Shown here one piece after another: positions 1 to 64,000 of a DNA stretch of 64,000 nt. The notes under the pieces are model-generated. The model searched no databases, was not told where the DNA came from, and saw only the letters and a program-made list of their open reading frames with translations. Within the stretch, counting starts at the first letter, position 1, and every line of letters starts with the position of its first letter. Position numbers and translations under genes: made by a program. Source of the DNA: Comamonas sp. SCN 65-56 (GTDB taxonomy: Bacteria; Pseudomonadota; Gammaproteobacteria; Burkholderiales; Burkholderiaceae_C); NCBI RefSeq assembly GCF_001724135.1, contig NZ_MEDS01000023.1, positions 1 to 64,000 of the forward strand, in the 5' to 3' direction.

Positions 1-30
1 GAAACTGATCTGAAATCGACGAAAACCATG

Positions 31-61
31 CCTGGGTTGATCGCTGCGCGATCAATCCAGG
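31..61. repeat. 14-bp-stem inverted repeat at the end of the cassette cluster
   Basis: The arms at 31-44 and 48-61 are complementary over 14 positions with one mismatch, around a 3-base loop. On the minus strand the hairpin is followed by GGTTTTC, so it could be a weak terminator for minus-strand cassette transcripts, or part of a further cassette. No gene is seen in 1-98. Confidence 0.5.
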
Positions 62-98
62 GAGAGGTATTGCTTGCAAAGGTGGGGAAGCCCTTGTA

Positions 99-150
99 GC
101 CCTGAGTTCAGCCGCCGCTGTAGGCGGTCGGCTGCGACGAATAGTTAGAC
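99..150 (-). other. degenerate attC site after the 89-aa cassette
   Basis: Read on the minus strand, the site opens with a good R'' core (GTCTAAC, 144-150) and continues with complementary arms rich in GCCGACC and GGCGGCTG around a short TACA loop, the layout of a 60-bp attC. The expected closing GTTRRRY core is absent near 91-105; only CAGGGC-like sequence remains. The site may be eroded or truncated, so this could be the decayed end of the array. Confidence 0.6.
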
Positions 151-170
151 ACAGTTTATGTTCTGTGTAG

Positions 171-440
171 CTATTTCCCAGCAAGCTTATCCATGTTGCT
201 TTGGAATTCCGTAATTGTGGTATTGAATGCTTCGACGCTAAGCGGTTCGAGATTTTCCCGATGAAATCCGGCTAGGCCGTCTGTATGTGTTTGAATTTGC
301 TGTGCAAGCGGTGGGAGTGAGAGGCCAATGGATACAGTGATTGCATTGTTTATTGTCTCCAATGCGGCTATTTTTCCTGCTTGTGCCATGCAAAGCTGAT
401 AAATGGCGTTTACGGTATCGGTCAGCTCTTCAGTATTCAT
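171..440 (-). CDS. small hypothetical protein in integron cassette
   Basis: This gene encodes 89 residues that I do not recognise. The sequence looks mostly helical, has no signal peptide or membrane segment, and starts MNTEELTD. The gene lies between two attC sites (467-526 upstream, 99-150 downstream) in the same orientation as its neighbours, which is how cassette genes are arranged. The stop codon lies 20 bases before the downstream R'' core. Codon use and base composition are more AT-rich than in the neighbouring sox genes, consistent with acquisition. No function is proposed. Confidence 0.6.
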   Translation of the reverse strand: MNTEELTDTVNAIYQLCMAQAGKIAALETINNAITVSIGLSLPPLAQQIQTHTDGLAGFHRENLEPLSVEAFNTTITEFQSNMDKLAGK

Positions 441-466
441 GATCGCCTCTATGCGGAGTGGTTTAT

Positions 467-526
467 GACTAACGCCTGAATTAAGCCGCGCCGCGAAGCG
501 GCGTCGGCTTGAATGAATTGTTAGGT
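467..526 (-). other. attC recombination site (60 bp)
   Basis: Read on the minus strand it begins with ACCTAAC (R'', 520-526) and ends with GTTAGTC (R', 467-473). In between lie AAGCCGACGCCGC and GCGGCGCGGCTT, imperfectly paired around TTC. This closely matches the widespread 60-bp attC type of mobile gene cassettes. The stop codon of the upstream 521-979 gene overlaps the R'' core, as is typical. Confidence 0.9.
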
Positions 527-979
527 GCCATAGACGGCAGACACCCGGTTGGCCAGCCTGAACTGCTCAAACTCGTGCAAGTGTGCCAGACGATCTGAGC
601 GGCGAGGGCGTGCAGATGTGTCCGTGTACATATAGATGTGCAGCCGACCTGCCGGTTGTTGCTGCGCGTGAATACGCAACTCGGCAGGCGACATGAACCA
701 GATACCCTCGCTGGACAGGTCAACAAGTGCGACGTAATGGGCTGGCGAGTCAGCGGGAACCCACCAATCAAGCGCCAGCTTGCCTTTGCCGCCGCCTGGC
801 TTGGACCGAAGGTTGGTCTTGACCTGGACGGTAATTGGGTGAGGCAGCTTTGGCGAGTAAGTGACAAGGTCAATGCCAGTGTCGGTGCTCATTGGCGCGG
901 ACTCGATGCCGCGAAGCAGCAGTTGGTACTGCACCAGCAACTCGCCGCACTTTCCGATCTGTGCTTTGGCTAGCGACAT
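521..979 (-). CDS. PD-(D/E)XK nuclease-like protein in integron cassette
   Basis: The protein has 152 residues if it starts at the ATG at 979; a GTG at 994 inside the attC core would add five. I chose the ATG because GGAAAG lies just upstream. Near the N-terminus it has an IGKCGE segment, then TGIDLV about 24 residues later and VQVKT about 15 residues after that. This Glu...Asp...(Q/E)xK spacing is typical of PD-(D/E)XK-fold nucleases and Holliday-junction-resolvase-like proteins. The rest is unfamiliar. Nuclease activity is inferred from the motif layout; the target is unknown, and a DNA-processing or defence role is possible. It sits alone in a cassette between attC sites at 467-526 and 993-1070. 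Confidence 0.65.
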   Translation of the reverse strand: MSLAKAQIGKCGELLVQYQLLLRGIESAPMSTDTGIDLVTYSPKLPHPITVQVKTNLRSKPGGGKGKLALDWWVPADSPAHYVALVDLSSEGIWFMSPAELRIHAQQQPAGRLHIYMYTDTSARPRRSDRLAHLHEFEQFRLANRVSAVYGT

Positions 980-992
980 ACTTTCCAATGGC

Positions 993-1070
993 ACCTAACG
1001 TTTGACATGAGCGGCGGTTGGAAGCGGGCGCAGCCCGCTGGAAACCGTCCGCTCGATGAAAGGGTTAGGC
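993..1070 (-). other. attC recombination site (78 bp)
   Basis: On the minus strand it opens with GCCTAAC (R'', 1064-1070) and closes with GTTAGGT (R', 993-999). The interior carries GAGCGGACGGTTTCCAGCGGG and its imperfect complement around a CTGCG turn, giving the usual hairpin with unpaired bases. The stop codon of the 1065-1655 gene overlaps the R'' core. Confidence 0.9.
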
Positions 1071-1655
1071 CGCGCGCGCTGAGAGCAGACCTTGGAGTTC
1101 GGCATCAAACCCACCTTTGGCTTTGATCATCGCAATTGTTTCGCTCGGAGCTACGTCAAGGTCTGACGGTTCACGTGGGTGCATCAGGCGATCTCGAACT
1201 CGTATCGAATCTAGGAGAAGTTGCCACCATTCAGCCTTGGTGTCTAGTTTGTGCGGTATCCCATTTGCTTCAGCAAAGATCGAGAAGGCGAAGCGAATAT
1301 TCTTTACCAGCGGAATCTTTGCTGGTTTCTGGGTGACTTCTCCCTTGTCATTGATCTCGAAGTCAGCTTCGAAGATGAAGTGTTGCTGTTGAGGTGTGAG
1401 TTCGACTCCGCGCTCCTCGCTGTTGAAGGAAGCTTCAACTTTGAGGATATAGGTTGCGCCTTCTATGTATGCGAATGCCGCACGAATCAGTTGGCGTGCT
1501 TCAAACTCTGTGTCTGCCGAGATCAAACCGTCTTCCGTTCTATCTGCGACATTGAGTTGACGGATCACATGCTGGTAGCACTTACGGTAGTCGGCGTCGA
1601 GCGTTTCCAGTAGTTCGCGCGTCGTTCGATGGTCGTCAATATCTTCGTCTTGCAT
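1065..1655 (-). CDS. HEPN-motif hypothetical protein in integron cassette
   Basis: This 196-residue protein is predicted to be soluble and helical, with no signal peptide. Near residues 154-159 it has RDRLMH, which fits the R-x4-H motif of HEPN-domain ribonucleases, preceded by an amphipathic stretch containing a WW pair (about 143-144). It has charged N- and C-terminal helices and a central beta-like segment (FIFEADFEINDKGE). HEPN proteins often act as RNA-cleaving toxins or defence effectors, but the motif is short and common, so the assignment is tentative. The gene is the sole gene of its cassette, begins 8 bases after the GTTAGGC core and ends in the downstream attC. Confidence 0.55.
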   Translation of the reverse strand: MQDEDIDDHRTTRELLETLDADYRKCYQHVIRQLNVADRTEDGLISADTEFEARQLIRAAFAYIEGATYILKVEASFNSEERGVELTPQQQHFIFEADFEINDKGEVTQKPAKIPLVKNIRFAFSIFAEANGIPHKLDTKAEWWQLLLDSIRVRDRLMHPREPSDLDVAPSETIAMIKAKGGFDAELQGLLSARAA

Positions 1656-1663
1656 TTCGCGAG

Positions 1664-1711
1664 GCCTAACGAAAAAAGTTGAGCAATGTAGTGCGAAGCG
1701 CTACGTTGCTC
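1664..1711 (-). other. attC-like half site with strong hairpin
   Basis: A GTTAGGC core on the minus strand (1664-1670) marks the start of the HEPN-motif cassette. Just beyond it 1681-1694 and 1698-1711 pair over 14 positions with two mismatches around GAA. A matching R'' core further right is degenerate (a TTCGAAC-like sequence near 1718-1724), so this may be an unusual attC. Confidence 0.6.
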
Positions 1712-1983
1712 GAACGAGCGTTCGAACGGGAGTTGCAGCGGAACCCAACAAACGCACTTCGCTTTTCCAAAATGTTCAACACTGAATTGGCGCTTTTGAG
1801 GCTCGTTCCTGCTGCGCTGAAAACTACGTCTGCATAAGCTTGCTTATGCCGTGTAGCTTGTAAGCGCAGCACATTTTGCCAGAAATTTCGCATTTCATAA
1901 AGTGTGCCAAATATGCTAGGCGACAAACTACGGCGATTATTAATATGCAGCGGAAACGGACTCGAACTGGAATTAGACGACAA
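1666..1983 (-). CDS. doubtful cassette open reading frame
   Basis: A 105-codon frame fills an apparent cassette between a GGATAAC core (2004-2010; GTTATCC on the minus strand) and the GTTAGGC core at 1664-1670. Its last 30 or so codons are the translation of the attC-like hairpin and its stop lies in the core, so it may be read-through of a non-coding cassette. The sequence is serine-, asparagine- and arginine-rich, with no domain I recognise. Low confidence that it is translated. Confidence 0.25.
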   Translation of the reverse strand: MSSNSSSSPFPLHINNRRSLSPSIFGTLYEMRNFWQNVLRLQATRHKQAYADVVFSAAGTSLKSANSVLNILEKRSAFVGFRCNSRSNARSSNVALRTTLLNFFR

Positions 1984-2120
1984 CAGCGTCGCCTCGTTTT
2001 GTCGGATAACGCCGTAGCTCAGTCATCGCCCCCTCTGGCCACCCTGCCACCCACCGTTTATCCAAACCTGAATATTCACGGATGGCTCGGCTCCGCAGAC
2101 AGCGCACTGGATGAAGCAGT
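1671..2120. other. intergenic stretch between cassettes and soxB
   Basis: Apart from the doubtful frame at 1666-1983, no gene is supported here. It holds a GTTATCC-type core on the minus strand (2004-2010) and an exact 8-bp inverted repeat CTACGGCG/CGCCGTAG at 1928-1935 and 2010-2017. There is no integrase gene and no recognisable attI site, although the upstream side of the array, where intI would lie, is here. Positions 2018-2120 look like ordinary trailing sequence after soxB. Confidence 0.6.
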
Positions 2121-3854
2121 CTACGCGGCATACCCCGGATTGGGCAAGCCGCCGGTCAGTTTGGGCGCGTTGAGCTTGCGCGGCGCCACTTTTCCCCCCC
2201 GCGCCTTCAGCCACTGCTCCACCTGATCCCAGACCATGGTGTTGCCCGCCTTGGCGGCGTCTTCGGCCACAGGGGCCCAGCCGGCCACCTTGTAGGTCTT
2301 GTTCGGGTCGATCAGTTCGCCCTTCAGGCGCATGTCGGTAATGCGCTTGCCCATTTCCGCCGTTGGGTCACAGGCGTAGGCCAGGCCGCCCACGCGCACC
2401 ATGTCGCCGCCCTGCTGGTAGTACGGGTCGGGGTTGAAGAGGTTGTCGGCCACGTCTTCCAGCACGGTCTTGATCATCTCGCCCTTCATCTCGGTCAGGG
2501 TGGCGTAGCTGTAGGTGGTGGCGGTCATGTCCATCAGCCATTCGCGTGTGATGGCCTGGCCGGGCAGCAGGGTGGTGCCCCAGCGAAAACCGGGCGAGAA
2601 GGCGAGGTCCGCGCCTTGCACCTCCATCAGCGCGTCAACGATGAGCTGGTCGCCGGTGCCGTTGAAGTTGCCGCGGCGGTACAGCAGACCTTCGGTGACG
2701 GCGAGTTGCTCCGCGAGCTTGCTCTCGTAAGGGGCGCGGATTTTGGTGATCAGCGCATCCATCGCCTTGTCGGCCGGCAACATGTGGGCAAAGATGGGCA
2801 GCAGGTGGTATTTGAAACCACTGACCTTGCCGTTCTTCACGTCAAAGTCGATGACGCCGAGGAATTTGCCGTTGCTGCCGGCGTTGGTGACGATGGTCTG
2901 GCCCGATTTGTTTTTCACGATGGTGGGCACGGGCATGCCGTCGTGCGTGTGCCCGCCCAGGATGGCGTCCACGCCGGTCACGCGGCTGGCCATCTTCAGG
3001 TCCACGTCCATGCCGTTGTGGCTCAACACGACGACGACCTGCGCGCCCTTGCCGCGCGCTTCATCCACCATTTTCTGCAGATTTTCGTCCTGGATGCCGA
3101 ATTCCCAGTCGGCGACCATGTAGCGCGGGTTGGCGATCGGCGTGTAGGGAAAGGCCTGGCCGATGATGGCGACGGCCACGCCATTGATCTGCTTGATGAC
3201 GTAGGGCTTGAACACCGGATCGCCGAAGTCGGTGGTTTTGACGTTTTGCGCGACGAAATCCACCTTGCCGGCGAAGTCTTTGTCGATGATCTCCTTGACG
3301 CGCTCCATGCCGAGCGTGAATTCCCAGTGGCCGGTCATCACATCCACGCCGAGCAGTTTGCAGGCGTCCACCATGTCCTGACCCTTGGTCCAGAGCGCCG
3401 TGCCCGAGCCCTGCCAGGTGTCTCCGCCATCGAGCAGCAGCGAGCCCGGGCGGCTGGCGCGCATGCGCTGGACCAGCGTGGCCAGGTGGGCAAAGCCGCC
3501 GACCTTGCCGTAGCGTTGGGCCGCATGGTCGAAATCCAGGTAGGTGAGGGCATGCGCGGTGGGCGTGCCGCTCTTCACCCCCGTGGCCTTGAGCAGTTGT
3601 TCACCCACCAGATGGGGCAGGTGACCCTTCATGCTGCCAAATCCCAGGTTGACGCTGGGTTCGCGGAAGTAGATGGGTTTGAGCTGGGCGTGGCAATCCG
3701 TCATGTGCAGCAGCGAGACGTTGCCGAACTTCGGAATGTCGTACAAACCTTCGGCAGCGCTGGCGGCGCTCGCATTCGAATAGCTGCCAAGGCTCATGCC
3801 GGCTGCGCTGGCGGCCCCCAGGACTTGAAGAAATTCGCGTTTGGTGAGGTTCAT
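2121..3854 (-). CDS. soxB: SoxB, S-sulfosulfanyl-L-cysteine sulfohydrolase
   Basis: SoxB hydrolyses the terminal sulfone from SoxY-bound cysteine S-thiosulfonate and releases sulfate, in the periplasm, using a dimanganese centre. The 577-residue length is normal. The N-terminus carries KREFLQVLGAASAAGMS, a signal resembling a twin-arginine type but with KR. Metal-site motifs of the 5'-nucleotidase-like fold are present: TDCHAQ (residues 52-57), DGGDTWQG (about 142-149), GHWEFTLG (about 175), LSHNGMD and GGHTHD. It is the last gene of the sox operon, 108 bases after soxX. Confidence 0.97.
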   Translation of the reverse strand: MNLTKREFLQVLGAASAAGMSLGSYSNASAASAAEGLYDIPKFGNVSLLHMTDCHAQLKPIYFREPSVNLGFGSMKGHLPHLVGEQLLKATGVKSGTPTAHALTYLDFDHAAQRYGKVGGFAHLATLVQRMRASRPGSLLLDGGDTWQGSGTALWTKGQDMVDACKLLGVDVMTGHWEFTLGMERVKEIIDKDFAGKVDFVAQNVKTTDFGDPVFKPYVIKQINGVAVAIIGQAFPYTPIANPRYMVADWEFGIQDENLQKMVDEARGKGAQVVVVLSHNGMDVDLKMASRVTGVDAILGGHTHDGMPVPTIVKNKSGQTIVTNAGSNGKFLGVIDFDVKNGKVSGFKYHLLPIFAHMLPADKAMDALITKIRAPYESKLAEQLAVTEGLLYRRGNFNGTGDQLIVDALMEVQGADLAFSPGFRWGTTLLPGQAITREWLMDMTATTYSYATLTEMKGEMIKTVLEDVADNLFNPDPYYQQGGDMVRVGGLAYACDPTAEMGKRITDMRLKGELIDPNKTYKVAGWAPVAEDAAKAGNTMVWDQVEQWLKARGGKVAPRKLNAPKLTGGLPNPGYAA

Positions 3855-3962
3855 GGTGGTTCTCCTGAAGCTGCAATGGGAACGGCCCGGGCGGCAATGG
3901 CGCTGGCGAGGGTGCCGCCGTGGCCATCGCGGCCCGGGCCGCAGGGTTTGGGGTTTGTGTGT

Positions 3963-4637
3963 TTACTGGTTGACGGGGGATTTGGGGTCCAGCAACAGCG
4001 CCATGATGTCGGCCACCTGCTTTTGCGTCAGGATGCCCTTGTAACCGGCGCGTGGCATGTTGGAGCAGGCGTTGTAGGCCTTGGCATTCCAGATCTTGCC
4101 CCAGGTGTACTTGACCACTTCCTGTGCCTGGGGGCTGCTCGGGTTGGTCACGCCGCGCAGTTTGCCGTAGTTGTACAGGCTCGGGCCTATGGTGCCGTAG
4201 GAGATCTCTTTCTTGTCGATCTGGTGACAGTTGTAGCAGTTGCCGCCGTTGGCCGCGTCGGCCTTGTCGGTCCAGGTGCGGCCGCGTCCGCTTTGGGCGA
4301 TCTTCTCGCCGGATTTCCAGTCGCCCAGGTACTTGCCGTCGGCGGGCCACTGAATGGTCTTGAGGTTTTCCGCTTCCAGCTTCTTGGCGGTGGCGGCGTC
4401 CAGCGGATGGCCGGCGACGGCCGCGGCATCGCAGGCGCGCAGCGTGTCGTCCAGCACCAGGGCTTCCTTGACCTTGACGATGCCCTTGTCGTGGAAGCTC
4501 GATTGCTCCATCTTCACGGCCATGGCGTCGAGTTCGGCGTTGCTGGGCAGATTGGCACTGCTGTTGCCGGCGCAACCGGTGAGGGCGGCGACGGCCAACG
4601 CGCTCAGGCCAGCGGTGAGCAGGGTGGATGGGTTCAT
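3963..4637 (-). CDS. soxX: SoxX, c-type cytochrome subunit of SoxAX
   Basis: SoxX is the monohaem electron-accepting subunit of SoxAX, which couples thiosulfate oxidatively to SoxY. The 224-residue protein has one haem site, CYNCH (C134, C137, H138), and a likely distal ligand Met194 in SNMPRAG. The N-terminus ends in LTGC (Cys22), a lipobox, so this SoxX is predicted to be a lipoprotein; that is unusual, since SoxX is generally described as soluble. The N-terminal region before the haem domain is extended. The gene begins 16 bases after soxA. Confidence 0.95.
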   Translation of the reverse strand: MNPSTLLTAGLSALAVAALTGCAGNSSANLPSNAELDAMAVKMEQSSFHDKGIVKVKEALVLDDTLRACDAAAVAGHPLDAATAKKLEAENLKTIQWPADGKYLGDWKSGEKIAQSGRGRTWTDKADAANGGNCYNCHQIDKKEISYGTIGPSLYNYGKLRGVTNPSSPQAQEVVKYTWGKIWNAKAYNACSNMPRAGYKGILTQKQVADIMALLLDPKSPVNQ

Positions 4638-4653
4638 GGTGTTTGTCTCCTGC

Positions 4654-5463
4654 TCAGCGCTTGATGGTGGGTACGGCGGACTTGGCGCCTTGCGCGTTCA
4701 CACCCATGTATACGCCCAGCGCGATGGTGATGGCGCTGCCGTACGTGGGCTCGGGAAAGCGCTGCTGGCGGTAGCAGTCGTTCAGACGATGCTGCATGGT
4801 CCACATCTGGCCGTTGGAGACGCGGTAGGCGGGCCAGGCGGCGAAGCCTATGCCGTCGCCCGGGTTCTTGGTGAGCTCGGGCAGATCCTGCAGGCGGATG
4901 CGTTTGCCCTCTGCGCCGTGGCAGGTGGCGCAGGAAAAATCATGCGAGCCGCCGCTTTGGAAGAAGGCGCGTTTGCCCATTTCGTAGGCAATGCGTTCCT
5001 GCGGCTGGGACTGTGGCAGATGGAACGCCATCCCCTTGGACTGCGCCGCCACCCAGGTGGCGAGTGCCGTGACGTTGGCACGCTCGCCCTTGCCCCACTG
5101 GCCGTTGATGACTTCCTTGGGGTCTATGCCTTGCAGCGTGCTCATGCAGGTGACGAGGCGCGATTCCAGGTCCTGCACTTGGTTGGTATCGGCAAAGTAA
5201 CGCGGCAATTGCACGAAGACGCCCTTGGTGACGCCGGCGCCCAGGCCCAGATCGCATTTCTGGAGCGAGGCGTTCTTGGGGCCACGGGCCTTTTTCCAGA
5301 GCTCTTCGCCCTTCATTTCGTACAGATCGGCGGGATTGCCGTCCTGCAGCATCTCGCGGTATTCCTCGATGGCTTCGGTCGAGGTCTTCTGGGCCAGGGC
5401 TGTCGTGGTGGCAGCGATCAAACCCAGCGCTGCTGCTGCGATGGCAAGCGTGCGCATGGTCAT
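4654..5463 (-). CDS. soxA: SoxA, monohaem L-cysteine S-thiosulfotransferase subunit
   Basis: SoxA is the catalytic cytochrome of SoxAX and conjugates thiosulfate to the SoxY cysteine. The 269-residue precursor has a signal peptide ending near ALAQ (residues 22-25). Only one haem-binding motif is present, CATCH (C178, C181, H182). Cys70 and Cys106 stand where dihaem SoxA proteins carry the second haem and probably form a disulfide, as in the monohaem class. Cys230 in NDCYRQQ is the expected active-site cysteine/haem ligand. A strong AAAGGAG ribosome-binding site precedes the ATG. Confidence 0.96.
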   Translation of the reverse strand: MTMRTLAIAAAALGLIAATTTALAQKTSTEAIEEYREMLQDGNPADLYEMKGEELWKKARGPKNASLQKCDLGLGAGVTKGVFVQLPRYFADTNQVQDLESRLVTCMSTLQGIDPKEVINGQWGKGERANVTALATWVAAQSKGMAFHLPQSQPQERIAYEMGKRAFFQSGGSHDFSCATCHGAEGKRIRLQDLPELTKNPGDGIGFAAWPAYRVSNGQMWTMQHRLNDCYRQQRFPEPTYGSAITIALGVYMGVNAQGAKSAVPTIKR

Positions 5464-5546
5464 GGGGAGTCTCCTTTTTTTATGCGAAAGAAAAAGGCAG
5501 GTTCGTCTGGTGGCGCCCCTGCCTGTGTCGGTGCGACGGCTGCGCC

Positions 5547-5858
5547 TCAGGACACGGTGGCTTCATCGGTGCGGGTGTCGCCCTTGCTGTCCTTCCAGCT
5601 CACGCTGACCTTGTCGCCGGCCTTGCCGCCCTTGACGGTGAACTCCAGGAAGGGGTTCTTGGAGACGGCAGGGCCCCATTCGCAGGAAAACACCGGCTTG
5701 TCGTTCAGTTTGGCCGTCACTTCCTGGATCCACCAGGCGGGAACGATCTTGCCGTTCGCATCCTTGCGCTGGCCGGACTCCATCTCGTGGCTCATCAGAA
5801 TGCGCACCAGGACATTGCCGTCCTTGGCCTGCGCGCGAATTCGCATCGGATCACCCAT
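5547..5858 (-). CDS. soxZ: SoxZ, sulfur-carrier complex subunit
   Basis: SoxZ forms the heterodimer SoxYZ that carries the sulfur intermediates between Sox enzymes in the periplasm. The 103-residue immunoglobulin-like protein has the family start GDPMRIRAQ and the conserved VLMSHEMESGQR-like and WIQEVTAKLNDKPVF regions. It has no signal peptide of its own and is expected to be exported with SoxY by the twin-arginine route. It lies 52 bases after soxY and 83 before soxA. Confidence 0.97.
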   Translation of the reverse strand: MGDPMRIRAQAKDGNVLVRILMSHEMESGQRKDANGKIVPAWWIQEVTAKLNDKPVFSCEWGPAVSKNPFLEFTVKGGKAGDKVSVSWKDSKGDTRTDEATVS

Positions 5859-5910
5859 GGTTCAACTCCTTGTTCAATTGGCGTGAATATTCGTGCTGGG
5901 GCTGAAAGCT

Positions 5911-6372
5911 TCAGCCGCCGCAGCCACCGAGGGTGACCTTGACTTCTTTCTTGCTGAAAAGCGCCTTGCCGTCCTTGGTCACCGCGATGGCGTAGACGTC
6001 CGAGGTCTCGCCCATCTTGCTGCGCGTGGCAAATTTGGCTTCGACTTCCGGCGTGACGTTGAATACCGCGACGAGCGCGTTCGGGTTCTTCTCGACCATC
6101 AAGACCAGCTCCTTGACATCGGGCAGCTTGGTCGACAGTGCGAACGGCACGACGGCGCCGTTCTCTGCGATGTCCGGCGCGGTCAGCGTCACGTCGCTGC
6201 TGGCAACCGGGTCACCATTGATGCCCAGGGCCTTGAGCGTGTCCTTGATGCCTTTGGCTTCGAACGCGGCGGTGTTGAATGCCGCCAGTACGCTGGTGGG
6301 CAACAGAGCGGTGCCTGCTGCCAGGGTGGCGACGGCGGCGCTCTGCTTGAGGGTTTGCCTGCGGGTTTGCAT
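5911..6372 (-). CDS. soxY: SoxY, sulfur-carrier protein
   Basis: SoxY carries thiosulfate-derived sulfur on the cysteine of its C-terminal swinging arm, and the terminal GGCGG is present. The 153-residue precursor begins MQTRRQTLKQSAAVATLAAG, a twin-arginine-type signal. The start at 6372 is chosen because AAGGAGA precedes it and the signal peptide follows directly; a longer upstream frame has no family similarity. SoxZ follows immediately. Confidence 0.97.
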   Translation of the reverse strand: MQTRRQTLKQSAAVATLAAGTALLPTSVLAAFNTAAFEAKGIKDTLKALGINGDPVASSDVTLTAPDIAENGAVVPFALSTKLPDVKELVLMVEKNPNALVAVFNVTPEVEAKFATRSKMGETSDVYAIAVTKDGKALFSKKEVKVTLGGCGG

Positions 6373-6455
6373 GGTCGTCTTCTCCTTCAAAGGGTGGATG
6401 GTAATGGGTTGTGTGTGGGGAGCATCACTGCTGGTCCGGGACGGACAGCCGTTGC

Positions 6456-7529
6456 TCATTTGCCGGCACCGGCAGCGAGCCACTCGGCGATGGTCTTCAG
6501 GTCGGCGTCCGGAATGTTCTGCGGCGGCATCGGGGTTTCGCCCCAGACGCCAGAGCCGCCCACCTTGATTTTGCCTTCGAGGTAGTCGACCTTGCCCGCG
6601 TACTTTTTGGCAACGTCAGAGAAACCAGGACCGACCAGCTTGCCATCCATATTGTGGCAGCCGGTGCACCCCAGCTCTTGCGTGAGTGCAAACGCCTTGG
6701 CGTTCGGGCTGTCGGCGCCGGCCGGGCCGACCACATGGACGGGTCCGGCGGCGTCGCCCAGCTTGCCCTCGGGCTTGGAGGTGTCTGCGCCACGCTGCGG
6801 GCCGACGGTGCGGTTTTGCTCACGCAGATTGCCCCAGACGTTGCGCGCATGCTCGGGCAGCTCGGAGGTGATGGTGGGCGCGGCGCCGCAGTCTTTCATG
6901 CAGGCAGTGGCCTGGGTGTCGGGCTTGACCTTGCCGCTGCCGAACTCGTTGCCGGGCCACATGGCGTGCTGCGTGGTCATGCCATTGCGGTTGGGCATTT
7001 TTTGCTGCACTTCGCCAATGTTCTTGTCCGACAGCGTGAAATCCGCCGGAACGATGTTGGCCAGGTTCAGCAGGTAGGCGGTGAGCGCGTAAACGTCATT
7101 GGGGGCCAGCGACTTGGGATTGTCCCAGGGCATGGCGCGGTGGATGTAATCCCAGATGGTGGAGATCGTCGGCACCTTCATGAAGGTGGTCCGTCCCGGG
7201 AAGTCCAGACGCTTGAGCGTGGCCACGTGGCCCGTCTTGATGTCGTCGGCCGAGGTACCGCCCACGAGCGGGTTGAAGACGGCGTTGGATTCGCCAAAGA
7301 TGCCGTGGCAGGTGGCGCAGTGCGCTTCCCACAGATCCTGCCCCTGGTCCACGGAGCCGCTGCCCGCAGGCAGACCCTTGAAATCCGGGCGCACGTCGAT
7401 ATCCCAGGCGGCGACTTCCTTTGGAGTAGCGTCGCGCCCGATGCTGGGGAATTTGCCTTGTGACCAGGCGGGCAGGCCGAGGGTGGCGGCCAATGCGCCG
7501 ATGGCGAGGGCCTCAAGCAACCTGGACAT
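6456..7529 (-). CDS. soxD: SoxD, dihaem cytochrome c subunit of sulfane dehydrogenase
   Basis: SoxD takes the six electrons released when SoxC oxidises the sulfane sulfur on SoxY. The 357-residue precursor has a signal peptide (cleavage near AWSQG) and two haem motifs: CATCH in the N-terminal half and CTGCH near residue 285. A conserved W-rich segment (TIWDYIHRAMPWDNP) and a PMPPQNI segment that could supply an axial methionine follow the two motifs. The start overlaps the end of soxC by 17 bases, implying translational coupling. Presence of soxCD predicts complete oxidation to sulfate without stored sulfur. Confidence 0.95.
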   Translation of the reverse strand: MSRLLEALAIGALAATLGLPAWSQGKFPSIGRDATPKEVAAWDIDVRPDFKGLPAGSGSVDQGQDLWEAHCATCHGIFGESNAVFNPLVGGTSADDIKTGHVATLKRLDFPGRTTFMKVPTISTIWDYIHRAMPWDNPKSLAPNDVYALTAYLLNLANIVPADFTLSDKNIGEVQQKMPNRNGMTTQHAMWPGNEFGSGKVKPDTQATACMKDCGAAPTITSELPEHARNVWGNLREQNRTVGPQRGADTSKPEGKLGDAAGPVHVVGPAGADSPNAKAFALTQELGCTGCHNMDGKLVGPGFSDVAKKYAGKVDYLEGKIKVGGSGVWGETPMPPQNIPDADLKTIAEWLAAGAGK

Positions 7530-8892
7530 TCTTCACCTCGCCGTTTTCCTGTACCAGCCATGATTGGATGGCGTTGTCGTGGTAGATCGAGCGCGAGCCG
7601 CGCACGGCCCGCAGTTCCTTGAGGCTGGGTTGCACATAGCCGGTTTCGTCGATGGCGCGGCTTTGCACGATGGTGGGCTTGCCATCCCAGACCCAATCCA
7701 GGCTGAAGCGGGTGAGGCATTTGGAGAGGATGGGAGATTCCAGCCGCGCCGTTTTCCAGTTGCGCCCGCCGTCGACGGAAACATCCACGCGCTTGACCTT
7801 GCCCCGACCCGACCAGGCGAGACCGGTGATGCTGTAGAAGCCCTTGTCCAGCAGCACCTGCCCGCCAGAGGGGGTGGTGATGACGCTCTTGCATTCCTGG
7901 ATGCTGGTGTACTGGCGGTGCTGGCCGTCGGGCATGAGATCGATGTAGTGCACCGCCTCATCCTTGGTGGCCCAGGCCATGTCGCCCAGCTCCACGCGGC
8001 GCAGGTACTTGACCCAGCTCACGCCTTGCACGCCAGGCACCACCAGGCGCAGCGGATAGCCGTTCTCCGGCCGCACCATCTCGCCGTTCTGGCCCCAGGC
8101 AACGAGCACCTCGCCACTGGTGACCAGTTCGATCGGAATGGTGCGGGTCATCGATGAGCCGTCGGCGCCTTCGGCAAGAATGAACTTGCCCTTTTTGAGA
8201 TCGGCGCCGGCCATTTCCAGCAGCGTGATCAGCGGCACGCCGGTGTATTCGCAGCAGGCCAGCATGCCGTGGGTGTACTGCACCGTGGGCACGGCGACGT
8301 TGCCCCAGTTCATACCGGTGTTGGCGCCGCATTCGATGAAGTGAAAGCGCGAGACGGCGGGCAGGCGCATCAGATCGTCCATGGTGAAGACCTTGGGCGT
8401 CTTCACCAGGCCGTTGATCATGAAGCGGTGCTGCTGCGGGTCGATGTCCCACCAACCCTGGTGGTGGCGCTCGAAGTGCAAGCCGTTGGGCGTGACGATG
8501 CCGAACAGCGATTGCAGCGGCGTGAACGAGACCGAGGCCTGGTTGGTCTGCGTGAGGCCCGGGCTCTGGCGCCGCTGCACGTTGCCTTCGTACTTGGACG
8601 GCAGGCCGTAGGGGCGTGCCGCCACGGGTTGGCCCAGGCCGGTGCTGTGCTTGGGCAGTTTCAAAATGGCGGGGTCGCCGTCACCGACATCGGCCGGCTG
8701 CGCCGTTGCGTGCAAGGCCGCGCCACCGGCCATGGCTGCGGCAAATGCGCTGCGGATGAAGCCACGCCTTCCGTGGATGCCGTGCGAATGGACTTCGGCC
8801 ACGTCCGCCCGGTCCAGGAAATTTTCAGGCGCCTTGCGCACCAGGCCACGGGATTGGCTGGCCGGCGCGGGCTGGGGTTGGAGGTCTGTCAT
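7513..8892 (-). CDS. soxC: SoxC, molybdenum cofactor sulfane dehydrogenase subunit
   Basis: SoxC is a sulfite-oxidase-family molybdoenzyme that oxidises the sulfane sulfur bound to SoxY. The 459-residue form has a twin-arginine signal (HGRRGFIRSAF, residues 41-51), a Moco domain with the ligand cysteine in FIECGANTGMN (about Cys187), and a C-terminal dimerisation domain with SVDGGRNWKTA and SLDWVWDGKP. The ATG at 8892 is preferred because the protein then begins like relatives; an in-frame ATG at 8952 would add 20 unrelated residues. Neither has a strong ribosome-binding site. Confidence 0.95.
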   Translation of the reverse strand: MTDLQPQPAPASQSRGLVRKAPENFLDRADVAEVHSHGIHGRRGFIRSAFAAAMAGGAALHATAQPADVGDGDPAILKLPKHSTGLGQPVAARPYGLPSKYEGNVQRRQSPGLTQTNQASVSFTPLQSLFGIVTPNGLHFERHHQGWWDIDPQQHRFMINGLVKTPKVFTMDDLMRLPAVSRFHFIECGANTGMNWGNVAVPTVQYTHGMLACCEYTGVPLITLLEMAGADLKKGKFILAEGADGSSMTRTIPIELVTSGEVLVAWGQNGEMVRPENGYPLRLVVPGVQGVSWVKYLRRVELGDMAWATKDEAVHYIDLMPDGQHRQYTSIQECKSVITTPSGGQVLLDKGFYSITGLAWSGRGKVKRVDVSVDGGRNWKTARLESPILSKCLTRFSLDWVWDGKPTIVQSRAIDETGYVQPSLKELRAVRGSRSIYHDNAIQSWLVQENGEVKNVQVA

Positions 8893-8985
8893 GGGGTTGG
8901 AGTTGTCTGTGGAATATTCGATTTTGCTTATATTAAACGATGGTTCGCGCATTGCACATAGGGGTTCGCCCTCGGATGCGGAGCG

Positions 8986-9315
8986 TCAATTCTTGAAGTG
9001 GTAATAGGTCTGGTTGAGCCATGCGGCGATGTCCGTCACTTCTTCCGGAAACAGATTGGCGTTGGTGCCCGCATTGCATTGCTCCACCTTGCCCAGTAGT
9101 TGACCGGCGCTCTTGATGGCTTGCCCGGGGCGGTAGATATCCTTGCCGTCGCGCGCCCATTTCATCGCATGGCATGCATCGCATTGGTGCGAGGCCACGA
9201 GCTTGCCGCCGTCGGCGGGTTTCGCGTCCTTGAAGAGCGCGGGTACCTGCGCGTACACGGCGGTCGTCAGCAGCGCTCCGAACATGAAGGCCAGTGTGCG
9301 GCTTGTGGGGTGCAT
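8986..9315 (-). CDS. small periplasmic c-type cytochrome
   Basis: A 109-residue protein with a signal peptide (cleavage after TAVYA) and a single haem motif, CDACH, about 22 residues into the mature chain. It lacks a clear Met-Pro motif after the haem, so its axial ligand is uncertain. Located between the thioredoxin and soxC, it is probably an electron carrier for Sox or a redox partner of the neighbouring thioredoxin. Small cytochromes at this position occur in other betaproteobacterial sox clusters; I give no symbol. Confidence 0.85.
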   Translation of the reverse strand: MHPTSRTLAFMFGALLTTAVYAQVPALFKDAKPADGGKLVASHQCDACHAMKWARDGKDIYRPGQAIKSAGQLLGKVEQCNAGTNANLFPEEVTDIAAWLNQTYYHFKN

Positions 9316-9380
9316 GGTGGGTGTCTCCGGAATGGGGGGTGTTCTGCGTTCACGACGAGGCGATCCTGAGCGCTGCAGTA

Positions 9381-9869
9381 TCAGCCATTGAGCGCCTTGC
9401 GCGCGGTTTCCAGGCGCCGATCGAGCAGCCCGGAGTAAAAATCATTGTCGCCGCCCGCCAGTCGGGGCGCCACTTCCGCGCACCCTTTGCCGAAAAAGAG
9501 CACCGTGGGCGCCACCTTGACACCCCAGGCGCGCACCAGCGCACCGTGCGTCGTCGCCTGACCTGTCAGGTCAACGGTGGCGCGCTGCTCCAGCATGTCA
9601 ATCTGCACCACCTGCAGGCCTTCGCGCTCGTGCATGGGGCCAAGGTAGTTGTTGCGCACCACTTCGCAAAACGGGCAGCCATGCAGACTCACCATCACCA
9701 CCAGCGGCTTGCGCTTTGCCAGAGCCTGCTGCAACTCTTGCGGCAGGTTGGTGGATGCGGGCAACGTACGGGCCGCAGCGCGCGCGTTTGGCAACGGCGC
9801 GATGCTGGCCATGCCTGCCAGCAGCAGATGACGCCGGTTCACGATCGCCTGCATACCCAGGGGCTTCAT
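9381..9869 (-). CDS. SoxW-like periplasmic thioredoxin
   Basis: A 162-residue thioredoxin-fold protein with an N-terminal export signal (NRRHLLLAGMASIA, a possible twin-arginine type) and the active-site motif CPFC at Cys65-Cys68. A cis-proline segment (VKVAPTVLFF) is present. SoxW proteins in sox clusters keep SoxY or other Sox cysteines reduced, which is the most likely role here. Its start overlaps the end of the upstream metallo-hydrolase by four bases (ATGA). It could also be called a thioredoxin-family SoxS-like protein. Confidence 0.8.
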   Translation of the reverse strand: MKPLGMQAIVNRRHLLLAGMASIAPLPNARAAARTLPASTNLPQELQQALAKRKPLVVMVSLHGCPFCEVVRNNYLGPMHEREGLQVVQIDMLEQRATVDLTGQATTHGALVRAWGVKVAPTVLFFGKGCAEVAPRLAGGDNDFYSGLLDRRLETARKALNG

Positions 9870-10831
9870 CGGGCGTCGTGCTCCATCAGCAAATAGGTGT
9901 TGTAGGCATTCATGCGGTTGGCCGCGCCGAAGAGCGGCATGTGCTCATACTGGCTCCAGTCGGTGGCCTTGTAGGCATCATCAAACGGCGTCATGTCCTC
10001 GGCTGCCTTGCCCATGGTCTTGCGCAGATAGCGCAGGTAGTCGCGCGTGAATTGCATGTCCTTGGCGGCATCGGTGGAAATGTTGCCATGCCCCGGAATG
10101 ACGACCTGAACGCCGAGTTTCAGCAGCTCGTCGAGCGACTGGATCCAGTGCCCGCTGTCGGCGTCGCCGACGTAGGGAATGCGGCCGCGGAAAACCAGGT
10201 CGCCGCAATACAGCGTCTTGCGCTGCGGCAGCCAGACGACGACATCGTCCACCGTATGCGCCGGACCGACCGGGATGATCTGCAGTTCGGTGTCGCCTAC
10301 CGTCAATTTGGTGGGGCCATTGATCCATTCGTCCGCGGGTACGAGGTGCGTGTTTTCATCGATCCACGGTGCGAGCTCCGTGCGCGAGGCCTGCAAGCGT
10401 AGCCGCGCCGTGTCCGAATAGAGGTACTCACGCCCGAGCTGCTGGGCGATGATGCGCGCCCCCAGCGCCTTGAAAACCTGCAGACCATATATGTGGTCGG
10501 CGTGGTAATGCGTCAGGATGACATGCGAGATGGGTTTGGGTGTGACCTTGCGGATTTCCCCAATGAAACGCTCGGCCGCCGCCGGCGAACCCAACGCGTC
10601 GACCACTACCACGCTGTCACTGGTGATGATGAACCCGGCGTTGGAGATGAAATTCTGATTGGACGATGAGCCCATTGCGGACACGCCTTCCACATACCAG
10701 CACCCTGGAGATGCCTCGCGAGCCTTCATTTCCGGCAACGCTGCCAGGCTGTGGCGCGTGAAACCAGTGCCTGCCACTGCCAGCAGCGACCATTGCAACA
10801 ACGTTCGCCGATTCAGACGCTCGACCATCAT
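9866..10831 (-). CDS. SoxH-like metallo-beta-lactamase-fold hydrolase
   Basis: A 321-residue secreted metallo-beta-lactamase-fold protein, first gene of the sox operon. The signal includes LNRRTLLQWSLLAVAG. Zinc-ligand motifs are visible: HYHADH (108-113), a histidine in GPAHTVDD (about 192), Asp211 in YCGDLVF, and IPGHGN. SoxH-type proteins accompany many sox clusters but are not required for thiosulfate oxidation in the organisms tested; related zinc hydrolases also occur beside PQQ systems. Substrate unknown. A good promoter lies just upstream (10863-10891). Confidence 0.8.
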   Translation of the reverse strand: MMVERLNRRTLLQWSLLAVAGTGFTRHSLAALPEMKAREASPGCWYVEGVSAMGSSSNQNFISNAGFIITSDSVVVVDALGSPAAAERFIGEIRKVTPKPISHVILTHYHADHIYGLQVFKALGARIIAQQLGREYLYSDTARLRLQASRTELAPWIDENTHLVPADEWINGPTKLTVGDTELQIIPVGPAHTVDDVVVWLPQRKTLYCGDLVFRGRIPYVGDADSGHWIQSLDELLKLGVQVVIPGHGNISTDAAKDMQFTRDYLRYLRKTMGKAAEDMTPFDDAYKATDWSQYEHMPLFGAANRMNAYNTYLLMEHDAR

Positions 10832-10862
10832 TCACCTCAGTTGTATAAGCAATTGCTGAATT

Positions 10863-10891
10863 ATTGTCTGCATTGTGACCGCGTTTGACAA
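10863..10891 (-). promoter_or_regulatory. candidate sigma-70 promoter of the sox operon
   Basis: On the minus strand TTGTCA (10886-10891) and GACAAT (10863-10868) are separated by 17 bases, about 30 bases upstream of the first sox gene. A perfect 10-bp palindrome AGCAATTGCT lies between promoter and start (10848-10857) and could be an operator. The regulator is not in the window. Confidence 0.5.
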
Positions 10892-10946
10892 AGCCTGCTC
10901 CACGCAGCAATCCGTTGGGAGTTGTCCACATGTGCGCAACCCGTGA

Positions 10947-10975
10947 TTGACCTTCTGGGTGGATGTTTGTACGGT
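10947..10975 (+). promoter_or_regulatory. candidate promoter of the carbonic anhydrase gene
   Basis: TTGACC (10947-10952) and a weak TACGGT (10970-10975) are 17 bases apart, with AGGAG and a GTG start about 35 bases downstream. It diverges from the sox promoter. Confidence 0.35.
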
Positions 10976-11010
10976 CACGCCCTCATGTAACCCGGATACA
11001 GGAGTCAAGT

Positions 11011-11718
11011 GTGCAGAACAAATTTCATCGTCGACGTGTCCTGCAGGTTGCCGCTTGCGCAGCAGCCGGTGCCATCGCAGCCCCGGCGTTGGCACGCAGT
11101 GATTGCGCTGTATTCACCCGCGAGACGCAAGGGCAGGTGTCACCCGCGGCTGCGCTCAAGCGTTTGCAGGAGGGCAATGCGCGCTTTGTTGCGGGTGAAA
11201 CGATTCACTGCGATCTGCGCCGACAGGTGGCGGAAACCGCCGGCGGCCAGGCGCCGTTTGCCGCCGTGGTCGGCTGCATCGACAGCCGCGTGCCACCTGA
11301 ACTTGTGTTCGATCAGCGCATTGGTGATATTTTTGCTGCACGCGTGGCGGGCAACATCGTCAACGACGACATCCTGGGCAGTCTGGAGTTCGCCACGCAA
11401 CTGGCCGGTGCCAGGCTTATCGTGGTGCTGGGCCACAGCGAGTGCGGCGCGGTCAAGGGCGCGGTGGACGATGCCAAGCTCGGCCACCTGACCGGACTGC
11501 TGGCGCAAATTCGCCCGGCGCTGGCGGGCGTGGAATACCGCGGCGTTCCCAGCTCCAAGGACAAGGCGCTGGTGCAGCGCGTGGCCGAGCGCAATGTGCA
11601 GGATGCCGTCAAGAAGCTGGCGCGTGCGCCGGTGCTGGCGGGGCAGGTGGGTGAAGGCCGGCTGTTGATCGTGGGCGCGATGCACGACGTGGCGACGGGG
11701 AAGATCGGTTGGTTGTGA
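11011..11718 (+). CDS. exported beta-class carbonic anhydrase
   Basis: The enzyme interconverts CO2 and bicarbonate. Zinc ligands are visible as Cys89 and, in GHSECG, His142 and Cys145; the Asp91-Arg93 dyad is in CIDSRVP. The N-terminus has FHRRRVLQVAACAAAGAIAAPALA, a twin-arginine-like export signal, so the enzyme probably acts in the periplasm. The GTG start at 11011 (235 residues) is chosen because GGAG lies 7 bases upstream and the signal follows directly. It diverges from the sox operon. Confidence 0.9.
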   Translation: MQNKFHRRRVLQVAACAAAGAIAAPALARSDCAVFTRETQGQVSPAAALKRLQEGNARFVAGETIHCDLRRQVAETAGGQAPFAAVVGCIDSRVPPELVFDQRIGDIFAARVAGNIVNDDILGSLEFATQLAGARLIVVLGHSECGAVKGAVDDAKLGHLTGLLAQIRPALAGVEYRGVPSSKDKALVQRVAERNVQDAVKKLARAPVLAGQVGEGRLLIVGAMHDVATGKIGWL

Positions 11719-11731
11719 CGCCGCACCCATG

Positions 11732-11756
11732 AAAAAGGCCACCTGAGGGTGGCCTT
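11732..11756 (-). terminator. intrinsic terminator after carB
   Basis: AAGGCCACC and GGTGGCCTT (11735-11743 and 11748-11756) form a 9-bp stem around TGAG. On the minus strand it is followed by TTTTT, just after the carB stop. It may also stop the convergent carbonic anhydrase transcript. Confidence 0.8.
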
Positions 11757-11776
11757 GATGGTCAAGCTCTGGAGCA

Positions 11777-15055
<3,279 letters not shown>

Positions 15056-15065
15056 GGTGTGTTCT

Positions 15066-15437
15066 TTATTCGGTGGCGGGCGCGGGGCGCATGGCCAGGC
15101 GCGCCAGCAGCTTTTCGGCGCGCTCGGACGGCAGGTTTTTCTGCATCAGCTGGATCAGGCCGTCGCCCTGCACCAAGGGGCGCAGCACTTCGGCCTCGCT
15201 CTCGTGGAAGGTAGCGCTCCACTCGGTCAGCGTGGTGTCGAAGGTTTCGTCATCCCAGGTCTTGCCCTTGGCGATCAAGGTCACCAGCGGCATGGCCTTG
15301 TTGGTGATGAAGGCCTTGCGGTAGGGCTTTTGCTGCCAGCGCGTGGCAAACCAGCCGCGGTGCGGCTCGGCCAGCGTGAGCATGCGCTTGGCGATCGCCT
15401 TTTCCAGCATGGCCTGGGGGAAGCTGAAGAGTTTCAT
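15066..15437 (-). CDS. conserved-looking unknown protein between carA and carB
   Basis: A 123-residue soluble protein starting [20 protein letters not shown] that I do not recognise. It has aromatic-rich ([17 protein letters not shown]) and acidic segments, no cysteine and no signal peptide. It lies 10 bases before carB and 19 bases after carA in the same direction, so it is co-transcribed with them. Location alone does not show that it takes part in carbamoyl phosphate synthesis. Confidence 0.7.
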
Positions 15438-15456
15438 TGCGTTGGCTGGGTGGGGC

Positions 15457-16629
15457 TCAGTGCGCCTTTGCGGCCTGGATCAGCGTGATGAAGCGATCGA
15501 ACAGGTAGTCCACGTCGTGCAGGCCGGGCGAGGCTTCGGGGTGGCCCTGGAAGCTGAACATCGGCTTGTCGCGGCAGCGCATGCCCTGCAGCGTGTTGTC
15601 GAACAGGCTCACGTGGGTGGCGCACAGGCTCTCGGGCAGGTCTTTCATGTCCACTGCGAAGCCGTGGTTCTGGCTGGTGATTGCCACGCGCCCGTTATCG
15701 AGGTCTTTCACCGGGTGGTTGGCGCCGTGGTGGCCGTGCGTCATCTTGAAGGTCCTGGCGCCGCTCGCCAGCGCCATGATCTGGTGGCCCAGGCAGATGC
15801 CGAAGGTGGGGATGTTGCTGGCCATGATCTCCTTGACGGCGGCGACCGCGTAGTCGCAGGCGGCGGGGTCGCCCGGGCCGTTGGAGAGAAAGATGCCGTC
15901 CGGCTTCATTGCAAAAACCTCGGCGGCGGGCGTTTGTGCAGGCACCACGGTGATGCTGCAACCGCGTTCGGCCAGCAGGCGCAGGATGTTGCGCTTGATG
16001 CCGAAGTCGTAGGCGACGACGTGAAAGCGCGGCTCGGCGAGCACGCCGTAGCCCGTGCCCAACCGCCACTTGGTCTGGGTCCAGGGGTAGGCAGTCTTGG
16101 TGCTGACCACCTTGGCCAGGTCCAGCCCGGTCATGTCGGGCACGGCGCGCGCAGCGGTCAGTGCCTGGTCGACGTGCTTTTGCGTGACGGTTTCACCCTC
16201 GGCCAGTGCCAGGATGGCGCCGTTTTGCGCGCCCTTTTCGCGCAGATGGCGGGTGAGCTTGCGCGTGTCGATGTTGGCGATCGCCACCGTGGCGTGGTTG
16301 GCGAGGTAGGCGGGCAGCGTCTCGGTCATGCGCCAGTTGCTGGCCAGCAGCGGCAGATCCTTGATGATCAGGCCGGCGGCGTGCACCTTGCCCGATTCGT
16401 TGTCTTCCTCGTTGGTGCCGTAGTTGCCGATGTGCGGATACGTGAGCGTCACGATCTGCTGGCAGTAGCTCGGGTCGGTGAGGATTTCCTGATAGCCGGT
16501 CATCGCGGTGTTGAACACCACTTCGCCGGTGGTCGTGCCGGGTGCGCCTATGGACAGGCCCGTGAAGACCGTTCCGTCGGCCAGCGCGAGCAGGGCTGGC
16601 GGGAAGGCTTCTTTGAGAGTGGAAAGCAA
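15457..16629 (-). CDS. carA: carbamoyl-phosphate synthase small chain
   Basis: CarA is the glutamine amidotransferase subunit that delivers ammonia to CarB. The 390-residue protein has the N-terminal CPSase domain ([13 protein letters not shown] at the start) and a class I amidotransferase domain with the nucleophile cysteine in GICLGHQ (about 275) and the His-Glu pair in QGHPEASPG (about 360). It is the first gene of the carA-unknown-carB operon and diverges from ubiG across about 200 bases. Confidence 0.98.
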
Positions 16630-16829
16630 GGGGTTCTCCGAAAAGTTCGGGTCGCCCGGTCGCGCTCTGGAATGAAAAGCATCCTGGGCGCGATTTTGTG
16701 AAGCTTGCTTGGGATGCTGCCGGGCGACTGTTGTATGAGAAAGCCGCTTATTTTAATCGGTTCACTGAAAGCGCGCTTTCGTATCACGAAAAAATGCTGC
16801 GGTGCCTTGAAGGGGTGACAATCCCCGTC

Positions 16830-17543
16830 ATGACGACGCCCGTGAATGCCGATCCGGCAGAGCTTGAAAAATTTTCCGACCTTGCCCACCGCTGGTGGGA
16901 TGCAGAGGGCGAATTCCGTCCCCTGCACCAGATCAACCCGCTGCGCCTGGCGTGGATTGACGGCATTGCACCGCTGGCGGGCCGGCAGGTGCTGGATGTC
17001 GGTTGCGGCGGTGGCATTCTGGCCGAATCCATGGCTGGCAAGGCGGCGCAGGTGACGGGGATAGACCTTGCGACCAAGCCGCTGCGCGTGGCGCAACTGC
17101 ACGCGCTGGAGGCTGGTATCGCCAATCTGGCCTACCGCGAGGTGAGCGCCGAGACGCTGGCCGAGGAAAGCCCGGCCGGTTTCGATATCGTGACCTGCAT
17201 GGAGATGCTCGAGCATGTGCCCGACCCGGCCTCGGTCGTTGCCGCCTGCGCGCGCCTTGTCAAGCCGGGCGGCTGGGTGTTTTTTTCCACCATCAACCGC
17301 AATCCCAAGTCGTTTGCGTTTGCCATCGTGGGCGCGGAATACGTGCTGAAGCTGCTGCCGCGCGGCACGCATGACTGGGCCAAGTTCATCACACCGAGCG
17401 AACTGGCCGCCGCCTGCCGTGCCGCAGGTCTGGACCTGCTGCACACGCGCGGCATGCAATACAACCCGCTCACGCGCCGCTATTGGCTCGATGGCGATAC
17501 CAGCGTGAACTACCTCGTCGCGACGCAGCGACCGGCGGCATGA
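16830..17543 (+). CDS. ubiG: UbiG, ubiquinone O-methyltransferase
   Basis: UbiG performs both O-methylations in ubiquinone synthesis with S-adenosylmethionine. The 237-residue protein begins with the usual [14 protein letters not shown] segment, has the SAM motif [13 protein letters not shown], and the family-typical [11 protein letters not shown] and [12 protein letters not shown] segments. The ATG at 16830 gives the usual length; upstream codons in the same frame have no family similarity. It overlaps the next gene by four bases (ATGA). Confidence 0.97.
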
Positions 17544-18211
17544 GCGGCGCGCTGTTTCATGGCATCCGGGCAGTGCTGTTCGACCTGGACGGCACGCTGA
17601 TCGACAGCGCGCCGGATCTGGGCGCCGCTGCCGAGCAGATGCGCCTGGCGCGGGGGCTGGAGCCACTCGGGCTGGCTGCCTACCGGGCCCATGCCGGCAT
17701 GGGCGCGCGCGGCATGATGGGCGTGGCGTTTGGCGTGACGCCGGATCAACCCGAATTTGCCGCGCTGCGTGACGAGTTCTTTGACCGTTACGAGGCTTGC
17801 ATTCACGACAGAACGCAGGTGTTCGATGGCGTTGCTCCACTGATCGCCGCGCTGCAGGCACGGGGCCTGCAATGGGGAGTGGTCACCAACAAACATGAGC
17901 GCTTCACGCGCTTGATTGCTGCGCGTTTGCCCCTTTTTGCCAGCAGCAGTGCCTTTGTCAGCGGCGACACCACACCGCACATGAAACCGCACCCGGCCTC
18001 GCTGCTGGAGGCCTGCAGACGGCTCGATCTGGCGTCGTCACACTGCATCTACGTGGGCGACGACGAACGTGACATGGCAGCAGGGCGCGCGGCCGGCATG
18101 GGAACGGTGGCGGCGCTCTATGGCTACCTCGGCAGCGATGCGAAGACGCAGGCCTGGGGCGCGGATGCGAGCGTGGGGCATCCGATGCAGTGTCTGGACC
18201 TGTTGCCGTGA
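17540..18211 (+). CDS. HAD phosphatase (phosphoglycolate or MurNAc-6-P phosphatase type)
   Basis: A 223-residue HAD-superfamily phosphatase with the nucleophile motif FDLDGTLID, motif II in GVVTNKH, a motif III lysine in HMKPHP and the acidic motif IV VGDDERD. It looks like phosphoglycolate phosphatase Gph. In pseudomonads the ubiG-linked Gph homologue is MupP, the N-acetylmuramate 6-phosphate phosphatase of peptidoglycan recycling, so that is a serious alternative. Translationally coupled to ubiG. Confidence 0.85.
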
Positions 18212-18263
18212 GTGCCGGCCGGGTGCCGTAGCCCTGACCGGCATCGCCTTCCGGCGCGGATGG

Positions 18264-19403
18264 TCAGTGGTTCTGGATGGTCTTGAAGAACGCCAGAATG
18301 TTGCTGATCTGGTCTTCCTTCAGCGTACCGCCCCAGGTGGGCATGCCGGCATCGGGGCGACCTTCCTCAATGGTTTGTTTGGCGACTTTCAGCCAGTCGT
18401 CGCCGTACTTGCCCTTGAGCCGGCGCAGGTCACGTTGACGGATGGGGCTGGCGCCATTGGGCGAATGGCAGTGCGAACAGGTGCTGTTGAACAGCTCCCG
18501 CCCAGCGGCGGCCGGATCGGCGGCTGCTGCCACCAGCATCCGATACGGTGATGCTTGACCATAGGGGACTTCCCCATCAGCTGCCGGTATCAGTGCCACA
18601 TCGGCAGGGCCGGCCTTGCCCTGCGCCATGCCGAGCGCCACGGGCTTGCTCTGCGGAAAGCCGTATTTTTCAGCCAGCGCCGTGATTTGGGGGTGCAGCT
18701 CGGTGAGCGCAGCGTCGATGCGCGCCAGGAGTGCGCCGTTGTTTGCCGGCACGGCGACCGCCACCTGGTGGTTCATGTGTTCGCCCGAGACCGGGGTCAC
18801 GCGCCAGCGGTTGTGGTAGCGGGTCAGGTTGTCATAACCCGCGGTGGGCCCCCACATGAAGGCCGCGTCGATCTCGCCCTTGTCCAGCGCTGCGAGGATA
18901 TCGGCGTCGCTGCGGTAGGTGACAGTGGTGTAGCCGCCCTGGGCTGCGAGGATGATTTGCGGTGTGGACGCAAACCCGACGCCGATGCGCTTGCCCTTGA
19001 GGTCGGCGAGTTGCGAGAAGCTGAAGAATGGCGGCGCCACCACGGCATAGGCGACATCCAGGAAGGCCCGGGTGCGTTTCATGCCGCGCGTGCCGTAGTC
19101 CTTGTCCGCTGGCAGGGCGAAGTAGGCGTCGCATTTGCCCGCAAGAATGGTATTGCGCAAGGCCTTGCGCTGGTTCATCGAAAGCCACCAGACGTACTGC
19201 GGTTGGGCATCCAGTTTGTGCGCGACCAGATTGGCCAGATCCACGTACAAGCCGTGTTCGGCCCCTTCGGCCTTGCTGTAGGGGAGATTGTCCGGGTCGC
19301 TGCAGATGCGCAAGGTTGTTGCGGATGCAGTCGGCGCCGCCAGGGCGCCCGCTGCCAGTACTGCAGAAACCAGGCCCCCAATCCATGCTGTCTTGAGGTT
19401 CAT
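18264..19403 (-). CDS. MxaJ/XoxJ-like binding protein fused to cytochrome c
   Basis: A 379-residue exported protein with two parts. After a signal peptide (about residues 1-28), residues 30-250 form a periplasmic substrate-binding fold with the start typical of the MxaJ/XoxJ group (LRICSDPDNLPYS) and cysteines 34 and 91. Residues 295-379 form a cytochrome c domain with CSHCH (309-313) and Met354 in GMPTW. MxaJ/XoxJ and a cytochrome c are normally separate partners of PQQ methanol dehydrogenases; here they are one chain. It follows the PQQ dehydrogenase gene with an 18-base gap, so it is probably its activator and electron acceptor. Confidence 0.85.
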   Translation of the reverse strand: MNLKTAWIGGLVSAVLAAGALAAPTASATTLRICSDPDNLPYSKAEGAEHGLYVDLANLVAHKLDAQPQYVWWLSMNQRKALRNTILAGKCDAYFALPADKDYGTRGMKRTRAFLDVAYAVVAPPFFSFSQLADLKGKRIGVGFASTPQIILAAQGGYTTVTYRSDADILAALDKGEIDAAFMWGPTAGYDNLTRYHNRWRVTPVSGEHMNHQVAVAVPANNGALLARIDAALTELHPQITALAEKYGFPQSKPVALGMAQGKAGPADVALIPAADGEVPYGQASPYRMLVAAAADPAAAGRELFNSTCSHCHSPNGASPIRQRDLRRLKGKYGDDWLKVAKQTIEEGRPDAGMPTWGGTLKEDQISNILAFFKTIQNH

Positions 19404-19421
19404 GGTTTCACACTTTCGCCA

Positions 19422-21119
19422 TCAGTTCAGGGCAAAGACGAACAGGGTGCCGCCTTCGGAGCTCGCGTTCACCACGTCCGCGCCGATGTCTCCCATGAAG
19501 GCCGGGATGCTTTCGGTGCGGCCCGAGACCACCGCCACATACTGCTTGCCATCGATGGTGTAGGTCATCGGTGCGGCCGAGATGCCGGAGCCGGTGTTGA
19601 AGCCCCAGAGCTGCTTGCCGTTCTTGGCGTCATAGGCGTTGAACCAGCCTTGCACATTGCCCTCGAACACCACGCCGCCGGCGGTGGACATCGTCCCGCC
19701 GGTCCACGGCAGCGGGTTTTTGTCCAGCCAGACCTGCTTGTGCGTCACCGGGTTCCATGCGGTCAGGCCGCCCATGTAGTCGCCCTTCAGCGGCTTCTTG
19801 ATCTGGAAATCGTTGCCCAGGTAGAACGCGCCACGTTTGTATTCCGGCTGCGTGTCGACCATGTCCATGCACAGGTTGTTGGTCGGGATGTAGACCAGAC
19901 CGGTGGCGTGGTCGTAGCTCATGGGCATCCAGTTCTTGCCGCCCAGCAGGCTGGGGCAGATGCCCGTTGCCTTGCGCTCCATGCCGGGGCGCATCTTGTT
20001 GCCGGGGATTTCCACCGGCCGGCCTGTCGCCAGATCCACCTTGCTGGCCCAGTTCATGTCAACAAAAGGATCGGCCGAAATCAGCTTGCCGTTGGCGCGG
20101 TTGAGCACGTAAAAGAAGCCGTTGCGGTTGGCATGCATCAGCACCGGCGTCTTCTTGCCGCCGATGCTCAGATCGCTCAGCACCATTTCGTTCACGCCGT
20201 CGTAGTCCCAGGCGTCGTGCGGCGTGAACTGGTAGTGCCACTTGATCTGGCCCGTGCTTGCATCCAGAGCCACCACGGACGAGGTGTACAGATTGGTCTG
20301 CTCGCCAATGTCGGAGGTGTCGCTGCCGCGCACCACGGCCGCCCAGGGCGATGGATTGCTGGTGCCGTAATACACCAGATTGAGCTCAGGATCGTAGGAG
20401 CCGACAAACCACGCGGCACCGCCGCCGTTCTTGGCCGAGTCACCCTTCCAGGTGTTGCCGTTGGGCTCATTGGGCAGCGGTACGGTGTAGGTGCGCCAGA
20501 CTTCCTTGCCGGTTGCCTGGTCGAGCGCGACGATGGAGCCGCGCGCACCATACTCGCCGCCGCCGTAGCCGGAAATCACGAGGTTCTTCACCGCCGTCGG
20601 CGGCGAGGTGATCACCGAGCCGTTCTTGTAATCGGTGATGGCCGTCTTCCAGAGTTCCTTGCCGGTCTTGGCGTCGAGCGCGACGACGTTCGCGTCCAGG
20701 CGCCCGACGAAAATCTTGCCATTGCTGTAGGTCACGCCACGGTTGCCGACGTCGCAGCAGGCGTATTGGTCTATGCCCTTGGGCACGTCCGGCTGGTAGC
20801 GCCATTTGAGCGCGCCGGTCTTGGCGTCGACGGCAAACACGGTGGCGGGGCCGAAGGAGGACGACACGTACATGGTGTCGCCGATCACGATGGGCGTTGA
20901 TTCCTGCGAGCGCAGCGAACCGAGCTGCAGCGTCCATTTGACATGCAGGTTGCCGACGTTCTTGGTCGTGACCTGCGCGGCTTTGCTGAAACGCGTGTTG
21001 CCGGCGTCGCCGCCATAAATACCCCATTCCTGGGCGTTCGCCAGGCTGGCGGCAAAGAGAAGCGCGGATGCTACTGTCGTCAGAGCAAATACGCCTCGCT
21101 TCATCGTTCTGTTGAGCAT
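19422..21119 (-). CDS. PQQ-dependent alcohol dehydrogenase, lanthanide-type signature
   Basis: A 565-residue periplasmic quinoprotein with a signal peptide (ending near SLANAQ), beta-propeller repeats of the W-docking type (VALDAKTGKELWKT, VALDQATGKEVWRT), the vicinal disulfide CC (121-122), metal ligands Glu189 (GGGEYG) and Asn255 (GTSNPSPW), and catalytic Asp305 within WDYDG. The second aspartate, Asp307, is the hallmark of lanthanide-dependent enzymes such as XoxF and PedH; calcium MxaF has alanine there. The substrate may be methanol or a short alcohol. It is shorter than typical XoxF. The start at 21119 has GGGAG 8 bases upstream. Confidence 0.88.
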   Translation of the reverse strand: MLNRTMKRGVFALTTVASALLFAASLANAQEWGIYGGDAGNTRFSKAAQVTTKNVGNLHVKWTLQLGSLRSQESTPIVIGDTMYVSSSFGPATVFAVDAKTGALKWRYQPDVPKGIDQYACCDVGNRGVTYSNGKIFVGRLDANVVALDAKTGKELWKTAITDYKNGSVITSPPTAVKNLVISGYGGGEYGARGSIVALDQATGKEVWRTYTVPLPNEPNGNTWKGDSAKNGGGAAWFVGSYDPELNLVYYGTSNPSPWAAVVRGSDTSDIGEQTNLYTSSVVALDASTGQIKWHYQFTPHDAWDYDGVNEMVLSDLSIGGKKTPVLMHANRNGFFYVLNRANGKLISADPFVDMNWASKVDLATGRPVEIPGNKMRPGMERKATGICPSLLGGKNWMPMSYDHATGLVYIPTNNLCMDMVDTQPEYKRGAFYLGNDFQIKKPLKGDYMGGLTAWNPVTHKQVWLDKNPLPWTGGTMSTAGGVVFEGNVQGWFNAYDAKNGKQLWGFNTGSGISAAPMTYTIDGKQYVAVVSGRTESIPAFMGDIGADVVNASSEGGTLFVFALN

Positions 21120-21139
21120 GAATAGTCTCCCGGTGGTTG

Positions 21140-21182
21140 CAGGTGGGCTGAGCCCTCAACCCCCTGGCGGCACCTGGCTCAG
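21140..21182 (-). promoter_or_regulatory. possible H-type pseudoknot in the dehydrogenase leader
   Basis: In the minus-strand transcript CTGAGCC (21176-21182) can pair with GGCTCAG (21148-21154), and CAGGTG (21171-21176) with CACCTG (21140-21145). The two stems interleave, sharing one base, in an H-type pseudoknot arrangement with a GGGGGTTGAG loop. The element ends about 20 bases before the start codon. I cannot assign it to a known riboswitch class. Confidence 0.35.
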
Positions 21183-21229
21183 GTTCGGCTGCGGCGCTGC
21201 ATTTCCATTATCAAAACGCATGTGTGCGA

Positions 21230-21261
21230 CAGCAACGCCACTTGTAACAGTGGCCTTGCTG
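21230..21261. repeat. 32-bp imperfect palindrome upstream of the PQQ dehydrogenase
   Basis: CAGCAA-c-GCCACT and AGTGGC-c-TTGCTG pair over 12 of 13 positions around a six-base centre. It lies about 110-140 bases upstream of the dehydrogenase start and just beyond the stop side of the glycosylase-family gene. It could be an operator or a stem-loop; there is no T-run. Confidence 0.6.
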
Positions 21262-21360
21262 GCGGGCTCTGCCGTTGATGATTCATGAAGAGGCCGGCGA
21301 GATCGCCTGCCGCCCCGTAGTCGTTGTTACGTGCGGATTACGGGTCAGCAACAAAAGTGA

Positions 21361-21954
21361 TCAAAGCAACAGGCTGACACGTTCGCGCAGCTTGGGCAGC
21401 AACTCGGCTTCAAACCACGGGTTGTGCTTGAGCCAGCCGTTGTTGCGCGGGCTGGGGTGGGGCAGAACCAGGGTGTGCGGCCACCAGCGCTGCCACTCCT
21501 GCACCGCGCGCGTGACACCCATCGTGCGCGCTTCGGGCAGGTGCCAGGCCAGCGCGTACTGGCCGATCAGGACGGTCAGCTCGATGTTGGGCAACTGGGC
21601 CATCAGGCGTTTGCGCCACAGCGGCGCGCATTCGGGGCGCGGCGGCGCGTCGCCCGAGCCCTGCGCCGCACGGCCGGGGTAGCAAAAGCCCATGGGCACG
21701 ATGGCCACTTTTTCGCGGTCATAAAAGATCTCCTCGCTCATGCCCAGCCATTGGCGCAAGCGCCGACCGCTGGCGTCGTCGAAAGGCACACCGCTCTGGT
21801 GCACCTTGATGCCCGGTGCCTGGCTGGCCAGCAGGATGTGCGCGCCGTGCCCGGCCTGCAGCACCGGGCGCGGGCCCAGCGGCAGGAAAGGTGCGCAGAC
21901 GGTGCAGGCGCGGATCTCGCGCAGAAGTTTGTCAAGCGAACGGGCGGAGGTCAT
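21361..21954 (-). CDS. uracil-DNA glycosylase family protein
   Basis: A 197-residue protein of the uracil-DNA glycosylase superfamily. It has an N-terminal CTVC pair, ILLASQAPG at the motif 1 position (other members have GQAPG/GEAPG), a FCYPGR segment and the C-terminal HPSPRNNGW motif. It is expected to remove uracil or related damage, but this subfamily is poorly characterised. Start at 21954 (MTSARSLDK) is preferred over an upstream ATG at 22008 because similarity begins there. It diverges from rarA with 74 bases between starts. Confidence 0.85.
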
Positions 21955-22028
21955 GCGGTGATTGTCTCGCTGGCAACGACGGCCGGCCGCTACTATCGCG
22001 TACACCACTACTCGCTTCAGCAGCAGTC

Positions 22029-23269
22029 ATGACACTGGCAGCCCCGCACATCCCTCTGGCCGAGCGCCTGCGCCCGCACACGCTGGACGACGTGATAGGG
22101 CAGAAACAGGTGCTGGGGCCGGGCAAGCCGCTGCGTCTGGCGTTTGAGTCCGGTCAGCCGCATTCCTGCATCCTCTGGGGGCCGCCGGGTACCGGCAAGA
22201 CAACGATTGCGCGGCTGATGGCACAGGCGTTTGATGCGCAGTTCATCGCGATCAGCGCGGTGCTGGGCGGCGTGAAGGACATTCGCGAGGCGGTGGAGCG
22301 CGCGGAGAACGCGCGCCACGGCCTGGCGCCGCAGCGCACCATCGTGTTCGTCGATGAGGTGCATCGCTTCAACAAGAGCCAGCAGGATGCCTTCTTGCCG
22401 CATGTCGAAAGCGGCTTGTTCACCTTTGTCGGCGCGACCACGGAGAACCCCTCGTTCGAGGTGAACGGCGCGCTGCTCTCGCGCGCCACGGTGTATGTGC
22501 TGCAACCGCTGACGCCCAGCAAGCGCTGCCAGCTATCGAAAATGATGCGACAGAGCGCTTGGTGGCCTATGCCGATGGCGATGCGCGGCGGCTCTTGAAC
22601 ACGCTGGAGCAGCTCGCGGTCACCGCGCAGCAGGCGAAAGTGGAGTGCATCACCGACGCCTGGCTGGTGCAGGTGCTGGGCCAGCAGATGCGCCGCTACG
22701 ACAAGGGCGGTGAGCAGTTCTACGACACCATCAGCGCGCTGCACAAATCGGTGCGCGGCTCAGACCCCGACGCGGCGCTGCGTTATCTGGCGCGGCGCAT
22801 CGTGCGCATGGCGTGGGAGGACATCGGCCTGGCGGACCCGCGTGCCATGCAGATCACCAACGAGGCGGCGCAAACCTACGAGCGCCTGGGCAGCCCCGAG
22901 GGCGAGCTGGCGCTGGCGCAGGCGGTGATTTATCTCGCCGTGGCGCCCAAGAGCAATGCCGGCTACACCGCTTACAAGAAGGCGCGTGCCCTGGTGGCGC
23001 AGGACGGCACGCGACCGGTGCCGCTGCACCTGCGCAATGCGCCGACCAAACTCATGAAGCAGCTCGATTACGGCAAGGGCTACCGCTACGCGCACGATGA
23101 GGAGGGCGGTTTTGCGGCCGGCGAGACCTATCTGCCCGACGGCATGGCGCCACCGAATTTCTATGAGCCGGTGCCGCGCGGTCTGGAGATCAGGATCGGC
23201 GAGAAGCTGCGCGAGCTGCGTGCGCGCAATGCGGATGCCGCAGGCACGACGCCGGGTGATGGCGGCTGA
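22029..23269 (+). pseudogene. rarA: RarA/MgsA-type AAA+ ATPase gene, frameshifted
   Basis: RarA acts at stalled replication forks as a clamp-loader-like ATPase. The first frame (22029 to a stop at 22598) carries the start [16 protein letters not shown], Walker [10 protein letters not shown], Walker [11 protein letters not shown] and sensor 1 [10 protein letters not shown], then goes out of frame after LQPLT. The rest continues in another frame from about 22517 ([28 protein letters not shown]) to 23269 with the normal C-terminus. The shift is near 22513-22520, exactly where a copy of the dispersed repeat lies, and the loop appears shorter than in relatives. It could be a real inactivation or a sequencing error. 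Confidence 0.85.
22515..22545 (-). repeat. partial dispersed repeat inside rarA
   Basis: Read on the minus strand it gives TTTTCGATAGCTGGCAGCGC followed by TTGCTGGG, matching one half of the family seen at 36785, 39688 and 45745. It coincides with the rarA frame change. Confidence 0.6.
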
Positions 23270-23286
23270 TTGCGTTCAGCGTCGCC

Positions 23287-24708
23287 TTAGGCGATCGCCA
23301 CGCGCATCATGTTGGTGGAGCCGCTCTCGCCAAACGGCAGACCTGCCAGGATCACGATGGGGTGGCCGGGCTGGGCAAAGCCCTGGCTGCGCGCGACGTC
23401 GGTGGCCATGGGCGCGAGCTGGTCCAGCGATGCCGGGTCCGCCACATGCACCGAGTGCACGCCCCAGGCCAGCGCCAGCTTGCGTGCGGTGCCCAGGTGT
23501 GGTGACAGGCTGAGGATGGCGGAGCCGGGCCGCTCGCGCGCGGCGCGCAGACTGGTGCGGCCGCTGCTGGTGTAGCTCACGATGGCGTCGGCCTGCAGCA
23601 GTTCTGCGGCGCGCCGCATGGCGCAGCAGACGGCCTGCGTCACGTCTCGGGCATTGGCCTCGGCGGCAGCCTGCGAGGCCTCGATGAGCTGGCGGTACTG
23701 GGTGTCGGCCTCGGTGCCCTCGATGATACGGTTCATCATGGTCACGGCCTCCACCGGGTATTTGCCTGCGGCCGATTCGGCCGAGAGCATGACGGCGTCG
23801 GCGCCGTCGTAGATGGCGGTGGCCACGTCGGAGGCTTCGGCGCGCGTGGGCACCGGGCTCTCTATCATGGATTCGAGCATCTGCGTGGCGACGATCACCG
23901 GCTTGCCGAGCTTGCGGCAGAGCTTGACGATGCGTTTCTGAATGGCCGGAACCTGTTCGGCCGGCATCTCGACGCCCAGATCGCCGCGCGCCACCATGAC
24001 AGCATCGGTGGCGGCCACCACATCGTCCAGGCGTTCGATGGCCGAGGGTTTTTCGAGCTTGGCGAGCAGGCCCGCGCGGCCGTTGATCAGGGCGCGCGCC
24101 TCGGCCAGGTCTTCGGGGCGTTGCACGAAGGACAGCGCCACCCAGTCGGCGCCCAGCTCCAGCGCGGTTTCCAGATCGGCACGGTCCTTGGTGGTGAGCG
24201 CCGAGATCGGCAGCACCACGCCGGGCACGTTCACGCCCTTGCGCTCTGACAGCTTTCCACCCACGAGTACCGTGCAATCGGCCGATTGCGCATCGCAGCG
24301 CTCGACGCGCACGCGCAGCTTGCCGTCGTCGAGCAGCAGCTCGGCACCAGGTACCAGCGCGGCAAAAATCTCGGGGTGTGGCAGGTTGACCCGCGTTTGC
24401 GTGCCAGGCACCTTGTCCAGGTCAAAGCGGAATGTCTGCCCGGCTTGCAGCTGCACCGGGCCGTTCTCGAACACGCCCACGCGCAGCTTGGGGCCTTGCA
24501 GATCGGCCAGGATGCCGATGGGGCGACCGGTTTCGCGTTCCACCGCGCGCACGGCGGCAAAACGTGCGGCGTGGTCTTCCCTGCTGCCGTGGCTGAAGTT
24601 CATGCGGAACACATCGGCCCCGGCGAGGAAGAGCTGGCGGATCATGTCGGGGCTGGAACTCGCAGGCCCGAGGGTGGCGACGATCTTGGCGCGGCGTGTG
24701 CGGTGCAT
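23287..24708 (-). CDS. pyk: pyruvate kinase
   Basis: Pyruvate kinase converts phosphoenolpyruvate and ADP to pyruvate and ATP. The 473-residue protein begins RRAKIVATLGPAS, has the FRMNFSHG segment, the metal-site region VMVARGDLGVEMP and the K-rich APRAQ-like region altered to VPAIQKRIVK, and a C-terminal domain ending in a glycine-rich LAGLPFGESGSTNMMRV. It is the last gene of the glyoxylate operon, 27 bases after the glycerate kinase. Linkage to glycerate metabolism suggests it drains 2-phosphoglycerate formed there. Confidence 0.97.
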   Translation of the reverse strand: MHRTRRAKIVATLGPASSSPDMIRQLFLAGADVFRMNFSHGSREDHAARFAAVRAVERETGRPIGILADLQGPKLRVGVFENGPVQLQAGQTFRFDLDKVPGTQTRVNLPHPEIFAALVPGAELLLDDGKLRVRVERCDAQSADCTVLVGGKLSERKGVNVPGVVLPISALTTKDRADLETALELGADWVALSFVQRPEDLAEARALINGRAGLLAKLEKPSAIERLDDVVAATDAVMVARGDLGVEMPAEQVPAIQKRIVKLCRKLGKPVIVATQMLESMIESPVPTRAEASDVATAIYDGADAVMLSAESAAGKYPVEAVTMMNRIIEGTEADTQYRQLIEASQAAAEANARDVTQAVCCAMRRAAELLQADAIVSYTSSGRTSLRAARERPGSAILSLSPHLGTARKLALAWGVHSVHVADPASLDQLAPMATDVARSQGFAQPGHPIVILAGLPFGESGSTNMMRVAIA

Positions 24709-24735
24709 GGTGTGCGGAGGTAGAGGAGGTAGAAG

Positions 24736-26010
24736 TCAGGTGCCGATCAGGACGACGCGAAAATCATTGACGTTGGTGAGCGTGGGGCCGGTGATGACCG
24801 AATCGCCCAGCGCCTCGAAGAAGCCGTGGCCGTCGTTGGCGTCCAGGCTGTGCTGTGGCCGAATGCCGTGCGCAAAGGCGCGCGCAAGCGTGTCCGGGCT
24901 GACGCTGGCACCGGCGATTTCTTCCATGCCATCCACGCCATCGGTATCGCCCATCAGCGCGTGGATGCGTGTATGGCCGCGGGCAGCGATGGCGAACGAC
25001 AGCAGGCATTCCACATTGCGCCCGCCGCGCCCCTGGCCGCGCAGCGTGACCGTGGTCTCGCCGCCAGACAGGAGAGCGCAGGGCGGGCGAAAGGGCTCGC
25101 CGCGCTCGGCCATCTGCAGCGCGATGGCCGCCAGCACCTTGCCGACATCGCGTGCTTCGCCTTCGATCGCATCGCTCAGGATGTAGGGGGTGTAGCCATG
25201 CTGGCGGGCGATGGCGGCGGCCGCCTGCAGCGCCTGCTGAGGTGCGGCAATGATGCGGGTGGTGAGGCCCGCCAGGCGCGGGTCTTGCGGTTTGATCGAC
25301 TCACCGGCGCCACTCTCCAGCACCTGGCGCACCGGCGCCGGCAGCTCAATGCCATAGCGCTGAACGATGTCGAGCGCGTCCTGGCAGGTGCTGGCATCAC
25401 CCACCGTGGGGCCGGAGGCAATGTCGCGCGGAGCATCGCCCGGCACGTCGGAGAGCAGCAGCGTGATGACGCGCGCGGGGTGGCAGGCCGCGGCAAGGCG
25501 CCCACCCTTGATGGAGGACAAATGGCGGCGTACGGTGTTCATCTCGCTGATGCTGGCGCCGCTGGCGAGCAGCGCGCGGTTCACCTGCTGCTTGTCTTGC
25601 AACGTCAGCCCCGGCAGCGGCAAGGGCAGCAGCGCGGAGCCGCCACCGGAGATCAGGCACAGCACCACATCATCGGCAGTGAGGCTCTCTGCCAGCGCCA
25701 GCATGCGCTGCGCGGCCGCCAGCCCGGCGGCATCGGGCACGGGGTGTGCGGCTTCCACGATTTCGATGCGCTCGCAGGCAACCTTGTAGCCGTAGCGCGT
25801 CACCACCAGGCCGGTGAGCGCGCCTTGCCAATGGTCTTCGACCGCGCGCGCCATCGCCGCCGACGCCTTGCCCGCGCCGATGACCACCAGCCGCCCCTTG
25901 ACCTCCTCGGGCCGCGGCAGATGCGGCGCCACGCACAGCGCGGGCTGGGCCGATGCGATGGCCGCATCGAACATCGCACGCATCAGCTCGCGCTCGTTCA
26001 TGGCGCTCAT
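24736..26010 (-). CDS. glycerate 2-kinase (MOFRL family, TtuD/GckA type)
   Basis: This enzyme phosphorylates D-glycerate to 2-phosphoglycerate. The 424-residue protein has the glycine-rich VIGAGKASAAMARA segment near the N-terminus, LISGGGSALLPLP, KGGRLA, and the C-terminal MOFRL domain with LSGGETTVTLRGQGRGGRN and MGDTDGVDG. The ATG at 26010 overlaps the stop of the preceding reductase (ATGA), indicating coupling; a second ATG follows at 26001. It acts after GlxR in the glyoxylate-to-glycerate route. Confidence 0.95.
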   Translation of the reverse strand: MSAMNERELMRAMFDAAIASAQPALCVAPHLPRPEEVKGRLVVIGAGKASAAMARAVEDHWQGALTGLVVTRYGYKVACERIEIVEAAHPVPDAAGLAAAQRMLALAESLTADDVVLCLISGGGSALLPLPLPGLTLQDKQQVNRALLASGASISEMNTVRRHLSSIKGGRLAAACHPARVITLLLSDVPGDAPRDIASGPTVGDASTCQDALDIVQRYGIELPAPVRQVLESGAGESIKPQDPRLAGLTTRIIAAPQQALQAAAAIARQHGYTPYILSDAIEGEARDVGKVLAAIALQMAERGEPFRPPCALLSGGETTVTLRGQGRGGRNVECLLSFAIAARGHTRIHALMGDTDGVDGMEEIAGASVSPDTLARAFAHGIRPQHSLDANDGHGFFEALGDSVITGPTLTNVNDFRVVLIGT

Positions 26011-26912
26011 TCGGCCTGCTGGCCGATCTCGAAGTTGGAGAGTTGCTCCAGCGCGCGCACCATGCCGGAATGGTCCCAGCCTTCGCCGCCGTGGGCCACG
26101 CAGGCGGAAAAGAGCTGCTGCGCCGTGCCCGTGGCCGGCAGCGCCAGGCCGAGTTGGCGCGCCGCGGTGAGCGCCAGGTTCAGATCCTTCTGGTGCAGCT
26201 TGATGCGGAACCCCGGGTTGAAGGTGCGCTTGATCATGCGCTCGCCCAGAATTTCCAGGATGCGCGAAGTGGCCAGCCCCCCCAGCAGGGCCTCGCGCAC
26301 CTTGGCTGGGTCGGCACCGGCGCGGGCGGCAAACAGCAGGCCTTCGGAGACGGCGTTGATGGTCAGCGCCACCACGATCTGGTTGGCCACCTTGCAGGTC
26401 TGGCCGTCGCCGGTGCCGCCGACGCGCGTGATGTTCTTGCCCATGCAGGCGAGCACCGGTTTGACGCGCTCGAACACCTCGTTTTTGCCGCCGCACATGA
26501 TCGAAAGAGTGGCGTTCTTTGCGCCCACGTCGCCGCCAGAGACCGGGGCGTCGATGTAATCGCAGCCCAGGGCTTCGATCTTTGCCGCATATTCCTTGGT
26601 TTCCACCGGCGAGATCGACGACATGTCGATGACGACCTTGCCCCGAGTCAAACCTTCGGCGACGCCGTTCTCGGCGAACAGCACCTTGCCCACGTCGGGC
26701 GTGTCCGGCACCATGATGATGACGATGTCCGCCTTCTGCGCCACTTCCTTGCCGCTAGCGCAGGCGCTGCCGCCGGCCTCGGTCAGTTCGCCAGGCACTT
26801 TGCCGCGGCTGTGCAGAAAGACCTTGTGTCCGGCCTTGATCAAGTGCCCCGCCATGGGCGTGCCCATGATGCCCAGGCCGATGAAGCCGATATTCAGTGC
26901 GTGTGTACTCAT
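26007..26912 (-). CDS. glxR: tartronate semialdehyde reductase (2-hydroxy-3-oxopropionate reductase)
   Basis: It reduces tartronate semialdehyde to D-glycerate with NAD(P)H. The 301-residue beta-hydroxyacid dehydrogenase has the dinucleotide motif GFIGLGIMGTPMA, the substrate-binding DAPVSGGDVGA segment, and the catalytic lysine in GDGQTCKVANQ. Placement between hyi and glycerate kinase separates it from the related hydroxyisobutyrate dehydrogenase at 37480-38376. Confidence 0.95.
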   Translation of the reverse strand: MSTHALNIGFIGLGIMGTPMAGHLIKAGHKVFLHSRGKVPGELTEAGGSACASGKEVAQKADIVIIMVPDTPDVGKVLFAENGVAEGLTRGKVVIDMSSISPVETKEYAAKIEALGCDYIDAPVSGGDVGAKNATLSIMCGGKNEVFERVKPVLACMGKNITRVGGTGDGQTCKVANQIVVALTINAVSEGLLFAARAGADPAKVREALLGGLATSRILEILGERMIKRTFNPGFRIKLHQKDLNLALTAARQLGLALPATGTAQQLFSACVAHGGEGWDHSGMVRALEQLSNFEIGQQAE

Positions 26913-26945
26913 GCTGCAGATTCCTTTCTTGTTGTGTGACGCGTG

Positions 26946-27725
26946 TTATGCGGTGAGCGCCTTGACCCAGCCCAGGCCGGCTTCGGTGGTGTCGGCCGGC
27001 TTGTACTCGCAGCCGATCCAGCCGTCGTAGCCGATGCGATCCAGATGCTGGAACAGGAAGCGGTAATTGAGCTCGCCCGTGCCCGGCTCGTTGCGCCCCG
27101 GGTTGTCGGCAAGCTGGATGTGCTTGATGGATTTGAGCTGCTTTTGCAGCGTGGCGGCGATCTCGCCTTCCATGCGCTGCATGTGATAGATGTCGTACTG
27201 GATGAAGAGGTTGTCCGATCCCACCTGCTCGATCACCTCGAGCGCCTGCGCCGTGCGGTTCAGGTAGAAGCCCGGGATGTCGAAGGTGTTGATCGGCTCC
27301 ATCACCAGGCGCAGACCGGCGGCCTTGAGCTCGCCGGCGGCGAAGCGCAGGTTCTCGACAAAGGTCTGTTGTACCTGGCGCGCATCAGCACCCGCCGGCA
27401 CCTTGCCGGCCAGGCAGTTGAGCTGCGGCGCGCCCAGCGCCTTGGCGTAGCGGATGGCAGTGGCCACGCCGTCGCGAAATTCGGCCGTGCGTGCCGGGTC
27501 GCAGGCGATGCCGCGATCGCCCGCCTCCCAGTCGCCCGCGGGCAGGTTGTGCAGCACCAGCTGCAGGCGGTATTCCTGAAGCAGCGCCTTGATTTCCTCG
27601 GGTTGGTAGGCATAGGGAAAGAGAAACTCGACCGCGTCAAAACCGGCGGCGCGCGCGGCGCCAAAACGCTCCAGAAACGGGCGCTCGGTGAAGAGCATGG
27701 TGAGGTTGGCGGCAAATTTCGGCAT
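26946..27725 (-). CDS. hyi: hydroxypyruvate isomerase
   Basis: Hyi interconverts hydroxypyruvate and tartronate semialdehyde. The 259-residue TIM-barrel protein has the family start MPKFAANLTMLFTERPFLERF and metal-binding acidic residues in the LVMEPIN and QYDIYHMQ regions, plus the late GCEYKPA segment. It lies 13 bases after gcl and 33 before glxR in the operon. Confidence 0.95.
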   Translation of the reverse strand: MPKFAANLTMLFTERPFLERFGAARAAGFDAVEFLFPYAYQPEEIKALLQEYRLQLVLHNLPAGDWEAGDRGIACDPARTAEFRDGVATAIRYAKALGAPQLNCLAGKVPAGADARQVQQTFVENLRFAAGELKAAGLRLVMEPINTFDIPGFYLNRTAQALEVIEQVGSDNLFIQYDIYHMQRMEGEIAATLQKQLKSIKHIQLADNPGRNEPGTGELNYRFLFQHLDRIGYDGWIGCEYKPADTTEAGLGWVKALTA

Positions 27726-27738
27726 GGTGTGATTCCTT

Positions 27739-29526
27739 TCAATCGAGCAAGGCCAGCGAGGTGGGTGCGTCGGCTTTGCTGCCGGCGAGTTCTTCGAATT
27801 CGTTCACATTGTCGATCTCCGTGCCCATGGCGATGTTGGTCACGCGCTCGAGGATCACTTCTATCACTACCGGTACCTGGTACTCGGCCATCCAGGCTTC
27901 GGCCTGCTTGATCGCCGGGGCGATTTCCTTTTGCTCGTGCACGCGGATCGCCTTGCAACCCAGGCCTTCGGCTACCTTCACATGGTCCATGCCATAGCCC
28001 TTGACCTCGGGTGAGTTGATGTTTTCGTAGGCCAGCTGCACGCAGTAATCCATGTCAAAACCACGCTGGCTCTGGCGGATCAGCCCGAGGTAGCTGTTGT
28101 TGACCACGATGTGGATGTAGGGCAGCTTGAACTGCGCGCCGACGGCAAGTTCTTCCACCAGGAACTGGAAGTCGTAGTCGCCCGAGAGTGCAACGATCTT
28201 GCGCTTGGGGTCGGCCACGCGCACCCCCAGGGCCGCCGGCAGCGTCCAGCCCAAGGGGCCGGCCTGCCCGGCGTTGATCCAGTGGCGCGGCTTGAACACA
28301 TGCAGGAACTGCCCGCCGGCGATCTGCGACAGACCAATGGTGGAGACATAGCAGGTGTCGCGGTCGAACGCGTTGTTCATGCACTGGTAGACGCGCTGGG
28401 GCTTGAGCGGCACGGTGTCGAAATTGGTCTTGCGCAGGTACTGGATGTCCTTCTTGCGGCCTTGGCACTCGGCAGCCCAGCCGCTGAAGTCGCGCAGCGT
28501 GCCGGCCTGCTTCCATTCCCGGGCCACTTGCACGAAAAGTTGCAGCGCGGCCTTGGCATCGGAGACGATGCCCAGCTCGGGCGCGAAGATGCGGCCGATC
28601 TGCGTCGGCTCGATGTCCACGTGCACGAAACGCCTGCCCTTGCAATAGACATCGGTCGAGCCGGTATGGCGATTGGCCCAGCGGTTGCCGATGCCCAGTA
28701 CGCAGTCGCTCGCCAGCATGTTGGCGTTGCCGTAGCGGTGTGCGGTCTGCAGACCGACCATGCCAGCCATCAGCGGATGGTCGTCGGGCATTGCGCCCCA
28801 GCCCATCAGGGTCGGGATGATCGGCACGCCGGTGATCTCGGCAAACTGCACCAGCAGATCGGCGGCGTCGGCGTTGATGATGCCGCCGCCGGCGACGATC
28901 AAGGGGCGATCGCATTCGTTCAGGATGGACAGCGCCTTCTCCACCTGCTTGCGCGTGGCAGCCGGTTTGTACGCGGGAAGCGGCTCGTAGGTGTCGATGT
29001 CGAACTCGATCTCGGCCATCTGCACATCGAACGGCAGGTCGATCAGCACCGGCCCCGGGCGGCCCGAGCGCATCAGGTGAAAGGCCTGCTGGAACACGCG
29101 CGGCACCTGGGCGGGTTCGAGCACCGTGGTGGCCATCTTGGTCACGGGCTTGGCGATGCTGGCGATGTCCACCGCCTGGAAGTCTTCCTTGTGCATCCGG
29201 GCGCGCGGCGCCTGGCCGGTGATGCACAGAATCGGGATCGAATCGGCGCTGGCGGAATACAAGCCGGTCAGCATGTCGGTGCCGGCCGGGCCGGAGGTGC
29301 CCAGGCACACGCCGATGTTGCCCGCCACCGCGCGGGTGTAGCCCTCGGCCATGTGCGAGGCGCCTTCCACATGGCGCGCCAGCACGTGGGCAATGGTGCC
29401 GCGCTCCTTGAGCTGCGCATACAGCGGGTTGATGGCGGCACCCGGCACGCCAAAGGCCTGGGTGATGCCTTCTTTCTCCATCACCAGCACCGCGGCCATC
29501 GCGGCCTTCATTTTTGCCATTGCCAT
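27739..29526 (-). CDS. gcl: glyoxylate carboligase (tartronate-semialdehyde synthase)
   Basis: Gcl condenses two glyoxylates to tartronate semialdehyde and CO2 with thiamine diphosphate and FAD. The 595-residue protein has the N-terminal pyrimidine-binding domain ([11 protein letters not shown]; as is known for Gcl, a valine rather than glutamate occurs in the FGVPGA region), a central FAD-type domain, and the C-terminal thiamine diphosphate motif GDYDFQF...NNSYLGL. First gene of its operon; a LysR gene diverges upstream. Confidence 0.97.
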
Positions 29527-29611
29527 TACTCCTTGGAAACAGTGGACTGCATTGGCGGCAATGGTCGCCCCTGAGGCTTCACAAGGGAAGGTGGCTATTG
29601 CGCATGATGCT

Positions 29612-29628
29612 TATTCCGTGGTGGAATA
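29612..29628. promoter_or_regulatory. LysR-type operator between gcl and its regulator
   Basis: TATTCC and GGAATA are exact complements separated by five bases, containing the T-N11-A core expected for LysR-type regulators. It lies 5 bases before the regulator's start and about 90 before gcl, suited to autorepression and control of gcl. Confidence 0.6.
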
Positions 29629-29633
29629 GAGCA

Positions 29634-30545
29634 ATGGACCGCATCCAGGACATCCGCCTGTTCATCCGCATCGTCGATCTCGGCTCGTTCAGCAAGGCCG
29701 CGCAGGAGCTGGGCATAGGCCAGCCGGCAGCGACCAAGCAGATCAACCGCATGGAGGCGCAGTTGGGCGCGCGCCTGCTGCACCGCACCACGCATGGCGT
29801 GAGCGCTACGGAAATCGGCCTGCTGTACTACGAAAAATGCAAGCTCATCTGCCTGCATGCGGATGAGGCAAGTTCCGTGGGCACGCTGCTGCAGACCCAG
29901 GCGGAAGGCAGCATGCGCATCAGCTCATCGGTGGCCTTCGGGCGGCGCGTGATGGCGCCGCTGGTGCTGGAGTTCATGCGCATGAACCCGCAGCTGCAGA
30001 TCGAGCTGCTGTGCGACGACCGCTACGTGAACCTGGTGGAGCAGGGCGTGGATGTGGCGGTGCGCCTGGGCAAGCTGGCCGATTCAACACTGGGCGCGGC
30101 CTGGCTGGGCGTCAATCCCTGGGTGCTCGTGGCCTCCGGCAGCTACCTCAAGGAACATGGCACGCCGCGCAAGCCGGAGGACCTGGCGCGCCACGATGTG
30201 CTGATCTACAGCAGCGTGCAGGGCGATGAGCGCTGGCATTTCACCGGACGCGCCGGCGAGCAGCGCAGCGTGACGGTGCGCGGGCGGCTGCGCTCCAACA
30301 ACCTTTCCATGCTGCTGCTGGCGGCGCGCAGCGGCCTGGGCATCGCCGCGCTGCCGCGCTATGTGGCGCAGCGCTCGCTGGTCGATGGCGCGGTGGTGAG
30401 CCTGCTGGATGCCTGGCAGTTGCCGCAGCAGGAGGTGCATGCGGTCTTCCCCTCGCCACGCCTGGTGCCGGCCAAGGTGCGCCAGTTCATCAGCTGGATG
30501 CAGGGGCAATTTGGACGTGAGTGGTGGGAGCGCGGCGATGCCTGA
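29634..30545 (+). CDS. LysR-family regulator of the glyoxylate operon
   Basis: A 303-residue LysR-type regulator with an N-terminal winged helix-turn-helix (FIRIVDLGSFSKAAQELGIGQPAATKQINRM begins near residue 9) and an effector-binding domain from about residue 90. The start at 29634 gives the standard MDRIQDIRLF beginning. It diverges from gcl across 107 bases that hold a LysR-type palindrome, so it probably controls gcl-hyi-glxR-kinase-pyk. The effector (glyoxylate or a derivative) is inferred only from context. Confidence 0.9.
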   Translation: MDRIQDIRLFIRIVDLGSFSKAAQELGIGQPAATKQINRMEAQLGARLLHRTTHGVSATEIGLLYYEKCKLICLHADEASSVGTLLQTQAEGSMRISSSVAFGRRVMAPLVLEFMRMNPQLQIELLCDDRYVNLVEQGVDVAVRLGKLADSTLGAAWLGVNPWVLVASGSYLKEHGTPRKPEDLARHDVLIYSSVQGDERWHFTGRAGEQRSVTVRGRLRSNNLSMLLLAARSGLGIAALPRYVAQRSLVDGAVVSLLDAWQLPQQEVHAVFPSPRLVPAKVRQFISWMQGQFGREWWERGDA

Positions 30546-30548
30546 TAC

Positions 30549-30645
30549 GGCTTTGCCTTCAAACGTATAACTGCGTTGGTTCGCCTTGCCGTGCGACAGC
30601 ACTGTCTGCGGCTTCCCGCCTTGTTCTACGCTTGAATGCAAAGCC
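30549..30645. repeat. 97-bp imperfect inverted repeat between convergent genes
   Basis: The ends, 30549-30566 and 30628-30645, pair at 16 of 18 positions (GGCTTTGCCTTCAA with TTGAATGCAAAGCC). The middle holds ACTGCGTTGG and TTCGCCTTGCCG-like sequence and further partial pairing. It looks like a dispersed intergenic repeat, lies between the stops of the LysR gene and rsmB, and may help end both transcripts. Confidence 0.7.
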
Positions 30646-30659
30646 TTGTGAGGGCAGGC

Positions 30660-31931
30660 TCAGCGCCGCTGCCACACTGCCGCGAAGAAGCCGTCGGTCT
30701 GGTGGCGGTGCGGCCACAGGCGCAGGTAGCGCTGGCCGTCCGGGCCGCCGCTGCACAGGCTGTGTGGCTCTGCCACCTTGAGCTGCGCCAGCAACTCACC
30801 CACCGGCAGCGGCGTGAAGTCCGGCTGCGCGGCGCCAAAGGCTTCGGCGATGGCTTCGTTTTCTTCGGCCAGCAGGCTGCAGGTGGCGTAGACCAGGCGC
30901 CCGCCGGATTTCAGCAGACGCGCGCTGCTCGCCAGGATGGCGGCCTGCTTGATGGCGAGCTCTTGCAGGGCCTGCGGCGACTGGCGCCATTTCAAATCAG
31001 GGTTGCGCCTGAGCGTTCCCAGACCGGAGCAGGGCGCGTCCACCAGCACCCGGTCGATCTTGCCGGCCAGGCGCTTGATGCGCTCGTCGCGCTCATGCGC
31101 AATCGCCGCCGGATGCACGTTGGACAGGCCCGAGCGCGCCAGGCGCGGTTTCAAGGCATCCAGCCGGTGCGCGGACACATCAAACGCGTACAGCCGCCCG
31201 GTGCTGCGCATGCTGGCGCCTATGGCCAGCGTCTTGCCGCCGGCGCCGGCGCAGAAATCGACCACCATTTCCCCGCGTTTGGCGTCCAGCAGCAGCGCCA
31301 GCAATTGCGAGCCCTCGTCCTGCACCTCGATGGCGCCGTCGGTGAAGAGCGCCAGCTTGTTCAGCGCCGGCTTGCCCTGCACGCGCAGGCCCCAGGGGGA
31401 ATACGGTGCTTCTTCCGATTTGATAGCTGCTTGTGCAAGCTGGTCCTGCGCTGCAGGCCGTTTCAGCTTCAAGGTATTGACCCGCAGGTCGAGCGGCGCA
31501 GGCGCCAGCAGGCTGTCGCACAGAGGCCAGAAGTCTGCGCCGGTTTGCGCCTTGAGCCGCTCGGCCAGCCAGGGGGGCAGATTGTGGCGCTCGGGCTCGA
31601 ACCATTCCTCGGGTTGCACGGCGTTGCAGCCATCCAGCCAATCCGATTCCTGCGCCGACAGCGCGCCCTGCAGAAAGCCGCGCACGCCGGCGAACCCGAG
31701 GATGGCCAGGCGCCGCTCACGCGGGCCCGAGCCGGAACGCGCCAGGCGTTCGAACTGCAGCTTGCGCCGCAGCACGGTGTAGGTGGTTTCGGCCAGCGTG
31801 CCGCGCTCGCGCGGGCCCAGGTGCCGGTGCTCGCGAAAAAAGCGCGAGACCACGGCGTCGGCCGGGTGTTCAAAGGTGAGGACTTGCCGCAGCAGATCGC
31901 TGCAGGCTTCGAGCAGGGCTTGGGGGTGCAT
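30660..31931 (-). CDS. rsmB: 16S rRNA (cytosine-967 C5) methyltransferase RsmB
   Basis: RsmB methylates C967 of 16S rRNA. The 423-residue protein has an N-terminal NusB-like RNA-binding domain and a SAM methyltransferase domain with VVDFCAGAGGKTLAIG, VLVDAPCSGLGTLRRNP (the PC cysteine) and LVYATCSLLAEEN (the catalytic TC cysteine). Between LRVNTLKLKR and the WGLRVQG segment is a stretch (AAQDQLAQAAIKSEEAPYS) encoded by a copy of the dispersed repeat, kept in frame. Confidence 0.95.
   Translation of the reverse strand: MHPQALLEACSDLLRQVLTFEHPADAVVSRFFREHRHLGPRERGTLAETTYTVLRRKLQFERLARSGSGPRERRLAILGFAGVRGFLQGALSAQESDWLDGCNAVQPEEWFEPERHNLPPWLAERLKAQTGADFWPLCDSLLAPAPLDLRVNTLKLKRPAAQDQLAQAAIKSEEAPYSPWGLRVQGKPALNKLALFTDGAIEVQDEGSQLLALLLDAKRGEMVVDFCAGAGGKTLAIGASMRSTGRLYAFDVSAHRLDALKPRLARSGLSNVHPAAIAHERDERIKRLAGKIDRVLVDAPCSGLGTLRRNPDLKWRQSPQALQELAIKQAAILASSARLLKSGGRLVYATCSLLAEENEAIAEAFGAAQPDFTPLPVGELLAQLKVAEPHSLCSGGPDGQRYLRLWPHRHQTDGFFAAVWQRR
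31417..31475 (-). repeat. dispersed repeat copy within rsmB
   Basis: The plus strand reads TTGATAGCTGCTTGTGCAAG and then CTGCGCTGCAGGC, similar to the copies at 36785 and 45745. It encodes about 19 in-frame residues of RsmB. Confidence 0.55.
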
Positions 31932-31942
31932 GGCTTGTCAGT

Positions 31943-31990
31943 TCAATCAGGCGTTAGCGCAAGCGAGGTATGCGCCGACAGCTATCAATG
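31943..31990 (-). repeat. dispersed repeat copy between rsmB and purN
   Basis: The minus strand reads CATTGATAGCTGTCGGCGCA with CGCTTGCGCTAACGCCTGAT, a diverged member of the same family. It fills most of the gap and overlaps the purN stop. Confidence 0.55.
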
Positions 31991-32566
31991 TGAGAGAAAT
32001 TGGGCGATGGCACGGGGATAGATCAGGTGCTCCTGCGTGAGCACGCGCGCGGCGAGCATATCGGCGCTGTCGCCCGCCAGGATGGGCACGACGGCCTGAT
32101 CGACGATGGGTCCCACGTCCAGTTCCGCCGTCACCTGGTGCACCGTGCAGCCGGCAAACTTGCAGCCCGCATCGATGGCGCGCTGATGCGTGTGCAGGCC
32201 GGGGAAGGCCGGCAGCAGCGAGGGGTGGATGTTGAGCAGCCGCCCGGCGTAATGCGCCACGAAGCCGGGGGTGAGAATACGCATGAAGCCCGCGAGCACG
32301 ACCAGGGCCGGTTGATGGACATCGATGCGCTGCATGAGCGCGGCGTCGAACGTCTCGCGGCTGGTGAACGCCTGGTGGTCCAGCACGCCAGTGGCGATGC
32401 CGTGATCCTGCGCGAACGCCAGGCCCTTGGCATCTGCCCGGTTGCTCAAGACCGCGGCGACGCGGGCATCCAGGCGCGCCGCCCAGTTCTGTTGCGCCGC
32501 GCTGCGCACGATGGCCGCCATGTTGGAGCCGGTGCCAGAGATGAGAATCACGATGTTTTTTGTCAC
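31985..32566 (-). CDS. purN: phosphoribosylglycinamide formyltransferase
   Basis: PurN formylates GAR with 10-formyltetrahydrofolate in purine synthesis. The 193-residue protein starts with [13 protein letters not shown], has the LAGFMRIL and [12 protein letters not shown] motifs (the catalytic Asn-His), and the later [13 protein letters not shown] segment with the catalytic Asp. The GTG at 32566 is chosen because family similarity begins there and GGAG overlaps it; no nearer ATG exists. The 3' end lies in a repeat. Confidence 0.95.
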
Positions 32567-32584
32567 TCCAGGATTATCCCAGCC

Positions 32585-33250
32585 ATGCCCTTCGATCCGC
32601 GCCTGCAGCCCCTGTCCGCCACCGAGGCCCGCGTGCTTGCCACGCTGCTGGAGAAATCCCGCACCGTGCCCGACAGCTATCCGCTGACCCTGAACAGCCT
32701 GGTGCTGGGCTGCAACCAGAAGACCAGCCGCGAGCCTGTGATGCAGCTGACCGACGCCGAGGTGCAGCAGGCGCTGGATGCGCTGCGCCAACGGGCGCTG
32801 GTGGTGGAAATCGGCGGCGCGCGCGTGGCGCGCTGGGAGCACAACTTCAGCCGCGGCATCGGCGTGCCCGACCAGTCCGCGGCGCTGCTGGGCCTGCTGC
32901 TGCTGCGCGGCCCGCAGACTGCCGCCGAGCTGCGTCTGAACGCCGAGCGCTGGCACCGCTTTGCCGATACCTCGTCGGTCGAGGCCTTTCTGCAGGAGCT
33001 GGCCGAGCGCAGCGATGAAAAAGGCGGGCCGCTGGTGCTGCTGCTGCCGCGCGCCCCGGGCGCGCGCGAACCGCGCTGGGCGCAGTTGCTTTGCGGGCCG
33101 GTGGATGTGCAGGCGCTGGCAGCGGCGCAACCCGCGGCGCGCAGCGGTGATGGGCTGGAGCAGCGCGTGCAGGCGCTGGAGATGCAGGTGGCGCAGCTTG
33201 GCGAACAGGTGCGCCAGCTGTGCGCGCAGCTCGGGCTCACGCCTGAGTGA
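32585..33250 (+). CDS. YceH-family (UPF0502) protein
   Basis: A 221-residue protein of the YceH/UPF0502 family, with two winged-helix-like domains. Recognisable segments are [38 protein letters not shown] and [15 protein letters not shown]-terminal coiled coil ([18 protein letters not shown]) follows. Function is unsettled; a DNA-binding role is possible. It diverges from purN with only 18 bases between starts, so the two genes must share overlapping promoters. Confidence 0.9.
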
Positions 33251-33337
33251 ATGAGGGCAGGGCGAGCCGCCTGTCCTGCTGTTGACAGGCGCCTGCCCTG
33301 GCGCGTGCTACAACGCCCGCAGCAAAGGAGATTCCCC

Positions 33338-34519
33338 ATGGATCTGGCATTCACGCCCGAAGAACAGGCCTTCCGCGAAGAGGTGCACCGCTGGGTGCGC
33401 GCCCACCTGCCGCCGGAGATTTCGCACAAGGTGCACAACGCCCTGCGCTTGACGCGCGACGACATGCAGGGCTGGGCAAAAATCCTCGGCAAAAAGGGCT
33501 GGCTTGGCTACGGCTGGCCCAAGGAATTTGGCGGCCCGGGCTGGAGCGCGGTGCAAAAACACCTGTTCGAAGAGGAATGCGCGCTGGCCGGCGCGCCGCG
33601 CATCGTGCCGTTTGGCCCGGTGATGGTGGCGCCGGTCATCATGGCGTTCGGTTCGCCCGAGCAGCAGCGTCGTTTTCTGCCCGGCATCGCCAGCGGCGAG
33701 GTCTGGTGGAGCCAGGGCTATTCCGAGCCGGGTTCGGGCTCGGACCTGGCCAGCCTCAAGACCCGCGCCGTGCGCCAGGGCGACAAGTACATCGTCAACG
33801 GCCAGAAGACCTGGACCACGCTGGGCCAGTACGGCGAGTGGATGTTCAACCTGGTGCGCACCTCTACCGAGGGCAAGCCGCAGACCGGCATCTCGTTCCT
33901 GCTGCTGGACATGAAGAGCCCGGGCGTGACAGTGCGCCCGATCCGGCTGCTGGACGGCGAGTGCGAAGTCAACGAGGTGTTTTTCGACAACGTCGAAGTG
34001 CCGGCGGAGAACCTCATCGGCGAGGAAAACAAGGGCTGGAACTACGCCAAGCACTTGCTCAGCCACGAGCGCACCAACATTGCCGATGTCAACCGCAGCA
34101 AGCGCGAGCTGGAGCGCCTCAAGCGCATCGCGCAGCGCGAAGGCTTGTGGGATGACCTGCGGTTTCGCGACCAGATAGCTCTGCTGGAGGTCGACATCGT
34201 CGCGCTGGAAATGATGGTGCTGCGCGTGCTGGCGGCGCAAAAAAGCGGCAAGAACCCGCTGGATATCGCCGGCCTGCTCAAGATCCGCGGCAGCGAGATT
34301 CAGCAGCGCTACAGCGAGCTGATGATGCTGGCCGCCGGGCCGTTTGCGCTGCCGCTCATCCACGAGGCGATGGAAGCCGGCTGGCAGGGCGACTTCCCGG
34401 GCGGCGATGTGGCGCTGGCGCCACTCGCTTCCACCTATTTCAATCTGCGCAAGACGACGATCTACGGTGGCAGCAACGAGGTGCAGCGCAATATCGTCGC
34501 CCAGACGGTGCTGGGTTGA
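33338..34519 (+). CDS. acyl-CoA dehydrogenase (PimC-like)
   Basis: A 393-residue FAD-dependent acyl-CoA dehydrogenase. It has the WSQGYSEPGSGSDLASL flavin/substrate motif and GQKTWTT, and resembles the large subunit of pimeloyl-CoA dehydrogenase (PimC) in its overall sequence. The ATG at 33338 has AAAGGAG 7 bases upstream. A partner dehydrogenase follows after 12 bases, the paired arrangement seen in pimC-pimD and in steroid side-chain systems. The natural substrate is not clear from the sequence. Confidence 0.9.
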   Translation: MDLAFTPEEQAFREEVHRWVRAHLPPEISHKVHNALRLTRDDMQGWAKILGKKGWLGYGWPKEFGGPGWSAVQKHLFEEECALAGAPRIVPFGPVMVAPVIMAFGSPEQQRRFLPGIASGEVWWSQGYSEPGSGSDLASLKTRAVRQGDKYIVNGQKTWTTLGQYGEWMFNLVRTSTEGKPQTGISFLLLDMKSPGVTVRPIRLLDGECEVNEVFFDNVEVPAENLIGEENKGWNYAKHLLSHERTNIADVNRSKRELERLKRIAQREGLWDDLRFRDQIALLEVDIVALEMMVLRVLAAQKSGKNPLDIAGLLKIRGSEIQQRYSELMMLAAGPFALPLIHEAMEAGWQGDFPGGDVALAPLASTYFNLRKTTIYGGSNEVQRNIVAQTVLG

Positions 34520-34531
34520 GAGGAGGCAGAA

Positions 34532-35647
34532 ATGGATTTCGATTTTTCCGAAGACCAGGAACAACTGCGCGACGCGGTGCGCCGCTGGGTGGAGAAGGCC
34601 TACGGCTTCGAGCGCCGCCGCGCCATCGTCGCCGCCGGCGGTTTTGACCGCAAGGCCTGGGGCGAACTGGCCGAACTGGGATTGACCGCACTCACCGTGC
34701 CGGAGGCGCACGGCGGCCTGGGCCAGGGCGCGGTCGACGCGATGGTGGTGATGGAAGAACTGGGCCGCGGCATCGTGCTCGAGCCGCTGGCGCAGAGCGT
34801 GATCGCAGCGCGTGTGCTGGCCGATTTCGCGCCGGCCGCGCTGCAGGCCCGATGGCTGCCGCGCATCGCCAGTGGCGAGACGCTGATGGTGCTGGCGCAG
34901 CAGGAGAAACGGGCACGCTACCGGCTCGATGTTTGCGAGGCAAAAGCCACTCAAGCGCAAGGTGGACATGCACTGGCAGCTCATAAAAGCATAGTCCCTG
35001 CCGCCGACCACGCCGATGCCTGGCTGGTGCCCGCGCAGCTCGATGGCGGCATCGCCCTGTTCCTCGTCGAAAAAGGCGCGAGCGGCGTGCAGACGCAGGG
35101 CTACGGCCTGCAGGACGGTGGCCGAGCCGCCGAGCTGCGGCTGGCCGACACACCGGCCACGCTGGTCACCAAAGACGGTCTTGAGGCGCTGGAGCTGGCG
35201 CAGGACATTGGCATAGCCGCCACCTGCGCCTACGCCGTCGGCGTGATGGATCAGACCTTGGCGGTGACGGTGGACTACATGAACCAGCGCAAGCAGTTCG
35301 GTGTTGCCATCGCCAGCTTTCAGGCGCTGCGCCACCGCATGGCCGACATGAAGATGCAACTGGAACTGGCGCGCTCGATGAGCTACTACGCCAGCCTGAA
35401 GCTGGGTGCACCGACGGGCGAGCGCCGCCAGGCGCTGTCACGCGCCAAGGTGCAGCTGGGTCAGGCCATGCGCTTCGTCGGCCAGCAGGCCGTGCAATTG
35501 CATGGCGGCATAGGCGTGACCGACGAATACATAGCCAGCCACTACTTCAAGTCGCTCACGCAACTCGAACTGAGCTGGGGCGACACACTGCACCACCTGG
35601 GCGAGGTCTCGAGCCGGATGCAGGAGACGGCCGGCGTGTTTGCCTGA
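34532..35647 (+). CDS. acyl-CoA dehydrogenase (PimD-like)
   Basis: A 371-residue second acyl-CoA dehydrogenase, probably heteromeric with the one before it. The N-terminal domain begins MDFDFSEDQEQLRDAVRRW; the C-terminal domain has MNQRKQFGVAIASFQALRHRMADM and the QLHGGIGVTDEY segment. The middle beta domain is unusually altered around ARYRLDVCEAKATQAQGG, encoded by possible repeat-derived sequence (34937-34990). It ends shortly before the DUF4124 gene. Confidence 0.88.
   Translation: MDFDFSEDQEQLRDAVRRWVEKAYGFERRRAIVAAGGFDRKAWGELAELGLTALTVPEAHGGLGQGAVDAMVVMEELGRGIVLEPLAQSVIAARVLADFAPAALQARWLPRIASGETLMVLAQQEKRARYRLDVCEAKATQAQGGHALAAHKSIVPAADHADAWLVPAQLDGGIALFLVEKGASGVQTQGYGLQDGGRAAELRLADTPATLVTKDGLEALELAQDIGIAATCAYAVGVMDQTLAVTVDYMNQRKQFGVAIASFQALRHRMADMKMQLELARSMSYYASLKLGAPTGERRQALSRAKVQLGQAMRFVGQQAVQLHGGIGVTDEYIASHYFKSLTQLELSWGDTLHHLGEVSSRMQETAGVFA
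34937..34990. repeat. possible dispersed repeat relic in acyl-CoA dehydrogenase
   Basis: GGCAAAAGCC, TCAAGCGCAAGG and ACTGGCAGCTCATAAAAGC recall the ends and core of the repeat family, but the match is weak and part of the coding sequence may be ancestral. Confidence 0.3.
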
Positions 35648-35746
35648 AACCGTAGGGCACTAGTGATCCGGCCTTTACCGGAATGGCGCGAAGCCGCTGC
35701 TTTGCAGTCGGTCGCACAGTGGCTGGGCTGCAATGGAGGTGATGCG

Positions 35747-36283
35747 ATGGATCAGGCTGTGCGTGGCGTGTTGGTGCTGCTGTTGATGTTTGGCAGCGCC
35801 GGAGGGGCGCTGGCGATCAACAAGTGCGTTGGCGCTGGTGGCAAAGTCTCGTACCAAGAGGCCGCATGCGCGGGCGCTGGAGGCGCGATAGAGATCAAGC
35901 CCGCCCGTGGCGTGGACGCACCGACACCAGTGCCAGCACAGACGCCGGCACAGGCTGATGCAGCCACGCCGACCGCTGCCAAGCCGAAGGAAGGCCCGTT
36001 TGGCGCCAGCTACCAGCGGCGATTTTTCCTGGAAAACCGTGGCGTGCCTGATGCGCGCGCGGCGACGCAATACAACAAGCTGGAGTGCGAGCGCAAACTC
36101 AAGAAGCTGGAAGCCGACAAAGCCGGTGCCAGAAACAACTTGGCAGGCGCCACCTACCTGCAATCATTGGCGGCAACCATGCAAGCCGAAGCCACCATGT
36201 GCGACATGCGCGCGCGTGAGCTGCAGACGCGCCAGCAGGAGCTGGAAAGAGAGTTGCGCGAACTGCAGGCGCAGCAACCGTAG
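35747..36283 (+). CDS. DUF4124-type exported protein
   Basis: A 178-residue protein with a hydrophobic signal peptide (RGVLVLLLMFGSAGGALA) followed by NKCVGAGGKVSYQEAAC, the two-cysteine DUF4124 pattern. A proline/alanine-rich linker and a C-terminal helical coiled-coil region (ERKLKKLEADKAGARNN and TRQQELERELRELQAQ) follow. The start at 35747 has GGAGG 7 bases upstream. Function unknown; probably periplasmic. Confidence 0.8.
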   Translation: MDQAVRGVLVLLLMFGSAGGALAINKCVGAGGKVSYQEAACAGAGGAIEIKPARGVDAPTPVPAQTPAQADAATPTAAKPKEGPFGASYQRRFFLENRGVPDARAATQYNKLECERKLKKLEADKAGARNNLAGATYLQSLAATMQAEATMCDMRARELQTRQQELERELRELQAQQP

Positions 36284-36347
36284 CGGTTAAAGACCCAACG
36301 GCGGACGCCACGCCATCCAAAGCGCATCCACCGCGCAAAACGATATC

Positions 36348-36386
36348 AAAGGGTAAAATAGGTTTATTGGGAGTATTTACCCTTTT
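36348..36386 (+). promoter_or_regulatory. AT-rich inverted repeat before the antitoxin gene
   Basis: AAAGGGTAAAATA (36348-36360) and TATTTACCCTTTT (36374-36386) pair with a one-base bulge, followed by TTTT. It can be read as the terminator of the DUF4124 gene or as the operator bound by the antitoxin 25 bases downstream; both may apply. Confidence 0.55.
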
Positions 36387-36410
36387 TTGGCTTTTTCTTG
36401 GAGGTGTTCG

Positions 36411-36773
36411 ATGTCCGCAGCGACTGCTTTGGCCCCGATGGCCTTCCCCGCGCTGGCGCGCACGCCCGCATCCGATGTCAAAAAGCTGGGCTGGCGTGGC
36501 GTGATGCGCGTGGTGGGGCAGGATGGCGCGGTGGTGGTGACCAACCACGATCGTCCCGAGGCGGTGATTCTCTCCACGCAGGAGTATCAGCGTTTGCTGC
36601 AAGCCGCCGAGTCCGCCCGCGCACGGCAGGACGATGCGCTGCAGGCATTGCGCCAGCGGTTCGACGAGCGGCTTGCGGGCCTGCGTGCCACCGATGCCGG
36701 AGAGCGTCTGCGGGACGTTCTGGCGCAGCCGGCGATACTTGCGGGCCAGGTCAGAGTTGGTCAGACGCACTGA
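36411..36773 (+). CDS. Phd/YefM-type antitoxin
   Basis: A 120-residue protein with a Phd/YefM fold signature: a short N-terminal segment, then VKKLGWRGVMRVVGQDGAVVVTNHDRPEAVILSTQEYQRLL, where the VV-TNHDRPEAVI core and the EY are typical. An arginine-rich helical tail would contact the toxin. GGAGG lies 6 bases upstream of the ATG at 36411; an earlier TTG/ATG would add eight unrelated residues. It precedes a zeta-type kinase, which I propose as its toxin. An inverted repeat upstream could be its operator. Confidence 0.8.
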   Translation: MSAATALAPMAFPALARTPASDVKKLGWRGVMRVVGQDGAVVVTNHDRPEAVILSTQEYQRLLQAAESARARQDDALQALRQRFDERLAGLRATDAGERLRDVLAQPAILAGQVRVGQTH

Positions 36774-36784
36774 TTTCGAAATCT

Positions 36785-36838
36785 CTTTTTTTGATAGCTT
36801 CCAGCGCTTGTCAGTAAAGCGCTGCAGCTGTTTTTGAT
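36785..36838 (+). repeat. dispersed repeat copy between antitoxin and toxin
   Basis: TTTTTTTGATAGCTTCCAGC, GCTTGTCAGTAAAGCGCTGC and AGCTGTTTTTGATC form an imperfect palindrome. It fills most of the gap and ends 4 bases before the toxin's ATG, so it may limit toxin translation. Confidence 0.7.
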
Positions 36839-36842
36839 CCGA

Positions 36843-37478
36843 ATGTCCCGGCCCGTCATCTATGTGCTCGCTGGCGTCAATGGCGCCGGCAAGAGCTCGA
36901 TCGGCGGGCATTTGCTCACGCGTGCGGGGCTGGCCTGGTTCAACCCCGACGCGTTTGCGCGCGAGTGGTTGGCGACGGGCATGACCGATCAGACCGAGGC
37001 CAACGCGGTGGCCTGGAACGAGGGCATGCGCCGGCTCGACGAGGCCATTGCCGAGGGGCGCAGCCATGCGCTGGAAACCACGCTGGGCGGCGCGAGCATG
37101 ACCGCACGGCTGCGCGAGGCCAGCCGTACGCACGATGTGTTGATCTGGTTTTGCGGCCTGGCGACGCCCGAGCTGCACCTGAGGCGCGTGCGCAAGCGCG
37201 TGGCAGCCGGGGGCCACGATATCCCGGAAGTCAAGATCCGCGAGCGCTGGACGGCGTCGATCGCCCATCTGATCGCCCTGCTGCCCCATCTGGCCGAGGT
37301 CCGCCTGTTTGACAACAGCGCCAGCGCCGCGCCGGGCGAGGTGGTGCCCGACCCGCTGCCGGTGGCGGTGTTCCGCGAGGGGAAGCTCATCTGGCCGTTG
37401 TCCGACGACCTGGAGCAACTGGCCCGCACGCCCGATTGGGCCAAGCCGGTGCTGGAGGCGGGGCTGCCCGCCCGGTGA
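36843..37478 (+). CDS. zeta-toxin-family kinase
   Basis: A 211-residue P-loop kinase with GVNGAGKSS (Walker A, near residues 11-19), FNPDAFARE at the position where zeta toxins keep a substrate-binding Asp, and ETTLGG. Zeta toxins phosphorylate UDP-N-acetylglucosamine and poison peptidoglycan synthesis; some homologues target other small molecules. The usual partner is an epsilon antitoxin; here a Phd/YefM-type gene precedes it, separated by a repeat. The ATG at 36843 is preferred over a TTG at 36834; neither has a clear ribosome-binding site. It converges with mmsB, ending 1 base from its stop. Confidence 0.8.
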   Translation: MSRPVIYVLAGVNGAGKSSIGGHLLTRAGLAWFNPDAFAREWLATGMTDQTEANAVAWNEGMRRLDEAIAEGRSHALETTLGGASMTARLREASRTHDVLIWFCGLATPELHLRRVRKRVAAGGHDIPEVKIRERWTASIAHLIALLPHLAEVRLFDNSASAAPGEVVPDPLPVAVFREGKLIWPLSDDLEQLARTPDWAKPVLEAGLPAR

Positions 37479-37479
37479 T

Positions 37480-38376
37480 TCAGCTCTTCTTCTGCACCAT
37501 CTTGATGATGCTGGAAAAATCTTCCCCGCCGTGTCCCGCCAGGCTGTGCGCGGCGTACAGCGCGCGCGCCAGACCGCCGAGCGGCGTCGAGGCGCGCGTG
37601 GCGGTGGCGTTCTCTTGCGACAGCCCCAGGTCCTTGAGCATCAGGTCGGTGCCAAACCCGCCTGCGTAGCCCTTGCTCGCCGGGGCGTTCTCGTGCACGC
37701 CGGGGTAGGGGTTGTATTTTTCCAGCGCCCAGTTGCCGCCCGAGCTGCGGCGCATGATTTCGGCCAGCACCTTGGGGTCCAGCCCGTTGGCCACGCCCAG
37801 GCTCATCGCCTCGCTGGTGCCGATCATCAAAATGCCGAGCAGCATGTTGTTGCAGATCTTGGCGGTCTGGCCCGCGCCGATGGCACCGGCGTGGAAGATG
37901 TTGGCGCCCATTTTTTCGAGCACTGGGCGGGCGCGCTCCAGGTCGGCGTTCGAGCCGCCGACCATGAAGGTGAGCGTGCCGGCCACCGCGCCGCCGACGC
38001 CGCCGGAGACTGGTGCGTCGATGAAGGCCAGGCCCGCAGCCTGCGCGGCCTTGGCGACTTTCTGGCTGGTGGCGGCGGCGATGGTTGAGCTGTCGATCAC
38101 CAGCGTGCCTTGGGCGATGTGCGCCAGCAGTCCGCCGCTGCCGCCATGGCCCAGGTACAGGCCTTCGACGTGGTGGCTGGCGGGCAGCATGCTGATGACG
38201 ACTTCCGCGCCCTTGACTGCCGCCTCGCTGCTAGCGGCAATCTGGACGCCTGCGGCCTTGGCGGTTTCGCAGGCGGCAGGGACGAGGTCAAAGGCCTGCA
38301 CGTTGTGGCCGGCCTTGTGCAGGTTGATGGCCATCGGGCCGCCCATGTGACCCAGGCCGATGAAGGCGATTTGCAT
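37480..38376 (-). CDS. mmsB: 3-hydroxyisobutyrate dehydrogenase
   Basis: It oxidises 3-hydroxyisobutyrate to methylmalonate semialdehyde in valine catabolism. The 298-residue protein starts MQIAFIGLGHMGGPMA (NAD-binding), with DAPVSGGVGGA and the catalytic lysine in GAGQTAKICNN. It belongs to the mmsA-dehydrogenase-mmsB cluster on this strand and resembles the GlxR at 26007-26912, from which it differs in genomic context and substrate region. Confidence 0.95.
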   Translation of the reverse strand: MQIAFIGLGHMGGPMAINLHKAGHNVQAFDLVPAACETAKAAGVQIAASSEAAVKGAEVVISMLPASHHVEGLYLGHGGSGGLLAHIAQGTLVIDSSTIAAATSQKVAKAAQAAGLAFIDAPVSGGVGGAVAGTLTFMVGGSNADLERARPVLEKMGANIFHAGAIGAGQTAKICNNMLLGILMIGTSEAMSLGVANGLDPKVLAEIMRRSSGGNWALEKYNPYPGVHENAPASKGYAGGFGTDLMLKDLGLSQENATATRASTPLGGLARALYAAHSLAGHGGEDFSSIIKMVQKKS

Positions 38377-38422
38377 GTGTTGTCTCCTTGAGTGAAGTGG
38401 TGGTGGTTAGGCTTTTGTCTTG

Positions 38423-38515
38423 CTCCTTCCCCCTCTGGGGGAAGGCGGGGATGGGGGCGGGCTTGTGCTGGCGCCGCTGGCCCCCACCCCGACCCTCCCC
38501 CAGAGGGGGAGGGAG
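38423..38515. repeat. palindromic intergenic repeat of CCCCCTCTGGGGG type
   Basis: Left arm 38423-38458 (CTCCTTCCCCCTCTGGGGGA...GGGGGC) and right arm 38480-38515 (GCCCCCACCCC...CCCCCAGAGGGGGAGGGAG) are near-perfect complements around a 21-base centre. A related copy lies at 39745-39925. It lies between mmsB and the disrupted acyl-CoA dehydrogenase. Confidence 0.8.
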
Positions 38516-38527
38516 TTCTCTGTTACC

Positions 38528-39665
38528 TCATCGGATCGCATCGGGCGCATCGCCATCGAGCATCCTGCGCCCGATGATCACGCGCATGATTTCGTTCGTG
38601 CCTTCCAGGATCTGGTGCACGCGTGCGTCGCGCAGCAGGCGCTCCAGCGGAAAGTCGCGCAGATAGCCGTAGCCGCCGTGCAGTTGCAGCGCGTCGTTGA
38701 TCACATCGAAGCAAGTGTCGGTGGCGAAGCGCTTGGCCATGGCGCAATAGGTGGTGGCGTCGGGCGCTGCGGCGTCGAGTTTGCTGGCGGCCAGGCGCAC
38801 CATCTGGCGCGCGGCGACGAGTTGCGTAGCCATGTCCGCCAGCTTGAATTGCAGCGCCTGGAAGCTCGCCAAGGTTTTGCCGAACTGCTTGCGCTCCTGC
38901 AGGTAGCGCTGCGCGTGCGCGAGCGCCCCTTGCGCCGCGCCGACCGAGCAGGTGGCGATGTTGATGCGCCCGCCGTCGAGCCCCTTCATCGCGATCTTGA
39001 AGCCTTCGCCCTCGCGCCCGAGCAGGTGGCTGGCGGGGATGCGTACGTTGTCAAAGCTGATGGTGCGCGTGGGCTGGCTGTTCCAGCCCATCTTGTGTTC
39101 CTTCTTGCCGTAGCTGATGCCCGGCAAATCGGCCGGAACCGCAAAGGCGCTGATGCCGCCCGCGCCCGCGTCGCCGCTGCGCGCCATCAAGACCAGCATG
39201 TCGGTGCTGCCGGCGCCGCTGATGAAGGCCTTGCCGCCGTTGATGAGGTATTCGCCGCCTTGCAACCGGGCGCTGGTCTTGATGGAGGCGGCGTCCGATC
39301 CGCTGCCGGGCTCGGTCAGGCAGTAGCTGGCGAGTTTTTGGCCGCTGGTCAAGGCCTCGCCCCATTCGCCGCGCACTGCGTCCGTGGCCCAGGTGCCCAG
39401 CATCCAGGTCGCCATGTTGTGGATGGTGATGAAGGCGGTGGTGCTGGGATCGACAGCCGCAAGTTCTTCGAACACCAGCGTGGCGTCGAGCCGGGGCGGG
39501 CGCGTACAGGCCGCAAAAGCCGAGCTCGCCGGCCTTGGCGATGGCCTCGCGCGGGAAGATGGCCTCTTCATCCCATTTCGCGGCGTGCGGCGCGAGTTCG
39601 CTCTGCGCGAACTGGCGCGCGGTCTCGGCAAAGGCGCGCCGGTCTTCGGAGAGTTCGAAATCCAT
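38528..39665 (-). pseudogene. acyl-CoA dehydrogenase (isobutyryl-CoA type), frameshifted
   Basis: Enzymes at this position oxidise isobutyryl-CoA to methacrylyl-CoA in valine breakdown. The N-terminus (39665 to about 39500) reads MDFELSEDRRAFAETARQFA...GELGFCGLYAP, then the frame changes and the protein continues in a second frame from PRLDATLVFEELAAVDPS to 38528. It retains FAD/substrate segments TEPGSGSDAAS and the catalytic glutamate region ILEGTNEIMR. About nine residues expected at the GLYAP junction appear missing, so an out-of-frame deletion near 39491-39503 is more likely than a single base slip. It may be inactive, or the sequence may be in error. Confidence 0.85.
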
Positions 39666-39687
39666 GCGTCAGGTCTCCTGCTTGTCG

Positions 39688-39734
39688 TTTTATAGCTGCC
39701 AGCGCTTGATGGGCAAGGGCTGGAGCCTGATTTT
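39688..39734 (+). repeat. dispersed repeat copy upstream of acyl-CoA dehydrogenase
   Basis: TTTTATAGCTGCCAGCGCTT and GATGGGCAAGGGCTGGAGCC TGATTTT match the family. It lies between mmsA and the dehydrogenase gene. Confidence 0.65.
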
Positions 39735-39744
39735 GCTTGTATTC

Positions 39745-39925
39745 ATCCTCCCCCTGTGGGGAAGGGCAGGGTGGGGGCCTGGGCGCTCGAACGAGCGCTG
39801 CGCTCAAGCAAGCCCCCACCCCAACCTCGGTGCTGGCGACGAAACGCCGCCGCTCTTCAGGCTGTCCAGTTCCGCGCATGCGGAACTGGAGCCGCAGCCT
39901 TCAGCCCCAGCGGGGGAAGGAGCCA
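39745..39925. repeat. composite palindromic intergenic element
   Basis: It opens with CATCCTCCCCCTGTGGGGAA and a GGGTGGGGGC arm that pairs with GCCCCCACCCCAACC (39808-39822), and ends near CCCCAGCGGGGGAAGGAGCC. Inside is a perfect 10-bp hairpin, 39866-39875 with 39880-39889 (CCAGTTCCGC). Related to the element at 38423-38515. Confidence 0.65.
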
Positions 39926-39935
39926 AAGCCCGCGC

Positions 39936-41456
<1,521 letters not shown>

Positions 41457-41549
41457 TGCGCTGGTCTCCTGATGAAAACGGGTGGAAAACCAACGCATGT
41501 TAGTTGTGCAAAATTGAATATGCAATAGACAATACTGCACTTTGGCTTT

Positions 41550-41561
41550 GCAAATTTGCAC
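41550..41561. promoter_or_regulatory. perfect 12-bp palindrome at the LysR/mmsA divide
   Basis: TGCAAATTTGCA lies directly before the LysR start codon. Nearby TGTGCAAAATTGAATATGCA (about 41506-41525) has similar half sites. Together they resemble an operator region for the adjacent regulator. Confidence 0.5.
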
Positions 41562-42485
41562 ATGACAAAACCCGCAGGCAACGATTGGGACAATCTGCGC
41601 TACTTTCTGGAGCTGGCGCGCACCGGCACCCTGGCCGCGGCGGCGCGACGCACCGGCGTGGAGCACACCACGGTGGCGCGGCGCATTCTGCAGCTGGAAA
41701 AAAGCATGGCGGTGCCGCTGTTTGCGCGCGAGGCAGCGGGCCATCGCCTGACCGAGGCCGGCCGCCAGCTGCTGCCTGCGGTGGAAGCGATGGAGGCGGC
41801 GGTGCTGGGCGCGCAGCAGCTGGTGGCGCCCGATGCGGCGGGCAGCGGGCCGGCCGGGTTGGTGCGCGTGGGCGCCACCGAGGGTTTTGGCACGCTGATC
41901 CTGGCGCCGCACCTGGCGCGTCTGACGCAGAAATACCCGCATCTGTCCGTCGATCTGCTGGCGGTGCCGCGCATGCTGCATCTGTCGCGGCGCGAGGCGG
42001 ACATCGTGATCTCGCTTGAGCGCCCCAAGCGCGGCTCGGTCGTGGTCACGCGGCTGACGGACTACACGCTACTGCTTTACGGCCAGCGGGAATACCTGGC
42101 GCGCCATGCGCTCATTACCCGCCGTGAGGACTTGAGCGGGCATGCCTTCGTCAACTATGTGGATGACCTGCTTTTCACCAAGGAGCTGCAATTTCTGGAA
42201 GATGTTTTTCCGCCCCGGCGCTTCTCGCTGCGCTCCACCAGCATCATGGCGCAGTACCAGGCGGTGCGCGCAGGCGCGGGCCTTGCGGTGCTGCCGGCGT
42301 TTCTGGCCGATGGCGACACCTCGCTGGCCCGGGTGCTGCCCAATGAAGCATGTTTCACGCGCACCTTCTGGATGAGCATGCCAGCCGAGGGCAAACACCA
42401 GGCGCGCATCCAGACGGTGTGGGCGTTCCTCAAAGGCGTGGGGCAAATGGAGGCGGCGCGGCTCAGGCCGCGGCTCACCGCCTGA
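41562..42485 (+). CDS. LysR-family regulator next to mmsA
   Basis: A 307-residue LysR-type regulator with an N-terminal winged helix ([32 protein letters not shown]) and an effector-binding domain. The ATG at 41562 gives the standard start; the TTG two codons earlier adds MH only. It diverges from mmsA across about 105 bases containing a perfect palindrome, so it probably regulates valine catabolism. The effector is unknown. Confidence 0.9.
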
Positions 42486-42562
42486 TGCCGTGAATGCGTG
42501 TGGTATCGCCCGCACATTGGTACACCCGCCACGGGAGTTCTCCTATATTCTTCAAGGGGTCG

Positions 42563-45500
42563 ATGACTTCACGATGGATTGGCTTGCCGCATTCACCCCT
42601 CCCCCGCACCGGATGGTGGCACTGGCTGCCAGCGCTGCTGGTATTCGTCGCCGGTGTGGCGGGATCGGTCATCACATGGATGTACAGCAGCCACCAGGCC
42701 CATGATCTGGCGCAGGAGCGCTTCATGCTCCGCACGGACGCGGTGAGAGACGATCTGCTGCAGCGCGTGGACAAGCAGGATGGCCTCTTGATGAGTCTGC
42801 GCAATCTGGTGGAGCAAAGCCCCGACATCACGCGGCGCAATTTCGAGCTGGCGATGGACCGCATGGATATCGGGCGGGTGCTGCCCGCGATCAGCAATAT
42901 CCAGCTCATTCGCAACGTGGAGGCGGCCCGGCTTTCCTTGTTCGAGTCGCAGGCCGCGGCGGATCCGCATCTGAGTGGTGCACTGCCACGGGGTTTTGCG
43001 GTGCATCCGCGCGCCAGTCTGCCGCGCTACCTGGTCACGGATTTCGTCTGGCCGCCGGCCGGTCATGAGGCTTTGCTCGGCCAGGAGCTGCATGCGCTGC
43101 CCGAGGTGCTGCAGGGCGCAGAGCGTGCCATGGCCGACGGGCAGGCGACGGCCACCGCTCTCCTGCCGGGCAAGGGGGGCGCGCAGATCATGGTGTTCAT
43201 GCCGCTGGATCATCAGATGGGTGGACGTGAGGACGAGAGCAGAAACGCCGGGCTGGTCGCGCTGACCCTGGACCTGCCCACGCTGGTGGCCGGGCTGGCG
43301 AGGCAGGAGAATTTCTCTGGGCTGTCGTTCAGCATGAGCGATCTGGGGCTGGCGGCAGCCCCCGATGCCAATGCAGTGCGCGTGCTGGCGTCCCATGGCG
43401 ACACCGCATGGAATGAGGTGCTGGGCCGCGAAATCCTGCTCCCCCTGGAGGGCCGGTTGTGGCAATTGCGCTTCATGCCGGAGGCCGGGCTGCTCAGTCC
43501 CGCGGAAGCAGCGCGCCCATTGGTCAATACCGGCGTCATGGGGCTGATCACCATCGTGATGGCCGCCTGGATGGCCTACCTCGGACTGCGGCGCCAGCGC
43601 GCGCAGGAGCAGACCGCCACGGCGCGCCGGGCGCTGCAGGAAAACGAAGCCAAGCTGCAGGCGGTGTTCGAACATGCGCCGGTCGGCATTAGCCAGAGCG
43701 AATCGGCGAGCGGTCGGCGCATGTATGTCAACCCGGCCCTGTGCGCCATCCTGGGCTACAGCGCCGAGGAGATGATGCAGACGCACTTCCAGAGCTATAC
43801 GCATCCGGACGACATGCCCAAGAGCATCGAAATGCGCGACCGCATGCTGCGCGGCGAGATCGACAGCTACCAGCTGGAAAAGCGCTATCTGCGCAAGGAT
43901 GGCAAGACCATCTGGGCCAGACTGCGGATGGTGAAGATTCCTGGCACGCCCTGCCATGTCTCGGTGATCGAGGACATCACCGAAAGCAGGCATGTCCAGA
44001 GCGAGCTTGCACGCAGCGAACAGCGCTACCGCGAGATATTCAACCACTTGCCTGTCGGTGTCGCTGTGGTGGACCAGGGAAAACTTGTTTTCGTCAATCA
44101 CCGGCATGCGCAGATCTGCGGCTATGCGGTCGACGAAGTGACCAACGTGGATGTCTGGTGGCGCACTCTCATGCCCGACGCGCAGGAGCGCGAGCGCGCA
44201 CGCGGACAATGGAACGCGGCACGTGCAGCGGCCGATCTGGATGTGGAAGGCGCCATTCGGCCCATCGAATTGGTGCTGACGGCCAAGGGCGGCATCCGGC
44301 GCCAGGTGGAGCTCTCCGGCATGGCGTTGGGCAACGGCCATATCGTGGTGTTGGTGGACCAGACCCAGCGCCGCCAGGCCGAGCAGCAGATTGCCTACCT
44401 GGCGCAGACCGATGTGCTGACCGGTCTGGCCAATCGCAGCGCCCTGCAGGAAGGTCTGCGCAAGGCGCTGGCGCAGGCGGCTGCAGGCCGTGGTTCGGGG
44501 GCGTTGCTGATGCTCGGCATAGACGGCTTCAAAGCGATCAATGAAACCAGCGGGCACGAGGTGGGGGATCGCCTGCTCGCGCTCATCGCCCGCAGGCTGC
44601 TTGCAGGCGTTTCTGCCGATGCGCTGGTGGCGCGCCATGGTGGCGATGTCTACGCCGTGGTGCTGCCCAGGGTGGCGGCTGGCGCAGGCGAAGTGATGGC
44701 TGCCCTGCAGGTGCTGGCGCAGAAGCTGATGCAGGCGGCAAGCCAGCCCTGCGATCTGGGGGCAGGGCAGGTGCTGCGCGCCACGCTCAGCACGGGGGTG
44801 GCGGTATTTGATGGCAGTGAATCCTCGGCCGACGAACTGCTCAAGCGCAGCGACATGGCGCTTTATGCCGCCAAGGCCCAGGGGCGTGGCGAATTGCGCT
44901 TCTTCACGCAGCAGATGCAGGCCCAGGTGGCCGAGCGTGTGCAGCTCGAAGCCGATCTGCGCAAGGGCCTGGACGCGGGCCAGTTCGAATTGTTTTTCCA
45001 GCCCAAGGTCGAGGGCGAGCGCATCATCGGCGCCGAGGCGCTGGTGCGCTGGCGCCACCCGCAGCGCGGCATGGTCCCGCCGGTGCAGTTCATTGCCTTG
45101 GCAGAGGAAACCGGGCTGATCCTGCCGCTGGGCGAGGCGGTGATGCGCATGGCCTGCGAGCAGCTGGCGCTCTGGGCCGGCCACCCGGTGTTGGGGCGAC
45201 TGACGCTGTCGGTCAACGTGAGCGCGCTGCAGTTTCGCCAGGAGCAGTTCGCGCCGCGGTTGCTGGCGCTGCTGGCACAAACTGGCGCGCCCACGCGGGC
45301 CATCAAGCTGGAGCTGACCGAGAGCATGCTGCTGGACGATACCGAAGGCACGATCACCAAGATGCGCCAGCTCAAGGACTACGGCGTCAGCTTCTCGCTC
45401 GATGATTTCGGCACCGGCTATTCGTCGCTCTCCTACCTCAAGCGGCTGCCGCTCGATGAGCTCAAGATCGACCAGAGCTTTGTGCGCCACGTGCTCACCG

Positions 45501-45730
45501 ACCCGAACGAGGCGGCGATTGCGCGCACCATCATTGCGCTGGGCGCCAGCCTGGGGCTGGATGTGGTGGCCGAGGGCGTGGAGACCGAGGAGCAGCGCGC
45601 CTTTTTGCAAAGCAATGGCTGCGACCTCTGGCAGGGCTACCTGCTCAGCCCGCCGGTGGCGGCAGACGACTATGAGGCGCTGGTGCTGGAGCGCTCCGAC
45701 CCGCCATCGCAGTGGGGCGCGATGCTGTAG
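42563..45730 (+). CDS. membrane PAS/degenerate-GGDEF/EAL signalling protein
   Basis: A 1055-residue c-di-GMP signalling protein. An N-terminal membrane segment (WWHWLPALLVFVAGVAGSVITW) and a second (about residues 325-345) flank an extracytoplasmic CHASE-like sensor. Two PAS domains follow (FEHAPVGISQSESASGRR and FNHLPVGVAVVDQGK), then a GGDEF domain whose signature is degenerate (RHGGDVYAVVLP instead of GGDEF), then an EAL domain with GAEALVRWRHP and DDFGTGYSSLSYLKRLP intact. The domain pattern predicts phosphodiesterase rather than cyclase activity. An alternative start at 42494 is also open. Confidence 0.9.
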   Translation: MTSRWIGLPHSPLPRTGWWHWLPALLVFVAGVAGSVITWMYSSHQAHDLAQERFMLRTDAVRDDLLQRVDKQDGLLMSLRNLVEQSPDITRRNFELAMDRMDIGRVLPAISNIQLIRNVEAARLSLFESQAAADPHLSGALPRGFAVHPRASLPRYLVTDFVWPPAGHEALLGQELHALPEVLQGAERAMADGQATATALLPGKGGAQIMVFMPLDHQMGGREDESRNAGLVALTLDLPTLVAGLARQENFSGLSFSMSDLGLAAAPDANAVRVLASHGDTAWNEVLGREILLPLEGRLWQLRFMPEAGLLSPAEAARPLVNTGVMGLITIVMAAWMAYLGLRRQRAQEQTATARRALQENEAKLQAVFEHAPVGISQSESASGRRMYVNPALCAILGYSAEEMMQTHFQSYTHPDDMPKSIEMRDRMLRGEIDSYQLEKRYLRKDGKTIWARLRMVKIPGTPCHVSVIEDITESRHVQSELARSEQRYREIFNHLPVGVAVVDQGKLVFVNHRHAQICGYAVDEVTNVDVWWRTLMPDAQERERARGQWNAARAAADLDVEGAIRPIELVLTAKGGIRRQVELSGMALGNGHIVVLVDQTQRRQAEQQIAYLAQTDVLTGLANRSALQEGLRKALAQAAAGRGSGALLMLGIDGFKAINETSGHEVGDRLLALIARRLLAGVSADALVARHGGDVYAVVLPRVAAGAGEVMAALQVLAQKLMQAASQPCDLGAGQVLRATLSTGVAVFDGSESSADELLKRSDMALYAAKAQGRGELRFFTQQMQAQVAERVQLEADLRKGLDAGQFELFFQPKVEGERIIGAEALVRWRHPQRGMVPPVQFIALAEETGLILPLGEAVMRMACEQLALWAGHPVLGRLTLSVNVSALQFRQEQFAPRLLALLAQTGAPTRAIKLELTESMLLDDTEGTITKMRQLKDYGVSFSLDDFGTGYSSLSYLKRLPLDELKIDQSFVRHVLTDPNEAAIARTIIALGASLGLDVVAEGVETEEQRAFLQSNGCDLWQGYLLSPPVAADDYEALVLERSDPPSQWGAML

Positions 45731-45744
45731 CTGGCCTTGCTTTG

Positions 45745-45795
45745 CAATTGGTAGCTGCCAGCGCTTGCCTGCATTGCGCTAGGGCCTGTTTTCAT
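45745..45795 (+). repeat. dispersed repeat copy upstream of smc
   Basis: AATTGGTAGCTGCCAGCGCT, TGCCTGCATTGCGCTAGGGC and CTGTTTT match the family; the copy occupies much of the gap before smc. Confidence 0.65.
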
Positions 45796-45872
45796 ATGTA
45801 AAAATTCAGCCAGCGACGGAACAGTATGATTGCCGCTCCCGCCGTTTTCGCGCTTTCCCTGCACCGCCCGCC

Positions 45873-48800
45873 GTGCGCCTGACCTCCATCAAACTCTCCG
45901 GCTTCAAGTCGTTTGCCGAGCCCACGCATTTTCAGTTGCCGGGCCAGCTCGTCGGCGTCGTTGGGCCCAATGGCTGCGGCAAGTCCAACATCATGGACGC
46001 GGTGCGCTGGGTGCTGGGCGAGTCGCGCGCCAGCGAATTGCGCGGCGAGAGCATGCAGGACGTGATCTTCAACGGCACCACGCACCGCAAACCGGCGAGC
46101 CGCGCCAGCGTCGAACTCGCCTTCGACAACCAGAGCCACCGCGCCGGCGGTCAGTGGAACCAGTTCAACGAAATCGCGGTCAAGCGCGTGCTGACGCGCG
46201 ATGGCAACTCCAGCTACTACATCAACAACCAGCCGGTGCGCCGGCGCGACGTGCACGATGTGTTCCTGGGCACGGGCCTGGGCCCGCGCGCCTACGCCAT
46301 CATCGGCCAGGGCACGATCAGCCGCATCATCGAAAGCCGGCCCGAGGAGCTGCGCCTGTTCCTGGAAGAAGCCGCAGGCGTTTCCAAATACAAGGAGCGC
46401 CGGCGCGAGACCGAAAATCGCCTGGCCGATACGCGCGAGAACCTGACGCGGGTGGAAGACATCCTGCGCGAACTCAACGCCAATCTCTCCAGGCTGGAAA
46501 AGCAGGCCGAGGTCGCCGCGCGCTACCGCAGCCTGCAGCAGCAGGTGCAGCTGGCGCACCAGCAGCTGTGGTTCTTCAAGCGCCGCGACGCGGCGACCGA
46601 ACTGGAGCGCGTGCGCACGGATGGCCTGCAGGCGGTGAATGATCTGGAAGCCCGCATGGCCGAGATGCGCCATGTGGAGGCAGAGCTCGAAACCCTGCGC
46701 CAGGCGCACTACGCCGCCGGTGACGCGGTCAACCAGGCGCAGGGCACGGTCTATCAAGCCACCGCCGAGGTCGGCAAGCTGGAGGCCGAGATCCGCTACG
46801 TCGTCGAGGGCCGTGCACGTGTGGAGCTGCGGCTGGCCCAGCTGGCGACGCAGATCGCCGAATGGGCGGCGCGCAGCAGCGAGGCCGATGCAGAACGTGC
46901 GAGCCTCACCGGTGCCGGTGACGATGCCGAGGAACAGGCCGAGCTGCTGGCCGCGCAGGCCGAAGAGCAGGCCGCGCAACTGCCTGCGCTGGAAGACGCC
47001 TTGCACCAGGCACGCGGCAAGAGCGAGGCGCAGCGGGCGCTGGTGGCACAGGTGCAGCAGCAGATCCAGGTGCTCGCCGCCGAGCAGCGCAGCATGGCCG
47101 AGCAGGCGCGCCAGCATGAGCTGCGCCATGAGCGCCTGCGCGGCGACCGCGGCGCGCTCGCCCTGCCGGATGAACAGCGCCTGGCGCAGCTGCGCGAGAG
47201 CCACGAGTTTGCGAGCATGGCGGCGCAGGAGGCCGAGGCCCGCCTGGCGCAGTTGCAGGACAGCGTGCCTGAGCTCGATGAAGAGCGCCGCACGCGCCAA
47301 CACGCAGTGGCGGCCGAGGGCGCGCGCCTGGCCGACCTGACCGCACGCCTGGCGGCACTCAAGGATCTGCAGGAAAAGCTCAAAAGCAACGACAAGCTCG
47401 CCCCGTGGCTGGCAGAACAGGGCCTGGATGGCTTGCAAGGTCTGTGGACGCAGCTGCACATCGAACCCGGCTGGGAGAACGCGCTCGAATCAGCGCTGCG
47501 TGAGCGCCTGGCCGCCTTGCCCGTGGGGCGCCTGGAGATGCTGCGCGGCTTTGCCGGCGCCAGCGCGCCGCCAGCCCGGTTGAGTTTTTACAGCGCGCCC
47601 GCCGCTGCGCCGACGGCGCCAGGCCAGGGGCGGTTGGTGGATTTGCTGCGCATGACCGACATGGGCCTGCACGCGGTGATGCAGGACTGGCTGCACGGCT
47701 GCCTGACCGCCCCCACGCTGGACGACGCGCTGGCACGCCGCGCCAGTCTGCACAGTGGCGAAACCCTCTACACCCCGCAAGGCCATGCGGTGACGGCGCA
47801 TGGCGTGGACTTTCATGCGCCGGATTCGGCGCAATCGGGTCTGCTTGCGCGCGCGCAGGAGATCGAGCACCTCGAGAAGGAAGTGCGGGCGCAGCACCTC
47901 ATTGCTGAAGAGTCTTGCAGCGCCTTGCTCCGCGCCGAAAGCAGCTATCAGGATGCGAGCGCCCGGCTGCAGCAGGCGCGCCGCGAAGCCGCCGAGGCGC
48001 AAAAGCGTGCGCACGACGAAGAGGTGGAACTGCTGCGCCTGAGCCAGCTTGCCGAGCAGGCGCGCGAGCGCAGCCGCCAGCTCGAGAGCGACCTGACCGA
48101 GCTGCAGGCCTTGCTGCAGGAGCTTGCCGAGCGCCGCGCCGTCGCCGAAGGCCGCTTCGAAGAGCTGGACATGCAGCTGGCCGACAGCCAGGAGCGCCAT
48201 GCCCAGCTGCAAGACAAGGTGATTGAAAGTGAGCAGCAGCTCACGCAATGGCGCGAGCAGCAGCGCCAGCTGGAACGCCGCGCGCAGGAGGCCCAGTTTG
48301 CTCGCCGCAGCTTGCAGGCGCGCCGTGAGGAATTGGCGCGTGCCGTGGCGATGGCGCAGCAGCAATCGGCCAGCCTGCAGGCGGAGACCGAGCGTGCGCG
48401 CGAAGAGCTCTCACGCCTGTCGGACGCCGCGGCGCAGGGCGGCCTGCAGCAGGCGCTGGAGAAAAAGATCGCCAGCGAGCAGCTGCTGGGCGAGCGCCGC
48501 AGCGCCTACGACGGCCTTACCGCCCGTCTGCGCGCCAGCGATGAGCTGCGCATGCAGGCCGAGCGCCAGCTTGAACCCCAGCGCGCGCGCATCACCGAGT
48601 TGCAGCTCAAGGAGCAGGCGGCGCGCCTGGCGCTGCAACAGTACGAAACCCTGCTGGTGGAAGCCGAGGCCGACCTGGCCCGGGTGGAGCAGTCGATTGC
48701 CGAAGGGCAGGTGCGCGGCGAAGACCTGCAGGCGCGCATCGAGCAGCTGCAGCGCGCCATCGAGGCCCTGGGCGCCGTCAATCTGGCGGCCCTCGAAGAG

Positions 48801-49382
48801 CTCACGCTCGCGCGCGAGCGCCAGGGTTTTCTCACGGCGCAGAACGAAGATCTGCAGCTGGCCATGGGCACGCTGGAGGACGCGATCCGGCGCATCGACG
48901 CCGAGACGCGCACGCTGCTTTCGGGCACCTTCGAGACGGTGAATCGGCACTTCGGCACCATGTTCCCCGAGCTCTTTGGCGGCGGGCGCGCGCAGCTGTT
49001 GATGACCGGCGATGAGATCCTGGACGCGGGCGTGCAGGTGATGGCGCAGCCGCCGGGCAAGAAGAATCAGACCATCCACCTGCTCTCGGGCGGCGAGAAG
49101 GCGCTCACCGCGATTGCGCTGGTGTTTGCCATCTTCCAGCTCAATCCGGCGCCGTTCTGTCTGCTCGACGAAGTCGATGCGCCGCTGGACGATGCCAACA
49201 CCGAGCGCTACGCCAGGCTGGTCGCCAGCATGTCGCGCGGGACCCAGTTTCTCTTCATCAGCCACAACAAGATCGCGATGGAAATGGCCGAGCAGCTGAT
49301 TGGCGTGACCATGCAGGAGCAGGGCGTTTCGCGTATCGTTGCGGTGGACATGGCCAGTGCGATGGCGATGGCCGAAGTCTGA
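45873..49382 (+). CDS. smc: SMC, chromosome partition protein
   Basis: Smc is a condensin ATPase that organises and separates chromosomes with ScpA/ScpB. The 1169-residue protein starts at a GTG and has Walker A GPNGCGKSN (residues about 32-40), two long coiled-coil arms flanking a hinge, the LSGGEKAL signature, and Walker B CLLDEVDAPLDDANTERYARLV near the C-terminus. The N-terminus MRLTSIKLSGFKSFA is typical. A possible repeat-derived stretch lies near codon 680. zipA follows 21 bases on. Confidence 0.97.
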   Translation: MRLTSIKLSGFKSFAEPTHFQLPGQLVGVVGPNGCGKSNIMDAVRWVLGESRASELRGESMQDVIFNGTTHRKPASRASVELAFDNQSHRAGGQWNQFNEIAVKRVLTRDGNSSYYINNQPVRRRDVHDVFLGTGLGPRAYAIIGQGTISRIIESRPEELRLFLEEAAGVSKYKERRRETENRLADTRENLTRVEDILRELNANLSRLEKQAEVAARYRSLQQQVQLAHQQLWFFKRRDAATELERVRTDGLQAVNDLEARMAEMRHVEAELETLRQAHYAAGDAVNQAQGTVYQATAEVGKLEAEIRYVVEGRARVELRLAQLATQIAEWAARSSEADAERASLTGAGDDAEEQAELLAAQAEEQAAQLPALEDALHQARGKSEAQRALVAQVQQQIQVLAAEQRSMAEQARQHELRHERLRGDRGALALPDEQRLAQLRESHEFASMAAQEAEARLAQLQDSVPELDEERRTRQHAVAAEGARLADLTARLAALKDLQEKLKSNDKLAPWLAEQGLDGLQGLWTQLHIEPGWENALESALRERLAALPVGRLEMLRGFAGASAPPARLSFYSAPAAAPTAPGQGRLVDLLRMTDMGLHAVMQDWLHGCLTAPTLDDALARRASLHSGETLYTPQGHAVTAHGVDFHAPDSAQSGLLARAQEIEHLEKEVRAQHLIAEESCSALLRAESSYQDASARLQQARREAAEAQKRAHDEEVELLRLSQLAEQARERSRQLESDLTELQALLQELAERRAVAEGRFEELDMQLADSQERHAQLQDKVIESEQQLTQWREQQRQLERRAQEAQFARRSLQARREELARAVAMAQQQSASLQAETERAREELSRLSDAAAQGGLQQALEKKIASEQLLGERRSAYDGLTARLRASDELRMQAERQLEPQRARITELQLKEQAARLALQQYETLLVEAEADLARVEQSIAEGQVRGEDLQARIEQLQRAIEALGAVNLAALEELTLARERQGFLTAQNEDLQLAMGTLEDAIRRIDAETRTLLSGTFETVNRHFGTMFPELFGGGRAQLLMTGDEILDAGVQVMAQPPGKKNQTIHLLSGGEKALTAIALVFAIFQLNPAPFCLLDEVDAPLDDANTERYARLVASMSRGTQFLFISHNKIAMEMAEQLIGVTMQEQGVSRIVAVDMASAMAMAEV
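47901..47951. repeat. possible dispersed repeat relic in smc
   Basis: ATTGCTGAAGAGTCTTGCAGCG, GCTCCGCGCC and GAAAGCAGCTATCAGG resemble the ends of the family. It is in the second coiled coil, where extra heptads are tolerated. Weak match. Confidence 0.35.
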
Positions 49383-49403
49383 TTACGCTGAGCACGATTA
49401 CCC

Positions 49404-52585
<3,182 letters not shown>

Positions 52586-52586
52586 C

Positions 52587-53528
52587 ATGGCACTCGCCCG
52601 GCGTGTCCCCAAGCTCGGTCTGGTGCTGGGCAGCGGCTCGGCGCGCGGCTGGGCGCATATCGGCGTGCTGCAGGTGCTGGAGGAAGAAGGCCTGCGGCCC
52701 GATGTGGTCTGTGGTGCGTCCATCGGCGCACTCGTCGGCGCGGCCTATGCGGCGGGTGAGCTGCCGCGTTTTGCCGAGTGGGTGCAGAGCCTGGGCATGC
52801 GCGAGGTGTTCGGCTTCATGGATTTCAACCTCGCCGGCGGCATGTTGAAGGGGGAAAAGCTGATCGACTTCTGGCGCCGCCACTTTGCCGATTTCGACAT
52901 CAAAGCCTCGCCGCTGCCCTTTGCCGCGGTGGCCACCGATCTGCATTCCGGCGCCGAGGTCTGGCTGCGCGATGGATCTATCGCCGACGCGGTGCGTGCA
53001 TCGATCGCCTTGCCAGGCCTGTTCACTCCGGTGCAGCGTGAGGATGGTCGCATGCTGGTCGATGGCGGCATCGTGAACCCGGTGCCCACCTCGCTGGCGC
53101 GCGCGATGGGGGCGGACATCGTCATCGCGGTGGACCTGAATGCAGACATCCTGCAGCGTCACATGCAACCCCTGGCGGTGGAAGATCACACCACCGAGCT
53201 CCAGGCCGCGGCACCCGAGAGCGGCGCAGAGCCCGTGCCGGCGACGGGCTGGAAAACGCGCCTGCGCCAGTGGCTGCCGTCCCATGAGGTCGAGCACAAG
53301 CCCAAGCCGCCTTCGGTGCTGGACGTGGTCATGACCAGCGTGGCCATCATGCAGATGCGCATCACACGCAGCCGCATGGCGGGCGATCCGCCGGAGTTGG
53401 TCATCAGCCCCAGCCTGGCGCACCTGGGCCTGCTTGATTTCCATCGTTCGGCCGAAGCCATCGAGGAGGGTCGGCGCGCCGCGCAGGCTGCGCTGCCGCG
53501 CTTGCGCCGCTTCATGGCCGGGGCTTGA
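52587..53528 (+). CDS. patatin-like phospholipase (RssA type)
   Basis: A 313-residue patatin-fold hydrolase with the oxyanion glycines GSGSARGWAHIG, the serine motif GASIG and the catalytic aspartate in VDGGIVNP, giving a Ser-Asp dyad. It resembles RssA and bacterial patatin-like lipid acyl hydrolases. No signal peptide is evident. It lies one base after ligA, so it is probably co-transcribed with it. Substrate unknown. Confidence 0.88.
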   Translation: MALARRVPKLGLVLGSGSARGWAHIGVLQVLEEEGLRPDVVCGASIGALVGAAYAAGELPRFAEWVQSLGMREVFGFMDFNLAGGMLKGEKLIDFWRRHFADFDIKASPLPFAAVATDLHSGAEVWLRDGSIADAVRASIALPGLFTPVQREDGRMLVDGGIVNPVPTSLARAMGADIVIAVDLNADILQRHMQPLAVEDHTTELQAAAPESGAEPVPATGWKTRLRQWLPSHEVEHKPKPPSVLDVVMTSVAIMQMRITRSRMAGDPPELVISPSLAHLGLLDFHRSAEAIEEGRRAAQAALPRLRRFMAGA

Positions 53529-53620
53529 GGTTTGCCCGCGTTCGCGGCAGGGCCGGGGCTGGCTTGCGCAAGGCCGGCGCCGTACACTGAAGTGTCATTT
53601 GCAATGCACTTTTGAATCCC

Positions 53621-53869
53621 ATGCACGACCACACCACCGCCGAAGCGATCTACCCGTTTGATGCCCGCGGCATTGCCCGGCGCTTTCGCCATTCGGCCAT
53701 CTTCGGCGCGCTGGATGCGCTGCATCCCGGCGAGACCATGCGTTTCATGAACGACCACGACCCGCTGCCGCTGCTCAGCCAGATCGAGATGCGCTACGGC
53801 GATGGGGTGGCCATCGAGTATCGCCAGCGTGAGCAGGGCGCCATCATCATCGACTTTTTGCGGCAGTAA
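53621..53869 (+). CDS. DUF2249 domain protein
   Basis: An 82-residue protein of the DUF2249 family, related to the TusA-like fold, with RRFRHSAIFGALDALHPGETMRFMNDHDPLPLLSQ. Such proteins often occur in genes for anaerobic respiration and nitrogen oxide metabolism, but nothing nearby supports that here. Start at ATG 53621; a TTG nine bases earlier is unlikely. Function unknown. Confidence 0.85.
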   Translation: MHDHTTAEAIYPFDARGIARRFRHSAIFGALDALHPGETMRFMNDHDPLPLLSQIEMRYGDGVAIEYRQREQGAIIIDFLRQ

Positions 53870-54124
53870 CACGAGACGCGCCTGGCGCCGGTGCAGGCAA
53901 AAAAAACGGGCCAGACATTGCTGGCCCGTAGTCGCTGCATGCCCGAGAACCGTGGGCTGCGACGCAAAAGCCATCTTGCCCACCAGGAGGATGGCCCGGC
54001 GATTGCCTTGATGGCTCGCCGCTTGTGGTTGTGCAGCGCGTGGATATCGGCCTCTGTCTCACCCCCGTGATTTGTGTTTGCCTGCAGCATCGCAGACCAT
54101 GTGCGTGGGCGACAGTGCCGAAAG
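53870..54124. other. intergenic region between DUF2249 and the histidine kinase
   Basis: No gene is supported. Minus-strand frames here contain a terminator and do not resemble known proteins. Both flanking genes converge on this stretch. Confidence 0.6.
53899..53929 (-). terminator. intrinsic terminator, minus strand
   Basis: ACGGGCCAG (53906-53914) and CTGGCCCGT (53921-53929) pair exactly around ACATTG; on the minus strand TTTTTTTT follows. It would end the response regulator-histidine kinase transcript about 200 bases after the kinase stop. Confidence 0.85.
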
Positions 54125-55963
54125 TCACGCCAACGCGCCAGAAATGTTTCTGTTTGTGTCGTCGATGGGCGTGGAGGGTGCACTGATGGCCGTCAGCAGC
54201 AACTGCGTGTTCACCGGCTTGAACAGTACCGGAACCCCTGCGGCACGCACGTAGCGCAGTCTTTCGGGCGCGGTTTCGCCAGTGACGAGCAACAGTGTCA
54301 GGGGCGCAAAGCGCCGTGCCAGCGCCAGACCGACGCGCAGTCCATCCACGCCATGGGCCAGCCGCAGGTCACAAATCAATTGCTCAAACGGCTCACCCTT
54401 GGCTTGCGCTGCCTGCAGCAGGGCGGCCGCTTCGGCTTCGGTGCTGGCGGCCCGGGCCTGCACCCCATGGCTGAGGAGCAACTCGCACATGGCAATGCGC
54501 ACATCGGCTTCGTCGTCCAGGATCAGAATCGGCTGTGCGGGCGCAGCGAGGGGTGGCGTGCAGTGCTTGGTGGTTGCTGCCGAGGCGAGGTCGGAGCCAG
54601 CCGACGCCTGTGCCAGTGGCAAGTAGAGCCGGAACCGGCTACCGCGCCCGGGGGTGGAATCAAGCTGCAGCCGATGGGCGAGCAATTTCGACAGCCGGGC
54701 AACGATGGACAGCCCTATCCCCAGGCCCAGCGCACGATCGCGCCCCGGATTGTTGACCTGGTAGAACTCCTGATAGATGAGCTTTTGCTGTTCTGGCGCT
54801 ATGCCTATGCCGGTGTCGTGCACTTCGATGCAGGCCTGGCCTTGGCGCCGACGCGCCAGCACCAGCACTCCGCCCCGTGTGGTGTATTTGATGGCGTTGT
54901 CTAGCAGGTTGGAGAGCAGGCGCTGCAGCAGTTGCGGGTCACTGTCAACCCAAAGCTCGGTAGCGCGGACACGCAGTGCCAGTTCTTTCTCGCTGGCGGC
55001 GTCGACGAAGCGCTGGTTGAGCGACTGAAACAGCTCCTGCAGTGCCAGCGGTTGGCGTTCGGCAGCGATCACGCCGGCGTCCAGGCGGGAGATGTCCAGC
55101 ATCGAATCGAGCGAATGGCCCAGCGTGCCCACCGCTTGCATCAGGCGATCGGCATTGATGCTGGCAGGCTGTCCGCGCAATTGGTGTTGCAGTGCCGCTC
55201 CCAGCAGACTGATGGCGTGCAGGGGCTGGCGCAGATCATGGCTGGCCGAGGCAAGGAAACGTGTTTTCTGTCGGCTGGCCTCCTCAGTGGCCTTGACCTG
55301 TGCCGCGAGCTGTTCCGCCAGTGCCTGCTTCTCGAAGCGCGAACGGAGTGATTGCGCCATCAAGTCCGACTGGGCCTTGGCAAAGCGCAGTATCGAGCCC
55401 AGAAAAATCAGGCAGCAAACCGCCAGAATGGCGTTCATCACGCTGGGACGCAGCAGCAGCCCCAGCGTGAGGCACAGCAGCATCGGCAGCAGGTAGTTCC
55501 AGGCGGCGCGCTTGAGCGGCGAGACCGCCGAAACTCCGGCTGCGCACAAGCCCATCATGATCAGCATCATCAAGGCCGTCAGTGGCAGGGTGTCCGGCAG
55601 GAACAGCAGGGGTGCAAGTCCCCAGGTGATGCTGTTGAGGCGCAGTTCGCGGCAATAAGTGTCGGCCCAATGCGTCAGGTGTTCGTCCGCCATCGGGTCC
55701 TTGAAATAGGCCGTCAGTACCGGCAGGCGTGAAGTGTTGTACAGGTGCGCCAGCATCCAGACCAGTACCAGCCAGTGCGGTGCCTGCCAATACATGGCGG
55801 CGCCGAAGGTCAGCGCCAGCAGCGCGTCGCCCAGGGTGGCGGAGCGGATCGTGGAATACAGCATTGCCACTTGCTCGCACAGAACGAGCCGGTCGAGCCG
55901 GTCTTCGGCGGCAGCGGGTGTTTGCGCAGTGATCGCCATGGGAGCAGGTTGGTCGGCAAGCAT
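54125..55963 (-). CDS. hybrid sensor histidine kinase/response regulator
   Basis: A 612-residue membrane kinase. After about six N-terminal hydrophobic segments (residues 40-200) come a HisKA domain with the phospho-accepting histidine in SASHDLRQPLHA, a HATPase domain (LLSNLLDNAIKYT, GIGIAPEQQ, GLGIGLSIV), and a C-terminal receiver domain with ILDDEADVR, ICDLRLAHGVDG and FKPV. It overlaps the upstream response regulator's stop by one base (TGATG), so the two are coupled. The stimulus cannot be told from the sequence. Confidence 0.9.
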   Translation of the reverse strand: MLADQPAPMAITAQTPAAAEDRLDRLVLCEQVAMLYSTIRSATLGDALLALTFGAAMYWQAPHWLVLVWMLAHLYNTSRLPVLTAYFKDPMADEHLTHWADTYCRELRLNSITWGLAPLLFLPDTLPLTALMMLIMMGLCAAGVSAVSPLKRAAWNYLLPMLLCLTLGLLLRPSVMNAILAVCCLIFLGSILRFAKAQSDLMAQSLRSRFEKQALAEQLAAQVKATEEASRQKTRFLASASHDLRQPLHAISLLGAALQHQLRGQPASINADRLMQAVGTLGHSLDSMLDISRLDAGVIAAERQPLALQELFQSLNQRFVDAASEKELALRVRATELWVDSDPQLLQRLLSNLLDNAIKYTTRGGVLVLARRRQGQACIEVHDTGIGIAPEQQKLIYQEFYQVNNPGRDRALGLGIGLSIVARLSKLLAHRLQLDSTPGRGSRFRLYLPLAQASAGSDLASAATTKHCTPPLAAPAQPILILDDEADVRIAMCELLLSHGVQARAASTEAEAAALLQAAQAKGEPFEQLICDLRLAHGVDGLRVGLALARRFAPLTLLLVTGETAPERLRYVRAAGVPVLFKPVNTQLLLTAISAPSTPIDDTNRNISGALA

Positions 55964-56706
55964 CAACCGCGCAATTTGGCGATGAGCTGCGCCCGCGAAC
56001 GCACGGCGAACGACAGCAGCAGCATGGAGACGTGGTTCTTCACGGTGCCCTCGGACAGGCAGGTGATTTCGCCGATTTCCCGGTTGGATTTGCCTTCCAG
56101 CACCCATTGCAGGGTTTGCAGCTGGCGTGCGGTGAGCTGACTGCCTGCATCCGTCATCGGGTCCGCAGCACTGGTCAGGCGGGTCAGCCCGTCAGGCGGG
56201 TGCCGCGGCGCATGTTGCATCTGCTGCGCGACCTGCGCGCCCTGCAGCGCGCAGGTGCGCACGAATTCCAGCATGCGGCTGAGATCACCCGTCTTGGGAA
56301 AGTATGCGGCCGCGCCAAGTGCCAGGACATCGCGGGCCACGGCAGGGCCTGCGGTTCCCGACAGCACCACCACCGTGGCGTCCGGGCAGGCCTGGCGCAT
56401 GGCGATCAGCGTATCGAGTCCGTGGCTGTCGCGCAGCGTGAGATCCAGCACCACGACGGCGATGTCGGCCGCATGCGCCTGGTACAGCGTGAGTGCATGG
56501 GCGAGTGTGTCCGCTTCGTGAATGGTCAGCAGCGGTTGGCCCGCCGCGCGCGGTTGCTCTGTCAGCAAGGTCCGAAATCCCAGGCGCACCAGCTCGTGGT
56601 CATCCACCAGAAGAATGGCGCATGGGCCGTGCGCGCTACTTTGCAGTGCCGGGGGCTTGTCGACAGGGGCGAAGGTATCTGGATGGGTGGAACTCATGAG
56701 GGGCAT
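55963..56706 (-). CDS. NarL/FixJ-type response regulator
   Basis: A response regulator of about 247 residues with a receiver domain (ILLVDDHELVRLGFRTLL; phospho-aspartate in VVLDLTLRDSHG) and a C-terminal LuxR-type helix-turn-helix (LTARQLQTLQWVLEGKSNREIGEITCLSEGTVKNHVSMLL). Start at 56706 is chosen because CAGGA lies just upstream; 56697 or 56760 are possible. It is the partner of the hybrid kinase immediately downstream. Confidence 0.9.
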   Translation of the reverse strand: MPLMSSTHPDTFAPVDKPPALQSSAHGPCAILLVDDHELVRLGFRTLLTEQPRAAGQPLLTIHEADTLAHALTLYQAHAADIAVVVLDLTLRDSHGLDTLIAMRQACPDATVVVLSGTAGPAVARDVLALGAAAYFPKTGDLSRMLEFVRTCALQGAQVAQQMQHAPRHPPDGLTRLTSAADPMTDAGSQLTARQLQTLQWVLEGKSNREIGEITCLSEGTVKNHVSMLLLSFAVRSRAQLIAKLRG

Positions 56707-56775
56707 CGTCCTGCGGGGACCCTTATGGGATGTCAATTGCCTCTCCTTGCCAAGTGCCAAAAGTCACTGCGCCGG

Positions 56776-57615
56776 TCAATAGCTCAATCGTTCAGGCCGG
56801 ATCTCCTGCAGGATGGTAGTGGCGATCTCCTCGATCGACTTGGTGGTGGACGACAGCCAGCGTATGCCCGAGCGGCGCATCATGGCCTCGGCCTCGTGCA
56901 CTTCGGCACGGCAGTTTTCGAGGCTCGCGTAGCGGGAACCGGGGCGGCGCTCGCTGCGGATTTCCGACAGCCGTTCGGGGCTGATCGTCAGGCCGAAGAT
57001 CTTCTTGCGAAACGGCACGAGTGCAGGGGGCAGTTGCTTGCGCTCGAAGTCTTCCGGGATCAGTGGATAGTTGGCCGCCTTCAGGCCGTGCTGCATTGCG
57101 AGATACAGGCTGGTGGGCGTCTTGCCGCTGCGCGAGACGCCTACCAAAATGACGTCCGCGCCTGCCAGGTCGTCGTGCGTCTGGCCGTCGTCGTGCGCCA
57201 GGCTGAAGTTGATTGCCTCGATGCGGTCGTGGTACTCCTTGTTCTGGCTGATGTCCGAAAAGCGTCCCACGCGGTGGTGGCTTTTGATGCCAAGCTCGTC
57301 TTCCAGCGGTTGCACGAAGGTGCCGAACATGTCCAGCATCATGCCCTTGCAGCCGTCGCGGATCACCTTGAGCACCTGCATGTCCACCAGCGTGGTGAAC
57401 ACCAGTGGCTTGCGCGCTTCCAGCTCGGCGGTGTGGTTGATCTGGCGCACTACCTGATGCGCCTTGTCTTCCGAATCAATGAAGGGCAGACGCACGCGCT
57501 TGGGTTCGATGTCGAACTGCGCGAGGATCGCGTTGCCGAAGGTTTCGGCGGTGATGCCGGTGCCGTCGGAGACAAAGAAAACGGTGCGGGGATTGAGCGA
57601 CGTGGTCTTGGGCAT
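56776..57615 (-). CDS. ppsR: PEP synthase regulatory protein (PpsR, DUF299)
   Basis: PpsR is a bifunctional kinase/phosphorylase that inactivates PpsA by phosphorylating an active-site threonine, and reverses this. The 279-residue protein begins [21 protein letters not shown] and has the P-loop-like [16 protein letters not shown]. It diverges from ppsA across 188 bases, the usual pairing. Confidence 0.95.
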
Positions 57616-57803
57616 GGAGGTATGAAACAGGTTGCAAGGGGTGGGCGGCTAAAGCCTACAATCACACGATTATTCCCATTCCTCACCATGCAGCGCGCTG
57701 GCCTACACCTCCAACGACAAAGCTTCACACGCTGCATGGGCGCGCGCGCGCCGGATTTTGACGGCGCTGCGGCAGACCCGGTTTCAACTTCTGGAGCTTT
57801 CCC

Positions 57804-60194
57804 ATGTCTGCACGCTTTGAGGCGACCGCCCTGGTCGTACCGTTTGAAAACCTGAGGATGACCGATGTCGAGGTGGTCGGCGGCAAGAACGCCAGCCTCG
57901 GCGAGATGATTTCGCAACTGCCGCAGGGGGTGCGCGTGCCCACCGGCTTTGCGACGACAGCGCACGCGTTTCGCGAATTTCTCAAGTACGAAGGCCTGCA
58001 CGATCGCATCAGCGCGCGCTTGGCGGCACTTGACGTGGACGACGTGCGCGCGCTGGCTGCCGCTGGCGCTGAAATCCGCGGCTGGGTTGAGAGCCAGCCC
58101 TTTCCAAGAGACCTTGAAAAAGCGGTGCGTGACGCCTTTGCCACGTTGAGCAGCGGCAATGCACAGGCAAGTTTTGCGGTGCGCAGCTCGGCCACGGCCG
58201 AAGATCTGCCGGATGCTTCGTTTGCCGGCCAGCAGGAAACTTTTCTGAACGTGGTCGGCATAGCCGACGTGCTGCACAAGATGAAGGAAGTGTTCGCCAG
58301 CCTCTACAACGACCGCGCGATCAGCTATCGCGTACACAAGGGCTTTGCGCACGACGTGGTGGCGCTATCGGCCGGCGTGCAGCGCATGGTGCGTTCGGAC
58401 AAGGGCGCGGCCGGCGTGATGTTCACCATCGATACCGAAAGCGGTTTCGACCAGGTGGTGTTCATCACCAGCAGCTACGGCTTGGGCGAGACCGTGGTGC
58501 AGGGCGCCGTCAACCCCGATGAGTTTTACGTGCACAAGCCGATGCTGAAGGCGGGCAGGCGCGCGGTGATCCGGCGCAACCTGGGCTCCAAGCTGATCCA
58601 GATGGTGTTTGCCTCGCCCGAGGAAAAGGCCGCATCGGGCAAGCTCGTGAAGACGACGGAAGTTGCCACCGAGCAGCGCAACCGATACAGCTTGAGCGAC
58701 GTCGAGGTTGAGCAGCTCGCGCACTATGCGCTCACCATCGAGCAGCATTACGGTCGCCCCATGGACATCGAGTGGGGCAAGGACGGCACCGACGGACAGC
58801 TCTACATCCTGCAGGCGCGCCCCGAGACGGTGAAAAGCCAGGCCAAGGGCCAGGCCGAGCAGCGCTTCAAGCTCAAGAGCACGGGGCCCGTATTGGCCGA
58901 AGGCCGCGCCATCGGACAAAAAATCGGCACCGGCCCGGTGCGCCTCGTGCACGACATTCGCGAGATGGACAAGGTGCAGGCGGGTGACGTGCTGGTGACC
59001 GACATGACCGACCCGAATTGGGAGCCGGTGATGAAGAAAGCGAGCGCCATCGTCACCAACCGCGGCGGGCGCACCTGCCACGCGGCCATCATCGCGCGCG
59101 AGCTGGGCATTCCGGCCGTGGTCGGCTGTGGTGACGCGACCGAGCTGCTCAAGGACGGCACGCTGGTCACGGTGAGCTGCGCCGAGGGCGATACCGGCCA
59201 CATTTACGACGGCCTGCTGGAAACCGAAGTCACCGAGGTGCAGCGCGGCGAGATGCCCAAGATCGCCACCAAGATCATGATGAACGTCGGCAATCCGCAG
59301 CTGGCGTTTGACTTCGCGCAACTGCCCAACGAGGGTGTGGGCCTGGCGCGGCTGGAGTTCATCATCAACAACAACATCGGCGTACACCCCAAGGCCATCC
59401 TGGACTATCCGGCGGTCGATGCCGATCTGAAGAAGGCAGTGGAGAGCGTGGCCCGCGGCCACGCCAGCCCGCGCGCCTTCTACGTTGACAAGGTGGCCGA
59501 GGGCGTGGCGACGATTGCTGCCGCCTTCTGGCCCAAGCCCGTCATCGTGCGCCTGTCGGATTTCAAGAGCAACGAATACCGCAAGCTCATCGGCGGCAGC
59601 CGTTATGAGCCCGATGAAGAAAACCCCATGCTGGGCTTTCGCGGCGCGGCGCGCTACATCAGCAAGGATTTTGCCGAAGCCTTTGCGATGGAGTGTGAGG
59701 CGCTCAAGCGCGTGCGCGGCGAGATGGGTTTGACCAATGTGCAGGTGATGGTGCCCTTCGTGCGCACGCTCGGCCAGGCCAAACGGGTAACCGAACTGCT
59801 GGCCGAGCATGGCCTGAAGCGCGGCGAGAACGCTCTCAAGCTCATCATGATGTGCGAGGTACCGAGCAACGCGGTGCTGGCCAACGAGTTCCTGGAATAC
59901 TTCGACGGCTTTTCTGTCGGCTCCAATGACCTGACCCAGCTCACGCTCGGGCTCGATCGCGATTCCGGGCTGGAATTGCTCGCGCACGATTTTGACGAGC
60001 GCGATCCGGCGGTGAAGGCGCTGCTCAAGCAGGCGATTGCCGCCTGCAAGGCCCAGGGCAAGTACGTCGGCATCTGCGGCCAGGGGCCCAGCGACCACCC
60101 GGATTTTGCCCAGTGGCTGGCGGACGAGGGGATTGCCTCGATTTCGCTCAATCCTGACTCCGTGGTGGCTACCTGGCAGCAGCTCGCTCGCTGA
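57804..60194 (+). CDS. ppsA: phosphoenolpyruvate synthase
   Basis: PpsA makes phosphoenolpyruvate from pyruvate and ATP for gluconeogenesis. The 796-residue protein has an N-terminal pyruvate-phosphate dikinase ATP-binding domain ([33 protein letters not shown]), the swivelling domain with the catalytic histidine in [18 protein letters not shown], and the C-terminal TIM barrel with [15 protein letters not shown] and the cysteine in [13 protein letters not shown]. The opposing reaction, pyruvate kinase, is encoded at 23287-24708. Confidence 0.97.
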
Positions 60195-60215
60195 CGCTAC
60201 CGACCTGCGCCGCGC

Positions 60216-60536
60216 ATGCCCACGGCCACCACGCCTGAATCAGACGCCGAGCGGGTAGGCGTGCCGCTTGATCCGGCGCTGGCGGATTTGCACCACCTGG
60301 GGTTCAAGCTGGCCTTGCTGGCGGTTTGGGCTGCGGTCTCTTTTGGCGTGGGTTATTTCGCCGCGGATCTGCAGTTTTCGATCGGTCCCTGGCCTTTCAG
60401 CTATTGGGTTGCGGCGCAGGGCGGGATGCTGGTATTCATCGCCCTGGCCTGGGGCTACTGCTGGGCGATGCAGCGTTTTGAGCGTCGACAGCGGATGGAA
60501 GAGGGTGCGCGCCCCGAAGGCAAGGCGCATGGCTGA
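60216..60536 (+). CDS. DUF4212 small subunit of sodium:solute symporter
   Basis: A 106-residue membrane protein of the DUF4212 family, which regularly precedes sodium:solute symporters. Two hydrophobic segments (LALLAVWAAVSFGVGYFAA and VAAQGGMLVFIALAWGYCWAM) and a basic end are visible. It overlaps the symporter by 8 bases and ends in QRMEEGARPEGKAHG. It may help assemble the transporter. Confidence 0.9.
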   Translation: MPTATTPESDAERVGVPLDPALADLHHLGFKLALLAVWAAVSFGVGYFAADLQFSIGPWPFSYWVAAQGGMLVFIALAWGYCWAMQRFERRQRMEEGARPEGKAHG

Positions 60537-62592
60537 TCCGGGCAGCGCCGAGCGCTCTTACAGCAGCCGCATCCGCCACATCCTGGGTCTGTATGTCATC
60601 GGCCTGATCGGCTTCATTGCCACGATGGCCTGGGCCGAGCAACAGGGCCTGTCGCGCCACTGGATTGGGCCGATTTTCCTGTTCCTCACGGTGATGGCGT
60701 ATGCCGTCATTGGCGTGCATGGCCGTACCTCTGATCCGGCCGAGTACTACGTCGCGGGACGACGCGTTCCACCGATCTACAACGGCATGGCGACGGCTGC
60801 CGACTGGATGAGCGCGGCGTCGTTCATCAGCTTGTCCGGTGCGCTTTATCTGCAGGGGTTTTCAGGCACGCCCGGAGCGCCTGGCGGGCTGGCCTACATC
60901 CTGGGCTGGACTGGTGGTTTCGTGCTCGTGGCCATGCTGATTGCGCCGCCACTCAGGGCGATGCAGCTCTATACCATTCCGGACTTCTTCCAGGTGCGCT
61001 TCGGCGGCCGCTGGCCTCGCATCCTTGCCGCACTGGGGGCGGTGCTGTGCTCGTTCACCTATGTGGTGGCGCAGATCTACGGCGTCGGGCTGATTGCCTC
61101 ACGGCTCACAGGTGTGCAGTTCGAGATCGGCATCATGCTGGGCTTGGGCGGCGTGCTGCTGTGCTCGTTTTTGGGCGGCATGCGAGCCATCACCTGGACT
61201 CAGGTGGCGCAGTACGTGGTGTTGCTGCTGGCGTTTCTCATCCCGGTATCGTGGCTTGCGTACAAGCAGTTGGGCAATCCAATGGCGCCGTTGGCCTACG
61301 GGCAGCAGCTGGGCAAAATCGCGGAACGCGAAAGTGCGCTGCTGGCGTCGGCTGCCGAACGCCAAGTCATCGCTGCCTATGAGGAGCGCGTGCGTGAAGA
61401 CGTGGAGCGCCTGGCGGACGTGCCTGCGGCCCTTGAGCGCGAGCGGCGCGAAGCGCGCGAGCGCATCCAGCAGCTGCGTTCGCGCAACGCCGATGTGGAT
61501 TTGATCGTTGCCGCGAGTCGTGAGCTGCTGGCTATGCCGCGCGATGAGGCCGAGGCGCGTGCGCGCTGGACACGTGATCTGCGCGAAAACCAGCAACGTG
61601 CACAGCCGCTGGGAGGGCTGCCGCGGCACATCCAGCCGTTTGCAGGAGACCCGGCGGGTGACGAGACGCAGCAGGTGCAATACGACCTGTCGCGGCGCAA
61701 CTTCATCGCCTTGCTGTTCTGCCTGATGCTGGGAACAGCCGGCATGCCACACCTCTTGATGCGCTACTACACCGTGCCGACGGTCGCCGCTGCACGTGCG
61801 TCCGTGGCGTGGTCGCTGGTCTTCATTGCATTGCTGTACCTGAGCATTCCGGCATTGGCAGCGCTGGTGAAGTTTGAGGTCATGAACCATCTGGTGGGCA
61901 GCCGATTTGACGCGCTGCCCAGCTGGATTGCGCAATGGGCAAGCGTGGATTCCTCGCTGCTGTCGGTACAGGACGTGAATGGCGATGGCATCGTGCAGTT
62001 CGGTGAGATCCGGCTGGGTGCGGATCTGCTGGTCCTTGCCGCGCCCGAGATTGGCGGCCTGCCTTATGTGGTCTCCGGCCTGGTGGCGGCCGGCGGCCTT
62101 GCGGCGGCCCTTTCGACGGCCGATGGCCTGCTGCTCACGATCAGCAATGCGCTGGTGCGCGATCTCTATTTCCAGCCGGGCAGGCGCAAGGCTTCTCCGG
62201 AGCAGCGGGTGATTTTGACGAAATTCACCCTGCTCACAGTGGCACTGGCGGCGGCTTTCGTCGCTGCGCTCAGATCTTCGGAAATTCTGCCGCTGGTGGC
62301 GGCATCGTTCTCGATCGCCGCGGCAACCTTTGTGCCTGCCATGGTGCTTGGAATCTACTGGCGCGGCATGACCCGCCATGGAGCCGTCGCAGCCATGGCG
62401 GTGGGCCTGGGGGTAACGCTGTATTACCTGGTGATCCACAACCCGGCAGCGCGCGCATGGCTGCCCGCTGGATTGCTGGTGCCGGGCCTGTGGTGGGGCA
62501 TAGAGCCCATCTCGGCCGGGGCCTTTGGCGCGCCGGTGGGAGGGCTGGCCGGATGGCTGGTCAGCCTGATGTCGCGGCGCTTCAGTCGATAG
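60529..62592 (+). CDS. sodium:solute symporter (ActP-like, VC_2705 type)
   Basis: A 687-residue transporter of the SSS family, probably taking up acetate or another short organic acid with sodium. It has about 13 membrane segments including GMATAADWMSAASFISLSGALYLQG. A long charged insertion (about residues 270-370) forms a coiled coil, and a loop after residue 470 holds DVNGDGIVQFGE, a close match to an EF-hand calcium loop. The ATG at 60529 overlaps the DUF4212 gene; upstream codons in this frame are not related. Confidence 0.9.
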   Translation: MADPGSAERSYSSRIRHILGLYVIGLIGFIATMAWAEQQGLSRHWIGPIFLFLTVMAYAVIGVHGRTSDPAEYYVAGRRVPPIYNGMATAADWMSAASFISLSGALYLQGFSGTPGAPGGLAYILGWTGGFVLVAMLIAPPLRAMQLYTIPDFFQVRFGGRWPRILAALGAVLCSFTYVVAQIYGVGLIASRLTGVQFEIGIMLGLGGVLLCSFLGGMRAITWTQVAQYVVLLLAFLIPVSWLAYKQLGNPMAPLAYGQQLGKIAERESALLASAAERQVIAAYEERVREDVERLADVPAALERERREARERIQQLRSRNADVDLIVAASRELLAMPRDEAEARARWTRDLRENQQRAQPLGGLPRHIQPFAGDPAGDETQQVQYDLSRRNFIALLFCLMLGTAGMPHLLMRYYTVPTVAAARASVAWSLVFIALLYLSIPALAALVKFEVMNHLVGSRFDALPSWIAQWASVDSSLLSVQDVNGDGIVQFGEIRLGADLLVLAAPEIGGLPYVVSGLVAAGGLAAALSTADGLLLTISNALVRDLYFQPGRRKASPEQRVILTKFTLLTVALAAAFVAALRSSEILPLVAASFSIAAATFVPAMVLGIYWRGMTRHGAVAAMAVGLGVTLYYLVIHNPAARAWLPAGLLVPGLWWGIEPISAGAFGAPVGGLAGWLVSLMSRRFSR

Positions 62593-62938
62593 CGAGCAGC
62601 TCGACGTCGAACAGCAGCGTTGCATTGGGCGGGATCACGCCGCCGGCACCGCGTGGACCGTAGCCCAATTCCGAAGGAATGAGGAGCGTGCGCTGCCCGC
62701 CCACCTGCATTCCCTGCACGCCTTCGTCCCAGCCGCGGATCACCATGCCGGCTCCGAGCGGAAACTCGAACGGCACGCCGCGATCGTGGCTGGAGTCAAA
62801 ACGCTGGCCCTTGCCGCCGTCCTGGTGCAGCCAGCCGGTGTAGTGCACGCGCACGGTCTGGCCTTTGCGGGCAGGCTCGCCTGCGCCGGTGCAGAGGTCT
62901 TCAAATTGAAGGCCGGAGGCGGTGGTTGTCAATGCCAC
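62582..62938 (-). CDS. FKBP-type peptidyl-prolyl isomerase
   Basis: A 118-residue single-domain FKBP with VRVHYTGWLHQDG, RFDSSHDRGVPFEFPLG, GWDEGVQGMQVGG and IPSELGYGPRGAGGVIPPNA, covering the active-site pocket. It catalyses proline cis-trans isomerisation in the cytoplasm; no signal peptide. The GTG start at 62938 is preceded by AAAGGA. The 3' end overlaps the symporter's end by 11 bases (convergent). Confidence 0.92.
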   Translation of the reverse strand: MALTTTASGLQFEDLCTGAGEPARKGQTVRVHYTGWLHQDGGKGQRFDSSHDRGVPFEFPLGAGMVIRGWDEGVQGMQVGGQRTLLIPSELGYGPRGAGGVIPPNATLLFDVELLAID

Positions 62939-62969
62939 TGTGAAGGTTCCTTTGGTGAATGGAGAGTGC

Positions 62970-63275
62970 TTATTTTCTGGCGCGCGCTGCCGACCAGCGG
63001 GTGGCGAACGCCTGGATGTCCGAAAGCCGCTTGAGCAGGTCCTGGCCGGAGGCGGTAACGATGTAGCCATCACTACCGTGGTCCAGAAACCCGGCTTCGC
63101 GCAATTCCTTGATGCGGGTATTGAGCGTGTTGGGCGTGATGCCGCCGACACTGTCTTGCAGCAGGCGAAAGGTTTGCGGATGGCCATCACGCAATGCCCA
63201 GAGTACGCGCAGTGCGTAACGGCGTTCCAGCCGTTCAAGAAGCAGGTTGACGGCGATGTTTTCTTTGGAACCCAT
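62970..63275 (-). CDS. HxlR-family transcriptional regulator
   Basis: A 101-residue winged-helix protein of the HxlR/DUF24 type: YALRVLWALRDGHPQTFRLLQDSVGGITPNTLNTRIKELREAGFL is the DNA-binding core. It lacks the N-terminal cysteine seen in many HxlR redox sensors. It begins 13 bases after a CGGGAGA site and lies 31 bases before the FKBP gene on the same strand. Confidence 0.88.
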   Translation of the reverse strand: MGSKENIAVNLLLERLERRYALRVLWALRDGHPQTFRLLQDSVGGITPNTLNTRIKELREAGFLDHGSDGYIVTASGQDLLKRLSDIQAFATRWSAARARK

Positions 63276-63448
63276 GGATTGTCTCCCGGTGCGAAACGGT
63301 GTTCAGTTGCCCATGCCTTGGCAAAGACAGCTAAAAAGGATAGCGCTATGGTAACGTGGAAACGCGTGCCATGCCAGTTTTTCTGCCAGCAATCCAATCA
63401 GTCAGCCCGGAGCTTTCGTGCTGCGACTGGCAGTTTTGTTGTTTTTCG

Positions 63449-63498
63449 GCATTTTCAAGGCGCTGGCGGCGTGGACAAAGCGCCAACAGCTATCAATG
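63449..63498 (-). repeat. dispersed repeat copy beyond the panE-like gene
   Basis: Minus strand: CATTGATAGCTGTTGGCGCT, TTGTCCACGCCGCCAGCGCC and TTGAAAATGCC form a long imperfect palindrome of the family. It lies between the hxlR start and the panE-like stop. Confidence 0.7.
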
Positions 63499-63506
63499 CT
63501 GCAGAT

Positions 63507-64000
63507 TCAGGCCTGCTGCTGCGACGCGTTGCGGCTTTCCATCATGCGCACCAGCACCAGCAGCGTGCGGTTGACTGGCGTGGCAATGCCCAGCTGCGTG
63601 CCGCGTTGGACGACGTAGCCATTCAGGTGCTCGATTTCCGTCGGCTTGCCGCGGGCAATATCCTGCGCCGTTGACGAGAGTTGCCCAGGCATGGTTGCGA
63701 CGATCGTGCGCAGGGCCGCATGGATGTCGCCCGGAATCCGGACCCCATCCGCCCGGGCCACCGCCAGGCATTCCGTGACGATGTCCTGCACGACTTCTTC
63801 GGCGCCGATTTGCTGCATCAGCCAACCGTAGGGTTGCTGCAGCAGTGCCGACAGGGCGTTGACTGCGCTGTTGATGATGAGCTTGGCCCAAAGTGCGCCA
63901 CGGACGTTGTCTGATATCTGTGTCGGTATGCCGGCGGTCTGCAACTGGGTTGCAACGGTGGTACTGAGCGGCGAAGGCGCCAGCACCAGGTCTCCGCGGC
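63507..64000 (-). CDS. ketopantoate reductase-family protein, 3' part
   Basis: The C-terminal part (about 164 residues in view) of a ketopantoate reductase (PanE/ApbA) family enzyme; the 5' end lies beyond the window. The visible portion starts within LVLAPSPLS, contains the ALWAKLIINSAVNALSALL helix with the catalytic lysine of the family and ends at a normal C-terminus. PanE reduces 2-dehydropantoate to pantoate with NADPH; paralogues act on other 2-oxoacids, so the substrate is not certain. Confidence 0.85.
   Translation of the reverse strand, partial: RGDLVLAPSPLSTTVATQLQTAGIPTQISDNVRGALWAKLIINSAVNALSALLQQPYGWLMQQIGAEEVVQDIVTECLAVARADGVRIPGDIHAALRTIVATMPGQLSSTAQDIARGKPTEIEHLNGYVVQRGTQLGIATPVNRTLLVLVRMMESRNASQQQA

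Follow-up and report, generated by a model that had tools for sequence, protein, structure and literature searches.

A fusion of a J-type protein with a cytochrome c has been published for Methylacidiphilum, where it is named XoxG:J or cytochrome cGJ (PMC6688271, PMC8498564, PMC5623727 and PMC8170126; excerpts of each). This protein is described as the redox partner of XoxF in the sections consulted of PMC8498564, and those of PMC6688271 describe xoxJ as an additional, separate gene and the J portion of the fused protein as truncated. Within the excerpts returned by our literature search, it was the only published J-cytochrome fusion to turn up. The original prediction for the locus analyzed here had stated that the two proteins are encoded by separate genes in described systems, which is wrong because the Methylacidiphilum fusion contradicts it. 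The roles proposed for J proteins comprise regulation, maturation (insertion of PQQ and metal) and the mediation of contact between dehydrogenase and cytochrome (PMC12997753, consulted in part).

We analyzed a window of 64,000 nucleotides (the whole stretch of DNA under study) from Comamonas sp. SCN 65-56, in which a J-cytochrome fusion gene starts 18 nt downstream of the gene of a PQQ-dependent alcohol dehydrogenase (Table 1).

Table 1. Coordinates of the dehydrogenase gene, the fusion gene and their main features in the window.
Feature	Positions	Strand	Basis
J-cytochrome c fusion gene, 379 aa	18264..19403	(-)	ORF and profile matches
MxaJ/XoxJ-like periplasmic-binding domain, residues 29-256	18636..19319	(-)	TIGR03871 and fold match
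Flexible, variable linker, residues 257-292	18528..18635	(-)	pLDDT, alignment
Monohaem cytochrome c domain, residues 293-379	18267..18527	(-)	PF13442, PF00034
Codons of haem-binding C309-S-H-C-H313	18465..18479	(-)	Motif
Codon of M354, presumed distal haem ligand	18342..18344	(-)	Alignment
PQQ-dependent alcohol dehydrogenase, 565 aa	19422..21119	(-)	TIGR03075 profile match, predicted model
Codons of D305-Y306-D307, catalytic Asp and second, lanthanide-type Asp	20199..20207	(-)	Alignment
Codons of C121-C122, vicinal disulfide position	20754..20759	(-)	Alignment
Codon of E189, metal-ligand position	20553..20555	(-)	Alignment
Codon of N255, metal-ligand position	20355..20357	(-)	Alignment
15-residue loop between W208 and W224	20451..20495	(-)	Compared with 33-37 residues in XoxF/MxaF references

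The dehydrogenase scored 657.5 bits against the TIGR03075 model (PQQ methanol/ethanol dehydrogenase), above the curated cut-off of 480.05, and its residues 1-29 form a putative secretion signal as judged by eye. The predicted second aspartate is indeed Asp307: D305-Y306-D307 aligns with the D-x-D of XoxF2 (4mae) and PedH (6zcv) and with the D-x-S of ExaA (1flg). D305/D307, E189 and N255 align to 4mae and 6zcv, an alignment that bears out the lanthanide-type ligand set, and the Cys-Cys, Glu, Asn and D-x-D positions align with those of known lanthanide enzymes. Judged by this D-x-D ligand set, the dehydrogenase is probably rare-earth-dependent. The chain is also shorter than XoxF, as had been anticipated. 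Its top PDB match by sequence is the XoxF2 of M. fumariolicum. The AF2 model (mean pLDDT 85.5; residues 1-29 below 50) has Eu-MDH 6fkw as its closest PDB fold (Z 51.7), with the other lanthanide MDHs and PedH tied (Z 50.8-51.7) and the calcium MDH 4aah next. Since 4aah, with a Z of 50.6, is so near the best match, the metal is left undecided by the fold.

The fusion protein begins with a putative secretion signal (residues 1-28, judged by eye). Its residues 31-251 match positions 2-231 of the 232 of TIGR03871 (MoxJ-like) and thus represent a full-length J domain, with a score of 114.1 bits (115.8 in the genome-wide search) that lies under the curated cut-off of 212.15. In its fold, this domain resembles MxaJ (5sv6; Z 21.2), XoxJ (6onp; Z 20.2) and MxaJ as it occurs in complex with MxaF (9ism; Z 20.1); amino-acid-binding proteins tie with them, at a Z of 0.3-1.7 below MxaJ. 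The C-x-D-P-x-N-x-P motif of XoxJ (6onp) is kept, and C34, D36, P37, N39 and P41 are invariant in all 33 aligned fusions, as are C309, C312, H313 and M354 of the cytochrome. The linker presents a pLDDT below 50 over residues 261-293, and its length and sequence vary among the aligned fusions. Residues 297-376 match PF13442 with 41 bits (gathering threshold 27) and PF00034 with 35.3 bits, also above gathering; with its CxxCH motif and distal Met, the domain qualifies as a class I cytochrome c. These matches confirm the predicted combination of an MxaJ/XoxJ-like domain and a cytochrome c in one chain, including Met354 and CSHCH, the latter at 309-313. The cytochrome has no match at E 0.001 to the XoxG/MoxG models TIGR03872 and TIGR03874. 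By contrast, the XoxF5-linked cytochrome of locus L153 scores 234 with TIGR03874.

The conservation of the fusion was evaluated by scanning the contigs of the best 80 of 144 relatives. Because this set is limited to the best 80 and the search patterns were drawn from fused J proteins, the share of fused forms among all J proteins is biased upward. Within these best 80 relatives, the fusion was found as a single frame beside the same type of enzyme in 43 of the 46 main-group loci, among them that of Comamonas badia DSM 17552 (L035), which presents the same fused frame with 89% identity. In each of the 46 loci of this sample, the J domain is preceded at a distance of at most about 460 nt by a dehydrogenase ORF, which is partial or broken at L048, L052, L054 and L078. 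Membership of the main group was assigned by the ADH tree for 43 loci, by the J tree for L052, and by identity alone (47%) for L048 and L054. Relative to C. badia, dN/dS was estimated at 0.10 for the J domain, 0.12 for the linker and 0.10 for the cytochrome, the linker value being a weak estimate because it relies on merely 36 codons with a dS of 1.76. Since the fused frame recurs in C. badia and in the main-group loci, it reflects neither chance nor a sequencing artefact. The kept frame and the low, if weakly estimated, linker dN/dS led us to reject the idea of an assembly error or of two separate genes.

The same association is seen from the side of the enzyme. The fusion is the rule in the dehydrogenase clade, where it is present beside 41 of the 44 members; of the exceptions, L068 ends at a contig edge, L074 has an interrupted cytochrome part, and the J protein of L079 stops before any cytochrome. 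The D-x-D is kept in 43 members (DYD in 42 and DFD in one), with DYV in L056. The absence of the second Asp in L056 and of the cytochrome in L079 indicates that neither feature is strictly obligatory in the clade. The Glu ligand is likewise kept in 43 of the 44 (Asp in L073), and the 15-residue W208-W224 loop is found in all 44 members as well as in 13 of 78 other sequences.

The phylogeny of the dehydrogenase was reconstructed with 94 rows, after 28 of 122 sequences had been dropped as redundant or far outgroups, and with 59 rows in a more careful tree; the J tree contains 70 rows, redundant loci having been removed. The XoxF side was anchored by XoxF2 (4mae), XoxF5 (6oc5), L123 (nearest to 6dam) and L153 (annotated as XoxF5), with XoxF1, 3 and 4 unlabelled in the tree. 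The dehydrogenase falls in a clade of its own, comprising 44 sequences, apart from XoxF/MxaF and from ExaA/PedH. In the careful tree, this clade is supported at 100/99 and the branch separating it from XoxF/MxaF at 100/100. The ExaA/PedH group is itself supported at 100/100 and leaves the clade outside, so that the enzyme is not placed with PedH/ExaF (PQQ-ADH type 2b). The p-AU tests of these placements used groups named after the tree was seen. They rejected a position of the clade inside the XoxF/MxaF side, whether it was attached to the XoxF2/XoxF5/MxaF rows (p-AU 3e-5) or to the other XoxF-side rows (p-AU 7e-54), and they rejected its union with the ExaA/PedH group with a smaller likelihood gap (32.5; p-AU 6e-4). 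A first test that constrained the clade with nine XoxF rows and excluded MxaF (p-AU 4e-53) was a poor one, because MxaF falls among those XoxF rows in the tree. The original prediction is partly supported: the DYD enzyme is real, but it does not group with XoxF.

The main clade was recovered in both the ADH tree and the J tree. A single origin of its fusion and that of a side group (L080, L081, L085, L090 and L098) was rejected on the ADH tree (p-AU 5e-4). In the J tree, main clade and side group are sisters, and the side group also possesses the 15-residue loop; it is therefore possible that both share an ancestral partnership with J. The fusion of L082/L083 is nested among XoxJ-type proteins in the J tree.

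Full-length matches to the fusion were obtained in 3 of the 100 relatives searched, and any match at E 0.001 in 39, the remainder being partial. The fusion is present in 2 of the 9 genomes of the genus and in 15 of the 399 genomes of the family, where it occurs in 10 of 141 genera, and the hosts of the clade belong to Burkholderiales, Rokubacteria, Acetobacteraceae and Acidiferrobacteraceae. A plasmid collection contains relatives of J, none of them spanning 80% of the fusion. The single TIGR03871 match in the Comamonas genome is the fused J itself; no second J was found in this 95% complete genome, a level at which one could be missing from the assembly. The genome carries pqqE (G000:C1), the sole PQQ gene sought. 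Reading the ORF translations of the window by eye revealed no transporter gene next to the pair, and a promoter scan found no promoter, which is uninformative given that 0.5 were expected by chance. A recurrent 554-aa cluster among the conserved neighbours is probably a shadow frame.

We consider it likely that the pair comprises a lanthanide-type periplasmic alcohol dehydrogenase and a partner in which the maturation/docking factor and the first electron acceptor are one polypeptide. The two genes would form a periplasmic module for alcohol oxidation. As its D-x-D ligand set suggests, the dehydrogenase would bind PQQ and a trivalent lanthanide, and the compound it oxidises may be a primary alcohol or an aldehyde, in place of methanol or in addition to it. 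The N-terminal J domain would bind the dehydrogenase and help load PQQ and metal and/or hold the complex together, and the flexible linker would bear the class I cytochrome c, which would carry one electron at a time from PQQH2 to the respiratory chain. We know of no assay for any enzyme of this clade. More tentatively, one can imagine that a distinct clade of lanthanide alcohol dehydrogenases merged its loading factor with its first acceptor, that J assembles the enzyme and stays on as a haem-presenting docking platform, with the short W208-W224 loop in the docking face, and that XoxF-type systems (L082/L083 and Methylacidiphilum) acquired the same merger independently.

Several observations would also fit a plain, somewhat diverged methanol dehydrogenase of the XoxF family that works with XoxGJ, the arrangement known from Methylacidiphilum: the XoxF2 of M. 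fumariolicum as top sequence match, the lanthanide MDHs as best folds (tied with PedH), the common D-x-D and C388/C417 pair, and the J-cytochrome fusion. However, this reading is very unlikely given the 100/100 branch that sets the enzyme outside XoxF/MxaF, the rejection of both placements on that side, the missing GGW...GLGAVG stretch, the KNW motif as in ExaA/PedH, a loop of 15 rather than 33-37 residues, and a cytochrome without match to the MoxG/XoxG models. The metal could be questioned as well: Ca2+ might be used in vivo, D-x-D might be a remnant, and the pair might be a conventional system of the quinoprotein ethanol dehydrogenase kind. The DYV of L056, the calcium MDH close behind the best fold match and the metal heterogeneity within families mentioned in PMC11996626 (consulted in part) are consistent with this view, which the retention of D-x-D by 43 of the 44 clade members renders improbable.

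Another reading concerns the partner, whose J domain might genuinely act as a receptor of a solute (a lanthanide chelate, PQQ or the alcohol, for instance), the cytochrome serving in sensing or tethering and not in electron transfer from the dehydrogenase. The proximity of the J fold to amino-acid-binding proteins and the variety of roles proposed for J proteins (PMC12997753, in the part consulted) speak for it. We nevertheless find it unlikely, as the by-eye reading of the window's ORF translations noticed no transporter gene next to the pair, the J domain resembles MxaJ/XoxJ in its motif and in its constant association with a dehydrogenase, and a structure of the MxaF/MxaJ complex exists (9ism).

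With J covalently tied to the cytochrome and no other J found in the genome, the locus offers a simple single-protein system for separating the roles of J. Its ligand residues point to a probable lanthanide-dependent oxidation of alcohols in Burkholderiales and Rokubacteria by an enzyme that is not a member of the XoxF family, and the fusion distinguishes a separate enzyme branch that is present in several bacterial groups.

Compared with known systems, the dehydrogenase resembles XoxF in its PQQ propeller, Cys-Cys, Glu/Asn/D-x-D ligands and extra C388/C417 pair, but forms a separate clade and differs by a short C-terminus, a shortened loop between W208 and W224 and the KNW motif; unlike XoxF and MxaF, it is devoid of the GGW...GLGAVG C-terminal stretch. 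The KNW motif and short C-terminus are shared with ExaA/PedE (calcium) and PedH/ExaF (lanthanide), and D-x-D with PedH, whereas the PedH and ExaA references belong to a separate clade and have no C388/C417 pair. The J domain presents the fold and the C-x-D-P-x-N-x-P motif of MxaJ/XoxJ, from which it differs by its fusion to a cytochrome and its score under the TIGR03871 curated cut-off. As in the cytochrome cGJ of Methylacidiphilum, a cytochrome c and a J-type domain form one chain beside a D-x-D PQQ dehydrogenase. In contrast to what the excerpts on that protein describe, the Comamonas J is full length and the only one found in a 95% complete genome. The Comamonas cytochrome has no match to the MoxG model or to the 4cys (XoxG-like) one, and in this fusion the J domain precedes the cytochrome, whereas the published name of the Methylacidiphilum protein suggests the opposite order. 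The J-cytochrome fusion as such is therefore known; what differs here is its association with a separate dehydrogenase branch, a complete J and a cytochrome outside the XoxG/MoxG models.

The PQQ dehydrogenase of the window and the adjacent gene, which encodes an MxaJ/XoxJ-like (J) domain joined to a cytochrome c (the J-c fusion), form a real and conserved gene pair. The 379-aa protein covers the TIGR03871 (MoxJ-like) profile almost entirely, with a score (114.1 bits) below the cut-off of 212.15, and its C-terminus matches cytochrome c (PF13442 and PF00034). The residues named in the original prediction (Asp307, CSHCH and Met354) were exact when the translations were re-read. No second TIGR03871 match was found in the genome (95% complete), leaving the fused J domain as the sole one; pqqE is present on a contig other than that of the window.

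Coordinates and profile evidence for the gene pair in the window
Feature	Position	Strand	Evidence
PQQ dehydrogenase, 565 aa	19422-21119	-	ORF; TIGR03075, 657.5 bits vs cut-off 480.05 (profile search)
J-c fusion, 379 aa	18264-19403	-	ORF; start 18 nt past the dehydrogenase stop

The AF2 model of the fusion presents two confident domains separated by a disordered linker (residues 261-293). The J part is nearest in fold to MxaJ (5sv6; Z 21.2), and the five best matches include MxaJ from its complex with MxaF (9ism; Z 20.1) and XoxJ (6onp; Z 20.2); amino-acid-binding proteins tie with MxaJ/XoxJ in this comparison. All 33 aligned fusions retain the haem ligands and a C-x-D-P-x-N-x-P motif without change. 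In profile searches, the cytochrome domain matched the PedF and CcoP models weakly and the MoxG/XoxG models not at all.

We searched for relatives in one genome per species, using an alignment of three fusions as query, and retained the best 80 of 144. The group of the window protein comprises 46 of these best 80. A search across genomes was proposed with the original prediction, and the fusion does recur: it is encoded in a single frame in 43 of the 46 loci, and a dehydrogenase ORF lies upstream in all 46 (partial or broken in four). The hosts are mostly Burkholderiales, followed by Rokubacteria and Acetobacteraceae; Acidiferrobacteraceae and acidobacteria contribute a single bin each, the acidobacterial copy being near-identical to one from Rokubacteria. 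The pair is patchy (2/9 genomes of the genus and 15/399 of the family). Comamonas badia is a member of the same genus, and its dehydrogenase is 94% identical to that of the window. The C. badia locus (L163:6844-7974) has an additional reverse-strand gene, absent from the window, between the pair and a phosphatase-like gene; by eye, its product resembles amino-acid-binding or glutamate-receptor-type proteins. One Rokubacteria contig (L063:4065-11669) carries two pairs, the second dehydrogenase presenting DLD and lacking the Cys-Cys pair. About a dozen relatives, including L041:1873-3720, L051:1415-3957, L060 and L084, have small genes in common that precede the dehydrogenase gene. Of those in L051, three are without Pfam match and one bears a weak resemblance to MotA/ExbB (20.2 bits, short of the cut-off).

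A phylogeny of the kind proposed with the original prediction gave the dehydrogenase a clade of its own. A tree built from 94 dehydrogenases unites all 44 group members in one clade (SH-aLRT 100), and the fusion follows the dehydrogenase in 41 of them. A careful 59-row tree supports the clade at 100/99 and parts it from XoxF and MxaF by a 100/100 branch, with ExaA, PedH and quinohaemoprotein ADH as a third group. Neither an XoxF/MxaF nor an ExaA/PedH affiliation stood: two placements within the XoxF/MxaF side (p-AU 3e-5 and 7e-54) and one joining the clade to ExaA/PedH (p-AU 6e-4) were rejected. All 44 members have a 15-residue W208-W224 loop (outside the clade, 33 residues is commonest and 15 occurs in 13/78), as well as Cys388/Cys417 and KNW. 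D-x-D is present in 43/44; the sole member with DYV instead is L056:4008-5696. Together, these traits indicate that the window dehydrogenase combines XoxF-like with PedH-like features.

Alignment with PedH (6zcv) and the Methylacidiphilum XoxF2 (4mae) shows that the window dehydrogenase keeps D305-x-D307, where ExaA (1flg) has D-x-S; Cys121-Cys122, Glu189 and Asn255 are also present. The second aspartate is described as an indicator of lanthanide binding (available text of PMC11996626), and we infer that the enzyme probably uses lanthanides. The same genome encodes a second D-x-D (DFD) dehydrogenase, which groups with PedH and lies ~4.5 kb from pqqE (G000:C1:145111-146688; L003/L115/L161), and a third (G000:C5:122206-123804; L002) that is predicted to be calcium-type because it carries DYT and groups with quinohaemoprotein ADH-IIB.

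A plausible mechanism is that the J domain would bind the dehydrogenase and aid the loading of PQQ and metal, a role proposed for XoxJ/MxaJ (available text of PMC12997753 and PMC8170126). The tethered haem would then accept electrons; cytochrome cGJ is said to take electrons from XoxF (excerpt of PMC8498564). A molybdenum hydroxylase-type protein is encoded near the pair in six relatives, with a 2Fe-2S subunit in five of these (grouped by BLAST, with Pfam applied to the L084 pair only), and an aldehyde dehydrogenase in L071. Such neighbors are compatible with alcohol-to-acid oxidation; neither type was seen beside the pair in the window.

The original prediction held that these genes are separate in described systems. 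This was mistaken, since a J-cytochrome fusion has been published for Methylacidiphilum and one of the sources terms it exceptional (available text of PMC6688271, PMC8498564, PMC5623727 and PMC8170126). Other fusions were also noticed. In Deltaproteobacteria bins (L083:5797-7185 and L082:2-1174), a fusion nested among XoxJ-type proteins looks to have arisen independently; in L083, it adjoins an XoxF-side dehydrogenase and its J domain passes the TIGR03871 cut-off (278 bits). In L081:5776-7296 and L090:5719-7224, a single ORF encodes a J domain and then two cytochrome c stretches, and the dehydrogenases beside them keep D-x-D with the Cys-Cys pair replaced (RI and RV). According to the available text of PMC6688271, the J part of the Methylacidiphilum fusion is truncated and a separate xoxJ is present, whereas the fusions of the window clade have a full-length J domain and a different cytochrome. 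A whole clade outside XoxF with this architecture seems undescribed in the available portions of the open-licence literature searched.
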